Positions 1 to 64,000 of a stretch of DNA of 64,000 nt are shown in pieces; positions within the stretch are counted from its first letter, which is position 1; each line of letters begins with the position of its first letter. The position numbers were made by a program, and so were the translations under genes. Under the pieces are notes generated by a model that was not told the origin of the DNA, did no database searches, and saw only the letters and a program-made list of their open reading frames with translations. This DNA comes from Saprospiraceae bacterium (GTDB taxonomy: Bacteria > Bacteroidota > Bacteroidia > Chitinophagales > Saprospiraceae): positions 1 through 64,000 of the forward strand of contig JAKVCV010000011.1 in assembly GCA_022448945.1 (NCBI GenBank), in the 5' to 3' direction.

Positions 1-165
<165 letters not shown>

Positions 166-652
166 ATTTCTAGTTTTGTTGCTGTACCGTTCTATTCCCC
201 TAGTTAAAGGTTCCTGTCAAAATACAGACTTTTTTTTCACATTCGTTCTCTTCAAACTTTACGCTTGCTTACCTAATTAACCTGCAGTTTCAATTAACTT
301 TTTCCGACCAGAAATTCTTCCCGGTCTAAGCCCTTGCTTCCAAGAACTTTTTATCTTTTTTTTAATGCCTTATATCCTAAGGCGGTTGCAAATGTCTTAC
401 TTATTTTTTTATCCGCAAAACTTTTTCAGGCTTTTCTTTCAAATATTTCTATTCCTGACAAAATTCCTACGCCAATGTAGTGTTTACTTCATTTTGGAGC
501 GGCTACAAATCTACAATGCCTTTTTTATTCTCCAAACTTTTTTGAGCTTTTTGTTAGAAAAAATTTAAAAGTTTTTTCCAGCACCAAAAACATCAAAAAA
601 TTCCTTTATCTCAATGGAATGTGTATGAACGGATTAAAGCTAAAAAAGGATA
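166..652 (-). other. rRNA operon leader, no protein gene
   Basis: This 487-bp stretch between the 16S 5' end and the SPOR gene is AT-rich. It contains the putative rrn promoter at 506-535 and the transcribed leader. A 67-codon open frame on the plus strand (365-568) has a composition unlike a protein (mostly F, L and Y) and is treated as chance. No tRNA or other RNA gene was seen. Confidence 0.6.
506..535 (-). promoter_or_regulatory. Putative rRNA operon promoter
   Basis: On the minus strand the -7 element reads TAGATTTG (506-513), matching the Bacteroidota consensus TAnnTTTG. A TTG (-33 element, within GTTTGGA) lies at 533-535, 19 bp away, which is a normal spacing. It points toward the 16S gene and would give a leader of about 330 nt. 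Confidence 0.55.
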
Positions 653-1069
653 TTACATGTCAGATGGCTTAGCTTCTGTGTTCTTGAAAACAATTGCATT
701 TGGATATGATTCTAAAACTTGATTTAAAAGGGTAATAGCATCGAGCTTCGTATAAAAACCACCGGCATAAATGCGATAATATGGCGCCTCATAAAACCAA
801 TCAATCTTAGATGTGACATATTTTAGCCGTTTTTTTATCTCTGAAACTTTTTTAGTTGCAAGATACTTATCTCTACTCAACAATAACTGAACAGACCAAA
901 CTTTAAGTTTACGATCGCGCTGAAAATTGAGAGATTTTCGATGGTCTAGCAATTCCCTTATAGAAATCGTTTCATTAATATGCAGGATGCCTTCATCCTG
1001 AGCAAACAGATTTGGCATTATTGATATAAAAAGAATTAAAAAAAAACCAATTTTTAAAATGTAACTCAT
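653..1069 (-). CDS. SPOR-domain-like secreted protein
   Basis: This is a 138-residue protein with a signal peptide (hydrophobic residues 5-22, cleavage probably after LFA-Q). It has one C-terminal domain (about residues 57-130) whose pattern WSVQLLLSRDK...YRIYAGGFYTKLDA...YPNAIVF resembles a SPOR domain. SPOR domains bind denuded glycan strands of peptidoglycan at division sites. The protein is small, with no other domain, so a periplasmic peptidoglycan-binding accessory role is plausible but inferred. It has its own promoter-like site upstream and lies alone between the rRNA operon and the alkaline phosphatase gene. Confidence 0.65.
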   Translation of the reverse strand: MSYILKIGFFLILFISIMPNLFAQDEGILHINETISIRELLDHRKSLNFQRDRKLKVWSVQLLLSRDKYLATKKVSEIKKRLKYVTSKIDWFYEAPYYRIYAGGFYTKLDAITLLNQVLESYPNAIVFKNTEAKPSDM

Positions 1070-1093
1070 AATTTAAATTCTAAGATCAAAACA

Positions 1094-1127
1094 CAAAAGT
1101 AATGATAAAAAGAAACATAGAGGCCAA
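1094..1127 (-). promoter_or_regulatory. Promoter for the SPOR gene
   Basis: On the minus strand TACTTTTG (1094-1101) matches TAnnTTTG. A TTG (1125-1127) lies 23 bp upstream, at the long end of the allowed spacing. The site is 25 bp before the start codon at 1069. Confidence 0.45.
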
Positions 1128-1194
1128 AAAAGAGAATTTTAGTTCATTGAAAGTCCTTATTATATATTCATAAAAAGTCAAAAATTAATTAATA

Positions 1195-2304
1195 CTAAAG
1201 ATTCATAAGGTACTTCAACTTATAAAAAATTTCAGTGTTATCCATTATCCCAGCAAAAGACTCAGCGCCTGGGCCATATGCAAACACAGGAACCATTGAA
1301 GCAGTATGGTAATCTGTTGTGAATCCAGTTTCTATTGATCCATCTTTTAAATCACCCTGATTAATACTATAACCACCAGTCTCATGATCGGCAGTGACCA
1401 CTACGAGTGTATTACCGTCTTTTTTAGCAAAATCAAGTGCTATTTGTATCGACCTGTCAAAATCCAACATTTCCTCGACAATATAGTCGGATTTATTTTC
1501 ATGTCCTCCCCAATCAATTTGAGCACTTTCTCCAACAAGAAAAAAGGAAGAATTATTGTGACTTAATATGTCAATTGATTTTTTAGTAGCCAAAGGAAGG
1601 AAATCCCCCCTTTCTGCGAGTCTAGGTGGCAACATTGGAGAAATAAGACAAATCATACGTTCAGGCAAATATTGGTCTCCTTCTACAATAGTATCTGTGA
1701 CAAAATATCCTTTAGCTACAGCTTCTTCGATCAAATCTCTTCCATCAGGACCATCTTTAAAATAATTCCACCCACCGCCCATAAGCACCTCAATATCCTT
1801 GGTCAAAAATTCAGCGGCCAAGGCTCTATTAACATTACTTCTAGTAGGTTGATGGCCATAAAAACAAGCCGGAGTAGCATGCGTAACTGTAGAAGTTGTA
1901 ACTACACCCGTTAACCAATTATTATCTTCTGCATATTCTAAAATAGTTTTTAGCTTTTCCTGATGTATATCCATAGATATAGCACCATTATACGTCTTCT
2001 TTCCTGTAGCCATAGCGGTTGCGCCAGCGGCACTGTCAGTAATTAATTTTGTAGAATAAGTTTTAACCAACCCTATATGCCTGAAATTTTCTAACGCAAG
2101 GGGTGTTTTTTTTACAATAGACCCTGCGGTAACATGTGTCAATCCCATACCATCTCCTATAAGCAAAATAACATTTTTAGGTTTAGCTTCTGAAACTAAA
2201 ACTACTTTCTCATAAGTAATTCGTTGACCTTCTCCAGAAAGAGGAGGTGCTGAACAACTAAATTGAAAAATTAAGCAAAAAGCAAATAAATACAGTTTAT
2301 TCAC
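1195..2304 (-). CDS. Alkaline phosphatase (PhoA superfamily)
   Basis: The protein has 369 residues and hydrolyses phosphate monoesters outside the cytoplasm. Metal and catalytic motifs of the alkaline phosphatase family are intact: LIGDGMG with Asp51, the nucleophile Ser91 in TDSAAGATA, the metal-binding cluster ESAQIDWGGH (259-268), TADHETGG (304-311) and a late His333. The N-terminus is hydrophobic and ends at Cys17 (FQFSC), so it may be a lipoprotein, although the lipobox is imperfect. It is shorter than E. coli PhoA (about 450 residues), as is common for this subgroup. The gene stands alone with a TAnnTTTG-like site upstream. Phosphate-starvation control is possible, but no Pho box was recognised. 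Confidence 0.93.
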   Translation of the reverse strand: MNKLYLFAFCLIFQFSCSAPPLSGEGQRITYEKVVLVSEAKPKNVILLIGDGMGLTHVTAGSIVKKTPLALENFRHIGLVKTYSTKLITDSAAGATAMATGKKTYNGAISMDIHQEKLKTILEYAEDNNWLTGVVTTSTVTHATPACFYGHQPTRSNVNRALAAEFLTKDIEVLMGGGWNYFKDGPDGRDLIEEAVAKGYFVTDTIVEGDQYLPERMICLISPMLPPRLAERGDFLPLATKKSIDILSHNNSSFFLVGESAQIDWGGHENKSDYIVEEMLDFDRSIQIALDFAKKDGNTLVVVTADHETGGYSINQGDLKDGSIETGFTTDYHTASMVPVFAYGPGAESFAGIMDNTEIFYKLKYLMNL

Positions 2305-2368
2305 GGCAACTATTATTTATTCTAAATGATAAATGGGAATCATATTCCTTTTTAAGCAAGAACACCTC

Positions 2369-2376
2369 CAAAGGTA
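2369..2376 (-). promoter_or_regulatory. -7 promoter element for alkaline phosphatase
   Basis: TACCTTTG on the minus strand fits TAnnTTTG and lies 65 bp before the start codon at 2304. No TTG at the usual -33 distance was found, so the call is weaker. Confidence 0.35.
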
Positions 2377-2555
2377 ACAATATGTATAGATTTTATAGTA
2401 TAAATATACAAATCAAAAACCTAGAATCAAGATTGAATTTAAATAGATTCACTCCAGAAAACCTAACATAAAAAAAACCATTCACAACAAAACATTCGGA
2501 ATGGCATTATTATATTTAAAAAGAATCAAGACTAAGAACACGCAAACTTAATTAA

Positions 2556-3218
2556 TTAAACATCTAAAAAACGCATTAGGCTTTCATATCTATCATTCAA
2601 TGTGTCAATAAATTCGGATTCATAGAAAGAAGATTTTACCGTATAATTAAAGCGCTCCAAAGTAGCTACTATATGCTTAAGATCTTCTTTGTTAAGCTTT
2701 AGTGTTAATTCGATAGAATCATTTCCATATGGTGATGATATAAAACTACTTAGAATTGTAGCATTTTCCATTTCTATAATTCGTGAAATTTCAGACAAAG
2801 AATAATCCCTTAAGCCCATTTCAAGAACCAAAACTCCACCAGGATGAGTAATAGAACCTGTATCAGCTAACTTCTTAATCAAATCTTCAATAGTTATTAA
2901 GCCCATATATTCCTCTTCGTTATTTATAACAGGAATAATAGTAAGGTTGAAGTTAACTACCAACTTCATAATATCGTATAAATGTTGCTGAGCTGGCACA
3001 AACTTGTGCAATAAAACAGGTTTACTTTCTTTAATCGTAGATTCAGCTACAAGAAAATTCAAGACTTCATCTTCAGACAAAATACCCAATAATTTACCAT
3101 CATTAATGACTGGTAAATGTCTCACATGAAAGTCATTCATCCACAAGAGTGCTTTAACTCCTGTGTCTGACAACTTGAGAGGTGGGACTGAATAGGATAT
3201 TAATTCTGATGCGTACAT
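2556..3218 (-). CDS. CBS-domain protein
   Basis: The protein has 220 residues. Two tandem CBS motifs are visible: residues about 5-60 (RHLPVINDGKLLGILSEDEVL) and about 70-130 (IIPVINNEEEYMGLITIEDLI). CBS pairs bind adenosyl nucleotides. Residues about 145-205 (VLEMGLRDYSLSEISRIIEMENATILSS) look like an ACT-type fold added after the CBS pair, an arrangement common in Bacteroidota and Firmicutes regulators. There is no membrane segment or catalytic domain, so it is a soluble ligand sensor of unknown partner. It starts 115 bp after the pabA-like gene and may be transcribed with it. Confidence 0.85.
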   Translation of the reverse strand: MYASELISYSVPPLKLSDTGVKALLWMNDFHVRHLPVINDGKLLGILSEDEVLNFLVAESTIKESKPVLLHKFVPAQQHLYDIMKLVVNFNLTIIPVINNEEEYMGLITIEDLIKKLADTGSITHPGGVLVLEMGLRDYSLSEISRIIEMENATILSSFISSPYGNDSIELTLKLNKEDLKHIVATLERFNYTVKSSFYESEFIDTLNDRYESLMRFLDV

Positions 3219-3333
3219 ATCTTTAGGGTTTTACTGTTTTAATAAATTTCAAAAAAGCAAATTAAAAATCAGTGTCTATAATTAATACAACGCAAGAAGC
3301 AAAAAAAATAAGCATCAATAAAGAACTTTAAGA

Positions 3334-3948
3334 CTATTTTAATACTATTTCACTTCTGAAGCAAGTTTTCACCCAATTATTTAATATTCCAAGGCCATCT
3401 TTAGTCAAAATAGACTCCGGATGAAATTGAACAGCCCAAAGAGGCAATAATCTATGTTGAAAAGCCATTAACTCTCCTTCTTTTGTCCATGCCATAGGCT
3501 CTAAGCAATCGGGCAACTCTTTAAGTATAAGCGAATGATACCTCATTACTTCTGTTGGACTATCGATATCATTAAACAATCCATGCATATTGTGATACAC
3601 TAAAGAAGTTTTGCCGTGCATTGGTATAAAAGCATGTACAAGTTTCGCGCCAAAATACTCCCCAAGCGCATGCATTCCCAAACAAACGCCCAAAATTGGT
3701 ATATTTAAATGTAAAATATGTATAAGTTCCATTAAAATGCCCGAATCTTTGGGGCGTTTAGGTCCAGGAGAAATAACAACTCCGTCAAATTTTTGTTCAT
3801 GGATTTCAGAAATAGTAATTTTATCATTTCTTATAACCGTACAAGAAACGCCAAGCTGTCCAAAATAATCATATAAATTATAGGTAAAGGAGTCGTAATT
3901 ATCCAGTATAAGTATTTCCAAATTATTTTGTTGCTTTGATTTACCCAT
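3334..3948 (-). CDS. Glutamine amidotransferase subunit, PabA/TrpG type
   Basis: This 204-residue class I glutamine amidotransferase would feed ammonia to an aminodeoxychorismate or anthranilate synthase. It shows the family start LDNYDSFTYNL, an oxyanion region SPGPKRP (60-66), the nucleophile Cys89 in GVCLGMHALGEYFG, and the His176/Glu178 dyad in VQFHPES. PabA (folate) and TrpG (tryptophan) cannot be separated by sequence alone. No trp or pab partner gene is adjacent, which favours a free-standing or shared subunit. It lies 14 bp downstream of cvpA and probably shares its transcript. Confidence 0.88.
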   Translation of the reverse strand: MGKSKQQNNLEILILDNYDSFTYNLYDYFGQLGVSCTVIRNDKITISEIHEQKFDGVVISPGPKRPKDSGILMELIHILHLNIPILGVCLGMHALGEYFGAKLVHAFIPMHGKTSLVYHNMHGLFNDIDSPTEVMRYHSLILKELPDCLEPMAWTKEGELMAFQHRLLPLWAVQFHPESILTKDGLGILNNWVKTCFRSEIVLK

Positions 3949-3962
3949 TTTTTTCTGATTTT

Positions 3963-4871
3963 TTACTTCATATTTTTGCGATCACCTAACCGATCTAATG
4001 CAACGCGCATATATTCAAAAAAATCATTTACAAATGGAGCTAATCCTTGAATCAGCTGCGAACACTTTCTAGGCACAACTTGAATATATTGATAAAGAAA
4101 AGACCCCCTTCTTTGAGAAGAAGGAAATTGATCTAAACATTTAAAGAGAATAGAATCTTTTTTTAAACATACTAAAATAGTGCTATCACAAAAACATAAC
4201 TCCTCTTTTTCTACAGTTCCCTGGTAAATAGACATTCGGGCATTGGACTTAAAGCGTATTATATCTGATTGTGATATATCAAACTCATTATCAACACCCC
4301 CAAAATAAGTGCGATGTTTATCAATACCAAATTTCAAATCTCCGAAAAACTTGTATAGCGTATCATCTCCCTGGATTTCTACAATGATAGGATCTACTGT
4401 ATCTTCAGCACCACCAGAAACTCCCATACGCAAAAATTTATCTGATTTAGAAACTAAAACATCATCATTTAACACTAGACTAATTACTCCAGCCTGCCCA
4501 AAAAAGGTTATTAAAACGCAGTATAACAAGGTAAAAAAGAAACTCATCCCAAAAGCGCCAACAAGTTGGCTAAGGAAATTACCACGTTTATCTTCTACGG
4601 CCTCTTCAATAATTTTTGTCAAAATTCTGATGAACAAAAGGATTACAAAGGTAGTAACAAAAAAACCAACAAATGGCAACCAGACAGATTCAAGATTAAA
4701 TGTATCATTAACAAAATCGGTAATCAAAGGAGAAAAGATCATAGCTACAAAAGCAGCTAGCGCTAATGAAACTCCCCAAAGGAGCACTTTCATCAAACCA
4801 AAAGTATAGCCAAAATAAAGGCCAAAAGAAGCCATTACTATAAAAAATATATCTATTGCATCTATTGCCAT
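3963..4871 (-). CDS. CvpA family membrane protein
   Basis: The protein has 302 residues. The N-terminal half has the four-helix CvpA pattern: IDAIDIFFIVMASFGLYFGY, then a second hydrophobic helix with a G/L-rich turn, VGFFVTTFVILLFIRI and FGMSFFFTLLYCVLITFFG. CvpA is an inner-membrane protein linked to colicin V production and to envelope stress. The C-terminal 150 residues are soluble and not recognised. It has the same direction and close spacing as the amidotransferase gene downstream, and a small membrane protein lies upstream. Confidence 0.8.
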   Translation of the reverse strand: MAIDAIDIFFIVMASFGLYFGYTFGLMKVLLWGVSLALAAFVAMIFSPLITDFVNDTFNLESVWLPFVGFFVTTFVILLFIRILTKIIEEAVEDKRGNFLSQLVGAFGMSFFFTLLYCVLITFFGQAGVISLVLNDDVLVSKSDKFLRMGVSGGAEDTVDPIIVEIQGDDTLYKFFGDLKFGIDKHRTYFGGVDNEFDISQSDIIRFKSNARMSIYQGTVEKEELCFCDSTILVCLKKDSILFKCLDQFPSSQRRGSFLYQYIQVVPRKCSQLIQGLAPFVNDFFEYMRVALDRLGDRKNMK

Positions 4872-4926
4872 ACTCTTTATAATTATTTATGCTCCACATT
4901 GAACATAAGACTAAAACCTGAAAAAT

Positions 4927-5427
4927 CTAATTAATTTGTATTTCTTCTTTGGTATAAATTTCTACAATTTTATCAGAATCCCCCCATTTTATGATATATA
5001 TCGGAGTCCTACAAGGCAAAGACCTTAATTTCCCTTGTTCTATAGCACAATCTCCCAACTGTTCTAATTCAACATAATATTGCTCCCAACCTTTTGATTT
5101 GTTGAAAGGCTTTAAAGCCAAAAAAAGATCTTCCTCTATGCGTATAGTAGGTGATTTAAGTTCTTTAAAAAACTTCATGACCTTTTTTATAGTTTCATGT
5201 AAAAAAAACAAGCAAAAAAATAGTATCAGATAAATTGGCCAACCACTTAAGACATTTAAGGGAAAAAAGAGATAGACCAAATACAAAATAAAAGAAATCA
5301 AACCGACAACCCAAAATAGATTCAAAAATATATTCCATTTAAGACGCTTAATATAACTCAAACGACTTGAATTAATACCATTTTGTTGTTTTACCGCTAA
5401 AATTAAATTTTCATCCAATACTATCAT
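4927..5427 (-). CDS. Hypothetical membrane protein
   Basis: The protein has 166 residues and an unrecognised family. Two adjacent transmembrane helices (about residues 33-80, with SFILYLVYLFFPL and IYLILFFCLFFLH) separate a basic N-terminal segment from a soluble C-terminal domain of about 75 residues. It lies 55 bp upstream of cvpA in the same direction and may share its operon. No catalytic motif was seen. Confidence 0.6.
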   Translation of the reverse strand: MIVLDENLILAVKQQNGINSSRLSYIKRLKWNIFLNLFWVVGLISFILYLVYLFFPLNVLSGWPIYLILFFCLFFLHETIKKVMKFFKELKSPTIRIEEDLFLALKPFNKSKGWEQYYVELEQLGDCAIEQGKLRSLPCRTPIYIIKWGDSDKIVEIYTKEEIQIN

Positions 5428-5538
5428 AAAAATATTGTTAAAACAGAAAAAGTAGCCTTAAGTGTATATAGTCTTAATACGAAGCACTATAGCATAAAAG
5501 TTTCAATTCGTTAAATTTTCATGTGCGCTCCATGTTAA

Positions 5539-5578
5539 ACAAAAGAACGGATTTGCTTTGGCAGGCAAACCCGTTCTT
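5539..5578 (-). terminator. Rho-independent terminator after yqeY
   Basis: There is an inverted repeat with arms AAGAACGG-TTTGC (5543-5556) and GCAAA-CCGTTCTT (5565-5578). On the minus strand it is followed by a T-rich stretch (TTTTGTTT). It lies just after the yqeY stop codon at 5600. The stem is long enough to act in both directions. Confidence 0.8.
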
Positions 5579-5599
5579 AAATTCAAAAAATTATATTTT

Positions 5600-6046
5600 T
5601 TATGCTAATAAGCTTTTCACGATTGAAGATATCATTTTACCATCTGCCTTACCAGCAAATTCTTTACTTGCCATTCCCATTACTTTTCCCATGTCCTTCA
5701 TAGAGGATGCTCCCGTTTGAGCAATAATACCTTTTAAAGCAGCTGTTAATTCTCCCTCGCTCATTTGCTGAGGCAGAAATTCCTTAATAATATCCATTTC
5801 TTCTTTTTCTGGCTTTGCAAGATCATCGCGTTTTTGTTGAATATAAATAGAATAAGAATCTTGACGCTCTTTAACCATTTTCTGCAATAGTTTTATTTCT
5901 TGAGTTTCAGTAATCTCAACATCATTCCCACTGGTTTTTAACAATAGTAATTGAGCTTTAATTGCTCGCAATGTACGCTTTCTAGCTTCATTTTTTTCCT
6001 TCATGGCATCTTTAATGCCCACGTTTATAAGATCTGTCAAACTCAT
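5600..6046 (-). CDS. GatB/YqeY domain protein
   Basis: This is a 148-residue stand-alone YqeY protein. It is related to the C-terminal tail domain of GatB, which contacts tRNA in the amidotransferase complex. Characteristic signatures are LLLLKTSG, KMVKERQDSYSIY, AKPEKEEMDIIKEFLPQQMSE and the end SMKDMGKVMGMASKEFAGKADG. The length is normal for the family (about 150). Its exact role as a free protein is not established. It is monocistronic, with its own promoter upstream and a strong terminator downstream. Confidence 0.92.
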   Translation of the reverse strand: MSLTDLINVGIKDAMKEKNEARKRTLRAIKAQLLLLKTSGNDVEITETQEIKLLQKMVKERQDSYSIYIQQKRDDLAKPEKEEMDIIKEFLPQQMSEGELTAALKGIIAQTGASSMKDMGKVMGMASKEFAGKADGKMISSIVKSLLA

Positions 6047-6107
6047 ATCAATAGTATTTTTATTATTAATAATTAATTAATATTATTCATTAAAAGCAAT
6101 CAAGTTT

Positions 6108-6138
6108 CAAAAATAATAAATTCTCCAAAACAAAGCAA
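6108..6138 (-). promoter_or_regulatory. Promoter for yqeY
   Basis: On the minus strand TATTTTTG (6108-6115) matches TAnnTTTG, and a TTG (6136-6138) sits 20 bp upstream. This is good consensus spacing, with a leader of about 55 nt before the start at 6046. Confidence 0.5.
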
Positions 6139-6295
6139 AAAGGATTTTAAAAGTTCTTAAATAAACAATAAAATCTAATTTAATTGGAACCTATATCCCA
6201 GTTTTTCGTACTTTTATTTGGATATTCAGTTATAAACCCATGAATACCAAAACGAAATAAATAATTTCTCTATTTTAAAAACACAATTATATATA

Positions 6296-7441
6296 ATGCA
6301 ATTACTTAAAACATGCTTCCTTTTATTGTTTTGTTTGCAATTCTCTTTTGCAGAAGATGGCATTAATTTTTTTAAAGGCACCTTTAAAGAAGCCAAAGCA
6401 TTGGCAGCCAAGGAACACAAAATTATATTCATGGATGCCTATACATCTTGGTGTGGGCCATGTAAACGAATGGCTAAAAACGTATTTACAGACAAAAAAG
6501 TAGGGGATTTTTATAACAAATACTTTATTAATATGAAAGTAGATATGGAAAAAGGCGAGGGACCTGAATTGGGAAAAAAATACAGAGTGTCTTCATTTCC
6601 CACTTTACTTTTTTTAGATGACAAAGGAAAAGTTGTGCATGTATCGAAAGGAGGAAAACCCATTGATCAGTTCATAGGATTAGGAAAGGTCGCCCTCGGC
6701 AAAAATGACAATTCAGGAGAATACCAAAAAAAATATGAGTCAGGAGATCGCAGCCCGGAACTTTTACGGGCATATGCCTATTCTTTACTTAATTGTTTTA
6801 AACCACATATGAAAATTGCAAATGAGTATATTAAAACTCAAAAAAACTTATCAAATAAAGAAAATTTAGAATTCCTTTTTGATTTTTCAAATGAAGCAGA
6901 TTCGCGAATATTTGACCTTGCCATACAGAATAAAACTCTTATTATAGACTTAAAGTCTGAAATTGCGTTCAAAGAAAAAGTCCGTACCGCATGTGATGCA
7001 ACTGTTGACAAGGCCGTTGAATTTAATGTTAAAAGCCTTGTTGAAGATGCAAAGCAAAAAATGAAATCTGCCAATCCTAAGTTTTTTAAAGAATACTGTT
7101 TTTTAGCGGACATGAAGTACAACGCAGGAATAAAGGACATACCTAATTATGTTGCCTTGGCAGAGAAATATTTAAAAAAATACGCAAGAAAAGATGCCAA
7201 AAAAATGAACGAATATGCTTATTCGGTTTTTATGAAAACTTCTGAAAAACAACTATTAGAAAAGGCAGAAAACTGGGCAAGACAAGCCACTAATATTGAC
7301 TACAACCCAAAGTACCTCAAAACTCTTGCGGCAATTTTAAAAAAACTTGACAGGATCGAAGAATCAAAAGAAATACGTGAAAAAATAAAGAAGTTAGATA
7401 AGAAAACATCTACACCTCCTACAATAATTAAACCCAACTAA
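6296..7441 (+). CDS. Secreted thioredoxin-fold protein with long C-terminal helical region
   Basis: The protein has 381 residues. A signal peptide (residues 1-19, ending SFA-E) precedes a thioredoxin domain. The redox motif is SWCGPCKRM (Cys53, Cys56), and the cis-proline loop is SSFPTLLF with Pro101, so it should act as a periplasmic disulfide reductase or oxidase. Residues about 140-360 are charged and helical with a TPR-like spacing near the end (AENWARQATNIDYNPKYLKTLAAIL). This resembles Bacteroidota thioredoxin-family proteins of unknown substrate. It is convergent with remB, with only 15 bp between the stop codons and no clear terminator. Confidence 0.85.
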   Translation: MQLLKTCFLLLFCLQFSFAEDGINFFKGTFKEAKALAAKEHKIIFMDAYTSWCGPCKRMAKNVFTDKKVGDFYNKYFINMKVDMEKGEGPELGKKYRVSSFPTLLFLDDKGKVVHVSKGGKPIDQFIGLGKVALGKNDNSGEYQKKYESGDRSPELLRAYAYSLLNCFKPHMKIANEYIKTQKNLSNKENLEFLFDFSNEADSRIFDLAIQNKTLIIDLKSEIAFKEKVRTACDATVDKAVEFNVKSLVEDAKQKMKSANPKFFKEYCFLADMKYNAGIKDIPNYVALAEKYLKKYARKDAKKMNEYAYSVFMKTSEKQLLEKAENWARQATNIDYNPKYLKTLAAILKKLDRIEESKEIREKIKKLDKKTSTPPTIIKPN

Positions 7442-7456
7442 TATACCTTTTTTCGA

Positions 7457-9190
7457 TTACCAATCCTGATTTTTCTCACTGATATTCCATCTAAGGCCAA
7501 GACCAATCATAATAGTTTGATTATCTAAGTTATCTACTACAGCGTCCTCTTTTCGATACATGAATTGCAAATCAGCAAACATGTTATGGCGAAATTGATA
7601 AGACCATTTCAATTGCAAAATCAACAAATTTGTTTGCACACCCTGGCCTATATAATTACCAACTTCCTGCATTCTTGAATTATATCCAATATTAGGATTA
7701 GTGCCCCAATTCGACCCTAAAGAATCCTGTCCATATATTGCATAATTAACTTGAGCCCTAATATTCATCCGAGGCAATGGCTGATAATTTAAAATGCCAA
7801 TCCACTCAAAAAAATTAGATCCTAAAGGATGTGCAAGCGGCTGATTGTAATGAGTGAAATTTGCTGAGCTATCCCTAAAACTATAAATATACGGCCGCGC
7901 CATATTAAATTCGACTTGTAAGTCAAGGTGGTCTACACTAAAGACATCAATATATTTTAACCCCGTCTGTAAAGCAAACTTATTGCCCCACCAACTTACT
8001 CCTAAATCTATCAAATCGCCCACAGAAAGTTCATCCAATATAAATTGACCATAAAAAGAAAATCTTTTAAGAAAGTTCCATTTCCAATTTAAACCAAGAA
8101 CAACATTATCAGGACTTCCAACCGCTTGTTCAACGGTCCTATAAAATATGATAGGATTAAGATACTGCAAGTCCATCTGGCCACCTCTACTAAAAATAAC
8201 TGCTTCAAAAAAGCCTATATTGAGATTTTTTAAAACATTAATACTTAAGTGATGTGCTGCCATATATTTTTTGGGCAAAGCTAAATCAAAAGCATAATGT
8301 GTCTGACCATAATTTTGAGTCAATTCTGCAAAAATATTTTGATAATGTATCTTCCATATCCTAGTATTGATCTTTAAATAAAAATAGTTATTTGAATAAT
8401 CTGACAAGAATAAAGATCTATAACCGTCACCAATAAAATTCTTGCCATGACCAAATTGAACCCCAATATGATCTTTCATCAGTTCAATCCCAATATATCC
8501 AGTAGACAAAATATAATCAACTCCAATAGTATCTATTCCTGGGCTAAAATTACTATCATACTGCTTAAAACGTCCTGCACCAGGCACTGCAAAATCTCGA
8601 TTTATTCTGTTTTGAACATATTGAGGAAACGCTGCTTGGCTTTCAATAATATCAGTATAAAAATATACTCTTTCTCCAATATTCCCTCGAACAGAAGCTC
8701 CGCGCCTATTTATAAAAACTAATTTATTTTCTCCATTAAAGCGTTCATAAGCACCTTTAAAATGAATAATAGGGTCTATACAAACATAAAAGTTTTTTAC
8801 ACGCGCTTCTAATAAGTGGGCCGGTGTCCTATAAAAATGCCTAAGAAATGATTTATTCCTTTTGGGGTACAAAAACTTCATAAATGGCTTTCTGCTATTC
8901 ACTGTGGAATCTTCGTCATTGTTATCATTACGCAAGTATTCATAATCAGTTTGTCGACGTTTATTACCTAACCAGTAATCCTCTCTTACTAGGCTATCCT
9001 GGTAATATCTTATATCTCTTCTCATCAATGGTTTAAAAACAGAATGAATTCCTCCAAAATGTCCAGTTTTAATTTCTAAGCGATCATAGAGATAATGGTT
9101 CTGGTCATTCAAAGGCGCAGAGGTAGATCGTTGACCAAGCAAGGAAAGATAGCTACATATACACACCAATACTGATAACGATTTTTTCAT
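7457..9190 (-). CDS. RemB-like outer-membrane protein (gliding/Wzi-type barrel)
   Basis: The protein has 577 residues with a signal peptide (about 19 residues, LSLLG-Q). It is rich in alternating beta strands ending in an aromatic-rich C-terminus. The segment with GHGKNFIGDGYRSLFLSDYSNNYFYLKINT matches my memory of RemB proteins, and the overall plan resembles Wzi capsule-assembly barrels. RemB was named from Flavobacterium gliding-motility work. Whether this organism glides cannot be told here. It is the last gene of a probable five-gene operon starting at hflX. Confidence 0.65.
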   Translation of the reverse strand: MKKSLSVLVCICSYLSLLGQRSTSAPLNDQNHYLYDRLEIKTGHFGGIHSVFKPLMRRDIRYYQDSLVREDYWLGNKRRQTDYEYLRNDNNDEDSTVNSRKPFMKFLYPKRNKSFLRHFYRTPAHLLEARVKNFYVCIDPIIHFKGAYERFNGENKLVFINRRGASVRGNIGERVYFYTDIIESQAAFPQYVQNRINRDFAVPGAGRFKQYDSNFSPGIDTIGVDYILSTGYIGIELMKDHIGVQFGHGKNFIGDGYRSLFLSDYSNNYFYLKINTRIWKIHYQNIFAELTQNYGQTHYAFDLALPKKYMAAHHLSINVLKNLNIGFFEAVIFSRGGQMDLQYLNPIIFYRTVEQAVGSPDNVVLGLNWKWNFLKRFSFYGQFILDELSVGDLIDLGVSWWGNKFALQTGLKYIDVFSVDHLDLQVEFNMARPYIYSFRDSSANFTHYNQPLAHPLGSNFFEWIGILNYQPLPRMNIRAQVNYAIYGQDSLGSNWGTNPNIGYNSRMQEVGNYIGQGVQTNLLILQLKWSYQFRHNMFADLQFMYRKEDAVVDNLDNQTIMIGLGLRWNISEKNQDW

Positions 9191-9251
9191 AATAGTTTCT
9201 TTTTCATCAAAAAATTCAGATTTCAGTTATATACCAATAAAAATTTTAATT

Positions 9252-10433
9252 CTAAATTAACCTTTTTACTTGTGTAGCCGGTCCAAGTTCACCTTTATGA
9301 TTCAAATTATATAACAAATTGAGTCCACAAGTTTTACCAATCGTTATACTACCTAATTCATCATCAAAGCCCAAAGCTCTTGCTCCATTTAATGTTGCCC
9401 ATTGCAATAAAGTCTGAAAAGGAACATAAGATTGATACTTTGCAATTGTTTTCATTTCTTCCAATATAGACAATTGCCAATTAGAAGTCAAACTATCTGT
9501 ACCAATTGTCATTTGTGCATCATTATCTATAAATGCTTTATAATCCGGCAAGTTATTTTCAATGTATAAATTGGCATTAGGACAAGTCGCCCAAAAAACA
9601 TCACTTCCCCACGTTTGAGCAACTTGAATATCTTCAGACGTGCTTATAGTATTATGTACGAATAAAGTTTTTAGTCGTGGGTTCATGTGTTGCAAAGCAT
9701 AGTGAATAGAGGGTTTTTTATTGGGTTCAAAATCATTTAAAGAAATCCCAAACCTTGAATAAAAGTCAATAAAATCTCCCGATTTGTCAAGGAACAATTG
9801 GTTTTCAGGAACTGTTTCCTGGTTATGAATACTTATCGTGGAATTAAATTCTAAATTCACTTCATTAATAAGCTCAAATAAATTGGCAGAAACAGAATAT
9901 GGCGCGTGTGGAACACAACTTTTTTTATGGCCACTAGGCAAATTCAATTTTTCATAGACCTCCTTATATTTTTTAAATTCTGATTGAGCATTAGTGTTTT
10001 GCAAAAAATCAAAAAATTCTATAAAAGTAGAATACCTAAGTTTATTTTCTGCTTTTACAGCAAATGTGTCTATTACATTGGAAATATCACCAACGGCAAC
10101 AATTCCTGCATCCAACATCTCTCTCTCTGCGACTACTATAGCCTCATGGATTACTTGCTCATCCGAGCTGCGTTGTTGAACTACTTCAGTAATAAATGGG
10201 ATTAAGCCTGTCCCGGTATCTACCTTACCTTTCATATGCGAAAGTTCTAAGTGACAATGGGTATTTACAAACCCTGGAATTATAATCCCTTCATAAATTT
10301 CTAATTCAGATTTTTGATGATTTGAACGAATGTCTACACCCAATACCTTTCCGGAATTATTTACAATTACAACTCCATTTTCAATTGGGTTCTCATCAAT
10401 AGTATAAACAAAATCAGCTGATATTTTGCGCAT
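9252..10433 (-). CDS. Amidohydrolase family deaminase
   Basis: The protein has 393 residues in the amidohydrolase superfamily (TIM barrel, divalent metal). The metal-binding HxH is His59/His61 in NTHCHLELSH, followed by VPHAPYS, a later SIHNQE histidine and the GTDSL aspartate. The HLELSH signature and GTDSL...LSILEEMK pattern fit the cytosine/adenosine-type deaminases, including aminodeoxyfutalosine deaminases used in futalosine menaquinone synthesis. That specific function is a guess because no mqn genes are nearby. It follows the DUF3078 gene by 43 bp. Confidence 0.8.
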   Translation of the reverse strand: MRKISADFVYTIDENPIENGVVIVNNSGKVLGVDIRSNHQKSELEIYEGIIIPGFVNTHCHLELSHMKGKVDTGTGLIPFITEVVQQRSSDEQVIHEAIVVAEREMLDAGIVAVGDISNVIDTFAVKAENKLRYSTFIEFFDFLQNTNAQSEFKKYKEVYEKLNLPSGHKKSCVPHAPYSVSANLFELINEVNLEFNSTISIHNQETVPENQLFLDKSGDFIDFYSRFGISLNDFEPNKKPSIHYALQHMNPRLKTLFVHNTISTSEDIQVAQTWGSDVFWATCPNANLYIENNLPDYKAFIDNDAQMTIGTDSLTSNWQLSILEEMKTIAKYQSYVPFQTLLQWATLNGARALGFDDELGSITIGKTCGLNLLYNLNHKGELGPATQVKRLI

Positions 10434-10476
10434 GAAATAAAATAATATTTAAGTTGTTAAAAAAGTATAAGCTAAA

Positions 10477-11553
10477 TCAAAACAAAAAATTATATTTGAT
10501 TAATAAAGATTGCATAAAGGATACCCTCCGCCCCTGACTTTCATAACCATTCACTCCTGTAGTAATATCACCATCTTCATCAACCTGGACCAAAACATCA
10601 TAATCCCAGAAAAGATTGGTCATCAACGAAATTGACAGGCCTTTAAAAAGCATCAAATCTACATTTGTGATCCACTCAACATCAATATGTTGAGGCATCC
10701 TCATGTAATTAGAATATAAATTAAGGGTTGTTGCAAGCACCAATCTAAATTTATCTTTTTCACCTTCCTTGTATTTAAAAAACTTATGAGAATATCCAGC
10801 TTTTAAGGTTGCACCAAACTGAATAGAATTTTTAGCATAAAAAATATTAGTGCCAAACTGGCCATCGGGCCTAACGCCCCAAGTATCTATAAACTCCTGT
10901 TCTGTAACTCCTGTACTATATGGATTCCCATGTAACCCGAGCCTAGCCGTTGTATCACTAGCTACAAAAATTAATTTCAAAGAAGCAGGAGATAAAAGTG
11001 CATGAAACTCACCTAAATTAGTTTTTTTCTTAAACCCAATACCTGGTGACAATGTTAATGTAGCAGGCGAGCAAAATTGTGCGATAGGCAAGGTCACTGA
11101 ATCTGAATTAGGAGACAATATATTACCTTCAAATGTAGGCGTTATCTGGCTTAAAAACAAAACATCAAAAGCATAACCAAAAGGACTTTGATCAGTTATA
11201 CTATATCCAAACTTGGATGTTAATCGAAGTTCATCTACTGATTTTTGGAAAGGTATCTGTCTCCTGAAAGAGCCAAGGCGCTGAACACCAAAAGTTAAGC
11301 CTAAAAAATTATCCCAAGAGAGCCTATTCTGTTTATATTTAGCAAAAAAACTAAGATTACCCCCAATTCCTATTTTATCTTCTCCTGCACCAAATTTAGG
11401 ATTAACAAATAGCATCTGTGCAAAATCCATTCCTACTGCACCTCCCAATTTCCAATGATTTTGCTTCCCACCTGGCTCCTGAGCATTCACTATCTCCAGA
11501 CTATTAATAAAAATCATCAAAATCCAAATGACATACTTAATCATAATATACAT
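10477..11553 (-). CDS. DUF3078 family outer-membrane protein
   Basis: The protein has 358 residues with a signal peptide (ending VNA-Q). The body matches the Bacteroidota DUF3078 pattern: WKLGGAVGMDFAQMLFVNP, GGNLSFFAKYKQNRLSWDNF, then repeated beta strands and a C-terminal aromatic residue typical of outer-membrane barrels. Its function is unknown. It sits between a PagL-like lipid A deacylase gene and an amidohydrolase gene at short spacings, so it is probably co-transcribed. Confidence 0.8.
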   Translation of the reverse strand: MYIMIKYVIWILMIFINSLEIVNAQEPGGKQNHWKLGGAVGMDFAQMLFVNPKFGAGEDKIGIGGNLSFFAKYKQNRLSWDNFLGLTFGVQRLGSFRRQIPFQKSVDELRLTSKFGYSITDQSPFGYAFDVLFLSQITPTFEGNILSPNSDSVTLPIAQFCSPATLTLSPGIGFKKKTNLGEFHALLSPASLKLIFVASDTTARLGLHGNPYSTGVTEQEFIDTWGVRPDGQFGTNIFYAKNSIQFGATLKAGYSHKFFKYKEGEKDKFRLVLATTLNLYSNYMRMPQHIDVEWITNVDLMLFKGLSISLMTNLFWDYDVLVQVDEDGDITTGVNGYESQGRRVSFMQSLLIKYNFLF

Positions 11554-11586
11554 TTATTGAATTGTTTATAAAAATCAGTTAGAAAG

Positions 11587-12699
11587 TTAAAATGACATGC
11601 CAAAACCTATAGAAAAATATTCAGCAATTATTTTATGCGACTTCATTGTTACGGTAACAAAGGGTGCAACTATATTTAAATATGGATCTACAAAATAATA
11701 CCTCCCTGATAACCGGACAGACATAAACCATGGCTGACCTATATTTTGAGTTAAATAAAATCCTATTTGAGCCAATAGAGCGAATCTGCCAATCATCATT
11801 TCATCAGCTATAAAAAGAGAGATTCTACTGGCTTGCCAATGTAAATCTTGACCAACATATCCACCATTATGTTTAGTAAATGCATAGGATGATCCAATGT
11901 AATCATATTCAATTCCAGCCTTAATTCTATTACTTTTTGTAATAAATAAACCAGCATCTAGAGAAGTATGCCATACAGGATATTTAGGGCCATTATTTGT
12001 TTCAGAATCCCGAAATCCTAATGAAGCAACATAAGAAAACTGAATTCTTTTATTACGACCTACGATTTCTTCCTTACTTAGTATAACATAATTGTCTTTT
12101 TCTATAGGATTATACATGTAACAAAGACCCAACTGAAAAGTGAGAATGTTAATTCCTAAATTAGGCAATGATGTAGCTGCATTAGAAAAATGTGTAAAAG
12201 TGGCAGAAGGACGTAATTCAAAATTTCTATGGAATCTCCAGGCAACTCCTAACCTTAGGGAAGTGTTATTATTAAGGTAGGAACCTACCATATTATTGAA
12301 AGGATTTGTTTGACGGTTAAAAGGCCTTGTTACAATTCCAAGACCTAGACCAAGACGTCCAAAAAGACGAAAGTTTTTACTTCTTACAAAATCAACAGTA
12401 ATATTTGGGAAAACGGCTATGCAACTCCCCATTTGAGCATCATTGCCTGAATGATGATAAGAAACTGCAATTCCCCACCTGGGGAAGCCACACCGTTCAT
12501 GCCAATGTTTTAGACCATAAGTTTGCATTTCAAAGTTCAATTCAGACCCATAGCTAAAACCAGGGAAATCCATAGTTATTGTAGAACGATGTTTAATTGC
12601 TTGTCCAAAAAGGAAACTACTTTCCAGATACATTCCTTTGGGGAGTTGTTGTGCACAAACATTAACTGCAAAAATTAAAAGCAAAATTACAAAACGCAT
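11587..12699 (-). CDS. Acyloxyacyl hydrolase / PagL-like lipid A deacylase
   Basis: The protein has 370 residues with a signal peptide (VNVCA-Q). A PagL-like segment ends with the catalytic His170/Ser172 in THFSNA followed by PNLGIN, the hallmark of lipid A 3-O-deacylases in the outer membrane. It is about twice the length of classical PagL (about 150-190 residues). The extra 180 residues are also beta-rich and may form additional strands of the barrel. It lies 16 bp downstream of hflX and 33 bp upstream of the DUF3078 gene. Confidence 0.75.
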   Translation of the reverse strand: MRFVILLLIFAVNVCAQQLPKGMYLESSFLFGQAIKHRSTITMDFPGFSYGSELNFEMQTYGLKHWHERCGFPRWGIAVSYHHSGNDAQMGSCIAVFPNITVDFVRSKNFRLFGRLGLGLGIVTRPFNRQTNPFNNMVGSYLNNNTSLRLGVAWRFHRNFELRPSATFTHFSNAATSLPNLGINILTFQLGLCYMYNPIEKDNYVILSKEEIVGRNKRIQFSYVASLGFRDSETNNGPKYPVWHTSLDAGLFITKSNRIKAGIEYDYIGSSYAFTKHNGGYVGQDLHWQASRISLFIADEMMIGRFALLAQIGFYLTQNIGQPWFMSVRLSGRYYFVDPYLNIVAPFVTVTMKSHKIIAEYFSIGFGMSF

Positions 12700-12715
12700 A
12701 AATCAAATCTTTAAT

Positions 12716-13924
12716 CTACCAAAATCTGGTTTTGTACGGATATCGATTTTCATACAAATTTTGAACAAGGGATTTAAGTTTCTCTCTTAATTCCTGAAGT
12801 CCTTCTTTATGTACAGCAGTCATAAAACAAGCATTTCCTTTTGTTTGCATTTGCCAATAAGATGTCAATTCATCCTCAAGACTTACCTTTTCTTCCTCGT
12901 GTAAAAACTCGTCCAAATATTTCTTTCTATACAGATCCATTTTATTAAAAAGATAGAGCATGGGAATGTTATCTGCTCCAAGGTCCTTAAGGGTCTTTAT
13001 TACTACTTCTATCTGATCCTTATATTGAGGGTGAGATATATCAATGACCTGTATTAACAAATCACTTTCACGGACTTCATCTAATGTAGATTTAAAACTC
13101 TCTACTAAATGATGGGGCAATTTACGAATAAAACCCACTGTATCAGATAGAAGGAAGGGCATTCTGTCTATTACTACTTTACGTACTGTTGTGTCTAGGG
13201 TCGCAAATAATTTATCAGCTGCCAACACGTTGGTTTTACCAACAACATTCATTATGGTAGATTTACCTACATTGGTATATCCTACGAGGGATACACGGAT
13301 CATGTCTCCTCTGTTCTTTCGTTGGGTTCTTGCCTGAAGGTCAATTTTTTCAAGACGTTTTTTTAGTAAAGAGATCTTGTCACGAACAATACGTCTGTCC
13401 GTTTCAATTTCTTTCTCACCGGGGCCCCTCATTCCAATACCACCTTTTTGGCGCTCCAGGTGATCCCACATTCCTTTTAATCGAGGCAGCATATACTGCA
13501 TCTGAGCCAATTCTACCTGCGCCTTTGCCTGTGCCGTTTGTGCCCTGCCCGCAAAAATATCGAGGATCAATGTGCTTCGATCCAGGATCTTTATTTTCAT
13601 CATTTCCTCTAAAACGCCCGCTTGCTTCGCTGAGAGATCATCATCAAAGATGACTATATCTATATTATTTGATGCTACATATTCCGTAATCTCCTCTGCC
13701 TTGCCCTTACCGACAAAGGTACGGTTATTAGGGTTGTTCAATTTTTGCATGAACCGTTTTTTGACAACAGCGCCTGCTGTTTCAGCCAAAAAGTCCAGTT
13801 CATCCATATATTCCTCAACCTTTTCAACGGATTGATTTGGAAAAACAATCCCAACGATTACTGCTGTCTCTGTTTCTTTACGCAGGTCCCGTTTTTTTTC
13901 GCCTAAATTCCATTCGTTTGCCAT
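12716..13924 (-). CDS. hflX: Ribosome-associated GTPase HflX
   Basis: The protein has 402 residues. The N-terminal HflX domain contains FVGKGKAEEI and DRSTLILDIFAGRA. A coiled segment with GGIGMRGPGEKEIETDRR links to the G domain, with G1 GYTNVGKS (215-222), DTVGF (G3) and NKMD (G4). HflX binds the 50S subunit and splits stalled ribosomes. It is the first gene of a probable five-gene run, although the downstream genes are envelope proteins with no obvious functional tie. Confidence 0.96.
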   Translation of the reverse strand: MANEWNLGEKKRDLRKETETAVIVGIVFPNQSVEKVEEYMDELDFLAETAGAVVKKRFMQKLNNPNNRTFVGKGKAEEITEYVASNNIDIVIFDDDLSAKQAGVLEEMMKIKILDRSTLILDIFAGRAQTAQAKAQVELAQMQYMLPRLKGMWDHLERQKGGIGMRGPGEKEIETDRRIVRDKISLLKKRLEKIDLQARTQRKNRGDMIRVSLVGYTNVGKSTIMNVVGKTNVLAADKLFATLDTTVRKVVIDRMPFLLSDTVGFIRKLPHHLVESFKSTLDEVRESDLLIQVIDISHPQYKDQIEVVIKTLKDLGADNIPMLYLFNKMDLYRKKYLDEFLHEEEKVSLEDELTSYWQMQTKGNACFMTAVHKEGLQELREKLKSLVQNLYENRYPYKTRFW

Positions 13925-14299
13925 AACATCTTCAATTATTCAATACTATAACACTAAAATAGCTTATTAAAACCTAAATTATCGAATAATGTATTAATAG
14001 TTCATGGATTTTATATCAAAAAGTCGTTTTAACACTAAAAGAAGTAAATTATGTAGCCTGAATATTTAGATTTATTTGTAAAAATAAAATATTTTTGAAA
14101 CCAAAAACTAGCACTTAAAAAACTTTCAGTTATAAAAAACTGAAGAATTAAATACAATAGCTACTATAGTATTAATATGCAAAAGAATGGTATATATCAG
14201 AAGTGATTTTTCGTATTATCTAGACATTCAATTTGTATTTATCTAACAAAATTGGCAATTTAGGATAGTATTTTGTCTTAATTATAAATTATTCTGAAC
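13925..14299. other. Intergenic region between divergent genes
   Basis: This 375-bp AT-rich gap separates hflX (minus) from a hypothetical plus-strand gene. It holds a 7-bp stem, TTCAGTT / AACTGAA, at 14125-14144 with a 6-nt loop. No perfect TAnnTTTG element was found on either strand, so both promoters are unassigned. Confidence 0.45.
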
Positions 14300-14938
14300 A
14301 TGAAACGTGTATTCTTCCTTATTCTGTTGTGGTTTTCACCCTCCCTTATAAGTGCTCAGGCATCTCTTGATCAAATCAATGAAACACGATGTAAACATAC
14401 TTTAAATGGAATGGTCGCTTTCTCGGGATGGACGGTTGCGAATCTTGCTGTTGGCACTGCAGGTGTTTTGACAACTGCCGGAGAACTGCAGCATTTTTAC
14501 GAGATGAATGTTTACTTTAATGTTATTAATTTAGGAATCGCAATACCTGGTTTGATCAATGCCATTAAAGCCAAACCCGGGGGATTGAGTTTTGAAAAAA
14601 CTGTAAAAGAAACACAAAAGGTAAAAACACTTTTTCTGGTAAATGGTATTTTGGATTTCACATATATAACTGCAGGATTTCTGATGCGGGAGATCGGTCA
14701 TAACAACAGCCATAACAAGTCTATTGAGGACAGGCTACTTGGATATGGAGACTCGTTTATTATGCAAGGCAGTTTTCTATTATTATTTGATTTTATAGAA
14801 TTTGCACTACATGCAAAGAATAGCAATCGGCTGGATGAACATTGGCAGAAAATAAGCCTTAAACCATATGGATCTTCAGGGATAGGAGTTTGTTTACAAT
14901 ACAATTTAAACCAAACATTTAAAAAAAATCATTGGTAA
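14300..14938 (+). CDS. Hypothetical membrane protein
   Basis: The protein has 212 residues. It has a signal-like N-terminus (residues 1-19, ending ISA-Q) and then about four hydrophobic helices with glycine-rich turns (MVAFSGWTVANLAVGTAGVL, VINLGIAIPGLINAI, a VNGILDFTYITAGF helix and a QGSFLLLFDFIEFALHA helix). This helical layout, with short conserved asparagines, occurs in uncharacterised Bacteroidota proteins. No catalytic motif was found. It is convergent with the cation exchanger gene with a 6-bp gap. Confidence 0.65.
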   Translation: MKRVFFLILLWFSPSLISAQASLDQINETRCKHTLNGMVAFSGWTVANLAVGTAGVLTTAGELQHFYEMNVYFNVINLGIAIPGLINAIKAKPGGLSFEKTVKETQKVKTLFLVNGILDFTYITAGFLMREIGHNNSHNKSIEDRLLGYGDSFIMQGSFLLLFDFIEFALHAKNSNRLDEHWQKISLKPYGSSGIGVCLQYNLNQTFKKNHW

Positions 14939-14944
14939 AAAATA

Positions 14945-15952
14945 TCACATCATTAATAAAAACGCTAAGTATCCAATTACAGCCGAAAATAAAATACCTG
15001 CTTGCCACCTATCTATAAAATAGGTCATAGCACCTGCTTTGTTAATTTTGCCCTTAGTCCCTGTAAACAAGAATACACTTAAAGCGACTGTTGAAATAAA
15101 TAAAAAGTATACATCAAAGTTTGAAGCCACGTCATAATGTATAGGATGAGGTGATACAGCAGCACTAAACCCAAGTACTAATAGAATATTAAAAATATTA
15201 GACCCTATAACATTTCCAATGGCAATATCACTGTTTTTTTTCATGGCGGCAACTACTGAAGTAGCTAACTCAGGTAAAGAAGTCCCGATAGCAACAACAG
15301 TCAGTCCAATCACGCGCTTAGTCATTCCAAATTCTTCTGCTAGAAATACAGCATTTTCTAATACCAATTCTCCACCATATACCAAACCCAACATACCTCC
15401 AGCAATATAGATAACACTATTGGGTAATGAGAGTGATTTGATTTTTTCGGCATCCTCCTCGCCAGATTTTGCAATACTTGCTTTGGCACTTGAATACACA
15501 TAACACAAAAAACAGAAAAAAAGTATTAAAAATATTATACCATCAAATTTAGAAAGAAAATTGTCTCCTCCAATAAACATAGCATCATTTGCAAGAAAGA
15601 AAAGCAAAATGATAATCAATACAGAAAATGGGAATTCTTTCAACATTGTTTCTTTATGTACGACAAGTGGATAAATAAGTCCAGCTACACCTAAAATTAA
15701 ACAAGTATTAAAAATGTTTGATCCTAATATATTGCCTAATATGACTTCATTTTCACCATTAACAGCTGCTTGAATATTAACGACTAACTCAGGGGCAGAA
15801 GTGCCAAAAGACACAATTGTTAACCCTATTATCATATCAGAAATATTAAATCTTTTAGCTACTGCCGAAGCTCCTTCAACCAAAAAGTCTGCACCTTTTA
15901 TCAATATTAAAAATCCAAACAATAACCACAATATTACTTGTACCAATTCCAT
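14945..15952 (-). CDS. Calcium/sodium antiporter (YrbG/CaCA family)
   Basis: The protein has 335 residues and is an inner-membrane cation/Ca2+ exchanger with about ten helices. The two inverted alpha repeats are clear: GTSAPELVVNIQAA with GNILGSNIFN in the first half, and GTSLPELATSVVAAMKK with GNVIGSNIFN in the second. These residues form the Na+/Ca2+ site. The length is typical of bacterial YrbG proteins. The flippase gene ends 52 bp upstream in the same direction, so they may share a transcript. Confidence 0.95.
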   Translation of the reverse strand: MELVQVILWLLFGFLILIKGADFLVEGASAVAKRFNISDMIIGLTIVSFGTSAPELVVNIQAAVNGENEVILGNILGSNIFNTCLILGVAGLIYPLVVHKETMLKEFPFSVLIIILLFFLANDAMFIGGDNFLSKFDGIIFLILFFCFLCYVYSSAKASIAKSGEEDAEKIKSLSLPNSVIYIAGGMLGLVYGGELVLENAVFLAEEFGMTKRVIGLTVVAIGTSLPELATSVVAAMKKNSDIAIGNVIGSNIFNILLVLGFSAAVSPHPIHYDVASNFDVYFLFISTVALSVFLFTGTKGKINKAGAMTYFIDRWQAGILFSAVIGYLAFLLMM

Positions 15953-16004
15953 AATGACATTTACTATTAAAGCATTTTAAATTATTATGCTAAAGTTAAC
16001 AGAA

Positions 16005-17411
16005 TTATTCAGAACAATTATTCTTTCCAGCAAAAAAGGCCCCTAAGATTGTAGGTGTGATGCCTGCTTTTTTGTAGGAAATGTAGCCAACTAATATTTC
16101 AAAGCAAAACAAGCCGACCAGAGTAGCAAACGCAGCCCCAACAATTCCATTTTGGGGAATCCATAAAACATGAAGTATTATTGTAATTATTACACTTGCC
16201 AAAAGAGTCCATGCTGCTTCTTTTTCAAAATCCACCATCATAAGAAGATAATTAACAGGTCCTGTAAAAACATGAATAAACTTAGCAAGACACAAAACAC
16301 ATAGGACATTATAACCTTCTTTAAAGGAATCTCCAAACAAAGACAAAAACCATTCGCCTCCCAAAACAAGAATAATTAAAATGGCCGAAACTACAACAAA
16401 AGCAAGTCTGGTAGTTCTAGTAAAAAATAATTGAAGTTCTGCCCTTTGATTAGCTGCGTATAATTTGGAATACATCGGTGCTGTTACAGTATATAATACT
16501 GCAAAAGGTAAAAGAGCTATATCTGATAATTTCAGTGCGGCATTATAGAAAGCTATTTGTTCTTCAGGCATCTGGAATAAGCCAAGGATAACTATGTCAA
16601 TTCGGGTATGAATTATATAAAGAAGGGAAATGATCGCAAAATAACGGCAAGAGCCCCACCAGTTTTTAATTTCATATTCTGCCGTCACCTTATTTCTTTC
16701 TGCCTTCGTAAATTTTAGTATAAGAAAAAGGGCTACTAAAGCAGTCAAAACAAATGAAAATGTTCTGACTATTATTGCATGTTCATCAGTGAGAAAACTA
16801 TCCTGATAAAAATAGACAATAACCAAAAGAATAAAAAATGCTAAAGGTAAAACAAACTTTTCTGCAAATTGTCCCCAGCCCATAAATTTTAAACCGCGGA
16901 GTGCCGCTTGATTTATATGCATCAATACAAACAAAGGAATCACCCAAACAGCCCAGAGGTAATAGTCAGCATATTCAATCAATCCATGTATGGACGTCGA
17001 ATTAACAAGCAATAAAAATAAGGTGGCACAAACTACTCCAAACACCAAGCCCATAAAATTTGCCCAAGACAATAATCCTTTTATTTTGGACAATGCCCTA
17101 CTGTCTCTATATACAGGCAATTTTTTAAGTACTAAATCATCCAATCCTAAAGTAGCTACTACACTTATTATAGATACCCAGGTAAATACAGTTGTATAAA
17201 CTCCAAATCCTTTATCTCCCGTAACTCTGGCAATAAAAAGAGCAGTACAAAAAGTTAAAACAGCAATAGCACCTTGTAACAATATTGATTTATATGTGCC
17301 ATCTACAAAATAGGTCTTGATTTTATCATCAAGTTCCTTCCCGAGTAATTTATAGAACAGTTCGTTTATGTATTTAATAAAAAATTGCATAGGTAAAAAT
17401 AAAAAAGTCAT
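16005..17411 (-). CDS. Polysaccharide flippase (MOP superfamily)
   Basis: The protein has 468 residues and about 14 hydrophobic helices. Early signatures are LLQGAIAVLTFCTALFIARV and GDKGFGVYTTVFTW, as in Wzx-type oligosaccharide flippases. It would move lipid-linked glycans across the inner membrane. The annotated start at 17411 lies inside the stem of the ribosomal-operon terminator, so Met8 (17390) is a likelier start. No glycosyltransferase genes are nearby. Confidence 0.88.
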   Translation of the reverse strand: MTFLFLPMQFFIKYINELFYKLLGKELDDKIKTYFVDGTYKSILLQGAIAVLTFCTALFIARVTGDKGFGVYTTVFTWVSIISVVATLGLDDLVLKKLPVYRDSRALSKIKGLLSWANFMGLVFGVVCATLFLLLVNSTSIHGLIEYADYYLWAVWVIPLFVLMHINQAALRGLKFMGWGQFAEKFVLPLAFFILLVIVYFYQDSFLTDEHAIIVRTFSFVLTALVALFLILKFTKAERNKVTAEYEIKNWWGSCRYFAIISLLYIIHTRIDIVILGLFQMPEEQIAFYNAALKLSDIALLPFAVLYTVTAPMYSKLYAANQRAELQLFFTRTTRLAFVVVSAILIILVLGGEWFLSLFGDSFKEGYNVLCVLCLAKFIHVFTGPVNYLLMMVDFEKEAAWTLLASVIITIILHVLWIPQNGIVGAAFATLVGLFCFEILVGYISYKKAGITPTILGAFFAGKNNCSE

Positions 17412-17436
17412 CCGAAAAATTATTCCGGATGACTTT
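17395..17436 (-). terminator. Terminator of the ribosomal protein operon
   Basis: There is a perfect 11-bp stem, AAAGTCATCCG (17404-17414) and CGGATGACTTT (17426-17436), with an 11-nt loop. On the minus strand a T-rich run (17406 down to 17395) follows. It lies 22 bp after the rplQ stop codon and overlaps the first codon of the longest flippase frame. Confidence 0.9.
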
Positions 17437-17458
17437 AAATATAAGATTTATAAGAAGA

Positions 17459-18073
17459 TTATTCCTCTTCCTGAGTATTATCATCATCAGATACGACCTC
17501 ATCTTTATTATCTTCTGCTACTTCTTCTGTAGCTTCTACTACTTCTTCTGTAGCTTCTGCTACCTCTTCTGTAGCTTCTACTACTTCTTCTGTAACTTCC
17601 GTACCTATTGCTTCAATATCGCTAGAAGTTTTTTTCTTTCTACTACGACGGGTCCGTTTACGGGTAGAAGTTTTTGTTTCCAATGCATCTTTATTATAAT
17701 CTACAAACTCTATTATACACATTTCAGCTGCATCTTTCTCCCGAAACCCTGTGCGCAAGACACGAACATAACCTCCAGGTCTATCAGCAATTTTTACTGC
17801 TATTTCACCAAATAAAGTCTTTACGGCTTCTTTGTTTTGGAGATAACTAAAAACGATACGTCTATGGTGAGTAGCATCCTTGATTTTATCTTCCAGATTT
17901 GCTTTTTTGGCTCTAGTTAATAAAGGCTCAATAAACTTGCGTAATGCTTTACCTTTGGCAACAGTTGTACTAATACGTTTATGTTCGATCAACGAAATAG
18001 CCATGTTTTTAAGTAAAGCTTTCCTATGTGCCTTCTTTCTACTAAGGTGGTTAAATTTTTTACCGTGTCTCAT
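17459..18073 (-). CDS. rplQ: 50S ribosomal protein L17 with acidic repeat tail
   Basis: The protein has 204 residues. Residues 1-120 are a normal bL17 core ([39 protein letters not shown]). Bacterial L17 is usually 115-130 residues. This one continues with a basic patch ([11 protein letters not shown]) and then an acidic tail built from seven-residue units (EEVVEAT / EEVAEAT). Long acidic L17 tails are common in Bacteroidota. It is the last gene of the merged ribosomal block, followed by a strong terminator. Confidence 0.97.
17518..17601 (-). repeat. Four tandem 21-bp repeats in rplQ
   Basis: Four in-register 21-bp units (ctacttcttctgtagcttct plus one base, differing at one to three positions) encode alternating heptads EEVVEAT and EEVAEAT in the C-terminal tail of L17. 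The array could change in length by slippage without breaking the frame. Confidence 0.9.
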
Positions 18074-18156
18074 GTTAATAATTATTTTGCTTCACAGCAC
18101 ATACTCCTGAGTTTAATACTCGTTTCCGTTACTGCAATTTTTATAAAAAAATATTC

Positions 18157-19185
18157 TTATTCTTCGTCTAATTTATATTTAGACAAATCCATTCCAAAAG
18201 ATAGGCTTTTTATAACAAGAAGTTCTTCAATTTCAACCAAAGACTTCTTACCAAAATTACGGAATTTTAAAAGCTCATGTGTTTCATATTGTACCAAATC
18301 AGACAATGAATTGATTTTAGCAGCTTTCAAACAGTTATATGCACGAACAGAAAGATCCAAATCTTCTAGAGAAGTTTTTAGTAACTTACGCATATGTAAA
18401 ATATGCTCATCTACAATATTATCTTCTTTTCTTGAATCATCATCAAAAGTTATATTCTCATCAGAAATCAACATCAAATGTTGAATTAATATTTTAGAAG
18501 CCTCTTTTATTGCATATTCAGGATGAATAGTTCCATCTGTTTTAATATCTACTATCAATTTTTCATAATCAGTATGTTGACCAATACGACTAGATGATAC
18601 CGCATACTTAACATTTTTGATTGGAGTATAGATGGCGTCAATAGGAATATACCCAATTGGTGCATCTTTTGGAAGATTTTCTTCTGCAGAAGCATAACCT
18701 CTACCTTTAGTCACATTCAATTCTACTTCAAGTGTAACGGAAGGTTCTAGATGACATATAACTAAATCAGGGTTTGTAACTTCAAAAACACTTGTTGCGT
18801 CAGTTATATCCCCAGCAGTAAATACTTCTTTACCAGAAATAGTTACATAAATTTTTTCTATCTCATCAACTTCTTCGTCAAGTAGGTATTTTAAACATAC
18901 CTGTTTAAGATTAAGAATAATATCCACAACATCTTCAACAACACCATCGATTGAAGAGAACTCATGGTCTACGCCACGAATTCGTACAGAAGAAATTGCA
19001 TGCCCTTCTAGTGATGATAATAATACCCTGCGCAAAGAATTTCCCATAGTCTGGCCAAAGCCAGGTTCAAGGGGTTTAAATTCAAATTTTCCGTCAAAAT
19101 CATCTGCCTTCTTAAGAAGGATTTTGTCTGGTTTTTGGAAGTTTAATATACTCATAAGATCGTATCTAATGGTTGTTAAGTTCAA
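18157..19185 (-). CDS. rpoA: RNA polymerase alpha subunit
   Basis: The protein has 342 residues. The N-terminal assembly domain shows [26 protein letters not shown] and the ...[12 protein letters not shown] motif. The C-terminal DNA- and activator-binding domain has [19 protein letters not shown] and [16 protein letters not shown]. The length is normal. It lies between rpsD and rplQ as in most bacterial alpha operons. An intercistronic hairpin precedes it. Confidence 0.98.
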
Positions 19186-19210
19186 ATTAATTGCCTATTG
19201 CTTTAACCTT

Positions 19211-19240
19211 ATTTAGGACTTCACTATGGAAGTCCTAAAT
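19211..19240 (-). promoter_or_regulatory. Intercistronic hairpin between rpsD and rpoA
   Basis: There is a perfect 12-bp inverted repeat, ATTTAGGACTTC / GAAGTCCTAAAT, with a 6-nt loop. On the minus (operon) strand no T-run follows, so it is not a typical terminator. It may be a processing, stability or attenuation element setting the ratio of S4 to alpha. Confidence 0.6.
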
Positions 19241-19267
19241 TTCTATTTTTCAATTCTTTAAGAATGT

Positions 19268-19882
19268 TTATTTTGAATACAGTTCTACGATCAACTGCTC
19301 ATTAATTTTCTCCGGAACCTGTTCCCTTGTTGGTGCTTGTATAAAGGTACCCTCCATTTTAGAAGAATCCCATTCTAACCATGGGAATTTACGTACATTT
19401 TGGGAATTTGCCGCTATTGACTCCAGAATAACTTCCATCCCTTGTGACTTACCTCTTACAGATACCACATCTCCAGGGCGAAGGTTACACGATGCTATAT
19501 TAGTCACAATACCATTTACAGTAATGTGTTTATGAGAGACCAGTTGACGAGCAGCAGATCTTGTAGATGCAATACCTAAGCGAAAAACTGTATTATCCAA
19601 ACGTCCTTCAAGAAGTTGAAATAGGTTTTCACCAGTCACTCCAGACATTCTACTAGCTTTTTCAAACATTTTTCTAAACTGACGCTCTAATACTCCATAG
19701 GTGTATTTAGCTTTTTGCTTTTCCATCAACTGGATTGCATAGTCTGATTTTTGTCTCCGACGTTTTGATGGGCCATGCTGTCCTGGTCCATATTTTTTCT
19801 TTTCAAAGACTTTATCATATCCAAAAATTGCTTCTCCAAGAGCTCTAGCTTTTTTTGATTTGGGTCCTGTATACCTTGCCAT
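19268..19882 (-). CDS. rpsD: 30S ribosomal protein S4
   Basis: The protein has 204 residues. The N-terminus [21 protein letters not shown] lacks the zinc cysteines of C+ S4 forms. The S4 RNA-binding domain is visible at [22 protein letters not shown] with HKHITVNG. It is a primary 16S binder that nucleates the 30S body and in many bacteria represses its own operon. The gene order rpsM-rpsK-rpsD-rpoA-rplQ is the standard alpha operon. Confidence 0.98.
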
Positions 19883-19947
19883 TATTTACTAATATTTATT
19901 TTGCGTTCCAACTCTAATTTATAAAGTTATGGAAACTTGCAATTGAT

Positions 19948-20334
19948 TTAAACTCTACGTTTTTTGGGTGGACGACAACCATTGTGTGGCATGGGAGTTA
20001 CATCCGAAATAGATAACACTTTGATGCCAGCAGCATCTATTGCACGAATAGCGGCTTCCCTACCAGCTCCAGGGCCTTTAACAAATACCGTAACTGATCT
20101 AAGGCCACAATCATATGCCTCCTTTGCTGCATCTGTTGCAGCTATCTGAGCAGCATAAGGTGTGTTTTTCTTAGATCCTCGAAATCCAGCTTTGCCTGCT
20201 GAAGCCCAAGAGATTGTCTGACCAACACTATTGGTTAAAGTAATAATAATATTATTAAAGGATGCACGAATATGTGCCTCACCTTGAGCTTCAACCTTTA
20301 CGTTCTTCTTTTTTGCTTTTTTTAACTTTGCCAT
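19948..20334 (-). CDS. rpsK: 30S ribosomal protein S11
   Basis: The protein has 128 residues. Conserved blocks include [39 protein letters not shown] and the C-terminal [18 protein letters not shown], which lies on the 30S platform near the Shine-Dalgarno cleft. The N-terminus is extended by a lysine-rich stretch. It is part of the alpha operon, between rpsM and rpsD. Confidence 0.98.
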
Positions 20335-20368
20335 AATTTTATTAATCTACGAAATTAGATTTTAATTA

Positions 20369-20746
20369 TTATTTAGTTGCTTTTTTCTTATTTGCAACTG
20401 TCTTACGCTTACCCTTACGAGTACGTGCATTTGTCTGAGTACGTTGGCCACGTAAAGGCAAACCTTTTCTGTGTCGCAACCCTCTATAACAAGCAATATC
20501 CATTAACCGCTTAATGTTTAACTGTACTTCTGTACGCAATTGGCCTTCGATAACATATGAATCTCCCAAAATCTGACGAATGCTTTTAATGTTGTCATCT
20601 GTCCATTCTCTTACTTTGGTGTTTTCATCGATTTTTGCTTCATTAAGAATTTTTCCTGCCGATGTTGGGCCAATACCGTAAATATAGGTTAGTCCAATTA
20701 CTCCTCTTTTGTTCTTGGGTAAATCTACCCCTGCAATACGTGCCAT
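20369..20746 (-). CDS. rpsM: 30S ribosomal protein S13
   Basis: The protein has 125 residues. The start [26 protein letters not shown] with its helix-hairpin-helix, [26 protein letters not shown], and the lysine-rich C-terminal tail are all typical of S13 on the 30S head, where it contacts P-site tRNA. It is the first alpha-operon gene after rpmJ. Confidence 0.98.
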
Positions 20747-20776
20747 ATCTCAAATTAAAATTTATACTTCTGTTAA

Positions 20777-20893
20777 TTATCCTTGACGTTGCTTGAACTT
20801 AGGATTTTTTTTATTTATAATATACACTCTTCCTTTTCGACGAACGATTTTACAATCTGCTGAACGTTTTTTTACCGATGGTCTTACTTTCAT
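20777..20893 (-). CDS. rpmJ: 50S ribosomal protein L36 (zinc-less form)
   Basis: This short gene of 38 codons starts [20 protein letters not shown] and ends NPKFKQRQG. Only one of the usual four zinc ligands remains (Cys14), so this is the C-minus form of bL36, common in Bacteroidota. It lies between infA (13 bp upstream) and rpsM (30 bp downstream), as expected for the spc/alpha junction. Confidence 0.96.
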
Positions 20894-20906
20894 GATTCTT
20901 GTTAAT

Positions 20907-21125
20907 TTATTTATAACGATAAATAATGCGCCCTCTAGTCAAATCATATGGGGACATTTCAACCGCTACCATATCTCCTGGGAGAATACGTATATAATTC
21001 ATTCTCATCTTACCAGAAATAGTAGCAACTATAATGTGTTCATTTTCTAATTGCACACGGAACATAGCATTTGAAAGTGCTTCAGTAATAGTTCCATCTT
21101 GCCGTATTAGTTCTTGTTTGGCCAT
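20907..21125 (-). CDS. infA: Translation initiation factor IF-1
   Basis: The protein has 72 residues, the normal length. The OB-fold sequence [20 protein letters not shown], the [14 protein letters not shown] segment and [13 protein letters not shown] are diagnostic. IF-1 occupies the A site during initiation. It lies between secY and rpmJ. The often-linked map and adk genes are absent here. Confidence 0.98.
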
Positions 21126-21240
21126 ATATTCTCTTTTCGGACTGCGAATATCTTAATATTATTTTAAATAACCTAATTTCTAAAGGTATTTCGAATAACT
21201 ATATTGAAGATTATTCAACCAATAAATTTAATTTTATAGA

Positions 21241-22584
21241 TTATAAAACTGAATCAGTTTTTGTCTCTGTCGTTCTTTTCCGTCCTTTAATTTTTCTAAC
21301 ATCATATCCATGCATCGACATATGTGAATCAATTTGCTGTATCGTGTCTAAAACTACAGCAACTAAAATCAATAAGGATGTACCCCCATAAAATATAGCA
21401 AATGCATAATTTGATGTAATGGTAGCTGCAGCAATTCCTGGAATAATAGATATAAAACCTAATGCAATTGAACCAGGCAAAGTTACCAAAGTAGTAACAT
21501 CATCAATATATTCAGCAGTATCATTACCCTGTTTGACACCAGGTATAAAAGCATTTTGCCGTTTCAAGTGATCTGCATATTGTTGGGGGTTTACAATAAG
21601 TGCTGTATACACATAGGTGAATACTACAACCAAAATAAAAAACACAACATTATAAGGCAATGAGGTGAAATCTGCCATTTTACCCCAAAATCCTGTACCA
21701 TCACTTCCTAATCCAGTAGCTATTGCACCAGGTACGAACATTAATGCTTGTGCAAAAATTATTGGCATAACACCAGCAGCATTCAACTTAATGGGCAAAT
21801 AATCTCTATCTGTTCCTAAGCCACTAAGATTACTCTTACCTATCATATGTTTCGCAAACTGAATCTTTATTTTTCTTACAGCCTGAACCAAAGCAACACT
21901 CGCCATTACTACTCCAACGAATAATGCCATTTCCACTATAAAGATAATCAATTGACCACTTCCCAATTTAATTTGAAATTCTTGAACAAATGCTCCGGGC
22001 AATGCTGCAATAATACCTGCTGTAATGAGTAATGAAATTCCATTACCTACACCTTTATCAGTTATTCGCTCGCCTAACCACATACAAAATACGGTACCAG
22101 CAGTAAGGATAATAATATTAGCAAGCCAAAAAACAGTTGGTGGTATTTCCGCCAAAATCACTCCTTGCTGAGAATTCAGATAAGTTAAATAGGCAGAGCC
22201 TTGTACAATGGTAATAGCTATTGTTATAATCCTAGTTATTTGGTTCGATTTTCTTTGTCCATTTTCTCCATCTTTCTGTAGTTTTTGGAAATATGGAACA
22301 GCAAAACCTAGTAACTGTACAATAATCGAAGCAGATATATAAGGCATTATTCCTAAAGCAAAAACAGCGGCTTTAAAAAATGAACCACCTGTAAACATAT
22401 CCAACATTCCCATAAGGCCTCCAGTCCCTCCGACTGCTGCTTCTAAAGCGGCAGTATCAATACCTGGTAAAATAACAAAACTACCAAAGCGATAAACTGC
22501 AAGGAACCCAACAGTAATAAGTATTCGCTTGCGCAAAACCTCAATGTCATAGATTGCTCGTAATTTTTGAATTAAAGCGTTCAT
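21241..22584 (-). CDS. secY: Protein translocase subunit SecY
   Basis: The protein has 447 residues and ten transmembrane helices. Characteristic blocks are FGSFVILPGID, ALGIMPYISASIIVQLL (plug/helix 2 region), the GNGISLLITAGI segment and the C-terminal GYDVRKIKGRKRT cytoplasmic tail. It forms the inner-membrane export channel. It lies between rplO and infA, its classical place at the end of the spc operon. A 115-bp gap to infA contains a weak stem. Confidence 0.98.
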   Translation of the reverse strand: MNALIQKLRAIYDIEVLRKRILITVGFLAVYRFGSFVILPGIDTAALEAAVGGTGGLMGMLDMFTGGSFFKAAVFALGIMPYISASIIVQLLGFAVPYFQKLQKDGENGQRKSNQITRIITIAITIVQGSAYLTYLNSQQGVILAEIPPTVFWLANIIILTAGTVFCMWLGERITDKGVGNGISLLITAGIIAALPGAFVQEFQIKLGSGQLIIFIVEMALFVGVVMASVALVQAVRKIKIQFAKHMIGKSNLSGLGTDRDYLPIKLNAAGVMPIIFAQALMFVPGAIATGLGSDGTGFWGKMADFTSLPYNVVFFILVVVFTYVYTALIVNPQQYADHLKRQNAFIPGVKQGNDTAEYIDDVTTLVTLPGSIALGFISIIPGIAAATITSNYAFAIFYGGTSLLILVAVVLDTIQQIDSHMSMHGYDVRKIKGRKRTTETKTDSVL

Positions 22585-22656
22585 TATGTTAAATTATTAT
22601 TCGTTTTGCAGGATGATATGAAAATACTAGAAAAAAACTTATTCAACTTATTAATA

Positions 22657-23343
22657 TTATAATATAGTTACAGAACCTCCGATGGCTTCAACCTGAGCTC
22701 TGGCATCATCAGAAATCTTATGTACTTCCAGATTCAGTTTTTGAGAAATAGTCCCCTCAGACACTACATGAATAGCATCATCTTCTGCAAGAAAACTAAA
22801 ATGTTTCCTAACTAGAGCTAAATCAATCTTATCTACTTTTTCAACATCAGCAACACCTTGTAGAGAGTTCAACTTAACTTCTACAAAAGCCTTTCCTCCA
22901 GCATCATTAATTGCTTTCTTTGCCCCAGCTGAAAAACGAGAAGCAGTAACCTCAAGAGGCATTTTCAATTCACCTCCAGCCAAAACTTTATAAGCTTTTG
23001 AAGTACTGACTATGTTCAAATTTGCAAGAATTTCAGGACTGATTTCAGTTAAATTATATTTGCCCGCAAAATACTCTAATTGAGACAGATTAATCGCAGT
23101 ATATTGAGCTGGTCTTCCAGATTGATATCTACGATGCGTATTTTTGAATCCACGTTTTGGCAAAAGTTTTTGCAATGGCATTTGCCCTCCTTGGAATTCT
23201 CTTTTGTTAGAATATCCAGAACGGGATTTTGCGCCTTTATGGCCACGAGTAGCTGTACGACCACTCCCAGCACCAACACCACGAGCAATACGTTTTCTGT
23301 TTTTTACTGAACCTTTTGCAGGTTTTAAATTATTAAGTTCCAT
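22657..23343 (-). CDS. rplO: 50S ribosomal protein L15 with duplicated C-terminal domain
   Basis: The protein has 228 residues; bacterial uL15 is normally about 145-150. Residues 1-155 are a full L15, with the glycine-rich N-terminus (RGVGAGSGRTATRGHKGAKSR) and QGGQMPLQKLLPKRGF. Residues about 156-228 are extra and resemble residues 105-155: LEVTASRFSAGAKKAINDAGG is matched by LEVHKISDDARAQVEAIGG, each after a short strand segment. I read this as an internal duplication of the L15/L18e-type fold. The gene has its own promoter-like site and leader hairpin. Confidence 0.95.
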   Translation of the reverse strand: MELNNLKPAKGSVKNRKRIARGVGAGSGRTATRGHKGAKSRSGYSNKREFQGGQMPLQKLLPKRGFKNTHRRYQSGRPAQYTAINLSQLEYFAGKYNLTEISPEILANLNIVSTSKAYKVLAGGELKMPLEVTASRFSAGAKKAINDAGGKAFVEVKLNSLQGVADVEKVDKIDLALVRKHFSFLAEDDAIHVVSEGTISQKLNLEVHKISDDARAQVEAIGGSVTIL

Positions 23344-23360
23344 TTTATTAGAATTATTTT

Positions 23361-23380
23361 ATTGATCCCTTGAGATCAAT
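23361..23380 (-). promoter_or_regulatory. Hairpin in the rplO leader
   Basis: A 7-bp stem, ATTGATC / GATCAAT, with a 6-nt loop lies 17 bp before the rplO start codon and just downstream of the internal -7 element. It could be a regulatory or stability structure. Confidence 0.45.
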
Positions 23381-23403
23381 AATTATAATTATAAATAACA
23401 TTG

Positions 23404-23411
23404 CAAAGATA
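23404..23411 (-). promoter_or_regulatory. Internal promoter -7 element before rplO-secY
   Basis: TATCTTTG on the minus strand is a perfect TAnnTTTG. It lies just after the rpmD stop codon and about 60 bp upstream of rplO. No TTG is at the normal -33 distance. It may give extra expression of rplO, secY and the alpha operon. Confidence 0.4.
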
Positions 23412-23419
23412 GAAATAAA

Positions 23420-23599
23420 CTAAGCTTCTTCTATTTTTACAAGGTGTTTAATTTTGTTAATCATCCCCATAATCTGAGGAGATCCTTCATGTTCAACCGT
23501 TTGATTCATCTTTCTAAGTCCCAAAGCTTTCATAGTGGCCTTTTGACTTTTAGGGCGGTCGATAACGCTTTTTATCTGAGTTACTTTTACTTTAGTCAT
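23420..23599 (-). CDS. rpmD: 50S ribosomal protein L30
   Basis: The protein has 59 residues, the normal bacterial length. [20 protein letters not shown] and [18 protein letters not shown] match uL30, including the KALGLRK segment. It lies between rpsE (18 bp upstream) and rplO (76 bp downstream). Confidence 0.96.
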
Positions 23600-23617
23600 T
23601 TTAATCTTGTTTAGCGA

Positions 23618-24136
23618 TTAGCCATTGAAAACTTTGTCCAAAGAAATACCTCGTGCTTTTGCAACTTCAAGAGGAGAACGCAAATTACGAAGTGCATCCA
23701 TTGTTGCTTTAATAACATTATGAGGGTTTGAGCTACCTATTGATTTAGCCAAAACATTTTGAATGCCAGCCATTTCAAGTACAGCCCTCATAGTTCCTCC
23801 TGCAATAACACCTGTACCGTCAGCAGCTGGAATAATTAATACCTTTCCTGCTCCATATTTACCATGCTGAGCATGAGGGATAGTCCCTTTATAGACTGGC
23901 ACACGAACAAGACTTTTCTTGGCATCTTCAGTAGCTTTAGTGATTGCACTTGCAACTTCTCTTGCCTTACCTAAACCATGTCCAACTGTTCCATTTCCAT
24001 CGCCTACTACTACTATAGCAGCGAAGCTAAATGTACGTCCACCTTTAGTTACCTTAGCAACACGATTGAGTGAAACTAATTTATCCTTCATTTCGGACTC
24101 GGAAGATTTTACTCTATTATTTTTTTTCTTAGCCAT
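23618..24136 (-). CDS. rpsE: 30S ribosomal protein S5
   Basis: The protein has 172 residues. The double-stranded-RNA-binding-like S5 N-domain ([20 protein letters not shown]) is followed by [15 protein letters not shown] and the C-terminal domain ending SLDKVFNG. S5 sits at the mRNA entry channel and affects decoding accuracy. It lies 10 bp downstream of rplR. Confidence 0.98.
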
Positions 24137-24146
24137 TTTTTAAAAT

Positions 24147-24515
24147 TTAGAATTGTAACAACTCATTAGTTCCATCTTCATTTTGCGCACCACGAGCTCC
24201 CTCAGCCAGTGCTTTAACACGGCCATGATAAAGATAGCCACTTCTATCAAAAACTACATGGGTGATTCCTGCTTGCATTGCTTTTGTAGCAATCAACTGC
24301 CCAACAGCGTTGGCTTGTTCTATCTTAGTTTTACCTTCAATTTCTTTATATGAGGCAGCAACAATAGTAGATTGAGAACTATCATCAACAATTTGAGCAT
24401 AAATCCCTTTATTGCTTCTAAAAACAGATAACCTAGGCTTGGTAGCTGTACCTGCCAGCGTTTTTCTAATCCGCTTATGAACCTTTTTACGTCGATTTAA
24501 TATCTTGGTACTCAT
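24147..24515 (-). CDS. rplR: 50S ribosomal protein L18
   Basis: The protein has 122 residues. [28 protein letters not shown] and the C-terminal [22 protein letters not shown] are diagnostic of uL18, which binds 5S rRNA in the central protuberance. It is in standard spc-operon order after rplF. Confidence 0.97.
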
Positions 24516-24552
24516 GATTATTTATATATCTTTAAGAGAATATTATTCTTGT

Positions 24553-25107
24553 TTATTTCGCTGCAGTTTTACCAGCTTTTCTTCTTATTTCTTCACCTTT
24601 GAATCGGATACCTTTCCCTTTATAAGGTTCTGGTTTGCGGAAAGCTCTAATCTTTGCAGCTACTTGTCCAAGCAACTGTTTATCCGCACTTTTCAACTTT
24701 ACAAGAGGTGGTTGACCTTTTTGAGTAACTGTCTCAAGTTTAACATCTTCAGGTAAAAAGAACATAACTGGATGAGAATATCCAAGTGCCATTTCCAATA
24801 ATTGGCCTGAGTTCTTTGCCCTAAAACCAATTCCGTGTAATTCTAATTCTAATTCAAATCCTTTTGAAACACCAGTAACCATGTTGGCAATTAGTTGACG
24901 ATATAAACCATGCATAGCTTTATGGCGCTTCTGATCTGTTGATCTCTCAACCAAGACTTGTTTATCTTCAATTTTTAAAGTGATACCATCACTTTCAATC
25001 AATTGCTTTAACTGGCCATTAGGACCAGTCACTGTAACCAAATTCTTGTCAATTTTTACTTCTACTCCATCAACTAATTCAATTGGAGCTTTTCCTACTC
25101 TTGACAT
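24553..25107 (-). CDS. rplF: 50S ribosomal protein L6
   Basis: The protein has 184 residues. MSRVGKAPIELVDGVEV, GVSKGFELELELHGIGFRA and the C-terminal motif IRAFRKPEPYKGKGIRFKGEEIRRKAGKT (seen in part) mark uL6, which lies near the factor-binding site of the 50S subunit. It is in standard order after rpsH. Confidence 0.98.
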   Translation of the reverse strand: MSRVGKAPIELVDGVEVKIDKNLVTVTGPNGQLKQLIESDGITLKIEDKQVLVERSTDQKRHKAMHGLYRQLIANMVTGVSKGFELELELHGIGFRAKNSGQLLEMALGYSHPVMFFLPEDVKLETVTQKGQPPLVKLKSADKQLLGQVAAKIRAFRKPEPYKGKGIRFKGEEIRRKAGKTAAK

Positions 25108-25175
25108 GTTTAAAAGATTTATAATTATTATTTAAGGTCTCGATAAAATCTATCCTAAATATCTACAAAAAGAAT

Positions 25176-25580
25176 TTAGTAGATATAGAAAAGGACTTCA
25201 CCTCCAACATTTTCTTTTCTAGCAGCTTTATCAGTCAAAACACCTTTAGATGTAGAGACAACCGCTGTACCCAATCCGTTAATTACACTTGGCATCTCTT
25301 TTGATTTAACATAGTGTCTTAAACCAGGTCTAGAAACTCTTTTTAATTTTTGAATGACAGGTTCTTTTGTATGTTTATCATACTTCAAGGCAATAAAAAT
25401 CTGTCCTTGTTTATTTGAAGTTTCTTCAAACTTATATTTCAAAATGTACCCTTGATCGTACAAAATTTCTGTTATACTTTTTTTCATATTAGATGCAGGA
25501 ATTGTTACCATGCGGTGTCCTGCCATCTGTGCATTGCGAATACGTGTTAAATAATCCGCAATAGGATCAGTAAGTGCCAT
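25176..25580 (-). CDS. rpsH: 30S ribosomal protein S8
   Basis: The protein has 134 residues. [21 protein letters not shown] and [27 protein letters not shown] are typical of uS8, a 16S central-domain binder that in E. coli represses the spc operon. It ends in [10 protein letters not shown] 110-bp gap to rpsN upstream holds no clear promoter. Confidence 0.98.
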
Positions 25581-25690
25581 ACTTTCTGTTTTAATCGCAA
25601 CTATTATCCAGGAGAAGGATTTAATTGCTGATTTAAAAATAAATTAATTCTACATACTAAATATATACCCGAAAACAATCTAAGCTTAAA

Positions 25691-25960
25691 TTACCAACTA
25701 GCTTTAGTGATTCCAGGAATCAAGCCCTTTAAGGCCATCTCTCTAAATGTAACACGAGAAATTCCAAATTGACGCATATATCCCTTAGGACGACCAGTAA
25801 GTTGACAACGATTGTGTAAACGTACAGGAGATGAGTTTTTTGGAAGTTTATCCAACCCATCATAATCTCCATTTGCTTTTAATTCCGCACGCAATTTTGC
25901 ATACTTAGCAACTAGTTTTTGTCTTTTTATTTCTCTTGCTATTACTGCTTTTCTAGCCAT
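25691..25960 (-). CDS. rpsN: 30S ribosomal protein S14 (long, zinc-less form)
   Basis: The protein has 89 residues. It is the long C-minus form: only one cysteine ([17 protein letters not shown]) and no CxxC pairs. The C-terminus [22 protein letters not shown] is diagnostic. It lies directly after rplE. Confidence 0.98.
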
Positions 25961-25971
25961 TTTTTATTATA

Positions 25972-26520
25972 TTAATTTTTGAATGGGATACCCAAAAGAT
26001 TTAATAATTCTAGGGCCTCCTCATCTGTTTTTGCACTAGTTACGAATGTTATATCCATACCTGTAATACGAGGTATTTTATCTAAATCAATCTCAGGGAA
26101 AATAATTTGCTCTGTTATTCCTAGTGTGAAATTACCCCTTCCATCAAAACTTTTATTACTAATCCCTCTAAAATCACGTACCCTTGGAAGCGCAATAGCA
26201 ACAAGTTTATTAAGAAACTCATACATTTGGTTATTACGTAGAGTAACCCTTGCGCCGATTGGCATACCTTCTCTAAGTTTAAAGTTAGATACAGATTTTT
26301 TAGCTTTAGTCTTTACTGCCTTCTGACCAGCGATAACACTCATTTCATTGACGGCATTATCTACTAATTTTTTATCAGAAGTTGCTAATCCGACACCTTG
26401 ACTTAGGCATATTTTGATCAGCTTAGGTACTTGCATGACAGATTTGTATTGAAACTTCTCCATTAATTGGGGAACCAATTCTTCTCTGTATTTCGTTTTC
26501 AATGTTGGTTGATATTCCAT
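25972..26520 (-). CDS. rplE: 50S ribosomal protein L5
   Basis: The protein has 182 residues. [47 protein letters not shown] and the [23 protein letters not shown] segment identify uL5, which binds 5S rRNA and contacts P-site tRNA. It overlaps no neighbour and lies 2 bp after rplX. Confidence 0.98.
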
Positions 26521-26522
26521 AG

Positions 26523-26855
26523 CTATATTACCTCTTGTGTTTTCTTAGATATCCTAACTTTTTTTCCATTCTCGTCTCTATCCTTTTTTATGCGACTTGG
26601 CTCACCATTTTTATCTGTCAACATCAAATTCGAAATATGTATTGATGCTTCTTTTTCAATGATTCCTCCAGTTTGATCTGCACTTGGACGGACATGGCGT
26701 TTAACCATGTTCACACCTTTAACAATTGCGCGATATTGGTCAGGGAAAACCATTTCCACAACACCAGTATCACCTTTGCTATCACCAGATAGAACGACAA
26801 CTGTATCACCTTTTTTAATGTGACTTTTGGTTGTTTTTTTGTTTGTTTTTTTCAT
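26523..26855 (-). CDS. rplX: 50S ribosomal protein L24
   Basis: The protein has 110 residues. The KOW motif [27 protein letters not shown] and [28 protein letters not shown] are typical of uL24, an early 23S assembly protein. It lies between rplN (5 bp) and rplE (2 bp). Confidence 0.98.
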
Positions 26856-26860
26856 GCTAT

Positions 26861-27226
26861 TTATAATACTTCAGGTGCCAATGAAACAATTCTCATAAAG
26901 TCATGGTCGCGAAGTTCACGAGCAACAGGTCCAAAGATACGAGTACCCCGTGGTTCTTCACTTGCAGTTAATAACACAACAGCGTTATCGTCAAAACGGA
27001 TATAAGAACCATCTTTTCTGCGTATTTCTTTTTTAGTTCTAACAATTACTGCTTTAGAAACAGTACCTTTCTTAAGCCCTCCAGGAGCAGCATCTTTAAC
27101 GGTAACAACAATAATGTCACCTATTGACGCATAACGTCTTTTTGAACCACCAAGGACCTTAATACATAGCACCTCCTTGGCACCTGAATTATCGGCTACT
27201 CTTAATCTACTTTCTTGTTGTATCAT
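26861..27226 (-). CDS. rplN: 50S ribosomal protein L14
   Basis: The protein has 121 residues, the normal length. [34 protein letters not shown] (partly quoted) and [28 protein letters not shown] match uL14, which lies at the subunit interface and is the docking site of RsfS. It follows rpsQ. Confidence 0.98.
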
Positions 27227-27237
27227 GACTCAATATC

Positions 27238-27501
27238 TTATTTCGCACGTTCAATAATTTCAACTAATCTCCAGCGTTTGCGTTTACTCAACGGACGAGT
27301 TTCCATGATACGTACCGTATCTCCAATATTACAGCTATTCTCTTCATCATGCGCCAAATATTTCTTGGAGCTTTTCATCGTTTTACTATAAATCGGATGT
27401 TTAACACGACGTTCGACATAAACCGCAATAGATTTATCCATTTTGTTGCTGGTAACAACTCCAACACGCTGTTTACGTAAGTTTCTTTTAAGATCTTCCA
27501 T
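27238..27501 (-). CDS. rpsQ: 30S ribosomal protein S17
   Basis: The protein has 87 residues. [28 protein letters not shown] and [32 protein letters not shown] (OB fold) identify uS17, a primary 16S-binding protein. It lies between rpmC and rplN. Confidence 0.98.
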
Positions 27502-27517
27502 TCCGGAATTTATTTAA

Positions 27518-27772
27518 TTACTTTTTAATCTTTTTTGCTAATCTTCTTCTAAGTTGAATTTTATCTCTTTTTTGAGTTGTTTCAACTAATTCTTTGGCTC
27601 TAATTTCAGTTTTGATACGGGCAATATTTCTTCTTACATTTTTAATTTCTGCAGTATTTTCCAAGCTGGAAGCAGCATTGTTAAATTTCAGAGCGTAATA
27701 ATGCTTTTGAATCGTTTCTAATTCATCATTCAATTCCTGAACACTTAAGCCTTCCAATTCTATTTTAGCCAT
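27518..27772 (-). CDS. rpmC: 50S ribosomal protein L29
   Basis: The protein has 84 residues, longer than the usual 62-70. The uL29 core (LSVQELNDELETIQKHYYALKF, VRRNIARIKTEIRAKEL) is followed by a basic tail of about 20 residues (KRDKIQLRRRLAKKIKK). uL29 sits at the exit-tunnel mouth, near the trigger factor and SRP site. It is in standard S10-operon order. Confidence 0.96.
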   Translation of the reverse strand: MAKIELEGLSVQELNDELETIQKHYYALKFNNAASSLENTAEIKNVRRNIARIKTEIRAKELVETTQKRDKIQLRRRLAKKIKK

Positions 27773-27791
27773 TTTATTCTCAGTTTAAGTG

Positions 27792-28217
27792 TTATTGTTC
27801 ATTATTATAATCATGACGCACGACAAATTTTGTGCTAACAGGAAGTTTTTGTGCTGCTAGGCGCAATGCTTCCTCTCCAACAGATTGGGGCACTCCATCT
27901 ATTTCAAACATAATCCTTCCAGGTCTTATGACAGCTACATAATGGGACAAAGCACCTTTACCTTTTCCCATACGAACCTCCAATGGTTTTTTAGTAACCG
28001 GTTTGTCTGGAAAAATTCGAATCCACACTTTTCCCTCACGTTTCATGTAACGCGTCATTGCAATACGAGCAGCTTCTATCTGGCGACTGGTTATCCAAGC
28101 TCCTTCAAGGCTTTTCAAACCAAACGACCCAAACGCTATAGATGACCCTCTATGTGCGAGGCCTTTATTACGTCCTTTCTGCTGCTTACGATATTTTGTT
28201 TTTTTTGGCTGTAACAT
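27792..28217 (-). CDS. rplP: 50S ribosomal protein L16
   Basis: The protein has 141 residues, the normal length. [54 protein letters not shown] (partly quoted) and [19 protein letters not shown] identify uL16, near the A-site tRNA. A gap of 124 bp separates it from rpsC, unusual inside this operon. A promoter-like site lies in that gap. Confidence 0.98.
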
Positions 28218-28298
28218 CTTTCGACAATTGAATAATTTTCATTAATTTCCACCACATTGATATTAGCAAAAAACTCATGCCGATAGTCAAAGCGAGTG

Positions 28299-28306
28299 CA
28301 AAAATA
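28299..28306 (-). promoter_or_regulatory. Internal promoter -7 element before rplP
   Basis: TATTTTTG on the minus strand fits TAnnTTTG and lies 82 bp upstream of the rplP start codon, in the unusually long rpsC-rplP gap. No TTG is at the usual -33 distance, so it is a weak call. Confidence 0.3.
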
Positions 28307-28341
28307 TAATTTTTTCTCCAAAAAATAAATATTATTTACTT

Positions 28342-29067
28342 TTATTTTTTTCTTTTGCGGTCATTTCTTCTACGGTCGTTATTGCCTCTACCTTCTTTGC
28401 CTTTACGATCACGTTTTGTAGGCGTTGGGAATAAGTCTACTTTTTGAAGGATCTCTCCTCTACAAAGCCAAACTTTAACTCCAATCTTACCATATACAGT
28501 ATTAGCTTCAACAATCGCATAATCCAAGTCTGCTCGAAAAGTATGTAATGGGCTTCTCCCCTCTTTATACTCTTCTGATCGAGCCATTTCTGCACCATTC
28601 AAACGTCCAGACAAACGCACTTTAATGCCCTCTGCACCTGCACGCATTGTTGCTTGAATAGCCATCTTTGTAGCTTTTCTATAATTGATACGAGCTTCTA
28701 CTTGTTTTGCAATAGTTTCTCCAACAATTTGAGCATTCAACTCAGGCTTGCGAATCTCCACAATATTGATCTGAACATCCGTACTAGTAAGCTTTTTAAG
28801 CTCTTCGCGAATTCTGTCAACTTCCTGCCCTCCCTTACCAATGATTATTCCTGGTCGAGAGGTATGAATGGTTACAGTAATTCTCTTAAGTGTACGTTCG
28901 ATTACAATTCGGGCGATCCCTCCCTTGTCAACACGTACTTTTAGGTAACGTCTAATTTTTTCATCTCCAACAACTTTGTCAGCAAATGTTTTTCCACCAA
29001 ACCAATTAGAGTCCCATCCTCGGATGATGCCTAAACGATTACCTATAGGATTTGTTTTTTGTCCCAT
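28342..29067 (-). CDS. rpsC: 30S ribosomal protein S3
   Basis: The protein has 241 residues. The start [22 protein letters not shown], the KH domain with [23 protein letters not shown] and the C-terminal domain with [22 protein letters not shown] identify uS3 at the mRNA entry tunnel. The C-terminus is a lysine/arginine-rich tail ([20 protein letters not shown]). It lies 30 bp after rplV. Confidence 0.98.
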
Positions 29068-29097
29068 AATATTTAATTAGTGTTATACTACTTTTAA

Positions 29098-29517
29098 TTA
29101 TTCGGTTTCTTCTAATTCTTCTACTTCTTGTTCCGCATCTTCGTAAATTTCTAAAGGTTTAGTATTAGAAATCTCTAGTGTTACGTGACAGAAGTGTTTG
29201 CGTATACGGTGCGCACGACCGTGTGGTGCTGGACGAAAACGTTTAAGCTGAGCTCCTTGATCTACTCGTATCGAAGAAATCACCAACTGATAATCATCTG
29301 CTTCTTCTTCTGTTAAAACATTCCAATTAGCGATAGCTGACGTCAATAGTTTTTCCAACCAAAGTGCAGCTTCTTTTTTGGTATATTTTAATATTCCTAA
29401 GGCCTTTTCTACCTCTACTCCACGAATAATGTCGGCAACCAATCTCATCTTTCTGGCAGACATCTGGCAGCTTTTTATTTTCGCAACAGCTGTTACAAAC
29501 TCCTGATTTTGTTCCAT
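29098..29517 (-). CDS. rplV: 50S ribosomal protein L22
   Basis: The protein has 139 residues, longer than the usual 110-120. The core KIKSCQMSARKMRLVADIIRG and the hairpin region RFRPAPHGRAHRIRKHFCHVTL, which lines the exit tunnel, are intact. An acidic tail (DAEQEVEELEETE) is extra, like the tails of L17 and L23 in this genome. It lies between rpsS and rpsC. Confidence 0.97.
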   Translation of the reverse strand: MEQNQEFVTAVAKIKSCQMSARKMRLVADIIRGVEVEKALGILKYTKKEAALWLEKLLTSAIANWNVLTEEEADDYQLVISSIRVDQGAQLKRFRPAPHGRAHRIRKHFCHVTLEISNTKPLEIYEDAEQEVEELEETE

Positions 29518-29548
29518 AACTTTAATTTGAACTTTGCTATTGTATTAA

Positions 29549-29815
29549 TTATTTCTTTTTACCTCCGTGGCCTCTGTATGTACGGGTTGGGGAAAACTCA
29601 CCGAGTTTATGCCCTACCATGTTTTCCGTTACAAAAACCGGTACGAAAGTTTTTCCATTATGTACAGCAATTGTCTCTCCCACCATTAATGGAATAATCA
29701 TAGAAGATCTAGACCAAGTCTTAATTACTGATTTCTTTTTTGTCTCTTTGGACTTTAGTACTTTCGTCACAAGTTTGTGATAAATGTAAGGTCCTTTTTT
29801 TAGTGAACGAGCCAT
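29549..29815 (-). CDS. rpsS: 30S ribosomal protein S19
   Basis: The protein has 88 residues. [42 protein letters not shown] and [22 protein letters not shown] are diagnostic of uS19 on the 30S head. It lies directly next to rplB with no gap between the coding regions. Confidence 0.98.
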
Positions 29816-30646
29816 CTATTTATTAATTTTTCTTCTTGTGACAATAAATTTATTAGAATATTTTTTGGCATTTCTAGTCTTTTGTCCCTTAGCCATAATA
29901 CCATTTCGAGATCGAGGGTGTCCTCCAGATGAACGACCTTCTCCACCACCCATTGGGTGATCAACAGGGTTCATAGCAACTCCACGGACTCTTGGGCGTC
30001 GTCCTAACCAACGACTGCGTCCTGCTTTACCTAGCACTTCCAGTCCATGATCTTTATTCGACACTTCTCCTACTGTTGCTCTGCAGGTTGCTAAAATCAA
30101 TCGTGTTTCACTCGATGGTAATTTAACTAACACATACTTGCCATCTTTCCCTGCTAATTCCGCTGCAACACCAGCACTTCTAACCAAAACTGCTCCTTTA
30201 TTAGGACGCGTTTCGATAGCATGAATTTTGGTGCCTACAGGCATGTCTCCCAAGGGCAAACAATTACCTAAATCAGGAGCGATTCCTTTCCCTGAAAGTA
30301 CAGTATTACCTACTTGCAATTTATTGGGAGCAATGATGTATCTTTTTTCACCGTCAGCATAGACCAACAGGGCTATAAAAGCGGTACGATTAGGATCATA
30401 TTCTATACTTTTTACAGTTGCAGGAACATTGTCTTTATTTCGTTTGAAATCAATCACACGATAACGACGTTTATGTCCTCCTCCCCTGTTACGTACAGTT
30501 CTATGTCCTTCGTTGTTTCTACCTCCTGATTTCTTTAACTTACTCAATAAGCTTTTTTCTGGCTTATCAGTAGTTAGTTCCTCGAAGCTGTTTGCTACGC
30601 GGGTTCTAGTACCAGGGGTAATCGGATTAAACTTTTTAACTGGCAT
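29816..30646 (-). CDS. rplB: 50S ribosomal protein L2
   Basis: The protein has 276 residues, the normal length. [35 protein letters not shown] and the highly conserved [26 protein letters not shown] near the C-terminus identify uL2, needed for subunit joining and peptidyl transfer. The conserved histidine of the peptidyl-transferase region is in the [10 protein letters not shown] block. Confidence 0.98.
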
Positions 30647-30702
30647 TTTTATACGAATTTATCAGTTTCGCGACTATAGTTAATTAATAAATTTATATTC
30701 TG

Positions 30703-30719
30703 CTTTGACTAAGTCAAAG
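30703..30719 (-). promoter_or_regulatory. Hairpin between rplW and rplB
   Basis: A 7-bp stem, CTTTGAC / GTCAAAG, with a 3-nt loop lies 5 bp after the rplW stop codon and about 57 bp before rplB. No T-run follows on the operon strand. It may be a processing or stability element. Confidence 0.4.
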
Positions 30720-30724
30720 TCATA

Positions 30725-31075
30725 TTAAGCATCTGCTTCTTCTTTATCATTAATGAGTTCAACTTCATTCATATCAGATTCTCCAAAGAATCCATCAATG
30801 TATTCACCTTCGGCAATAGTGACAATAGCTTTTTTTATTGCAGAAGTTCTTCCTTTTGTATGACGCCCCTTGACGACTCTCGCTTTTGCTTTACCCGGAC
30901 GAATAGAAGTATTAACAGCATTAACAGTTACACCAAACTGTTCTTCTACAGCCTTTTTTATTTGTACTTTATTGGCTTTTTTATCTACTTCAAAAGTATA
31001 TTGATTGAGCAGTGGGTTTTCAGCCAACGCATTGGTTTTTTCAGTAAGTATTGGCCTAATAATAATATTTTTCAT
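30725..31075 (-). CDS. rplW: 50S ribosomal protein L23
   Basis: The protein has 116 residues; usual length is about 95-100. IIIRPILTEKTNALAE, YTFEVDKKANKVQIKKAVEEQFGVTV and VRPGKAKARVVKGR-like segments identify uL23, the trigger factor and SRP docking protein at the tunnel exit. An acidic tail (GESDMNEVELINDKEEADA) is extra. It lies between rplD and rplB. Confidence 0.97.
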   Translation of the reverse strand: MKNIIIRPILTEKTNALAENPLLNQYTFEVDKKANKVQIKKAVEEQFGVTVNAVNTSIRPGKAKARVVKGRHTKGRTSAIKKAIVTIAEGEYIDGFFGESDMNEVELINDKEEADA

Positions 31076-31100
31076 TACCTAATTATTTCTAAATTAATAA

Positions 31101-31928
31101 TTATGAAAGCATCTCAGCAAGACGATTTACAGCACTCTCTGAAACCACCAAACAATTAGCATTCAAAATTTGATAAACATTTAATGTCTTAGCATCAGCG
31201 ACACTAGCATTCTTAAGGTTACGACTGGACAACACTATATTTTCGTAGCCTTTTTCTATTTTGTCCATATGGTCATCTAAAGAATCCAAATAAGTTTTTT
31301 GTTCTTCTTTATACTGATTCAGTTGACTCGAATACGTTTTCATTGCCTCAGCAAAAGCTGCTCTTTTCTTAGCACCTCTTGGTCTAGCAGGCAATTGAGG
31401 TTTTTGGGGCGCAACAATAAATTCAGGTGCATCCAATACCAACAAACTTTTAGTGTCTGTCAAATCATTATCACCTTGTTTCAAACTGCTCAACAAGCTT
31501 AAATATGATTTTGTTTGTGGGGTGTCAAAAGTAAAGTCTTCAACAACTATAATTCCACCTTCCTGTGCTTTTGAAGAAAGAGCAGATTTTCTTGCAAGCT
31601 TTTTTACCTTTTTATTAAGTTGAATCGAGTAATCTCTTGGTACTGGACCAAAAGTTCTTCCACCACCACGAAATAAAGGATTTTTGATGCTACCCGCACG
31701 AGCAGTACCTGTTCCTTTTTGTTTTTTTATTTTCTTTGTTGAACCCTTAATCTCTGAACGTCCTTTTGTTTTATGAGTTCCCTGACGTTGTGCTGCCAAA
31801 TATTTTTTAACAGCAAGATAAACAACATGATCATGTTTTTCATTCAACTCAAGCCCAAAAACACTATCGGGCAGTTCAACCTTTCTTCCAAGGTTTTTAC
31901 CGTTTATATTATATACTTCTAATTTCAT
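31101..31928 (-). CDS. rplD: 50S ribosomal protein L4 with an internal insertion
   Basis: The protein has 275 residues; usual length is about 205-210. The tunnel-loop region is normal (GTGTARAGSIKNPLFRGGGRTFGPVPRDY, partly quoted), and the C-terminus returns to consensus at LSSRNLKNASVADAKTLNVY. Between LLVLD (about 166) and that block there are about 60 extra residues, rich in Pro, Lys and Glu and predicted to be helical (RGAKKRAAFAEAMKTYSSQL). The reading frame and flanks are intact, so it is an insertion in L4's solvent-side domain. It lies 2 bp after rplC. Confidence 0.96.
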   Translation of the reverse strand: MKLEVYNINGKNLGRKVELPDSVFGLELNEKHDHVVYLAVKKYLAAQRQGTHKTKGRSEIKGSTKKIKKQKGTGTARAGSIKNPLFRGGGRTFGPVPRDYSIQLNKKVKKLARKSALSSKAQEGGIIVVEDFTFDTPQTKSYLSLLSSLKQGDNDLTDTKSLLVLDAPEFIVAPQKPQLPARPRGAKKRAAFAEAMKTYSSQLNQYKEEQKTYLDSLDDHMDKIEKGYENIVLSSRNLKNASVADAKTLNVYQILNANCLVVSESAVNRLAEMLS

Positions 31929-31930
31929 GA

Positions 31931-32551
31931 TTATTTCTTCACGATTACATAAGCGCCCTTGTGACCAGGAACAGCTCCTTTAATTAGTAATAAATTTTTA
32001 TCTGCAAAAACCTTAACTACTTTCAACCCGATAGTAGTTACTTTTTTGCCACCAGTACGTCCTCCCATTTTCATCCCTTTAAATACCTTAGCAGGATAAG
32101 AAGCAGCTCCTATAGAACCGGGAGCACGAAGACGATTATGTTGACCATGTGTTGCTTGCCCCACTCCTCCAAAATTATATCGTTTCACAACACCTTGAAA
32201 ACCTTTTCCTTTAGAGTTACTAGTTACTTCAACAAAATCACCTTCATTAAAAACATCGGAAACAGTAAGCACATCACCAATAGCACTTTCTAAGCCACTA
32301 TCGCGAAATTCAGCAACTTTGCTTTTAGGCGTTGTCTTTGCCTTATCAAAATGGCCTTTCATCTGTTTGCTAGTTCTTTTGGCTTTGCTTTCACCAAAAC
32401 CCACTTGTATTGCATTATAACCATCCGTTTCCATCGTTTTCACCTGTGTAACTACACAAGGTCCTACTTCTACTACGGTACAGGCTATATTATCACCAGC
32501 TTCGGTAAAAAAGCTCGTCATTCCTATTTTTTTTCCTATTAAACCTTCCAC
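31931..32551 (-). CDS. rplC: 50S ribosomal protein L3
   Basis: The protein has 206 residues, the normal length. [31 protein letters not shown] (partly quoted), [34 protein letters not shown] (partly quoted) and [16 protein letters not shown] identify uL3, which reaches toward the peptidyl-transferase centre and is methylated at a glutamine in many bacteria. It lies after rpsJ. Confidence 0.98.
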
Positions 32552-32595
32552 TTTATTCTTTTTTAAGAATTGTAGTAAACCTACAAATGAACAAA

Positions 32596-32904
32596 TTACA
32601 TTAATTTCACCTGGATATCGACACCGCTTGGTAGTTCTAATTTTTCCAGTGCACTTACCGTCTTGGCTGTCGAACTATAAATTTCGATAAGACGCTTATG
32701 TGTACGAAGTTGAAACTGCTCACGAGATTTTTTATTTACATGTGGAGATCTTAACACAGTAAACACTTTTCTATGAGTGGGCAGCGGAATCGGTCCAGTC
32801 ACAACTGCACCGGTATTACGTACTGTTTTTACAATCTTAGCAGTAGACTTATCTACTAAATTATGATCATAAGAACGAAGTTTTATCCTAATTTTCTGAT
32901 TCAT
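32596..32904 (-). CDS. rpsJ: 30S ribosomal protein S10 (NusE)
   Basis: The protein has 102 residues. [48 protein letters not shown] (partly quoted) and the [11 protein letters not shown] end identify uS10, which is also the antitermination factor NusE. It is the first gene of the S10 group, 80 bp after fusA. No tuf gene intervenes. Confidence 0.98.
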
Positions 32905-32984
32905 GCCTCGATGAATTATTTAAAAAATGTTTAAAAATAAGCCCCTTAAAAAATCAGGACTTTATGTCTTTATATTTAAACTAC

Positions 32985-35114
32985 TTAAACAGTAGTGTTT
33001 GCTTCTTCAACAACTTTATCTGCAACAGCATTCGGTGCTGGAGCATAGTGCGAAAACTCCATACTTGATGAAGCTCTTCCGGATGTAAGAGTACGTAAAT
33101 CTGTTATGTACCCAAACATTTCAGAAAGGGGAACATCCGCCTTAATTATAACACCAGTTCCTTTGGGCTCCTGAGCTTTCATGATTCCACGACGACGATT
33201 TAAGTCGCCAATTATTGACCCCATGTATTCCTCCGGAGAAACAACCTCTAGTTTCATAATAGGTTCCAACAACACTGGTTTGCAACTCTTCGCTGCAGCT
33301 TTAAATCCTTCCTTGGCACATAGTTCAAATGCTATAGGTTTTGAATCCACAGCATGCATTCCTCCATCGTAAACTCTCACACTCATACTATCAATAGAAT
33401 AACCTGCAAGAACGCCATTGTCCATCATTGCATCAAACCCTTTCATGATAGGATTTACATAAGCTTTATCAATTACACCACCTTTAATGTCCCATTTGAA
33501 TTCCATTCTAACTTTAGAATTCTTAAAGTCATCACTGTCAAGAAATTCTTCAGATGCAGGACCAAGTTCAAACTCCATATCAGCAAATAAACCAGAACCA
33601 CCAGATTGTTTTTTCAAGCGCTCACGATGTGTTACTGTTTTTGTCAATGCTTCTTTATAATTAACTTGAGGTGCACCTTCATTAACTTCAACTTTAAACT
33701 CTCGTTTTAAGCGATCGACAATGATTTCTAAATGCAACTCACCCATTCCACTAATTATTGTTTGTGCTGTTTCATCATTATATCTAGCAGTAAAAGTTGG
33801 ATCTTCTTCTGACAACTTAGCCAATGCCATCCCTAATTTTTCAACATCTTTCTGAGTCTTAGGTTCGATAGCAATACTAATTACGGGATCAGGAAAGTCC
33901 ATACTTTCCAATACTATTGGATGATTTAAATCACATAAGGTATCACCCGTTTTGATATTTTTAAAGCCCACACCAGCAGCTATATCCCCTGCATAAACAG
34001 AATCTACAGGCTTTTGTTCATTAGCATGCATTTGATAAATACGAGATATACGTTCTTTTTTACCAGAACGTGTATTCAACACATAAGACCCTGCATCCAA
34101 TTTTCCAGAATAGGTTCTAAAGAAACATAGACGCCCAACATATGGATCAGTTGCAATTTTAAAAGCTAAAGCAGCAAATGGAGCATTGAAGTCAGCAGGG
34201 CGTTCCTCCTCCTCATCTGTTTCGGGATTAGTTCCTGAAATCGTTGTAACATCTAAGGGTGAAGGTAAAAATGCACAAACAGCATCCAAGACAGCCTGTA
34301 CACCTTTGTTTTTGAAAGCTGAACCACACATTACTGGGATGATACTCATATCACATACAGCAGCACGAACAGCAGAACGTATTTCATCGTGAGAAATCGT
34401 ATCAGGATCATCAAAATATTTCTCCATCAAAGTTTCATCATATTCTGCAACAGCTTCCAATAATTGTTCACGGGCTTCAGCTGCCGTGTCCGCTAATTCG
34501 TCTGGTATAGGAACAATTTCATAAGTCATTCCCATATCATGTTCATTCCAAATTATAGCCTGGCCTGTAATAAGATCTACAACACCTTTAAAGTCGTCTT
34601 CAGCACCAATAGGCACCTGAAGTGGCACAGCATTAGCTCCCAACATATCTCTCATTTGTTGACAAACAGAGAAAAAGTCAGCGCCCTGACGATCCATTTT
34701 ATTAACAAATGCTATACGTGGAACCTTGTAACCATCTGCAAGCCTCCAGTTAGTTTCAGATTGAGGCTCTACTCCTCCAGAAGCACAAAATAAAAATACA
34801 AGTCCATCTAAAACACGTAGCGAGCGATTTACCTCAACAGTAAAATCTACGTGACCAGGAGTATCAATAATGTTCACTGTATACTTTTCATCTTTCCATG
34901 GCCATTCTGTCTTAGTGGCTGCAGATGTAATAGTAATGCCTCGCTCTTGTTCTTGCTCCATCCAGTCCATAGTGGCAGCACCATCGTGCACTTCACCGAT
35001 CTTATGACTAATTCCAGTATAGTAAAGTACGCGTTCTGTTGTAGTGGTTTTTCCAGCATCAATGTGTGCTGCAATTCCAATATTTCTTGTATATGTTAAA
35101 TCTATTTTTGCCAT
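32985..35114 (-). CDS. fusA: Translation elongation factor G
   Basis: The protein has 709 residues. The G domain has G1 AHIDAGKTT, switch [10 protein letters not shown] and G4 NKMDR. The [10 protein letters not shown] motif (switch I) and the [10 protein letters not shown] domain-III block and EPIMKLEV domain-V block follow. It drives translocation. It lies between rpsG and rpsJ, as in the str operon, and is a full-length EF-G, not a tetracycline-resistance relative. Confidence 0.98.
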
Positions 35115-35180
35115 AACTTATTAAATAGCGTCTTTAAATTTTTATAAATAATACTCTGTATTTATTCTAATTGTATTAGA

Positions 35181-35663
35181 CTATTGTTTTGTTCTTCTAC
35201 GACCAAAATGAGCAAATGCACGATTTGATTCAGCCATTTTATGTGTATCATCTTTCTTTTTAACGGTAGCTCCTTCGCCTTTGGATGCGGCAAGTAATTC
35301 TGCAGACAATTTTGCTGCGATACCTTTGCCACTACGTAAGCGAGTATATTTTATCATCCATTTCATTGCGACAGAGAGTCGGCGTTCTGGACGTATTTCG
35401 GTAGGGATTTGAAATGTTGCACCACCAATACGACGAGAGCGTACTTCAAGGGCAGGCATTACATTTTTAATTGCTTTATGGAAAATTTCATGAGCCGATT
35501 CCCCTGTTTTTTCTTCCAAAATATCCATTGCTTGATAAAAAGCGCGGTAGGCTGTGCTTTTTTTACCATCCAACATTAGCATATTCACAAATCTTGTTAC
35601 TTGTTTGTCTCCATAACGAGGATCGGGTGCGACATGGCGCACTTTCGGTTTTCTCTTTCTCAT
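35181..35663 (-). CDS. rpsG: 30S ribosomal protein S7
   Basis: The protein has 160 residues. MRKRKPKVRHVAPDPRYGD, FVNMLMLDGKKSTAYRAFYQAMD and EVRSRRIGGATFQIPTEIRPERR identify uS7, the head-assembly initiator and, in E. coli, the str-operon repressor. It is in standard str order between rpsL and fusA. Confidence 0.98.
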   Translation of the reverse strand: MRKRKPKVRHVAPDPRYGDKQVTRFVNMLMLDGKKSTAYRAFYQAMDILEEKTGESAHEIFHKAIKNVMPALEVRSRRIGGATFQIPTEIRPERRLSVAMKWMIKYTRLRSGKGIAAKLSAELLAASKGEGATVKKKDDTHKMAESNRAFAHFGRRRTKQ

Positions 35664-35793
35664 TTTCTATTTAATCTTTTTAGCTGTTGTCTGAGCTTAT
35701 CAAAATCTTTTCGCTCAATCTTCAGTTCCGACTTCTTCAGAACTTAATCAACTTAGGATGTATATCTAAAAATATTCTTAATTTAACTTATTT

Positions 35794-36174
35794 TTACTTC
35801 TTGGATTTAGGTTTTTTAGCGCCATACTTTGATCTGGATTGCTTTCTATCTGCAACTCCGGCAGTATCTAGAGCACCACGAACAACAGTATATCTAACCC
35901 CCGGCAAATCTTTTACACGACCACCACGTACTAAAACTATCGAGTGCTCCTGTAAATTATGTCCTTCCCCAGGAATATATGCAATGATCTCAATGCCGTT
36001 CGTCAAACGCACCTTAGCAACTTTGCGTAATGCAGAGTTAGGCTTTTTAGGTGTAGTTGTATAAACACGAGTGCATACACCTCTCTTTTGAGGGCAGGAA
36101 TCCAAAGCTCTTGCCTTAGAGGCCAACTTAATAACCTTTCGTCCTTTTCTTACTAATTGATTTATTGTAGGCAT
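35794..36174 (-). CDS. rpsL: 30S ribosomal protein S12
   Basis: The protein has 126 residues. [36 protein letters not shown] (with the lysine that, when mutated in other bacteria, gives streptomycin resistance) and [16 protein letters not shown] identify uS12 at the decoding centre. The loop lysine is the wild-type residue. It is the first gene of the whole ribosomal block, preceded by a promoter element. Confidence 0.98.
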
Positions 36175-36236
36175 TTAATTAAATATTACTACATTTATTT
36201 TAATCTCCCTTTATAAGGGGTTTACTTAAGCGAATG

Positions 36237-36244
36237 CAAAAGTA
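36237..36244 (-). promoter_or_regulatory. -7 promoter element of the str-S10 block
   Basis: TACTTTTG on the minus strand fits TAnnTTTG and lies 63 bp before the rpsL start. A short stem, CCCTT / AAGGG (about 36208-36220), sits in the leader between them. No TTG is at the usual -33 distance. Confidence 0.5.
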
Positions 36245-36416
36245 CAATTCTTTTTGTGAAAAAGAAAAACTTAAATGTTTTTTTGAAAAAAATATTTGAG
36301 TTTTATAAAAAAGGGATTAAAGTTGGCAATTTTAATAGCCTAATAGATGTTATTGAAAGACAAAAAAAACAAAGCTCTTATATTATATATTAATCATATT
36401 TTAATCAAAACAAATA

Positions 36417-37181
36417 ATGTCAAAAATAGTTGATCTATCGAAAACCATAGAGTTCAAAAAGGAAGACCCTTGGTTTATGCGTATAAAAATCAAACATATT
36501 CCACATTCAAAAAGTCTTAAGTTAATTCAATACATACTTAAGCTGCCTCAAAAACTAATGCCTGCTAATTTCAATGGTTGGGCTGACGACAAAATAAAAA
36601 GCATGGGTGTTCACTCTACAACACACATTGATGCTCCATGGCATTATGGACCTGAAGTTGAAGGCAAAAAAGCAAAAACCATAGATGAGGTCCCCTTAGA
36701 CTGGTTATATGGAGATGGCATAGTTATAGATATGAGCCACAAAAAGGATTTTGAAGTAATTACTATCGACGACATAAAAGAAGATTTAAAAAAGTCAGGG
36801 GCAAAACTAAAAAAAGGAGATATTGTATTAATAAGAACAGACAGAGATCAGTTGCGCGGAAAAGAATATTTTTTACGTGGAACAGGAATGAGTAAAGAAG
36901 CGACTCTATGGCTAATTAAAAAAGGTATTAAAGTGATGGGCATTGATCAGTGGGGCTGGGATTTGCCACTAAAGCATTTAGTCAATAAGGCAAAAAAAGC
37001 AAAAGATAAAACATTATTCTGGGAAGCTCATTTAGTGGGTATTAATCATGAATATTTGCACATGGAACAACTGACAAATCTAAAATCTTTGCCACCCTAT
37101 GGTTTTAAGGTTGGTGTCTTCCCTCTTAAGATAAAAGGAGGCTCTGCTGCCCCAGCGCGTGTTGTTGCTATTTTTGACTAG
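36417..37181 (+). CDS. Cyclase-family hydrolase (kynurenine formamidase-like)
   Basis: The protein has 254 residues and no signal peptide. The cyclase-family metal motif is visible as GVHSTTHIDAPWHYG (canonical HxGTHxDxPxH with one change, STTH for GTTH). Later blocks such as GDIVLIRTDRD, RGTGMSKEATLWLIKKGIKVMGID and FWEAHLVG are also typical. Members hydrolyse amides or cyclic amides, for example N-formylkynurenine. The substrate here is not deducible. It is divergent from the str operon. Confidence 0.8.
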   Translation: MSKIVDLSKTIEFKKEDPWFMRIKIKHIPHSKSLKLIQYILKLPQKLMPANFNGWADDKIKSMGVHSTTHIDAPWHYGPEVEGKKAKTIDEVPLDWLYGDGIVIDMSHKKDFEVITIDDIKEDLKKSGAKLKKGDIVLIRTDRDQLRGKEYFLRGTGMSKEATLWLIKKGIKVMGIDQWGWDLPLKHLVNKAKKAKDKTLFWEAHLVGINHEYLHMEQLTNLKSLPPYGFKVGVFPLKIKGGSAAPARVVAIFD

Positions 37182-37267
37182 TCTCAAAGAACTACTTAAA
37201 GTAAGTAGCAATAAATTATGTATGAAATAAAAGTCTAATAATATTCTTTAAATAACATTCCTGTTTT

Positions 37268-37275
37268 TAGTTTTG
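37268..37275 (+). promoter_or_regulatory. Promoter -7 element for purK
   Basis: TAGTTTTG fits TAnnTTTG, 40 bp upstream of the purK GTG start. No -33 TTG was found at normal spacing. Confidence 0.4.
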
Positions 37276-37315
37276 TAATGCTATTATTGTTTTTATTCAA
37301 TAAATTATTAAGTCA

Positions 37316-38443
37316 GTGAAAAAAATTGCTGTATTAGGAGGTGGACAATTAGGATTAATGATGATCCGATCAGCTATCGATTTTAATATCGAAGTAGCCG
37401 TTTTAGACCCTAATCCAGAAGCACCATGCGCAAAACATGCTGCCTATTTCGAAGTTGGAGATCTAAATGATTTCGATACCGTATATAATTTTGGCAAAAA
37501 GTTTGAATTGATAACTATCGAAATTGAGCAAGTAAACACCAAAGCGTTACATAAGTTATCCAATGAAGGCATAGAGGTTTATCCACAACCTCATATCATT
37601 GAAATGATACAAGACAAACGTATCCAAAAACAATTTTACGAAAAGCACAATATTCCAACGTCTCCTTTTATACTTACTGATAGCTTAGAAGATATTCTTA
37701 CGAAATCTGATTTTTTACCTGCAGTAAACAAAATTGGAAAGGGAGGTTATGATGGTAAAGGAGTTCAGATAATGCGTAATGCAGAAGACCTAAAAAAGGG
37801 GTTTGATGCTCCAGGACTGATGGAGAAGTTAATTGATTTTCAAAAAGAAATAGCTGTTATCGTAGCTAGAAATAAAAAAGGTGAAATTAAAGCATTCCCT
37901 CCCGTTGAATTAGTTTTTCATCCAACAGCCAACTTAGTAGAATTTTTATTGGCTCCTGCACAAATTTCAGTTGAAATTTCTAAAAAAGCGATTGAAATAG
38001 CAACTAATCTAACCGAAAACCTATCTGTAATTGGCCTATTAGCTGTAGAAATGTTTGTAACAAAAGAAGGAGAAGTGTTGGTAAATGAGATTGCACCAAG
38101 GACGCATAACAGTGGGCATCAATCGATTGAAAGTAATATGACGTCACAGTTTGAACAACACCTTAGGGCAATTCTAAATTGGCCTTTAGGTGATACGTCT
38201 TTAATTATATCCTCTGCAATGATAAATTTACTTGGCGAAGAAGGGCATATTGGCCCAGCTATTTGTGAGGGCCTTGAAGATGTATTGAAAGTAAATGGAT
38301 GTCATATGCATTTGTATGGCAAAAAAATCACAAAACCATTTCGTAAAATGGGGCATGTTACAGTACGTGACAAAGACATAAACGAACTAAAAAATAAAAT
38401 TGATTTTGTCAAAAAAACCATAAAATTTATTAGTAATGAATAA
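37316..38443 (+). CDS. purK: N5-carboxyaminoimidazole ribonucleotide synthase PurK
   Basis: The protein has 375 residues and starts at GTG. The N-terminal dinucleotide-like [10 protein letters not shown], the ATP-grasp middle ([17 protein letters not shown]) and [16 protein letters not shown] are diagnostic. It carboxylates AIR using ATP and bicarbonate in de novo purine synthesis. It overlaps purE by 8 bp, so the two steps are translationally coupled. Confidence 0.96.
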
Positions 38444-38942
38444 GCAACCTTTGGTAGGAATTATTATGGGTAGCCAATCCGATCTGCCTGTTATGCGTGA
38501 TGCAGCAGAATTTTTAGAGTCCGCTAATATACCCTTCGAAGTAACAATTGTGTCAGCACACCGCACACCAGAACGGATGATCGACTACGCAAGTTCTGCA
38601 CGCAGTCGAGGCCTTAAAGTAATTATAGCTGGTGCCGGAGGGGCTGCACATTTACCAGGAATGGTAGCATCACTAACAACCTTACCCGTAATAGGCGTTC
38701 CTGTAAAATCACACAACTCTATCGACGGGTGGGATTCAGTTTTATCTATACTACAAATGCCGGGAGGAATACCTGTAGCTACAGTGGCTTTAAATGGAAG
38801 TAAAAATGCAGGTGTTCTAGCAGCGTCTATTATAAGCACTTTTGAAAATGATGTAGTAGAATATCTGGCAGATTACAAAGAAAAGCTTAAAGCAAAAGTC
38901 ATGCTTTCAGTAAAAGATGTTGAAACTAAAGGGTGGAAATAA
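38436..38942 (+). CDS. purE: N5-CAIR mutase PurE
   Basis: The protein has 168 residues. The start [12 protein letters not shown], the catalytic HRTPERM segment ([10 protein letters not shown]) and [26 protein letters not shown] (partly quoted) identify class I PurE, which rearranges N5-CAIR to CAIR. Its presence beside purK shows the bacterial two-step route. It overlaps the purK stop codon by 8 bp. Confidence 0.97.
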
Positions 38943-39018
38943 AATGCTGAGAAAGTATATCAGAATTAGCGAAAGAAGAAAACAAAAAACGATAGAGAAG
39001 TTATCTTAAACTATGCAT

Positions 39019-39207
39019 TTATTTTTTTGTTTTTAAATCAACTTTGAGGGGCTGGGCATTTGTTAACTCCAATGAATAAGGACAATGCCTACAGCCACAC
39101 TTACAACAAAACCCTCTTTTTTTTAAATAAGACTCTGTAAAAACGTATTGGCCATTATCGATATAATAATCAATATTTTCTGAGAGCGTTTCTTGTCTAA
39201 TTATCAT
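39019..39207 (-). CDS. Small cysteine-rich DUF5522-type protein
   Basis: The protein has 62 residues. The core GFCCKCGCRHCPYSLE holds five cysteines and one histidine in a tight cluster, as in DUF5522 proteins, which probably bind a metal. The function is unknown. It lies 30 bp downstream of the MoxR gene in the same direction. Confidence 0.7.
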   Translation of the reverse strand: MIIRQETLSENIDYYIDNGQYVFTESYLKKRGFCCKCGCRHCPYSLELTNAQPLKVDLKTKK

Positions 39208-39237
39208 TTATCTTTATAAAGAGTGAAAAAACAACCG

Positions 39238-40221
39238 CTATCTCGGAACCTCTACTTTAGAAATAATATCCTTGATTACATCCTTAACGTCCATTCCCTC
39301 CATCTCGCGCTCTGGAGTTAAAATAATCCTGTGGTTCAAGACAGGGAAAGCAACATATTGGATATCGTCGGGTGTAACAAAATCTCTTCCATTTATAGCT
39401 GCAACGGCCTTCGATGCCTGCATAATAGAAAGAGAAGCACGGGGAGATGCACCTAAAAATAAATCGCCATTATTCCGAGTATTTAAGGTAATTGCTGCAA
39501 TATAGTCCAACAATTCATCTTTCACATGAATCTTTTCCACAATTTCCTGACATTCTTTGACTTCTTTTGGGCTCAAGACTGCTCTTACATCAGCAACCTG
39601 ACGTTTAGTAAAATCATTCCTAAACCGACGCAATATTTCCTGTTCTTCATCCATGGTAGGGTAATCTAATTGAACGCGAAAGAGAAACCTGTCTAACTGA
39701 GCTTCAGGCAATTTATAAGTACCTTCCTGTTCGATAGGGTTTTGAGTAGCAATAACCATAAAAGGAAAGGCCATTGGGTAAGTAACACCATCTACTGTAA
39801 CTTGTTTTTCTTCCATTACTTCAAAGAGTGATGCTTGGGTTTTGGCAGGTGCGCGGTTTATTTCATCAATTAAGACCATATTAGAAAAAACAGGTCCTTT
39901 GTTGAATGTAAATTCTGCGACTTTCATATTATAAACACTTGTGCCGGTAACATCAGATGGCATCATGTCGGGAGTAAACTGTATGCGGGAAAAATCTACA
40001 TTTAAAGTTTGGGCTATTAATTTAGACGCCAGTGTTTTGGCAACACCTGGCACACCCTCTAATAATACGTGGCCTCCTGCAAAAATAGAAACCATTACCA
40101 ATTCGATCAGGTTGTCCTGACCAATGATTATTTTATGTACTTCGTTTCTGACCTTGTCAACAACAGCTTGAATTTTAGCTACAGAAGCACCGTCATCTTC
40201 CCAAGAATAATTTTCGTTCAT
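39238..40221 (-). CDS. MoxR family AAA+ ATPase
   Basis: The protein has 327 residues. Walker A is GVPGVAKT (56-63), Walker B VLIDE (Asp119, Glu120), sensor region ATQNPIEQEGTYKLPEAQLDRFL. MoxR proteins act as chaperones that activate metal or membrane complexes, often with VWA or DUF58 partners. Here the neighbours upstream are DUF4350, DUF4129 and a SpoIIM-type membrane protein, a set common in Bacteroidota. A DUF58 gene, often next to MoxR, is missing. Confidence 0.95.
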   Translation of the reverse strand: MNENYSWEDDGASVAKIQAVVDKVRNEVHKIIIGQDNLIELVMVSIFAGGHVLLEGVPGVAKTLASKLIAQTLNVDFSRIQFTPDMMPSDVTGTSVYNMKVAEFTFNKGPVFSNMVLIDEINRAPAKTQASLFEVMEEKQVTVDGVTYPMAFPFMVIATQNPIEQEGTYKLPEAQLDRFLFRVQLDYPTMDEEQEILRRFRNDFTKRQVADVRAVLSPKEVKECQEIVEKIHVKDELLDYIAAITLNTRNNGDLFLGASPRASLSIMQASKAVAAINGRDFVTPDDIQYVAFPVLNHRIILTPEREMEGMDVKDVIKDIISKVEVPR

Positions 40222-40395
40222 TATTTATAAAAATTTAAAATGGCATATAGAAATTGAAGCCTAAAGCAAAACGTATAATTTTGGCAAAAGAGCCGTGTAA
40301 CCTTACAAACATTAAATTTATCAACGGCTTAAAATTACACTAAAAACTTAAAAAAACAACAAATATTATAAAGACAAGATTATTTGAAAATTAAA

Positions 40396-41730
40396 TCAAA
40401 CATTACCCTTAACAAAATGTGTGTTTTTGACCTCATTATGAAACCTTTCAATTAAAAGATAAAAGTTATTTAAAGTTTTTGCTGAAATATTTGAGTAAGG
40501 TTTTTGCATGATTTTTCTTAACCTAAAATACTCTATAAAAATATCATGAATAATCTGAACATCGACCTTAGAACGAGTAGCTATTCTATTTATTAACTTA
40601 TCATCCAAATCCCTTGTTACTAAATTATATCTTTGTCTTATATGAGCAAGAAATAAATGCATTTGTTTCTTGGCAATTCCTATGTGATCTTGTTGTTGAA
40701 AATATAAACTTCCAATTGTTTCGACAAACTCCAGCGATGTGTTTCTATTTTGTTGAAGAACAGGTATTTTCCTTTGTCTTCTTTTAGCACCAAATAACAC
40801 AAAAACAACTCCTAAAATAATGGACAAAAACCAACTCCATCTTAAAGATGGCTGAGAAAAGATATAATCCAATGGTGATTGTACCGGAATATTAGTTTTA
40901 TCTCTTCGTTTATTAGTACCATTTTGAGGGGGATACATACTTTCTCTATCCCAAAACACATTATCAGTACTTATATGAGAAAAAACATAATTACCATATT
41001 CAAACCCTGCGCTATCAACCATATACATATTAGTAAACATAATTGGATTTGTATGAAAATAAAAGTAGCCTTTACCAACCTTTAGTCGGATAAAATTAAT
41101 ATAGGTTTTGTTCTTTTTATCTGGGAGGGCAAAAGTGCCGAGTGCAGCAATTGGATTTTCTCTTTTGTCACTATTACAGAAAGCCCCTTCAGGAATATAT
41201 TCCCATCTGAATTTTGTAGAATACTCGTTCTTTACATATTGATATTGATAATAATGTTCATTTAATGATTTATGATTAAGGCCGGCATAAACCTTTTCTG
41301 TATAAACATCTAAATTTTTGCCGTTCCATGTGGTTGCAGAACCACAATCTTCAGGATAAATTAAAATTTCTGCCAAACTATCCTGAATATCCTTGGTTAT
41401 TAGAAAAGCATTGCCACCTGATTTTACAAAATCTCTAAGATGCCACGCTTCTTCTTCAGTATATTCAGGCATTTCCCCTATATAAAGATATGTAATCTTA
41501 TTAGTAACAGTTTCATCAATCGGCAATTCCTTGGTAACACGTTCGCTTAAGACTTTAAAATTAAATCTACCATCTAAAACATTATACAATATTTTCATAT
41601 CATAAGGATGCTCTCCTTCAGTGTCAAATTCCTGAGACCAGTTATAGAATTGGGATTTTTCTTGCACAAAATACCATATCATTCCTATTAAAAGGAGTCC
41701 AGCAATCAAAAATGGAGCATTTTTTTTCAT
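40396..41730 (-). CDS. DUF4350 family membrane protein
   Basis: The protein has 444 residues. An N-terminal helix (FLIAGLLLIGMIWYFV) anchors an extracytoplasmic domain of about 280 residues with the DUF4350 pattern (EHPYDMKILYNVL, LRDFVKSGGNAFLITKD). A second helix near residue 300 (WSWFLSIILGVVFVLFGA) precedes a basic cytoplasmic tail. The function is unknown. The gene lies 18 bp after the DUF4129 gene and about 174 bp before the MoxR gene. Confidence 0.8.
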   Translation of the reverse strand: MKKNAPFLIAGLLLIGMIWYFVQEKSQFYNWSQEFDTEGEHPYDMKILYNVLDGRFNFKVLSERVTKELPIDETVTNKITYLYIGEMPEYTEEEAWHLRDFVKSGGNAFLITKDIQDSLAEILIYPEDCGSATTWNGKNLDVYTEKVYAGLNHKSLNEHYYQYQYVKNEYSTKFRWEYIPEGAFCNSDKRENPIAALGTFALPDKKNKTYINFIRLKVGKGYFYFHTNPIMFTNMYMVDSAGFEYGNYVFSHISTDNVFWDRESMYPPQNGTNKRRDKTNIPVQSPLDYIFSQPSLRWSWFLSIILGVVFVLFGAKRRQRKIPVLQQNRNTSLEFVETIGSLYFQQQDHIGIAKKQMHLFLAHIRQRYNLVTRDLDDKLINRIATRSKVDVQIIHDIFIEYFRLRKIMQKPYSNISAKTLNNFYLLIERFHNEVKNTHFVKGNV

Positions 41731-41748
41731 CTTTAAGTTCTAAAATAT

Positions 41749-42477
41749 TTATTTAATAGCTTTTAAAAGATTTTTGAAATCGATACGAACTTCTTGAAAT
41801 TGCCCTCCGTCAAATTGCATATCGCTATACCACACATACTCAAAGATTCGCGTTACATTTCTGAATTCATTAAGATTTGGATGCTTGTTTGATCGAAGTT
41901 CCCTTAGATAATGTCCATTTGTTTTATCCTTTTTCCAAACTATAGCACTTTTAACAGATAGTTGTTTAATAATAGCTAGATAATATAATCTAATTGCTAA
42001 TCGATATTTCTTTTCATTAAGGGCTTTCTCTAGAAAACTTTCTACATCCGCTTTATGTAAATTTGTTTCTATTTCCTTAAGGGTTGTTGGTGGTTTTGTA
42101 GATTGAATTCGTTGATTAATTAGAATAGCATCACCTACTACAGCTCTGTAAACAACATATGCAAGGAGAGTTAAAGCTAATAAAATCAGGGTCCATTGAG
42201 CAATACTTTTAAAAGTAAAAGAATTAATAATTGGGTCAGGGGGAAAGACATTCTCGGTATTTTCAGAAGGGTTTCTTTTTTTTATTTTCTTAGCCGTTGG
42301 AAATTGATTGTATTTAAGCCCATGTTTCAATTCACTCCATTTTGTTGCATCGAACGGCGTTATATTGATTTTTTCATTCAAATACACTGTTGTTTCATCA
42401 TTATCAGCGAATAAAGACACACTATAACTAAAAAAAATGAACCCAGTAAGATATATGTATATTAAAAATTGTTTCAT
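41749..42477 (-). CDS. DUF4129 family membrane protein
   Basis: The protein has 242 residues. A signal-like N-terminus (ending SLFADN) precedes an external segment, one transmembrane helix (about residues 92-112, QWTLILLALTLLAYVVY) and a helical cytoplasmic domain with YRLAIRLYYLAIIKQL and NGHYLREL, the DUF4129 pattern. It probably assembles with the neighbouring DUF4350 and SpoIIM proteins. No enzymatic motif was seen. Confidence 0.8.
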   Translation of the reverse strand: MKQFLIYIYLTGFIFFSYSVSLFADNDETTVYLNEKINITPFDATKWSELKHGLKYNQFPTAKKIKKRNPSENTENVFPPDPIINSFTFKSIAQWTLILLALTLLAYVVYRAVVGDAILINQRIQSTKPPTTLKEIETNLHKADVESFLEKALNEKKYRLAIRLYYLAIIKQLSVKSAIVWKKDKTNGHYLRELRSNKHPNLNEFRNVTRIFEYVWYSDMQFDGGQFQEVRIDFKNLLKAIK

Positions 42478-42531
42478 TGAATTACTAAATGTTTTTTTTA
42501 ATGAACCTAGCTATGTTAGAAAAAGATAAGT

Positions 42532-44412
42532 TTAACCCTCTGCTTCCATTCCATAACTAATTTTTCTAACACCTATTTGGGGTATTGTTTCTAGTATTTC
42601 TCTGGCTTCTTTTGTTTCTCTAAAGCTATAAAATCCTATACCCATAACTATGAAAATAAGCGGAAACAAAAAACTCAGCATAAATGAATAAAGAAAAATA
42701 TAAAAACCCTGTCGCACCAATTCTAGGTCCGTAATTGGAAAAGCATTAGCAATTACCCCTAAATAAAATCCTGCAATTGGTGCAGTAGCCATAAACAAGA
42801 AAATTAGACACATTAGAGCAATTACTAAGTATGCTCCCATCATTACACCCCAATTACCTTTAATAATTGACAATGTTCGGCTAAATCCAAAAATCAGATT
42901 AACGTTTTCATTGAAAGAAGTTGCCATAGTCAATAACAACAATGGCACAACAAAAACTAATAATAAAAACAACCCACCTTCAGTTCCAAGCATGCAGCAA
43001 TGAATACCAAACATACAAATGCCAGTTGAACTAATAGTTTTTACAAAAAATAACAAATCATATTTCACATCTGCATTATTATTAGCACATTTCTGCACCC
43101 AAAAAAGAACTAGATAAGCCATGATACTAGAAGTGGCATAATTCAAAAACCATGGGACAGTAAAATCGCCGATGAGCAAAAACTGTGATACATTTTCTAA
43201 AGTATACTCTAACAACAAATCGGGATTGCCCAAAAATTGTTGTATGCTTACAATAGTCATAAACGTATAACTGTCCCCATCTAGGAGCAAAATTGAAGTG
43301 TAAACAATTGAAAGCACAAAAGCAATAATTGCCGCTGGTTTTGCAAATTGTCTATAAAATATGAAAGCATCACTAAAGATCTGAGCACTGTTTTTAATTT
43401 GATTAAATTTTATATTTGAATCATTATTAGGCTGCAATTTTACTTCTCCCAGAAAAGATGTAAACCCCCTTCTTGCTTTCATCCTTGGATACAATATATA
43501 ATAACTTATTATAAAAGCAAATGAGCCAAAGATAACAACACCTCGAATAGCAAAAGAAACATCTGTATAGCGTGTTATATAACTTTCAATAAATGCAGCC
43601 AATATAATTAATGGTGCAATCGTAATCATTATCAACAAACCTCGTCTGGCAGAGATTTGTAAACTTTGCAAACGAGAAAGCGTTTTAGGGAAAATCAATC
43701 CTCCCCCCAAAGTTAAGCCTGCAGCTCCGGCGATTATAATACAGGATATCTCTATGGCCCCATGCATCCATATGGTAAAAAAAGACTCCCAATATACCCC
43801 TTCCCGTATAAAGAGGTATTGAAATGCTCCCAAGACAATCCCATTTTGTATAAGAACAAAAATAGTTCCAATGCCAAAAAACAAACCCACTACGAAACAG
43901 AGAGCAGATACCATGAGGTTATTCTGTGCAATATAAAAAAACATTTGTCTGGCATCAGGGTCCTGATAAACTGCCATAGGAGTGCCATTGGCAATATTCT
44001 GCAGCGTCATATCAATATAATCATCTCCAAGAACAACTCTAGGGAATTCAAAATCCATAAAAGAAGAGAATGCCCCAATGAATGCTGAGCCGATAAAAAC
44101 AAGAAGTGCAAATAAAAAAGCATATCGAGATTCATAGATAATCTGTGGAACAGTTTCTCTCCAGAAGTCTATAAATTTAAACAAGCGCCCCTTACGGTTT
44201 TTGTAAACACTATAAAATACTTTCTGTGCAATGTTATTAAGATAAACTCGAACAGAACGATTTGGGTAAAAGGTCCTTGAATAAGACAAATCATCAGTAA
44301 TTTCAATAAATAGATTACTTAACTCATCTGGATTAGCATCGCCTTTACCTAAATTGCGTTCAAATCTTGCCCACTTATCTTTGTTCTGTTTTATAAAATG
44401 AGTTTCGCGCAT
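42532..44412 (-). CDS. SpoIIM-family membrane protein fused to a second membrane domain
   Basis: The protein has 626 residues and about ten hydrophobic helices. Residues 1-320 resemble stage II sporulation protein M: the N-terminal MRETHFIKQNKDKWARFER, then LFFGIGTIFVLIQNGIVLGAF, then WMHGAIEISCIIIAGAAGL. Residues about 330-626 form a second set of helices (IVYTSILLLDG, LVFVVPLLLL, GVMMGAYLVIALMCLIFLF) that is not part of usual SpoIIM (about 320 residues) and looks like a neighbouring membrane gene fused to it. The organism does not sporulate, so the family name does not describe the role. Confidence 0.8.
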   Translation of the reverse strand: MRETHFIKQNKDKWARFERNLGKGDANPDELSNLFIEITDDLSYSRTFYPNRSVRVYLNNIAQKVFYSVYKNRKGRLFKFIDFWRETVPQIIYESRYAFLFALLVFIGSAFIGAFSSFMDFEFPRVVLGDDYIDMTLQNIANGTPMAVYQDPDARQMFFYIAQNNLMVSALCFVVGLFFGIGTIFVLIQNGIVLGAFQYLFIREGVYWESFFTIWMHGAIEISCIIIAGAAGLTLGGGLIFPKTLSRLQSLQISARRGLLIMITIAPLIILAAFIESYITRYTDVSFAIRGVVIFGSFAFIISYYILYPRMKARRGFTSFLGEVKLQPNNDSNIKFNQIKNSAQIFSDAFIFYRQFAKPAAIIAFVLSIVYTSILLLDGDSYTFMTIVSIQQFLGNPDLLLEYTLENVSQFLLIGDFTVPWFLNYATSSIMAYLVLFWVQKCANNNADVKYDLLFFVKTISSTGICMFGIHCCMLGTEGGLFLLLVFVVPLLLLTMATSFNENVNLIFGFSRTLSIIKGNWGVMMGAYLVIALMCLIFLFMATAPIAGFYLGVIANAFPITDLELVRQGFYIFLYSFMLSFLFPLIFIVMGIGFYSFRETKEAREILETIPQIGVRKISYGMEAEG

Positions 44413-44449
44413 TTATAGTTATAACTAATTAGAAAAAAATAGGGATATA

Positions 44450-44457
44450 CAAAGATA
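44450..44457 (-). promoter_or_regulatory. Promoter -7 element for the SpoIIM-MoxR operon
   Basis: TATCTTTG on the minus strand fits TAnnTTTG and lies 38 bp before the start codon at 44412. No -33 TTG was found. Confidence 0.4.
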
Positions 44458-44694
44458 TTCTAAATGCATTAAAGCTTTCTTTAATTAAATTGGTCGCTAA
44501 AGGGAATATCCTTTATAGTTAAAGCCTCAATACAATAGCAATTGAATTATTTCAACACCCCTAATTATTAACCTTAAGTAACAATATATCAAGATTAGAC
44601 GTTTTCCCATAGAATCCATTAGTATTATTTGACATTAAATATATTTTCTTTGTATATTCAGACTCCTATAAAATTATAAATACATGTCTAGATA

Positions 44695-45426
44695 ATGAAA
44701 ACGATAGAGATAAATACTGCTCAGAAAGTAACGATTCAATATGAATTAGCAACTTTAGGCAATCGATTTTTAGCATATTTTATAGATATTCTAATCATGG
44801 GTGGGACTATTACATTTTTATCTGTACTAGGTAGTGCTGCTTTATCTTCAAAAGACAATTTCCTTGTCTTTCTTTATCTCGTTGTGGGTCCCATTGTTAT
44901 ATTTTACACACTTCTTTCTGAAATTCTAATGCATGGGCAATCTCTGGGGAAAAAATCCATCGGACTCAAGGTAGTAAAGCTCAATGGAGACGCACCTACA
45001 AATCATGATTACATGATGCGTTGGATGTTTCGTTTTATCGATATTTTTATGTCTTTAGGGTCTGTAGGCTCTCTTCTGATAAATGCCTCCCCAAACAGCC
45101 AAAGGCTAGGGGGATTGCTCTCAGGGACAACTGTTATCAGAACTACATCCCAAAGAACTTTCAGCCTTAATGACATTCTTAAAATTTCTACATTAGATAC
45201 TTATCAGCCAACCTTTCCTGAAATAAAAAAATTCAATGAAAAGGACATGTTGTTTATCAAAAAAGTGCTCGAACGTGAGCGCCGTTTCCCAAACCCTGCA
45301 CACAAAAAAGCAGTAGGTGCATTAGCAGATCACGTCGCAAATCAACTAAAAATTCAAAACATACCTAATGATCGCAGTAAGTTTTTACGCACCCTTATAA
45401 ATGATTACATTGTCCTAACAAGATAA
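44695..45426 (+). CDS. RDD family membrane protein
   Basis: The protein has 243 residues. The RDD motif appears as LGNRFLAYFIDILIMGG (Arg, Asp in helix 1). Two more helices and the GQSLGKKSIGLKVVKLNG turn follow, as in the family, then MRWMFRFIDI. A soluble C-terminal third is extra. It is divergent from the SpoIIM gene, a usual arrangement for this Bacteroidota module. Confidence 0.88.
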   Translation: MKTIEINTAQKVTIQYELATLGNRFLAYFIDILIMGGTITFLSVLGSAALSSKDNFLVFLYLVVGPIVIFYTLLSEILMHGQSLGKKSIGLKVVKLNGDAPTNHDYMMRWMFRFIDIFMSLGSVGSLLINASPNSQRLGGLLSGTTVIRTTSQRTFSLNDILKISTLDTYQPTFPEIKKFNEKDMLFIKKVLERERRFPNPAHKKAVGALADHVANQLKIQNIPNDRSKFLRTLINDYIVLTR

Positions 45427-45473
45427 TTACCTTTTTTAAAGGCCATATTGATATAAAATTCATAATTACAACG

Positions 45474-46631
45474 ATGATTCATCCATCAAAAAATATTTTA
45501 TTAACAGGAGGGCGCGCTCCGGCTACGCTACATTTAGCACGACTATTAAAACAACAAGGTCACATAGTTTGCATAGCAGATACATTTGCCAAAAACTTAA
45601 CGAGTGTTTCAAAATACATAGATAAGAGTTTTATTACCTCTGCACCAAGGCAATCTCCAAAAGACTTTGTAGCTGAAATGGTAAATATTATTACTGATAA
45701 TGAAATAGATGTATTAATTCCTACCTGTGAAGAAACCTTTCATATATCTCTGCATAAGTCTAATTTCGAAAAACATTGCATGGTTTTTACTTCGGATATT
45801 TTGCTAATGCAAGAACTACATGACAAATGGAAATTCAACCAGTTACTTAAAAAATTGTCATTGCCTTTTCCGAAATCATTTTTTACGAAAACTCAAGGAG
45901 AATTATCCTCAGCTATTAAAGAGGTAAACCAATTTGTAGCCAAACCTGTATACAGTCGATTTGCTGATAAAGTTATCATCAATGATAAAAATGAATTGGG
46001 AAATGTCAACATCAATGAAAAAGAACCGTGGGTGATTCAGGAATATATTGAAGGTTCTCATTTCTGTTCTTTCAGTATTGCTAACAAAGGACACCTTTCC
46101 GCCCATGCAGTATATCCTGTTGGATACAGAGTACAAAATGGTGCTGCAATTTATTTTGAAGCTATAGAAGTCCCAGAAATAGAAGATATTGTTACGACAA
46201 TTGCCAAAGACAAAAAATATACCGGGTTTTTATCTTTTGATTTTATTAAAAAGGAAACTGATGGCAAATTTTATACTATTGAATGCAACCCCAGAGTGAC
46301 AAGTGGAATCCACCTTTTTGACTCAAAAGATGCCTTTATGCCATTCAAAAAATCCTTAAGCATTTGTTACCCAAAAGAGAACAATCGAATGATGTTAACC
46401 GTAGCTATGGTCTTATATAACTTAGCCGAAACACGTTCATGGACAAGTTTCTGGGATTTAATTCAATGCATGCTAAAGGCAGAAGATGTGGTTTTTAGCT
46501 GGCGAGACCTTAAACCGTTTTTTGCACAGTTTATGTCGATCTTTTATTTTTATAAATTAGCAAAAGAAAACAATATTTCAATATTAGAAGCAACAACGCA
46601 TCACATTGAATGGAATGGTGATATGTTGTAA
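45474..46631 (+). CDS. ATP-grasp ligase
   Basis: The protein has 385 residues. A Rossmann-like N-domain (NILLTGGRAPATLHLARLL) is followed by an ATP-grasp fold with a nucleotide loop (FVAKPVYSRFADKV), VIQEYIEGSHFCSF and the metal-binding end FYTIECNPRVTSGIH. Such enzymes join a carboxylate, activated by ATP, to an amine or other nucleophile. The substrate is unknown. It lies 29 bp upstream of an epimerase/reductase gene and begins the run of biosynthesis-type genes; it could be co-transcribed with the RDD gene 47 bp upstream. Confidence 0.82.
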   Translation: MIHPSKNILLTGGRAPATLHLARLLKQQGHIVCIADTFAKNLTSVSKYIDKSFITSAPRQSPKDFVAEMVNIITDNEIDVLIPTCEETFHISLHKSNFEKHCMVFTSDILLMQELHDKWKFNQLLKKLSLPFPKSFFTKTQGELSSAIKEVNQFVAKPVYSRFADKVIINDKNELGNVNINEKEPWVIQEYIEGSHFCSFSIANKGHLSAHAVYPVGYRVQNGAAIYFEAIEVPEIEDIVTTIAKDKKYTGFLSFDFIKKETDGKFYTIECNPRVTSGIHLFDSKDAFMPFKKSLSICYPKENNRMMLTVAMVLYNLAETRSWTSFWDLIQCMLKAEDVVFSWRDLKPFFAQFMSIFYFYKLAKENNISILEATTHHIEWNGDML

Positions 46632-46660
46632 CATTAAGTTGATTCTAAGACCGATAGACA

Positions 46661-47677
46661 ATGACAATAAACCCTACATTTAAAAACATTCTTGTAACTG
46701 GAGCGACAGGTTTTCTAGGAAGTCGATTAGTAGAACGTCTTTCACAACTAAACCAGTACAATATATTTGCTACGGGAAGAGACATCAAAAAAGGAAGTAA
46801 ATTAGAAAACTATCGTTCCGTGAATTTTATTCAAGCAGACCTTACGAATAAAAAACTAGTAAATACCCTTTGCAAAAACATGGACATAGTAGTTCATTCT
46901 GCAGCGCTTTCATCGCTATGGGGAACGTATGATGCTTTTTACGATGCAAATATACTTTCCACTCAAAACATTGTTAATGGTTGCATGGACAACAAGGTCA
47001 AAAGATTAGTTCATATTTCTACACCAAGCATTTATCCACAAAAACTAGGTCAAGACATATTTGACATAAAAGAGAACTTTATCCCTAAAACTTTTATAAG
47101 TACATATGCTCAAACAAAATATGATGCAGAAAAAATAATTAACAAAGCGCATAATAATGGACTTGAAACAATAATTCTGAGACCCCGGGGTATTTACGGT
47201 AGGGGTGACTTTACGATTATGCCACGCATATTACGTACATATCATGCGGGAAAACTTAAAATAATTGGAGATGGAGAAAATATTGTAGATGTAACGAATG
47301 TATCTAATGTCGTGAATGCTATTTTACTTAGTATAAAAGCAAATCATCTGGCACTAGGCAATGCTTTTAATATAACAGATGGCAAACCAGTTAAGATGTG
47401 GGAGGTTGTGCGAATGGTCCTTGATGAACTAAATTTAAAATGGGAGCCTACTAAAATCCCTTACAAAGTTGTTGATAAAATAGCATGGGGCTTAGAAAAA
47501 TGGGCATTACTTACCAATTCAAAACAGGAACCTATGTTAACTCGGGCATCTGTTAGTATTGCTGCATGCTCTACTACTCTGAATATAGACAAAGCAAAAA
47601 AACTTCTTGGATATAAACCGGAATACACTCTTGAAATGGGGATTGAAGAATTTTCGAATTGGTGGTTAGAACAATAA
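46661..47677 (+). CDS. NAD-dependent epimerase/reductase (extended SDR)
   Basis: The protein has 338 residues. The NAD-binding GATGFLG (Gly14 to Gly20) and the catalytic YxxxK (STYAQTKYD) are clear. The middle resembles 3-beta-hydroxysteroid dehydrogenase-like SDRs (RPRGIYGRGDFTIMPRIL), as in OleD-type reductases of beta-keto acids. It may reduce a ketone made by the ketoacyl synthase III downstream, but that is inferred. It is followed by a 319-bp gap. Confidence 0.85.
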   Translation: MTINPTFKNILVTGATGFLGSRLVERLSQLNQYNIFATGRDIKKGSKLENYRSVNFIQADLTNKKLVNTLCKNMDIVVHSAALSSLWGTYDAFYDANILSTQNIVNGCMDNKVKRLVHISTPSIYPQKLGQDIFDIKENFIPKTFISTYAQTKYDAEKIINKAHNNGLETIILRPRGIYGRGDFTIMPRILRTYHAGKLKIIGDGENIVDVTNVSNVVNAILLSIKANHLALGNAFNITDGKPVKMWEVVRMVLDELNLKWEPTKIPYKVVDKIAWGLEKWALLTNSKQEPMLTRASVSIAACSTTLNIDKAKKLLGYKPEYTLEMGIEEFSNWWLEQ

Positions 47678-47996
47678 TAACAATATTCCAATATAAAGAA
47701 TTTGTCTATATTTTAGACATAAGACATGTACTAAATAAAAGATAAACCACTCTAAAGCAATGGTTTGCGTTTTGAGCATTTTTTTTGTTGTACACATTAG
47801 TATTAATGCGCGTTTTTGTGTTATTTAATTGAGAATTACCACAAAGACCAAATTAAGTTAATTATAGGAATGTCATAAATTGATGTCGACCAAGAATAAG
47901 ATAATATAACTATGCTTAAATAATAAAATTGTAGGCATAGATCTGGCATGAACTTTGTTAATTCCCCAATAATTTTAAAACCATTAAGATCTCATA
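47678..47996 (+). other. Non-coding leader before the MBL-fold gene
   Basis: This 319-bp gap contains two inverted repeats: TGTCTA / TAGACA at 47703-47719 (5-nt loop) and AAACCA / TGGTTT at 47744-47766 (11-nt loop), the latter followed by a T-run at about 47779-47787. This could be a weak terminator for the SDR gene and an independent promoter region for the downstream four genes. No carrier-protein ORF was found. Confidence 0.45.
47703..47719 (+). repeat. Inverted repeat TGTCTA-N5-TAGACA
   Basis: A perfect 6-bp stem follows the SDR stop codon at 47677 by 25 bp. It could be an operator or the first part of a terminator. No partner elsewhere in the window was noted. Confidence 0.35.
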
Positions 47997-48836
47997 ATGA
48001 ACCTTAAAATTCTTGACACTGGTTATTGTCAGAGCCTTGAAAAAGTAGCCATTAAAGGAGGGCGTTTAAAAAAAATTCAATTTCCATCAATTGTAGCTTT
48101 AATTAAACACCCAAAACATGGCCTAATATTATTCGATACCGGATACAGCAACAGACTTTTTGAGGCTAGCAAGAAATTTCCTGCACGTTTATATTCTATT
48201 ATTTTACCTCCTGTCCAAAGTAGTATATATTCAGTTGTTGATCAGCTAAATGATATAGGTATAAAAGCTGAAGAAGTTCAGTACATTATTGTCTCCCACT
48301 TTCATGCTGACCATACCTGTGGACTTAAAGATTTTCCCAATGCTCGTCTTATATGTTCTTCTTCCGCTTATAACCATCTTTTATCCCTTAAAAATAGTTT
48401 TGAAGCCGTTAAAGAAGCAATTCTACTAGATTTAATTCCTGACGATCTGGAAAATAAAGTATGGCTGATTGACGCAGATGATTCAATTAAACAAACACAA
48501 GATCAACATCTTGGAGTATTATATGATATATTTGGTGACAACAGTATACTTATCAATGATCTACCCGGCCATTTAACGGGCCAAATAGGTGCAATTATAA
48601 ATACCAATAATGAACAATATTTCCTTATTGCTGATGCGTGTTGGCTAAGTGATTCATTTAAAAAGAATATTTTACCTTCATCTTTAGCGAAATTGATTAT
48701 TTCTGATTTTGATGCATTTAAACAAACATTAAACAAGATTCATCTATTTCATAAAGCCAATGTATTAACTCATATCATACCAACACATTGCCGTAAAACA
48801 GTAAAACACCATGTTCTTGAAACTCAAAATCTTTAA
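47997..48836 (+). CDS. MBL-fold metallo-hydrolase
   Basis: The protein has 279 residues. The metallo-beta-lactamase signature is SHFHADHTCGL (His101, His103, Asp105, His106), with a later DLPGH histidine, LIADACW aspartate and the IIPTHC histidine, so two metals should be bound. Family members include lactonases and thioesterases. It overlaps the following adenylating enzyme by 26 bp, suggesting coupled translation and a joint function, perhaps hydrolysis of a thioester or lactone. Confidence 0.88.
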   Translation: MNLKILDTGYCQSLEKVAIKGGRLKKIQFPSIVALIKHPKHGLILFDTGYSNRLFEASKKFPARLYSIILPPVQSSIYSVVDQLNDIGIKAEEVQYIIVSHFHADHTCGLKDFPNARLICSSSAYNHLLSLKNSFEAVKEAILLDLIPDDLENKVWLIDADDSIKQTQDQHLGVLYDIFGDNSILINDLPGHLTGQIGAIINTNNEQYFLIADACWLSDSFKKNILPSSLAKLIISDFDAFKQTLNKIHLFHKANVLTHIIPTHCRKTVKHHVLETQNL

Positions 48837-50109
48837 ATATTTGCTGATCTATAGGTTTCGCAAAGAATTTAAAACGCGCGAAGCTTTAGAGACATGGCAG
48901 AATAAAAAAATAAAAAAGCATTTAAAAAGAGTTGTAAAAAAATCATCTTTTTACTCAGAACGCCTGCAAAAATATAATAGCTGGACTGCCTTCCCTATTA
49001 TCAATAAAAAAATTTTCATGGACAATTTTGATGCCATCAATACTCATGGGATAGAAAAAGAAGCAGCTTTTGAAGTCGCAATAAAAGGAGAACAAACGCG
49101 CAACTTTTCTCCAATGATAAAAAATATCACTATTGGCCTATCTTCCGGAACTTCTGGAAACAGGGGAATTTTTATGGTATCCATAAAAGAACGTGCTCAA
49201 TGGGTAGCATATGTAGTTCTTAATCTTCTTGGATTTAAATTTAAAAAAAGAAAAATTGCATTTTTTTTGCGAGCGAATAGCAATTTGTACACTTCTGCTA
49301 AATCTCGATTAATTGATTTTAATTTCTTTGATTTGAAGAAACCATTAAAGGAAAACATCTTATCTCTTAACAAATATAATCCTGATATATTAATCGCACA
49401 GCCTTCCATGTTGCGTGAAATTGCAAAAGCCCAACAAGAAAAGACCATTAATATCAAGCCTTCAAAGATCATATCTGTAGCAGAGGTGTTGGAGCCAATT
49501 GACCATTCTCTACTTAAAAGAACATTTAATCAAGTAATTCACCAAGCCTACCAGTGTACTGAGGGCTTTTTGGCAAAAACATGCAGTTATGGAACACTGC
49601 ATTTCAATGAAGACTTAGTTAAAATAGAGCAACATTTTTTAGATTCCAATAAAGACCGATACCACCCCATTATAACTGATTTCACAAGAAGTTCACAGCC
49701 AATATTTCGTTATGAATTAAATGATATCATTATCGACAAACAAGCCCCTTGTCCGTGTGGGTCTATTTTCAAGGCTATTGATCATATCGAAGGGCGTTCA
49801 GATGACACTTTTGTTTTAGAATCACGAGATGGAAAATCTGTGAACATTTTCCCAGATTTCATTCGAAGGACCATTATAATAACATGTAAAAACATTAAAG
49901 AATATATAGTTGAACAAAGTGGAGATAAGGAAATCACCATTTATCTGGACTCTCAGAATTTTGAATCTGCTAAAACATTACTTGAAGAAGCATTCATCAA
50001 TTTACTTAAGCACTATAACGTTGATGATTGTAGCCTAATCTTCAAGCCAGAAGTTCCTATTTGTAATACTTCAAAATTAAGAAGGGTAAAACGAAATATC
50101 AAACAATGA
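48811..50109 (+). CDS. Adenylate-forming enzyme, CoF/F390-synthetase-like
   Basis: The protein has 432 residues. It shows the adenylation loop SSGTSGNRG (111-119) and the plan of phenylacetate-CoA-ligase/F390-synthetase-type enzymes (YQCTEGFLAKTCSYG, FRYELNDIII, CPCGS with a cysteine pair, then a C-terminal small domain). These activate a carboxylic acid as acyl-AMP. The substrate and acceptor are unknown. It overlaps the hydrolase upstream by 26 bp and the next gene by 4 bp (ATGA). Confidence 0.8.
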   Translation: MFLKLKIFKYLLIYRFRKEFKTREALETWQNKKIKKHLKRVVKKSSFYSERLQKYNSWTAFPIINKKIFMDNFDAINTHGIEKEAAFEVAIKGEQTRNFSPMIKNITIGLSSGTSGNRGIFMVSIKERAQWVAYVVLNLLGFKFKKRKIAFFLRANSNLYTSAKSRLIDFNFFDLKKPLKENILSLNKYNPDILIAQPSMLREIAKAQQEKTINIKPSKIISVAEVLEPIDHSLLKRTFNQVIHQAYQCTEGFLAKTCSYGTLHFNEDLVKIEQHFLDSNKDRYHPIITDFTRSSQPIFRYELNDIIIDKQAPCPCGSIFKAIDHIEGRSDDTFVLESRDGKSVNIFPDFIRRTIIITCKNIKEYIVEQSGDKEITIYLDSQNFESAKTLLEEAFINLLKHYNVDDCSLIFKPEVPICNTSKLRRVKRNIKQ

Positions 50110-51254
50110 GGTTATATGATCAACATAACATACAATCGTTAAAAATTGTCGCCGATTCAAAAAACAGTCGAGACATTCAAATATGGCTTTCCTTAATGAA
50201 AAATGGGATTAACCATTATATAGAAAATGCTGATTGTGAATTAAAAGTTATTATCGACGAATCCGAAGACTTATATTTACCTGTAGTAATTCCTAATAGC
50301 AAATTCGATAATTCATATGTATGTTCACCCTATAGCCAATATATTGATTATGGATATCGTGAAATTGATATAGAGCTATCTACAAAACCTTTAATAAATA
50401 AGATTAGCAAAAAACTTTTAAGAACATTTGAAAAATGCACTTCCCGCAATTCCTTTGATAAAGTAATATTTGTAAATAATTGGTTTGCCTCTACGAATTT
50501 ATATCCGGAAATTACCTCTAAACAACTAAAATCGATAACAAATATCTTACTAGACAAATATCCTGACCGTGCAATAGTATATCGTTCTATTGGCGAAGTA
50601 TTAAACAAAGAGTTAATGGCTGACCTTGAAAGAATAGGATATGAACAAATAATGAGTAGGCAGATTTACATTGTTGACCCTTCTAAAGAAATATATAGAA
50701 AGAAAAAAGCCTTTAAAGAAGATCTTCGTTTACAAAGAAACCGAAAAGAATACAAATGGATTGAGTATGAAAATTTCAATGAAATGCTATTTGAAAAAGT
50801 CAAAAAATTTTACGACGATTTATATTTAAATAAATATTCCACAATCAACCCTCAGTTCACAAAAGCATTTTTTAAAGATTCCATTAACAATAAATGGCTA
50901 AGATATTTTTTCCTAGAAAAAGAAGATAAAATTTACGCTTGTTTAGGATATTACCATCGCAATGGAATAATGACTACCCCTATTATAGGGTACGACTTTA
51001 ACCTGGATCAAAAAGTAGGGCTATATCGGTTGATTTCTTTACATATCACTCAGGAAGGGATAAAAAACAATCTAATTGTACATTGCAGTTCGGGAGCATC
51101 CACATTTAAAAAAGTGCGCGGCGCTGAAGCAAGTTTAGAATATAATTTAGTTTACACAAAACATTTATCAAAACTTAGAAAGTTCCCCTGGCAAACACTA
51201 AAGGGTTTAACAAAATATATTGCTTCTCCAATAATTAAAAAATTTGAATTATGA
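50106..51254 (+). CDS. GNAT/FemAB-like acyltransferase
   Basis: The protein has 382 residues. The C-terminal half shows a GNAT-type pattern (KIYACLGYYHRNGIMTTPII, GLYRLISLHI, SSGASTFKKVRGAE), as in the FemAB-like acyltransferases that use a large acyl donor. The N-terminal half is less clear. It probably moves an acyl group onto an amine. ATGA overlaps with the genes on both sides show it is part of one translational unit. Confidence 0.65.
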   Translation: MRLYDQHNIQSLKIVADSKNSRDIQIWLSLMKNGINHYIENADCELKVIIDESEDLYLPVVIPNSKFDNSYVCSPYSQYIDYGYREIDIELSTKPLINKISKKLLRTFEKCTSRNSFDKVIFVNNWFASTNLYPEITSKQLKSITNILLDKYPDRAIVYRSIGEVLNKELMADLERIGYEQIMSRQIYIVDPSKEIYRKKKAFKEDLRLQRNRKEYKWIEYENFNEMLFEKVKKFYDDLYLNKYSTINPQFTKAFFKDSINNKWLRYFFLEKEDKIYACLGYYHRNGIMTTPIIGYDFNLDQKVGLYRLISLHITQEGIKNNLIVHCSSGASTFKKVRGAEASLEYNLVYTKHLSKLRKFPWQTLKGLTKYIASPIIKKFEL

Positions 51255-52261
51255 AACCTAATCTTAAAATCAGAAAGCCTCTCAAAATTATAAGTACCGG
51301 GAAATATGTTCCTGAACATAAGGTTAGCTCAGAAGAATTAGAACAACAATTCGGAATAGAACCAGGATGGACATTTCGTTCAAATGGAATAATGTCACGT
51401 CATAGAGCTACTGAAGAAGAAACTGGTGCATCCATGGGCGCTAATGCACTTAAAGATGCCTTGAACCGTGCTAATATGAAATTTGAAGATCTTGACCTAC
51501 TTATTGAGGCTTCTGCATCTTTTGACTATCCTATTCCGCATAATGCTTGCCTTATTCCAATAGAATTCGGACTGTTGGATGCCGGTGTTCCCTGTTGGGA
51601 TGTAGATTCTACATGCCTTGGATTTGTTACTGCTTTAGACATGGTAAGTTATTTATTAGATGGGAGTAGGTATTCAAAAATTGCGATTGTAAATAGTGAA
51701 TTAACATTCCCGAACCTCAATCCTGAAGACCCTAAAACTGTTACTTTATTTGGAGATGCTGCAACTGCGGTAATTGTTTCATTGCCTGAAGAAGGTGAAC
51801 ATTCAGGTATTATTACTGCAGATCTTGAAACTTATTCAGGAGGTGCCCATTTTACAAGAATAAAAGCTGGCGGAAATGTTCATCATAACAAATCCAGACC
51901 TAGTGACGCTGACCTTTCTTTCGAAATGAAAGGGAAAGAAGTCATGAGAATGGCAATGATGAAAGTTGGTCCATTTGCAAAAAAACTATTAGATCCTATA
52001 GGGGTAACAATGGCAGATATTCACTGTATTATCCCTCACCAAGCAAGTAAAAGAGCTTTGGACTTTGCCCAAAAAGCATTTAACTGGACAAATGAGCAGA
52101 TGGTTTCAATAATCGCAGATTATGGAAACTGTATCTCTGCTTCAATACCGCTAGCATTACATGAAGCCATTGAATCAGGTAAATTAAAACGTGGTGAAGA
52201 TTGTTTGCTTTTTGGCACTGCTGCAGGATTATCAGTTGGTGGGCTTTATTTTATTTATTAA
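51251..52261 (+). CDS. Beta-ketoacyl synthase III (FabH-like)
   Basis: The protein has 336 residues in the thiolase superfamily. The catalytic triad is present: Cys122 (VDSTCLGFVTALDM), His263 (IIPHQASKR) and Asn293 (YGNCISASIPLAL). It would condense an acyl-CoA or acyl-ACP with a malonyl unit or a second acyl chain. It is not beside fatty-acid genes, which points to a specialised role. It is the last gene of the run and ends in 4 bp of overlap with the convergent oxidoreductase. Confidence 0.9.
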   Translation: MKPNLKIRKPLKIISTGKYVPEHKVSSEELEQQFGIEPGWTFRSNGIMSRHRATEEETGASMGANALKDALNRANMKFEDLDLLIEASASFDYPIPHNACLIPIEFGLLDAGVPCWDVDSTCLGFVTALDMVSYLLDGSRYSKIAIVNSELTFPNLNPEDPKTVTLFGDAATAVIVSLPEEGEHSGIITADLETYSGGAHFTRIKAGGNVHHNKSRPSDADLSFEMKGKEVMRMAMMKVGPFAKKLLDPIGVTMADIHCIIPHQASKRALDFAQKAFNWTNEQMVSIIADYGNCISASIPLALHEAIESGKLKRGEDCLLFGTAAGLSVGGLYFIY

Positions 52262-53286
52262 TCCCAATATACTGCAACTTTCCCTATCGAATGCCTGTTG
52301 CCAAGAAAATCATGTGCCTTAGCCAATTCATTTATAGAGAATACCCCTCCAACAGTTGGTTTTAATTTTCCATTAATTACCAATTGTGAAACTTCCTGCA
52401 TGCAAAACTTAAGCGCTTCAGGTCGGTTATCTGCAACTTGCAACATGTTGACTCCTGTAACACCCTGAGATTTTAATAACAACTCTACAGTTGGAATAAA
52501 TCCAAAACCAAAAACCAATTTCAGATCACCTAAAATTCCTTTTCTTTTACCCGAACGGACAGCTGCACCATAACATATTATTCTACCTGTTCCTTCTGAT
52601 AACAAGCGTCGTGTCTTTTTTACAGACCGACCTCCTACACTATCAAATGCTACGTCTATGCAATTTTTTCCCGATTTTCTAATAATGTACTCCTCAAAAT
52701 CTGAAGTCATATAATTTATCGGATGGTCGACACCAAGACCTCTCAAATAATCTAATTTTTTTTCAGAACTTGCAGTACCATAGACTATACAACCACTATT
52801 TTTGGCTAATTGAACCAAAGCAGTTCCAACACCGCCTGCTGCTGCATGAATTAGCACATGATCACCTTTATGGAGCTGAGTAGTATAACATGCACAATAA
52901 TAGGCCGTTGAATACTGAGTTGCTATAGCAGTAGCTAAACAATAATCCATGTCTTCAGATATCAAAACTGTAGCACGTGTATCTGCTACTGCATATTCTG
53001 CATAACCTCCAAAACGCGTTAAAGAAACTACTCTTTGGCCAACCTTAAAATCTACAACGTCCTTCCCTACTTCATGAACACGCCCAACTACTTCATATCC
53101 AATAATTGCAGGTAGAGGTGGACAATCATTATACAATCCCTGTCGAGCCATTACATCTGCAAAATTAAGCCCAAATGCTTCAGCCTTAACACATATTTCA
53201 TGATCCTTAGGTTTTGGAATTTCACGCTCCTGAATTTCAAATGCCTGATCTGCTTTTCCGAATTTAGTAAGAACTACGGCTCTCAT
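52258..53286 (-). CDS. Zinc-type quinone oxidoreductase (MDR family, VAT1-like)
   Basis: The protein has 342 residues. The NADPH-binding motif is HAAAGGVGTALVQLAK, with the GYEVVGRVHEVG N-domain and GLNFADVMARQG. No catalytic zinc cysteines are visible, so it resembles quinone oxidoreductase and VAT1-like members. It is convergent with the ketoacyl synthase gene, overlapping it by 4 bp, so it is not in that operon. It lies 15 bp after a zinc-ribbon gene. Confidence 0.88.
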   Translation of the reverse strand: MRAVVLTKFGKADQAFEIQEREIPKPKDHEICVKAEAFGLNFADVMARQGLYNDCPPLPAIIGYEVVGRVHEVGKDVVDFKVGQRVVSLTRFGGYAEYAVADTRATVLISEDMDYCLATAIATQYSTAYYCACYTTQLHKGDHVLIHAAAGGVGTALVQLAKNSGCIVYGTASSEKKLDYLRGLGVDHPINYMTSDFEEYIIRKSGKNCIDVAFDSVGGRSVKKTRRLLSEGTGRIICYGAAVRSGKRKGILGDLKLVFGFGFIPTVELLLKSQGVTGVNMLQVADNRPEALKFCMQEVSQLVINGKLKPTVGGVFSINELAKAHDFLGNRHSIGKVAVYWD

Positions 53287-53301
53287 ATTATTTCTTTTAA
53301 A

Positions 53302-53559
53302 TTATTTTTTAGTGTATAAAGTATAGCTTTTACAACTTTTACATTGTAATTCCATCCATTCCAATGAGCTTAGTTCTTCCTCCGTACTTTTGGCAAATCT
53401 TAATTTAGTTTCCTTACTCCCACAAAAACCACATGGGTAACCTAAAGAAGGCATATTACCCCCCTCCCCTTCAGTGAATGGTTTTTTATCGATTTCAATT
53501 GACCATTCCTGGCCCATTTGGGCTTTTACTAATAAGTTTATGGTTTGCTTTTTTTTCAT
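53302..53559 (-). CDS. Small zinc-ribbon protein
   Basis: The protein has 85 residues and is not a recognised family. It has two cysteine pairs, CGFC (in YPCGFCGSKET) and CKSC near the end, the layout of a zinc ribbon. Its first half is a short hydrophilic domain. It lies 15 bp upstream of the quinone oxidoreductase gene and probably shares its promoter. Confidence 0.65.
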   Translation of the reverse strand: MKKKQTINLLVKAQMGQEWSIEIDKKPFTEGEGGNMPSLGYPCGFCGSKETKLRFAKSTEEELSSLEWMELQCKSCKSYTLYTKK

Positions 53560-53631
53560 CAGTTAATAAACTCACAGAAAAATTTGAATTAAAGTCTAAT
53601 ATCTAAGCACCACTAAATCTATAAAAGAATA

Positions 53632-53659
53632 CAAAGATATCGATTTATTGTAATTTCAA
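53632..53659 (-). promoter_or_regulatory. Promoter for the zinc-ribbon/oxidoreductase pair
   Basis: TATCTTTG (53632-53639) on the minus strand fits TAnnTTTG. A TTG (53657-53659) lies 17 bp upstream, within the accepted range. Confidence 0.5.
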
Positions 53660-53958
53660 TTAAAACACATCCAATATATAAGGATAATATGTTTCATATT
53701 AAATAGTACGACTTAGATTATGAAAAGCATGCTACTATTTTCAATTTATTAACTGTTTTATAAAGTAGCAAAGTACTTATTCAAACTTATAAATATCATC
53801 TTCTTATTGTTAAGATAAAGAAATATTCCTTCAAATTAATAAAACAAGATAGCTAGACAAACAAAAAATAGACGCAATCATTTGACAAACAATTGATTAC
53901 CCTATAAGGTCGTGTTATTTAAGAATAATATAAATTTTCTAGTATTAGTCAACACATC

Positions 53959-53987
53959 TTGACAAAAGTCAATGTCTGAGGGTTGAC
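53959..53987 (+). promoter_or_regulatory. Candidate operator: TTGAC/GTCAA half-sites
   Basis: The inverted repeat TTGAC-AAAA-GTCAA lies at 53959-53972. A third half-site TTGAC follows at 53983-53987, just before the -7 element at 53995. The spacing would place a bound protein across the -33 region. Confidence 0.35.
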
Positions 53988-53994
53988 CATGCTT

Positions 53995-54002
53995 TATCTT
54001 TG
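53995..54002 (+). promoter_or_regulatory. Promoter -7 element for the LRR/T9SS gene
   Basis: TATCTTTG fits TAnnTTTG, 83 bp upstream of the LRR/T9SS gene. No TTG is at the usual -33 distance, which leaves room for activator control by the adjacent repeats. Confidence 0.45.
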
Positions 54003-54084
54003 TAATAAATAATATATCTAAACAGTTACTATTTATCTATAAAACAACTTCTTAACCAAAAACTAAAAACATTATTAAATACGA

Positions 54085-55131
54085 ATGAAAATAACTACTA
54101 TGAAAACTTTTAATCAAATCCTCATTTTCCTACTAACGCTATCAAGTATAATTTCAACACACAATTCTTATGCACAGGATATTACATTTACAGATCCGCA
54201 TTTAAAAGCTGTACTTGTGGCAAACCAACAAGTAAACACGAATGGTGATGGTGAAATCCAAAAAGCCGAAGCAGCTGCATTTTCTGGATTACTTGATATT
54301 TCTTCCTCATCTATTTTTAATCTTTCAGGTTTAGAATATTTTACAGGAATGATTTCTTTAGATTGTAGTAATAATTACATTAGTTTTTTGGATTTGAATC
54401 CAAACATTAGCTTAATGCATCTAAATTGTAGTTATAATAAGCTCTGTAGCCTAGATATTGATAATTGCACAGAATTAATGACTTTAGATTGTTCAAATAA
54501 TACTATCTCAAATTTAAATTTAACATCTAATGTCATATTAAATCGATTCTCATGCCAGAATAATGATTTGACAACAATAGATTTAAGTGCAAACCTTGAT
54601 CTTCAGCAACTTAACTGCAGCTTTAATAAGCTAAATTTTCTTGATGTTAGCGGAAACAGCAACTTAATTTCTATAAATTGTGCTAATAATGAACTCTCAG
54701 ATTTGAATATTGCTAATAGCAACAATTATAACATTCCAACAGCTTTGTTTGATGCTACTAACAACAATCTATATTGCATTATTGTAGATGATGTGAGCCA
54801 TGCTAATCAACATTGGAATACAAAAATTGATATGTTTTCATACTTTAGTAACAATTGCACAGTAATGGGATTAGAAAATGAATTGGAGGCTGCTGAAGCG
54901 GTGACTCTTTATCCAAACCCTGCTGATGAAATATTAACTATTGATTTAGGTCGAACACATCAAAATGTAACGGTATCGATTTACAATACTATTGGCAAAT
55001 TAGTATTATCAAAAAATTATGATGAAATACAAATAGCAAATATAAATCTAGAGATAAATTCAGGATCCTATGTTGTCACTGTTAATACAGTTGAAGGCAT
55101 GACAGCATCTTCAAGGTTAACAAAAAAATAA
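54085..55131 (+). CDS. Secreted leucine-rich repeat protein with T9SS sorting domain
   Basis: The protein has 348 residues. A signal peptide (about 31 residues, ending SYA-Q) is followed by about six leucine-rich repeats of about 21 residues each (LQQLNCSFNKLNFLDVSGN type). The C-terminus has a type A sorting domain: a conserved start (LYPNPADEILTIDL) and an end with VVTVNTVEG. It is exported by the type IX system to the surface or outside. Met6 at 54100 is an alternative start. A strong terminator follows. Confidence 0.88.
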   Translation: MKITTMKTFNQILIFLLTLSSIISTHNSYAQDITFTDPHLKAVLVANQQVNTNGDGEIQKAEAAAFSGLLDISSSSIFNLSGLEYFTGMISLDCSNNYISFLDLNPNISLMHLNCSYNKLCSLDIDNCTELMTLDCSNNTISNLNLTSNVILNRFSCQNNDLTTIDLSANLDLQQLNCSFNKLNFLDVSGNSNLISINCANNELSDLNIANSNNYNIPTALFDATNNNLYCIIVDDVSHANQHWNTKIDMFSYFSNNCTVMGLENELEAAEAVTLYPNPADEILTIDLGRTHQNVTVSIYNTIGKLVLSKNYDEIQIANINLEINSGSYVVTVNTVEGMTASSRLTKK

Positions 55132-55164
55132 ACCTTTTGATATAAGTATACCCTGAAATGCCCC

Positions 55165-55203
55165 GAACTCAGAAGATCTATTGTCTTCTGAGTTCTTTTT
55201 TTT
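55165..55203 (+). terminator. Rho-independent terminator after the LRR gene
   Basis: A perfect 12-bp stem, GAACTCAGAAGA / TCTTCTGAGTTC, with a 7-nt loop is followed by eight Ts (55196-55203). It lies 33 bp after the stop codon at 55131. Confidence 0.95.
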
Positions 55204-55294
55204 ATTTCTCATTAATTTAAAGATATTAAGGGCCTAATTAAATTTAATGATTTAAAACAAAAGAGATAAAGAACCGGGATAGATGACAATAATT

Positions 55295-57652
55295 TTACCG
55301 CTTAACTATTTTACGAATTAAAATTCGATTATCGTATTCCAAAGTAGCGAAATAAACACCTTTTTTTATAGCTGAAATATCAATTGTTGTAGCAGAATTA
55401 ATACTTTTTTCAAGTAGTGAATGCCCTAATGGATCTACTAATTTTAGCTTTCCTTGATCGATTCCTCTAATAGTAATTTCATTTAATACTGGATTGGGAT
55501 AAATAACAGGCAGAAGTGCTAATTCATCTTCTGGCTTACTAAATGGAACCATTGATGCATTAACAATAAAAATATTATCAAATGTCACACCATCTTTAGC
55601 ACTCACATTCTCAGCATAAGAATTATCATGTTGTCCGAAAATCAACTGGAAACTATTTGTCGGAACTTGACCATTGGTTTGCAAAAACGAATCAATATCT
55701 ATACCCGTCACCTGTTTAAGAACTCCATCAGGCTGCCTATTGGCAAACCAATCATATATTTCTATCCAAACATTATTACTATCACCTCTAATCCAAATTC
55801 GGTCATCCAAATGACTTTCTTCTCCATGTTGTATATAATCAAAGCTTAATTCCAAATCATTAGCACTAGTATGCATACTTAGATCAAGTGTCAAAGTAGC
55901 AAATTTAGAACAATAAACCTGCCCATTGGTAGATAATCCATCCAAAGTCAAAGCTCCTTTACCTCCATTATTTGTAATAGACCAATGTCCAAACTTCGCT
56001 CTGCCTACCACATCATCATTATCAAAAGACCAATAGTACCCCAAACCTCTATATACATTATCATTCGGCAAATAAACAAGTGCATTAAAACTTTCAAAAT
56101 TCTCTAAAAAAGGAAGTGGATTAAATCCTATACTGCTAGCTGTAGAAAATTGAAAGGTGGTTGACCAATTACCCGCAATCCCATTGTATATATCCTCATT
56201 TAATGCACGAACTCTCCAATAGTAATTTTGATTACTTTGCAATCCATTAACAGCAACTGAATCAGTTATAGAACTTAAAACTGAAGAATTATTGTAATTT
56301 GGATTATCGGCTATTTCTATTTTATAATTCTTTGCATAATCTATAGGAGACCACTTAAGCCATACAGAACTATTTTGTCCAATAGAAAAATCTTGAGGAC
56401 TAAGTAAATTTACAACAGCCAAACTATCGGGAATTGGATTGTTATATACAGCGCCAGAAACAACTAAACTAGGAATGTTATCATAAATCAACTGCGCCAA
56501 AGGGAAAACACTCGAGCTACGGTTATTTGTCATAATAACAACACCATTATGATTTTCGGGAGAAAAATAAATCAAAGTTGAAGTCCAAACTTGATTCCCA
56601 GAATGATATAGTAGTGTGTCGCCATTTCGTATTGTCCCCCAAAGCCCCAAACAATAATCTGAACCATTAGCTGGGGTATGATTAGTCCCCATAAAAGTAG
56701 TTGTTGCTGGATCCAATAAATCATCATTAATAAAAGCCTTAACAAAATGAGTTAAATCACGAACAGAGGCAATCCAACCACCTCCTCCCAATTTAAATGT
56801 TACATCATCATAATCTGCATTGCCCCCTTTATCAACTATGATATTACCATTACTATCCCTATATCCCAATGCCTGATTATAAAAGGGTGCTTTGCCCCGA
56901 AACATCGGCTGAAATGTAGGCATGTCCGCTATATCAGATATCCCTGTTTTAACTTGATCTTCAAAGGGTGTTGAATCTGCTCGTTCTATCACAGCTGCAG
57001 CTAAATTAAATCCAAAAGTAGTGTAATTATAAGAATGACCAGGTGTATCTATTAAAGGTTGATCCTTAAAAATCTCAATTGCTGCAATGGGATCATAATC
57101 ATTAATATGATCACGAATATAAAGATCCATAGCCAAAGTATTATAAGAATTTACTTGGGCGTAGTGTTGCATACCACTTTCATTAGAAAGCAAATGTTCA
57201 GTAGTTATCACACCTTCAGGTTTAATTGGATATTCTGGCACATAATTTCGAATATCAGCCTGCAAATCCAATTTCCCTTCTTCCCATAATTGAAGAGCAA
57301 CCATAGCAGTAAAAGTCTTGGAAATTGATGCAATTCGATACAAGGTGTTGGGTGTGGCAGCAATGTCACATGCTTTATCGGCATGCCCATACCCTTTAAG
57401 ATAAACGATATCCCCGTTCCGTATTACCCCAATTGAAACACCTACCATATCTTGATTGGCCATCTCAAATTGCACATAATTATCTATTTGATTTTCAGAA
57501 GCATTAGATAAACGTGAATAATCCTGAGCATGAACAATATGAAATTGAAAAAGCAAGAAAAACATGAATGAACATATAATTCTATTAATATAGTCATTAT
57601 CAGTATAGTTTTTCAATATCCTAAAAACTCTTATAAGAATTTGTTTTTTCAT
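55295..57652 (-). CDS. Secreted serine hydrolase with FN3 and T9SS sorting domain
   Basis: The protein has 785 residues. After a membrane-type N-terminus (about 43 residues, ending VHA-Q) comes a beta-lactamase/PBP-like domain. It has the SxxK motif SISK (in YRIASISKTFTAM), a YxN-like YNY and HSGN (in place of KTG). A fibronectin type III-like module (SVWLKWSPIDYAKNYKIEI to WRVRAL) and a beta-sandwich region follow. The C-terminus has a T9SS sorting domain (VIYPNPVLNEITI). It is likely a secreted peptidase or esterase. The gene starts 24 bp after the nicotinamide-transferase gene. Confidence 0.85.
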   Translation of the reverse strand: MKKQILIRVFRILKNYTDNDYINRIICSFMFFLLFQFHIVHAQDYSRLSNASENQIDNYVQFEMANQDMVGVSIGVIRNGDIVYLKGYGHADKACDIAATPNTLYRIASISKTFTAMVALQLWEEGKLDLQADIRNYVPEYPIKPEGVITTEHLLSNESGMQHYAQVNSYNTLAMDLYIRDHINDYDPIAAIEIFKDQPLIDTPGHSYNYTTFGFNLAAAVIERADSTPFEDQVKTGISDIADMPTFQPMFRGKAPFYNQALGYRDSNGNIIVDKGGNADYDDVTFKLGGGGWIASVRDLTHFVKAFINDDLLDPATTTFMGTNHTPANGSDYCLGLWGTIRNGDTLLYHSGNQVWTSTLIYFSPENHNGVVIMTNNRSSSVFPLAQLIYDNIPSLVVSGAVYNNPIPDSLAVVNLLSPQDFSIGQNSSVWLKWSPIDYAKNYKIEIADNPNYNNSSVLSSITDSVAVNGLQSNQNYYWRVRALNEDIYNGIAGNWSTTFQFSTASSIGFNPLPFLENFESFNALVYLPNDNVYRGLGYYWSFDNDDVVGRAKFGHWSITNNGGKGALTLDGLSTNGQVYCSKFATLTLDLSMHTSANDLELSFDYIQHGEESHLDDRIWIRGDSNNVWIEIYDWFANRQPDGVLKQVTGIDIDSFLQTNGQVPTNSFQLIFGQHDNSYAENVSAKDGVTFDNIFIVNASMVPFSKPEDELALLPVIYPNPVLNEITIRGIDQGKLKLVDPLGHSLLEKSINSATTIDISAIKKGVYFATLEYDNRILIRKIVKR

Positions 57653-57676
57653 TTTCTCCTTTTAGATAAAAAAGTC

Positions 57677-59131
57677 TTAACTATTTTTAATCGTATTTCG
57701 TATTTCCTGAAGTGACCAATCCTTTATCATCTTTCCATCCCTGAAAACCTCTTTCATTTCACCTTGCTTTTCTTCTTCCCAACTAACCTGATCATACATT
57801 TTATACTTACCATCTTCTCTAACTATTTTTATCAAACCTTTAGCAGACTTCTTAGTACCATCATCTGTAATCGGGTCTTTAAAAATTTCTCTTCCTTCAT
57901 TATTTACTTCACCATATGTCGCTTTCATAGCAAAACCAAAAGTATCCCTTGTGTTATATTGATACGTAAAAGATCCAATCCCCAAAACTACATTTGTAGA
58001 CGCAAATCCTTTTGCCTTTAATCTTTTGCACATACTTTCAGCTCTCTCAAGTGTAATAGAATCACCATATATCGCACCGATATGTGGGTCAAGCTCCTTA
58101 AAGCCTTTGTTATTAATCGTGCCTCCAAAAGTATCCCATAAACACTCAACCACTCCCTTTTTTTCTGTTTCAGAACTGCCATTGGAATTGCCACAAATAA
58201 TATCAACAGGATCTCCACTATCAGGTCGAATAACCACTTTCCCATCACGAGCCATAATTTCATCTTTCAAAGCTGGGAGATAATCATCAAGCACTTTCCA
58301 CAAATCCCAAGTATCTGATACTATTGAAACTACACCACCAGGATAAACTTCTGTAACCAATCTTTTAAACGTTTCAAGTTCCCCAGAATTAGTTCCCATA
58401 CACATAACAGAATGCTCTGTAGCAGCAACAGAACCACCAACTAATTCGGTATCAGTATTTGCATTATAATACTTTTCCATAAAATCCATACAGGGAATTG
58501 TATCAGAACCGGTAAAACTTAATAGGTGCCCTGCTCCAGACATCAATGCAGCTTCGAGACCTGCCATGCCTCTCATAGAAAAATCATGGCCTTGCCAATC
58601 TACAAATTCCGGAATACTAGAAGTTTCATTTGCATATTTATCTAAAATTTTTCGATATTTTTTTGCGATTGTTGCAGAGTTGCAAGTTAACCAGACTGTT
58701 GTAGAAAGAAGTGTTTCGAAATAATTCGTTAACCAAAAGAACTCCTTTTTAGTATTATACATAGTGAACATTGCACAACGAATAGGAACACAAGCGCCTT
58801 CGGGAATAGCCTTAAATACCATCGGCACATATCCAAGATCATGTAAAGCGGCAATATGATTTGTTCCTACAGAATTTGGACCAAGATAATTATTTATACG
58901 TCGAGCATATTTGTTTACAATTTCATCTTTAGGTTGATTAAAAAAGTTTCGTTGAAAATCATCAATAATATATTTCTTAATAAAATATTGCAACCCAAAA
59001 AACACTACTTCATCTATTCCTTCGATCCTACTTTTTCTTGGAGTCCAATTGGAATAAACTAATGTTGTATTATCAGGATATTGTCTTCTGTGATCAACTT
59101 TGTAACCATCCGTATAGAGTAATGGATTCAT
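57677..59131 (-). CDS. Nicotinamide phosphoribosyltransferase-like enzyme
   Basis: The protein has 484 residues with the NAMPT/NadV layout. Matches to the human active site are TDGYKVDHRRQYP (start), HDFSMRGMAG, GSDT (Asp210), AATEHS (His240) and IRPDSGDP (Arg302, Asp304). In classical enzymes it makes NMN from nicotinamide and PRPP. The neighbouring PRPP-synthetase-like gene 37 bp upstream supplies, or mimics, that donor. A sister activity (nicotinamide ADP-ribosyl transfer, as in phage NARP1) cannot be excluded by eye. It is 24 bp upstream of the hydrolase gene. Confidence 0.88.
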   Translation of the reverse strand: MNPLLYTDGYKVDHRRQYPDNTTLVYSNWTPRKSRIEGIDEVVFFGLQYFIKKYIIDDFQRNFFNQPKDEIVNKYARRINNYLGPNSVGTNHIAALHDLGYVPMVFKAIPEGACVPIRCAMFTMYNTKKEFFWLTNYFETLLSTTVWLTCNSATIAKKYRKILDKYANETSSIPEFVDWQGHDFSMRGMAGLEAALMSGAGHLLSFTGSDTIPCMDFMEKYYNANTDTELVGGSVAATEHSVMCMGTNSGELETFKRLVTEVYPGGVVSIVSDTWDLWKVLDDYLPALKDEIMARDGKVVIRPDSGDPVDIICGNSNGSSETEKKGVVECLWDTFGGTINNKGFKELDPHIGAIYGDSITLERAESMCKRLKAKGFASTNVVLGIGSFTYQYNTRDTFGFAMKATYGEVNNEGREIFKDPITDDGTKKSAKGLIKIVREDGKYKMYDQVSWEEEKQGEMKEVFRDGKMIKDWSLQEIRNTIKNS

Positions 59132-59168
59132 ATTTGTTTTTTTAATTTAAAAAATTGTTGCCTTATAA

Positions 59169-60008
59169 TTATATTAAATCATCTTCTAGTTTGAATTGAA
59201 CTAATTTAGGGTGTGGTTTAAGCGTACTAAAAGAATCTGTTGTAAAAATTTTATCAAAATGCAACATTAAATTATCGACCCCTTTGCTAAAGATGCCATG
59301 ACTTACTGCAAGGAATAATTTTCCTGCATTTTTTCTTTTTAATTCTGTTGCTAGCCCCATAAATGTGCCTCCACCATCACAAATATCGTCTACTATTAAA
59401 CAATCCTTACCTTGAAGATCATCTGAGTAAACTTTGAACCCAGATAACTTCCCTGTTTTTACATCTCTAGATTTAGACCCTTCCACAACTTGTATTCCAC
59501 CCAAGTATGCTGATACTTTATAAATTTTCTTTAGCGCTCCTCCGTCAGGAGAAACAAGTGTTACTTCACCTATCTTTTCTAGTACCTTTTTGATAAAAAG
59601 ATGATTGCTGATAGCTTTACAGTTATCTAATAAAGCAATAGCAACTTCAGAGTGTGCATCATAGATTGAAACCTGATTCACACCTAAAGCATTTATCAAA
59701 TCTGCATAAACTTTAACTGAAAGGGATTCCCCCGGAACCATAATCCGATCTTGTCTAGCTGCAGGAAAATAAGGAATTAATAAATTTATATTTTTGACAC
59801 CCGATCTTCTTAGTGCATCAACAGCTATAAGGATTAAACCAATATCATTAAACGATTTGATCCTATGACTGATATTTACATGCGTTATTGTTTTAAGATC
59901 ATTTATAATTTTGATATGAGGCTCTCCTCCAGAAAAAGTAAAAGTTTCATATTCAATTTCGTTTAATTTACCAAAGGGTGTAAATTTTGGATCTAAATTT
60001 AGGTTCAT
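59169..60008 (-). CDS. PRPP-synthetase-like enzyme, short form
   Basis: The protein has 279 residues; cellular PRPP synthetases are about 310-320. Motifs of the family are present but altered: SGGEPHIKI, PYFPAARQDR, DAHSEV (His119), the catalytic loop lysine/arginine (Lys179, Arg181 in EGSKSRD) and the PRPP loop IVDDICDGGGT (usually DDxxDTGGT or AGT). This matches the short PRPP-synthetase-like proteins paired with NadV in phages and some bacteria. The likely product is PRPP, or possibly ADP-ribose-pyrophosphate if it is an Adps homologue. It is 37 bp upstream of the nicotinamide transferase gene. Confidence 0.88.
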   Translation of the reverse strand: MNLNLDPKFTPFGKLNEIEYETFTFSGGEPHIKIINDLKTITHVNISHRIKSFNDIGLILIAVDALRRSGVKNINLLIPYFPAARQDRIMVPGESLSVKVYADLINALGVNQVSIYDAHSEVAIALLDNCKAISNHLFIKKVLEKIGEVTLVSPDGGALKKIYKVSAYLGGIQVVEGSKSRDVKTGKLSGFKVYSDDLQGKDCLIVDDICDGGGTFMGLATELKRKNAGKLFLAVSHGIFSKGVDNLMLHFDKIFTTDSFSTLKPHPKLVQFKLEDDLI

Positions 60009-60223
60009 TTTGTAGTTTTAATTTAAATATAATCTCAAAGAAAAGAATACTTTGTTTACTTTTTAAACTAAGTATGTATTAAAAAAGTTCAATTTTTGAA
60101 AAAAAATATTCCCTGATATAAAAAATGTATGGATGAAAGAAGGTTTAAGGAAATAAAACTACAATAAAATAACAACTTCTCAAAAAGCAAAAGATACCAT
60201 AAAGTGCTTTAAATAAATTAGAC

Positions 60224-61282
60224 TTATTTTTTATACTTCAAGACCGAGGATCGACCTTTTGTGAACTTACGCTGCCGTTTGGGCTTACCTTTTCTTAATG
60301 CGCGCTGTTGTTCAATTGGGAGTCCAGCAATTTCTTTACAAGGATCAGAACAACAACCATTCATTTTTTTCTTGCACTCAGGGCATTGAATAAACAATAA
60401 ATGGCAAGCTTCATTTTTACAATCAATATGCGTGTCACAGGGAATTCCACATTGATGACAATTCGCAATAACATCTTCTGAAATACGCTCACTCTTACGA
60501 TGATCAAAAACAAAATTCTTACCCATAAATTTATTCTCAAGTCCTTCAGCCTTTACATCTCTTGTATAATTAATAATACCCCCTTCAAGTTGAAAAACAT
60601 TTTTAAATCCTTTATGTTTAAAATAAGCAGAAGCTTTTTCGCATCTAATGCCACCGGTACAATACATCACAAGATTTTTGTCTTCTTTATGGTTCTTAAG
60701 GTCTTCCTCGATAATATCAAGAGATTCTCGAAAAGTATCTACATTAGGCGTTATTGCATTTTTGAAGTGTCCAATTTCACTTTCATAATGATTACGCATA
60801 TCAACTAAAACCGTTTTTTCGTCGTCAATCATTTTATTAAACTCACTAGCTTTAAGGTGAATCCCTTTATCAGTAACATCAAATGTGTCATCATCTAAAC
60901 CATCTGCAACAATTTTATGCCTTACTTTTACTTTTAATTTAAGAAATGATTTATTGGCATGTTCAATCGCAATATTCAAACGAACACCATTGAGAAAGCT
61001 AATTTCATCTAAATGCGCTTTAAAATCTTGGAAGTTATCAGCTGGCACAGAAATTTGAGCATTAATTCCTTCGTTTGCTATATAGGTCCTTCCTAAAACA
61101 TCTAAATTATCCCAATGAATAAATAAATTATCCCGGAATAATTTAGGATTTAGAATATTGTGATACTTGTAAAATGAAATCGTTAGCCGATCTTTACCCG
61201 CTTCATCTATTAACTGTGCGCGTTCTTTAGCACTCATTTTATTGTACAGTTGCATGCTATACCATTTAAAATTTGAGAACAA
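60224..61282 (-). CDS. trhO: tRNA uridine(34) hydroxylase TrhO (rhodanese-related)
   Basis: The protein has 352 residues. An N-terminal ferredoxin-like domain precedes a rhodanese domain (about 145-245) with the active-site Cys in MYCTGGIRCEKA. A C-terminal extension holds a cysteine-rich, zinc-binding-like segment (CHQCGIPCDTH to CCSDPC). This is the YceA/TrhO family, which hydroxylates U34 of tRNAs as part of ho5U/cmo5U formation. Length and layout are normal. A divergent plus-strand gene lies upstream. Confidence 0.92.
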   Translation of the reverse strand: MFSNFKWYSMQLYNKMSAKERAQLIDEAGKDRLTISFYKYHNILNPKLFRDNLFIHWDNLDVLGRTYIANEGINAQISVPADNFQDFKAHLDEISFLNGVRLNIAIEHANKSFLKLKVKVRHKIVADGLDDDTFDVTDKGIHLKASEFNKMIDDEKTVLVDMRNHYESEIGHFKNAITPNVDTFRESLDIIEEDLKNHKEDKNLVMYCTGGIRCEKASAYFKHKGFKNVFQLEGGIINYTRDVKAEGLENKFMGKNFVFDHRKSERISEDVIANCHQCGIPCDTHIDCKNEACHLLFIQCPECKKKMNGCCSDPCKEIAGLPIEQQRALRKGKPKRQRKFTKGRSSVLKYKK

Positions 61283-61323
61283 AACTGATTTTTATATCAG
61301 AGCATATTTCTTTTTGGAAGATA

Positions 61324-61352
61324 CAAAGATCGTTATTTTAAAAATAAATCAA
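61324..61352 (-). promoter_or_regulatory. Promoter for trhO
   Basis: On the minus strand GATCTTTG (61324-61331) differs from TAnnTTTG in its first two bases but keeps the TTTG core. A TTG (61350-61352) lies 18 bp upstream. It is back to back with the promoter at 61403. Confidence 0.3.
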
Positions 61353-61402
61353 GTTTTTTTTAATCTTTTTTTATTTTTTATAGCTTTTATCAAAACAGTT
61401 TA

Positions 61403-61410
61403 TATCTTTG
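61403..61410 (+). promoter_or_regulatory. Promoter -7 element for the WG-repeat gene
   Basis: TATCTTTG fits TAnnTTTG, 59 bp before the start codon at 61469. No TTG is at normal spacing. Confidence 0.45.
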
Positions 61411-61468
61411 CAACCCTTTTTTTTTTAAATCGATCCCCCAAAACATATAAATTAGAATTTTTTATATT

Positions 61469-62029
61469 ATGAAATTGAACGTTTTTGCCACTATTATATT
61501 AACAACAACATTGACTATAAGCCTATTAGGGCAACGTCATCATAAAACCCTAAAATTTAAGTCTGTCATAGAGTTTGATTCTAAACATTACTTTGGTCAA
61601 AACGATAATGGCTCATGGGGGTTCTATTTAGGGAATTCTACTGAAATAATTGATTCAGAATATGACACCTTATACCCTTTACATAAAATTGAATTTAACC
61701 CTAAAACGTTTCTTTCAAAAGAAATTAAAACCAATTTTATATTAGGACGGTCAGGAAAAAAATATTCACTATTCAATCTTAAAGGCCATAAAATAACTAC
61801 TGTTGATGGTATTATGCCTAGATTAATGAAAAACAATATTTTACTTATAAAAAATAATGGCCTCTGGGGATTAATCAACACTTCAGGTGAATATATTTTA
61901 CCTATAGTTGCTCATAACATAGAATGGTATGATGAAATGTTAAGCTTAAAGGTAAAAGATAAAATAGTTTTGTTCGATGCGCATAATGGAGAACTTGTTG
62001 ATCAGCGAAACCTGTATGAAATTCAATAG
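61469..62029 (+). CDS. Secreted WG-repeat-like protein
   Basis: The protein has 186 residues with a signal peptide (about residues 1-21, ending LLG-Q). Two repeats of the WG type are visible: NGSWGFYLGNSTEIIDSEYD and NGLWGLINTSGEYILP. A third degenerate unit (GKKYSLFNLKGHKI) lies between them. WG repeats are beta-rich and of unclear function in Bacteroidota. No catalytic residues were seen. It lies alone between trhO and the ygiQ-like gene. Confidence 0.65.
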   Translation: MKLNVFATIILTTTLTISLLGQRHHKTLKFKSVIEFDSKHYFGQNDNGSWGFYLGNSTEIIDSEYDTLYPLHKIEFNPKTFLSKEIKTNFILGRSGKKYSLFNLKGHKITTVDGIMPRLMKNNILLIKNNGLWGLINTSGEYILPIVAHNIEWYDEMLSLKVKDKIVLFDAHNGELVDQRNLYEIQ

Positions 62030-62041
62030 ATTACGATTCGT

Positions 62042-62072
62042 TTGACCATCTCCCTATTATAACCTATCTTTG
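62042..62072 (+). promoter_or_regulatory. Promoter for the YgiQ-type gene
   Basis: TTG (62042-62044, in TTTGAC) and TATCTTTG (62065-62072, a perfect TAnnTTTG) are 20 bp apart, the best promoter match in the window. The start codon follows 29 bp later. Confidence 0.7.
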
Positions 62073-62101
62073 CAGTGTTACCCATATAGAGTGAAATTAA
62101 C

Positions 62102-64000
62102 ATGCAAGATCAATACAAAATAACAGATTGGCTCCCTACAACAAAAAAGGAAGTAGAACGCCGTGGCTGGGATGAACTCGACGTCATCCTTTTTAGCGGC
62201 GATGCGTACGTTGACCACCCTGCATTTGGAGCAGCTGTTATAGGGCGTATAATGGAAGACATGGGCTTAAAAGTAGCTATTGTTCCTCAACCCAATTGGC
62301 AAGATGATTTACGAGACTTTAAAAAACTAGGTAAACCACGATTGTTTTTTGGCGTCACTTCTGGCTGTATGGACTCAATGGTTAATCACTATACTGCTAA
62401 TCGCAGACGCCGCTCAACAGATGCTTATAGCCCTGATGGGAAAAGTGGATTTCGCCCTGATTATTCAACTACTGTATATACTCAAATACTCAAAAAATTA
62501 TTCCCTGATATACCTGTTATGATTGGAGGAATAGAAGCATCATTACGAAGGGTAACTCATTACGATTATTGGCAAGACGAATTATTTCCTACTATTTTAA
62601 AAAGTTCAGGTGCTGACCTTTTAGTTTATGGAATGGGAGAACAGCCTCTTAGAGATTTGGTTAACTTATTAGAAAGAGGGGTCCCATTTTCTTCTTTAAA
62701 AACTATAGAACAAACAGCCTTTTTAGTGAAGCAAGGGAATATTCCAAAAAACAAAAACTGGAAAGATAAAGTCCTCGCATCTCACGAAGCCTGCCTTAAA
62801 AACAAAAAAACTTTTGCAAGCAATTTTAAATTTATCGAGCAGGAATCAAATAACTTAAATGCTAAACGACTCTTGCAAGATATTGGAAACGAAACTTTGG
62901 TTGTCAATCCTCCCTACAAAACAATGACCGAAAAAGAAATTGATGCCTCTTTTGACCTACCATACACTAGACAACCGCATCCCAAATACAATAAAAGAGG
63001 CCCTATCCCTGCATATGAAATGATAAAATTTTCGGTTAATATGCACCGAGGATGTTTTGGTGGATGCAGCTTCTGTACGATTTCTGCACATCAGGGAAAG
63101 TTTATTGCCAGTCGTTCCAAAAGGTCAATATTAAAGGAAGTTGATCAGATAACTAAAGACAAAGATTTTAAGGGATACATAAGTGATTTAGGAGGGCCCT
63201 CTGGCAATATGTACCGTATGAAGGGGAAAGTACAGTCTATTTGTGATAAATGCATTAGTCCCTCATGCATTTCTCCTTCAATTTGTAGCAACCTAGATAC
63301 TTCTCATGCTGCAATGACCGAAATATATCGCGAGGTAGACAACCATCCGTCTGTTAAGAAAGCTTTTGTAGGCTCTGGAATTCGATATGATTTACTTGTT
63401 CCCGAATTTAATAAAAATGCCGACAAGCAAGATCTTGAAGATTATTCAGAACAATTGATTACCAGGCATGTTTCAGGCAGATTAAAAGTAGCCCCAGAAC
63501 ACACTTCCGACAATGTTCTAAAGATAATGAGAAAACCTTCATTCAAACATTTTCATACTTTCAAAAAGATGTTTGACAAAATCAACAAAAAACACAACCT
63601 GAATCAACAGCTAATTCCGTACTTTATCTCCAGCCACCCTGCATGCGAATTAGAAGACATGGCAAACCTTGCAGCAGAAACTAAAGACATGGGCTTTCAA
63701 CTTGAACAGGTTCAGGACTTCACTCCTACCCCTATGACAGTTGCAACTGTTATATATTATTCGGGTTATCACCCCTATACCTTACTCCCTACGTTCACCC
63801 CTAAGGCTGCTGAAGATAAAAAAAATCAACATCGTTTTTTCTTTTGGTATAAAAAAGAAAATCATCGTTGGATTAAAAATGTCTTAAATAAAAGTAACAG
63901 ACAAGATCTTATAAATAAATTATTATCCTCTGCAACACCTGAAAATAACAAAAAGCCCTATTTGTCTTCTTTAAAGGGGAGAAAGGGCAAATCTTTTAAA
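62102..64000 (+). CDS. YgiQ-family radical SAM protein (3' end missing)
   Basis: An open frame of at least 633 codons runs off the window. The start MQDQYKITDWLPTTKKEVE and the N-terminal domain (LDVILFSGDAYVDHPAFG, VMIGGIEASLRRVTHYDYW) are those of the YgiQ/UPF0313 family. The radical SAM cluster motif CFGGCSFC (CxxxCxxC) lies at about residues 318-325 and would bind a 4Fe-4S cluster and SAM. The substrate is not established. The upstream promoter is strong. The final part is outside the window. Confidence 0.93.
   Translation, partial: MQDQYKITDWLPTTKKEVERRGWDELDVILFSGDAYVDHPAFGAAVIGRIMEDMGLKVAIVPQPNWQDDLRDFKKLGKPRLFFGVTSGCMDSMVNHYTANRRRRSTDAYSPDGKSGFRPDYSTTVYTQILKKLFPDIPVMIGGIEASLRRVTHYDYWQDELFPTILKSSGADLLVYGMGEQPLRDLVNLLERGVPFSSLKTIEQTAFLVKQGNIPKNKNWKDKVLASHEACLKNKKTFASNFKFIEQESNNLNAKRLLQDIGNETLVVNPPYKTMTEKEIDASFDLPYTRQPHPKYNKRGPIPAYEMIKFSVNMHRGCFGGCSFCTISAHQGKFIASRSKRSILKEVDQITKDKDFKGYISDLGGPSGNMYRMKGKVQSICDKCISPSCISPSICSNLDTSHAAMTEIYREVDNHPSVKKAFVGSGIRYDLLVPEFNKNADKQDLEDYSEQLITRHVSGRLKVAPEHTSDNVLKIMRKPSFKHFHTFKKMFDKINKKHNLNQQLIPYFISSHPACELEDMANLAAETKDMGFQLEQVQDFTPTPMTVATVIYYSGYHPYTLLPTFTPKAAEDKKNQHRFFFWYKKENHRWIKNVLNKSNRQDLINKLLSSATPENNKKPYLSSLKGRKGKSFK

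Follow-up and report, generated by a model that had tools for sequence, protein, structure and literature searches.

A conserved four-gene core with exchangeable tailoring genes in a Saprospiraceae genome may make a specialized lipid

The conserved heart of a six-gene cassette in a 64,000-nucleotide stretch of Saprospiraceae DNA (hereafter the window, meaning that whole stretch) is a set of four genes. These encode a KAS III, an SDR, a metallo-beta-lactamase-fold hydrolase (MBL), and an adenylate-forming ligase of the TIGR02304 family. The original prediction, which treated all six genes as one biosynthetic unit, did not single out this core. Judging from sequence comparisons and predicted protein structures, our best explanation, to which we assign a probability of about one half, is that the core and its exchangeable tailoring enzymes make a lipoamino-acid-like specialized lipid in the window. 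Counted in its favor are the retention of the core as a unit, the conserved catalytic residues, the co-occurrence of GNAT and ATP-grasp genes, the lipid-type tailoring genes near the core, and the folds of the protein models. Counted against it are the lack of a carrier gene, a FabH residue (Arg249) that is not kept, matches of the GNAT model to enzymes that use acyl-CoA, and the split by phylum of the tailoring modules. Among the open-access papers listed in our literature searches, we found no description of the gene set.

Layout and genomic site of the cassette

The cassette occupies positions 45427 to 52257 of the plus strand, between an RDD gene that ends at position 45426 and a quinone-oxidoreductase gene whose low end is at position 52258 and whose stop overlaps that of the KAS III gene. 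All six plus-strand open reading frames (ORFs) originally proposed are intact, and their coordinates, given below, were confirmed. Because gene starts are those of the longest ORFs, gene lengths are upper limits. The overlaps of 26, 4, and 4 bp claimed for the last four genes follow from these coordinates. The 319-bp, ORF-free gap between the SDR and MBL genes is looser than the description of the cassette as compact implies. As predicted, no carrier-protein gene was recognized by eye among ORFs of at least 45 amino acids that overlap positions 45427 to 52261. A Bacteroidota-type promoter pattern has eight matches in the window compared to 6.0 expected, none of them on the plus strand inside or just before the cassette. 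The GC content of the cassette (0.31 to 0.37) is like that of its surroundings (0.29 to 0.36), so base composition says nothing about recent transfer, and we dropped this line of argument.

In seven of the eight other genomes of the genus, the genes flanking the cassette adjoin each other. Their spacing of 11 to 1454 bp is too small for the 6.8-kb cassette, and in one of the seven genomes (G001) an assembly gap falls between the two genes. The cassette site in the sister species is empty or otherwise occupied, and the cassette comes and goes as a whole.

These observations bear on whether the genes serve a standard route to fatty acids or to envelope components (lipid A type), as might be supposed from the occurrence of the KAS III and SDR families in primary lipid metabolism. 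Near-absence among the relatives searched speaks against such a role: among 60 related genomes, the cassette's own included, TIGR02304 scores over its cut-off in two and the GNAT is present in one. The same genome encodes its next most similar KAS III on contig 1 (33 to 34% identity) and another on contig 25 (26% identity). We dropped the housekeeping fatty-acid pathway because the genome has a separate FabH-like gene and the sister species lack the cassette; the latter absence already refutes this reading, which we rate as extremely improbable, in line with the original prediction.

The conserved core and its enzymes

The four core genes occur together in 95 of the 110 loci examined, and loci with the core come from at least six phylum-level groups. 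When only the six families of the cassette are counted, the SDR, MBL, and ligase genes are consecutive in that order in 94 of these 95 loci, the exception being L076, whose MBL sequence is divided between two ORFs. Since other families are ignored in this count, it includes two loci (L040 and L057) that have a short SDR between the MBL and the ligase. This linkage is far beyond chance. The genes are clearly conserved together, which upholds the earlier view of a coherent, apparently uncharacterized biosynthetic unit.

The 110 loci comprise the window, L021 to L107, and L112 to L133, with L030 and L128 coming from one genome. Loci L001 to L020 (short, about 5 kb or less) and L108 to L111 and L134 (duplicates, controls, or stretches of the window's own genome) were left out, and L135 to L154 are outside this count. 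The first set of loci consists of the best 80 of 552 confirmed relatives, and the sample therefore favors close relatives of the window's ligase. Among the 15 loci in which the core is incomplete or absent, four lie at contig ends (L050, L074, L077, and L087), one carries an SDR that was lost in the overlap filter (L059), one has no KAS within reach (L039), and one has no SDR and a split MBL (L128). The rest have no core at all (L023, L062, L067, L117, L118, L119, L132, and L133). An alignment in which one row was wrong (an SDR of L039) contributed to none of the counts.

In even samples of three phyla, TIGR02304 is spread patchily (6 of 395, 7 of 398, and 9 of 398 genomes), and all four core genes accompany a strong match in 19 of 22 genomes. 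One match in these samples, in G996, is fragmented. The core is also found in Paenibacillus, Brevibacillus, various Bacteroidota, and a Fusobacterium. Paenibacillus polymyxa (L092) combines it with ATP-grasp and a short SDR, and Crocinitomix catalasitica (L045) has the sulfotransferase type. A seven-gene version is carried by 672 of 5,426 complete Escherichia coli genomes (about one in eight). It lies at the narI-rttR site and consists of KAS, SDR, MBL, TIGR02304, PAP2, FA_hydroxylase, and FA_desaturase genes; the cluster is absent at this site in K-12 MG1655.

The KAS III gene (positions 51251 to 52261, plus strand) matches ACP_syn_III_C, and its product scores 323 bits with PRK07204 (cut-off 402). 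The full catalytic triad that had been proposed is borne out as Cys122-His263-Asn293, which is conserved in all 80 aligned KAS sequences. Its closest solved chains among the matches listed are CorB (229.5 bits) and MxnB (223.9 bits), with the best FabH at 153.9 bits, and none of the 38 matches listed at E <= 1e-20 is a chain named OleA. The position of OleA E117 and PpyS E105, fixed by alignment with CorB and MxnB (V94) and by E. coli FabH F87, holds Ile in 56, Leu in 23, and Val in 1 of the 80 sequences. The FabH F87' tunnel position, which has a role in acyl chain length, is Ile, Leu, or Val in all 80, and these residues could leave room for a longer acyl chain. The equivalent of the ACP-docking Arg249 of FabH is Met in 46 of the 80 sequences and Arg in the window. 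According to two papers, CorB and MxnB have a Cys-His-Asn triad and a hydrophobic residue in place of the Glu (PMC4578411, PMC5724707), with V94 at the PpyS E105 position (PMC4578411).

The extended SDR, a reductase encoded at positions 46661 to 47677 (plus strand), matches 3Beta_HSD. Its best NCBIfam matches are two OleD models (191 and 190 bits versus a cut-off of 580), and its residues Y149 and K153 are present in 80 of 80 sequences. The MBL (positions 47997 to 48836, plus strand) matches Lactamase_B, scores 89 bits with the AttM model (cut-off 390) and 50 with AiiA (cut-off 375), and retains the residues H101, H103, D105, H106, H192, D213, and H264 in 83 of 83 sequences. The ligase (positions 48811 to 50109, plus strand) scores 485.3 bits with TIGR02304, "F390 synthetase-related," compared to a cut-off of 251.9, and its motifs are conserved across 89 sequences. 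It has no Pfam match at E 0.01, and thus none to AMP-binding (PF00501). The enzyme is PaaK/F390-like, with the phenylacetate-CoA ligase 4r1l as its closest solved chain; the name "coenzyme F390 synthetase" appears in PMC5467263 and PMC9823363.

A parallel with OleA, OleD, and OleC had been drawn for the window. If it applied, KAS III would join two acyl chains head to head, the SDR would yield a 2-alkyl-3-hydroxy acid, and the ligase would form a beta-lactone that the MBL may open, leading to a mycolate-like acid, a beta-lactone, or a hydrocarbon. The parallel draws on the rank of the OleD models among SDR matches and on the adenylate-forming nature of the ligase, but it is not supported. The catalytic Glu is absent from all 80 KAS sequences, OleC belongs to the AMP-binding family that the ligase does not match, and the OleD scores are about one-third of the cut-off. 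OleB is missing, as had been noted, with no alpha/beta-hydrolase among the window's six genes and the one such family probed lying within 7 kb of only 2 of the 95 core loci. Membership in the OleABCD group was dropped on these grounds, and we judge a related head-to-head chemistry to be improbable.

Another route would have KAS III join an acyl chain to a beta-ketoacyl thioester, as in CorB and MxnB; the resulting pyrone- or diketide-type product would then pass to the SDR and MBL for processing. The scores of these two chains, well above that of the best FabH, and their shared lack of the Glu are consistent with this chemistry. However, the nearest solved structure does not establish function, and CorB and MxnB occur in modular polyketide synthase clusters, whereas the cassette encodes neither a polyketide synthase nor a carrier protein. 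We consider this route improbable as well.

Exchangeable tailoring genes

The ATP-grasp and GNAT genes are an optional, exchangeable pair, a feature that the original prediction missed. An ATP-grasp gene is present in 62 of the 95 core-complete loci and a GNAT gene in 42, every one of which also has the ATP-grasp gene (42 of 42). Another 19 core-complete loci carry a sulfotransferase (8), DUF3419 (3), GT21 and/or GT1 glycosyltransferases (4), or PAP2 (4), and none of the 19 has an ATP-grasp gene (Fisher 1.8e-11, phylogeny ignored). Both ATP-grasp and all of these alternatives are missing from 14 core-complete loci, which counts against our best explanation. The exclusivity is largely split by phylum. 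Within Bacteroidota (one Balneola included), a hand count gave 4 loci with ATP-grasp and GNAT and 11 with sulfotransferase or DUF3419, without overlap, numbers that are too few for a strong case.

A tailoring gene was counted if it lay within 7 kb, inside the operon or not; the sulfotransferase of L028 is on the opposite strand. Directly downstream of the sulfotransferase in L098 are genes of the PAPS-supply type, encoding a PAPS_reduct-domain protein and a GTPase/APS-kinase fusion. Relatives of both were found by BLAST near the sulfotransferase of L084, on the opposite strand. A CysN-like match in L106 occurs without a sulfotransferase and is counted against our best explanation. Genes of lipid type near the core include FA_hydroxylase (8 of 95 loci), FA_desaturase (6 of 95), and Rieske (at least 9 of 95). 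Because the overlap filter can hide genes, the numbers for GNAT and Rieske are lower bounds: one long ORF labeled Rieske in L124 probably covers a GNAT, and an annotated Rieske gene in L027 was left uncounted.

In several genomes, genes for FA_hydroxylase, FA_desaturase, GT21, PAP2, and sulfotransferase turn up repeatedly within or next to the operon, and this weighs against a small, non-lipid product. Such a product might be an acyl-amide or peptide-like signal or antibiotic built on a short or aromatic acyl starter, with the lipid-type genes elsewhere being unrelated neighbors. The patchy spread of the family fits specialized metabolism of this sort, as do the phenylacetate-CoA ligases that are the nearest solved relatives of the ligase, yet we regard this explanation as unlikely.

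The optional ATP-grasp ligase (positions 45474 to 46631, plus strand) matches PF02655, and its best NCBIfam model is PRK06849 (365.5 bits versus a cut-off of 406). Its predicted structure (pLDDT 92.9) has the fold of PylC, PurK, and L-amino-acid ligases, with PylC at rank 2 and RizA at rank 9 in Foldseek and Z scores of 24.1 to PylC and 26.1 to PurK in VIA-align.

The second add-on (positions 50106 to 51254, plus strand) is a 382-residue double-GNAT protein that matches no Pfam or NCBIfam family at E 0.01 and has no sequence relative in the PDB (best E 0.12, an unrelated chain). Its earlier description as GNAT/FemAB-like is supported by a confident model (pLDDT 93.7) with the FemX, MprF, and Sbb17 fold. 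In VIA-align, these proteins match at Z 14.4 to 17.4 over 240 to 287 residues with 8 to 12% identity, and their rows differ by up to 3 Z, with no one family standing out. The shared fold is no proof of aminoacyl-tRNA use, because the best Foldseek match has a TM-score of only 0.49 and GNATs that use acyl-CoA match too (VipF, Z 14.4, rmsd 7.4; MshD and N-myristoyltransferases, Z 11.8 to 13.5).

Proposed pathway and comparison with known systems

Returning to the lipid reading, we propose that the TIGR02304 ligase would convert a long-chain acid to an acyl-AMP or acyl-CoA, and that KAS III would join the activated acyl group to a malonyl (or beta-ketoacyl) thioester. The beta-ketone would then be reduced to a hydroxyl by the SDR, and the MBL may free the product from its thioester or open a lactone, so that the scaffold made by the core would be a long chain bearing both a hydroxyl and a carboxyl. 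In the window, the ATP-grasp enzyme might attach an amino acid (or another amine) to the scaffold carboxyl, and the FemX/MprF-fold enzyme might transfer another aminoacyl group, with aminoacyl-tRNA as the probable donor. The enzymes of other lineages could instead modify the hydroxyl of the scaffold by sulfation, 3-amino-3-carboxypropylation, glycosylation, or addition of a phospho-head. Judging from the sequences and models, the cassette product is probably a long-chain lipid whose polar end can be exchanged. We more tentatively suggest, as a possibility short of even odds, that a lipid class found across phyla is made by a core for condensation, reduction, release, and activation, with amino-acid, sulfate, aminocarboxypropyl, sugar, or phospho heads according to lineage.

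If this is correct, the cassettes specify a modular lipid family whose layout is comparable to that of sphingolipids, although no gene of the cluster would perform a serine palmitoyltransferase-type step. They would represent an overlooked class of bacterial lipids or lipid-like signals, present in many kinds of bacteria and in approximately 12% of complete E. coli genomes. Because E. coli has its own version and K-12 lacks the cluster at that site, the idea can be tested directly by standard methods. The exchange of head-group modules on one core would also give lipid engineers a natural toolbox and help to direct genome mining.

Several known systems share parts of this arrangement. OleABCD has in common with the cassette a thiolase-fold condensing enzyme, an OleD-like SDR, and an adenylate-forming ligase, but the cassette lacks the OleA-type Glu and OleB, its ligase is TIGR02304/PaaK-like, and it has an MBL instead. 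CorB and MxnB have the same Cys-His-Asn triad and hydrophobic residue as the window's KAS III; that enzyme is accompanied by the SDR, MBL, and ligase, and the cassette has no polyketide synthase or carrier protein. Compared to AHL lactonases, the MBL has the metal-ligand motif but scores below the AttM and AiiA cut-offs. PylC and L-amino-acid ligases share the ATP-grasp fold over most of the chain, whereas the window's enzyme falls in its own subfamily (PRK06849-like, below cut-off) and also matches PurK and others. The aminoacyl-tRNA-dependent aminoacyltransferases FemX, MprF, and Sbb17 share the double-GNAT fold predicted for the window's GNAT, which lacks the flippase domain of MprF. Finally, the E. 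coli narI-rttR cluster shares the four-gene core and the SDR-MBL-ligase order with the window, but in place of ATP-grasp and GNAT it carries PAP2 and two lipid-modifying enzymes.

Gene content and insertion site of the cassette

The source genome comprises 4.35 Mb in 73 contigs, and the window lies on contig 3. An ORF read-out of positions 45474-52261 revealed six genes, all on the plus strand, and bears out both the coordinates and the overlaps in the original prediction. Five are named by Pfam and NCBIfam: an ATP-grasp enzyme, an extended SDR, an MBL-fold protein, a TIGR02304 "F390 synthetase-related" ligase, and a KAS III. The remaining GNAT gene (50106-51254, plus strand) has no match to either collection at E 0.01. 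As originally predicted, visual inspection of the ORFs of at least 45 amino acids in the cassette region revealed no carrier-protein gene. A 319-bp AT-rich gap that lacks an ORF (47678-47996) separates the SDR and MBL genes and may hold a promoter, whereas these two genes overlap or almost touch in many other clusters.

The cassette is flanked on the left by an RDD-domain gene (44695-45426) and on the right by a quinone-oxidoreductase gene (52258-53286, minus strand). These flanking genes adjoin in seven of the eight other genomes from the genus, and the eighth (G002) has them on separate contigs. The matched gene ends in the seven genomes are spaced by 11, 39, 409, 538, 1437, 1437, and 1454 bp, and therefore leave too little room for the 6.8-kb cassette. 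We inspected the interval sequences of six of these genomes: two are short, one carries a 105-aa ORF, and another (G001, 538 bp) contains an assembly gap of Ns and is the least certain case. The other two, from sister species (L152 and L153), carry a 419-440-aa ORF of another kind at the cassette site, which indicates that the interval accepts different genes.

Among 60 genomes of relatives, including the source genome itself, the GNAT is found in one and a TIGR02304 protein scoring over the cut-off in two. Because these genes are so rare and the flanking genes adjoin in relatives, the six genes were most likely gained or lost together. Neither a transposase nor a target duplication was seen at the cassette ends. 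A concatenated tree tentatively places the window's core (KAS III, SDR, MBL, and ligase) on a deep branch within the Bacteroidota clade, a position that would fit either an old divergence with repeated loss or transfer within the phylum.

Distribution of the four-gene core

Relatives of the ligase were collected using one genome per species, yielding at least 592 pattern matches, of which at least 552 were confirmed. The best 80 of these 552 were compared, and seven further loci came from plasmid records. Neighborhoods were first probed with the proteins of the window itself and then with the full set of families. KAS, SDR, and MBL genes are located within 7 kb of the ligase in 95 of 110 loci, so the genes are conserved together across genomes, as the original prediction required; the other 15 loci lack the full core. 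As judged from the titles and annotation of the records, core-complete loci span Bacteroidota, Bacillota, Pseudomonadota, a Fusobacterium, a Bdellovibrionales genome, and a Gastranaerophilales genome. When the six cassette families are considered, the order SDR, MBL, ligase is kept in 94 of the 95, a count that disregards other families, such as the short SDR between MBL and ligase in L040 and L057. The KAS gene is placed either before this trio (the Bacillota and Pseudomonadota type) or after it (mostly the Bacteroidota type), and the full order in the window (ATP-grasp, SDR, MBL, ligase, GNAT, KAS) was observed once among the loci compared.

Since the best 80 loci were picked by similarity, we also searched evenly drawn genomes, which contain the center genomes themselves, with the TIGR02304 profile at E <= 1e-60. 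Matches were found in 6 of 395 genomes from the window's phylum (the source genome counted), 7 of 398 from the phylum of Succinimonas (L105), and 9 of 398 from that of Brevibacillus (L030). The core accompanies the strong ligase match in 6/6, 7/7, and 6/9 cases, respectively (19/22 in total). In the Brevibacillus phylum sample, G1148 and G1191 have no core around the ligase; the ligase match in G996 is fragmented, and its neighborhood falls outside the core-complete count. Its distribution is patchy in each of the three samples, yet the cassette is usually whole where a strong ligase match exists.

Solo TIGR02304-family ligases that lack the core (252-445 bits; L117, L118, and L119 from Bacteroidota, plus L132 and L133) reveal that this family has other uses. 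Brevibacillus reuszeri NIT02 (G452, contig 1) carries two cluster copies approximately 25 kb apart (L030 and L128), the second of which lacks the SDR, has its MBL split into two ORFs, and looks decayed. One Bacteroidota version (L113:11120-15468, minus strand) has two large proteins of 656 and 806 aa (longest ORF), with no Pfam match, directly upstream of the SDR. A transposon mutant of a kiwifruit Pseudomonas in a gene named "coenzyme F390 synthetase" appears in a published mutant table (PMC9823363).

The Escherichia coli version comprises KAS, SDR, MBL, ligase, PAP2, FA_hydroxylase, and FA_desaturase genes between narI and tyrosine tRNA genes. A near-identity search located it in 672 of 5,426 complete E. 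coli genomes, and in 671 of these the match spans 80% or more of the query. It is absent from K-12 MG1655, where narI is followed by ychS, rttR, and tRNAs. The E. coli order also occurs, with two desaturases, in three other genomes sampled from its phylum (L120-L122). Two plasmid records are probably misfiled or misassembled: "plasmid unnamed1" of E. coli KE48 (L024, NZ_CP141085.1) carries an ordinary chromosomal stretch from narGHJI to galU, and a Fusobacterium "plasmid" (L025, NZ_CP084075.1) is 2.1 Mb, the size of a chromosome.

Add-on modules

ATP-grasp genes are present in 62 of the 95 core-complete loci and GNAT genes in 42, always with an ATP-grasp; 20 loci have the ATP-grasp without the GNAT, and 33 have neither. 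Another enzyme class is found within 7 kb of 19 cores (sulfotransferase, 8; DUF3419, 3; GT21 and/or GT1, 4; PAP2, 4), and none of these 19 loci has an ATP-grasp (Fisher 1.8e-11, kinship ignored). Mutual exclusivity is only suggested by this pattern, because the test ignores relatedness and the split largely tracks phylum.

Several observations count in favor of a real linkage between modules and core. Within the operon of L098, the sulfotransferase is followed by two PAPS-supply proteins, one with a PAPS_reduct domain and the other a GTPase/APS-kinase fusion; relatives of both are encoded nearby on the other strand in L084. Several tailoring genes are located inside the operon, and differing modules occur on close branches of the core tree, with ATP-grasp and GNAT loci nested among sulfotransferase loci in Bacteroidota. 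Against this linkage, L106 has a CysN-like match but no sulfotransferase, L028 encodes its sulfotransferase on the opposite strand, and the modules are all missing from 14 core-complete loci.

Redox enzymes also recur among the 95 loci (FA_hydroxylase, 8; FA_desaturase, 6; Rieske, at least 9; short SDR, 26). An overlapping ATP-grasp and GNAT pair of this family is present on a Deinococcus sp. KNUC1210 plasmid (L135:6796-9044), and annotations up to 8 kb away show no core. The pair therefore also occurs alone, and in Deinococcus it may act on a different scaffold.

Enzyme relationships and a proposed pathway

An AlphaFold2 model of the GNAT (mean pLDDT 93.7) most closely matches A-PGS, the MprF of Pseudomonas aeruginosa, in Foldseek (E 3.9e-8, TM 0.49). 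VIA-align scores are highest for Sbb17 (Z 17.4, rmsd 3.2 across 256 residues), FemX (Z 16.7), and MprF (up to 15.6), and next lower for the acyl-CoA-using GNATs VipF (Z 14.4, rmsd 7.4) and MshD (Z 13.5). The ATP-grasp model (mean pLDDT 92.9) resembles PurK (Z 26.1) and PylC (Z 24.1) in fold; PylC ranks second and the L-amino-acid ligase RizA ninth in Foldseek, which also matched PurK, carbamoyl-phosphate synthase, and biotin carboxylase.

Catalytic residues of the core are strongly conserved. The predicted Cys-His-Asn triad of KAS III is intact (C122, H263, and N293 in 80/80 aligned sequences), as are SDR residues Y149 and K153 (80/80) and MBL residues H101, H103, D105, H106, H192, D213, and H264 (83/83). 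Ligase motifs are conserved, with the C-terminal K422 in 88 of 89 sequences. We propose that the PaaK-like ligase would activate an acid, KAS III would carry out condensation, the SDR would perform reduction, and the MBL would release the product. In the window version, the ATP-grasp ligase and the FemX/MprF-fold transferase would add amino acids. A hydroxylated long chain is the favored scaffold by analogy, because most of the alternative enzyme classes (sulfotransferase, DUF3419/BtaA-type, glycosyltransferase, and PAP2_3) have members that act on lipid hydroxyls. Among the open-access matches listed, we found no description of this gene set, and the phrase "F390 synthetase-related" is absent from the six papers found by one such search. 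The class of product has a fair chance of being new.

A housekeeping fatty-acid path was ruled out for the cassette. The original prediction had also drawn a parallel with OleA/OleD/OleC, which did not hold, as none of the four defining Ole features examined (the catalytic Glu, an OleD reductase, an OleC-type PF00501 synthetase, and OleB) was found. The top-scoring models for the SDR are those of OleD, at 191 bits versus a cut-off of 580. OleA and PpyS have a Glu that reaches into the active site of the partner subunit, where MxnB and CorB have Val (PMC4578411). Cassette KAS proteins have Ile, Leu, or Val at this position (80/80). It equates to F87' of FabH, where a smaller side chain presumably accommodates a longer acyl chain. 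The FabH ACP-docking Arg is Met in 46 of 80 KAS sequences and Arg in that of the window. The metal site of the MBL is like that of AHL lactonases, although its score is far under the cut-offs for that family, and 82 of 83 sequences carry Trp at what we take to be the catalytic Tyr position of AiiA. Among solved chains, those nearest to the KAS III are CorB (229.5 bits) and MxnB (223.9), followed by a FabH (153.9). In its mode of action, we infer, the cassette would resemble an acyl-assembly line of KAS, SDR, and ligase to which an aminoacyl head is added.
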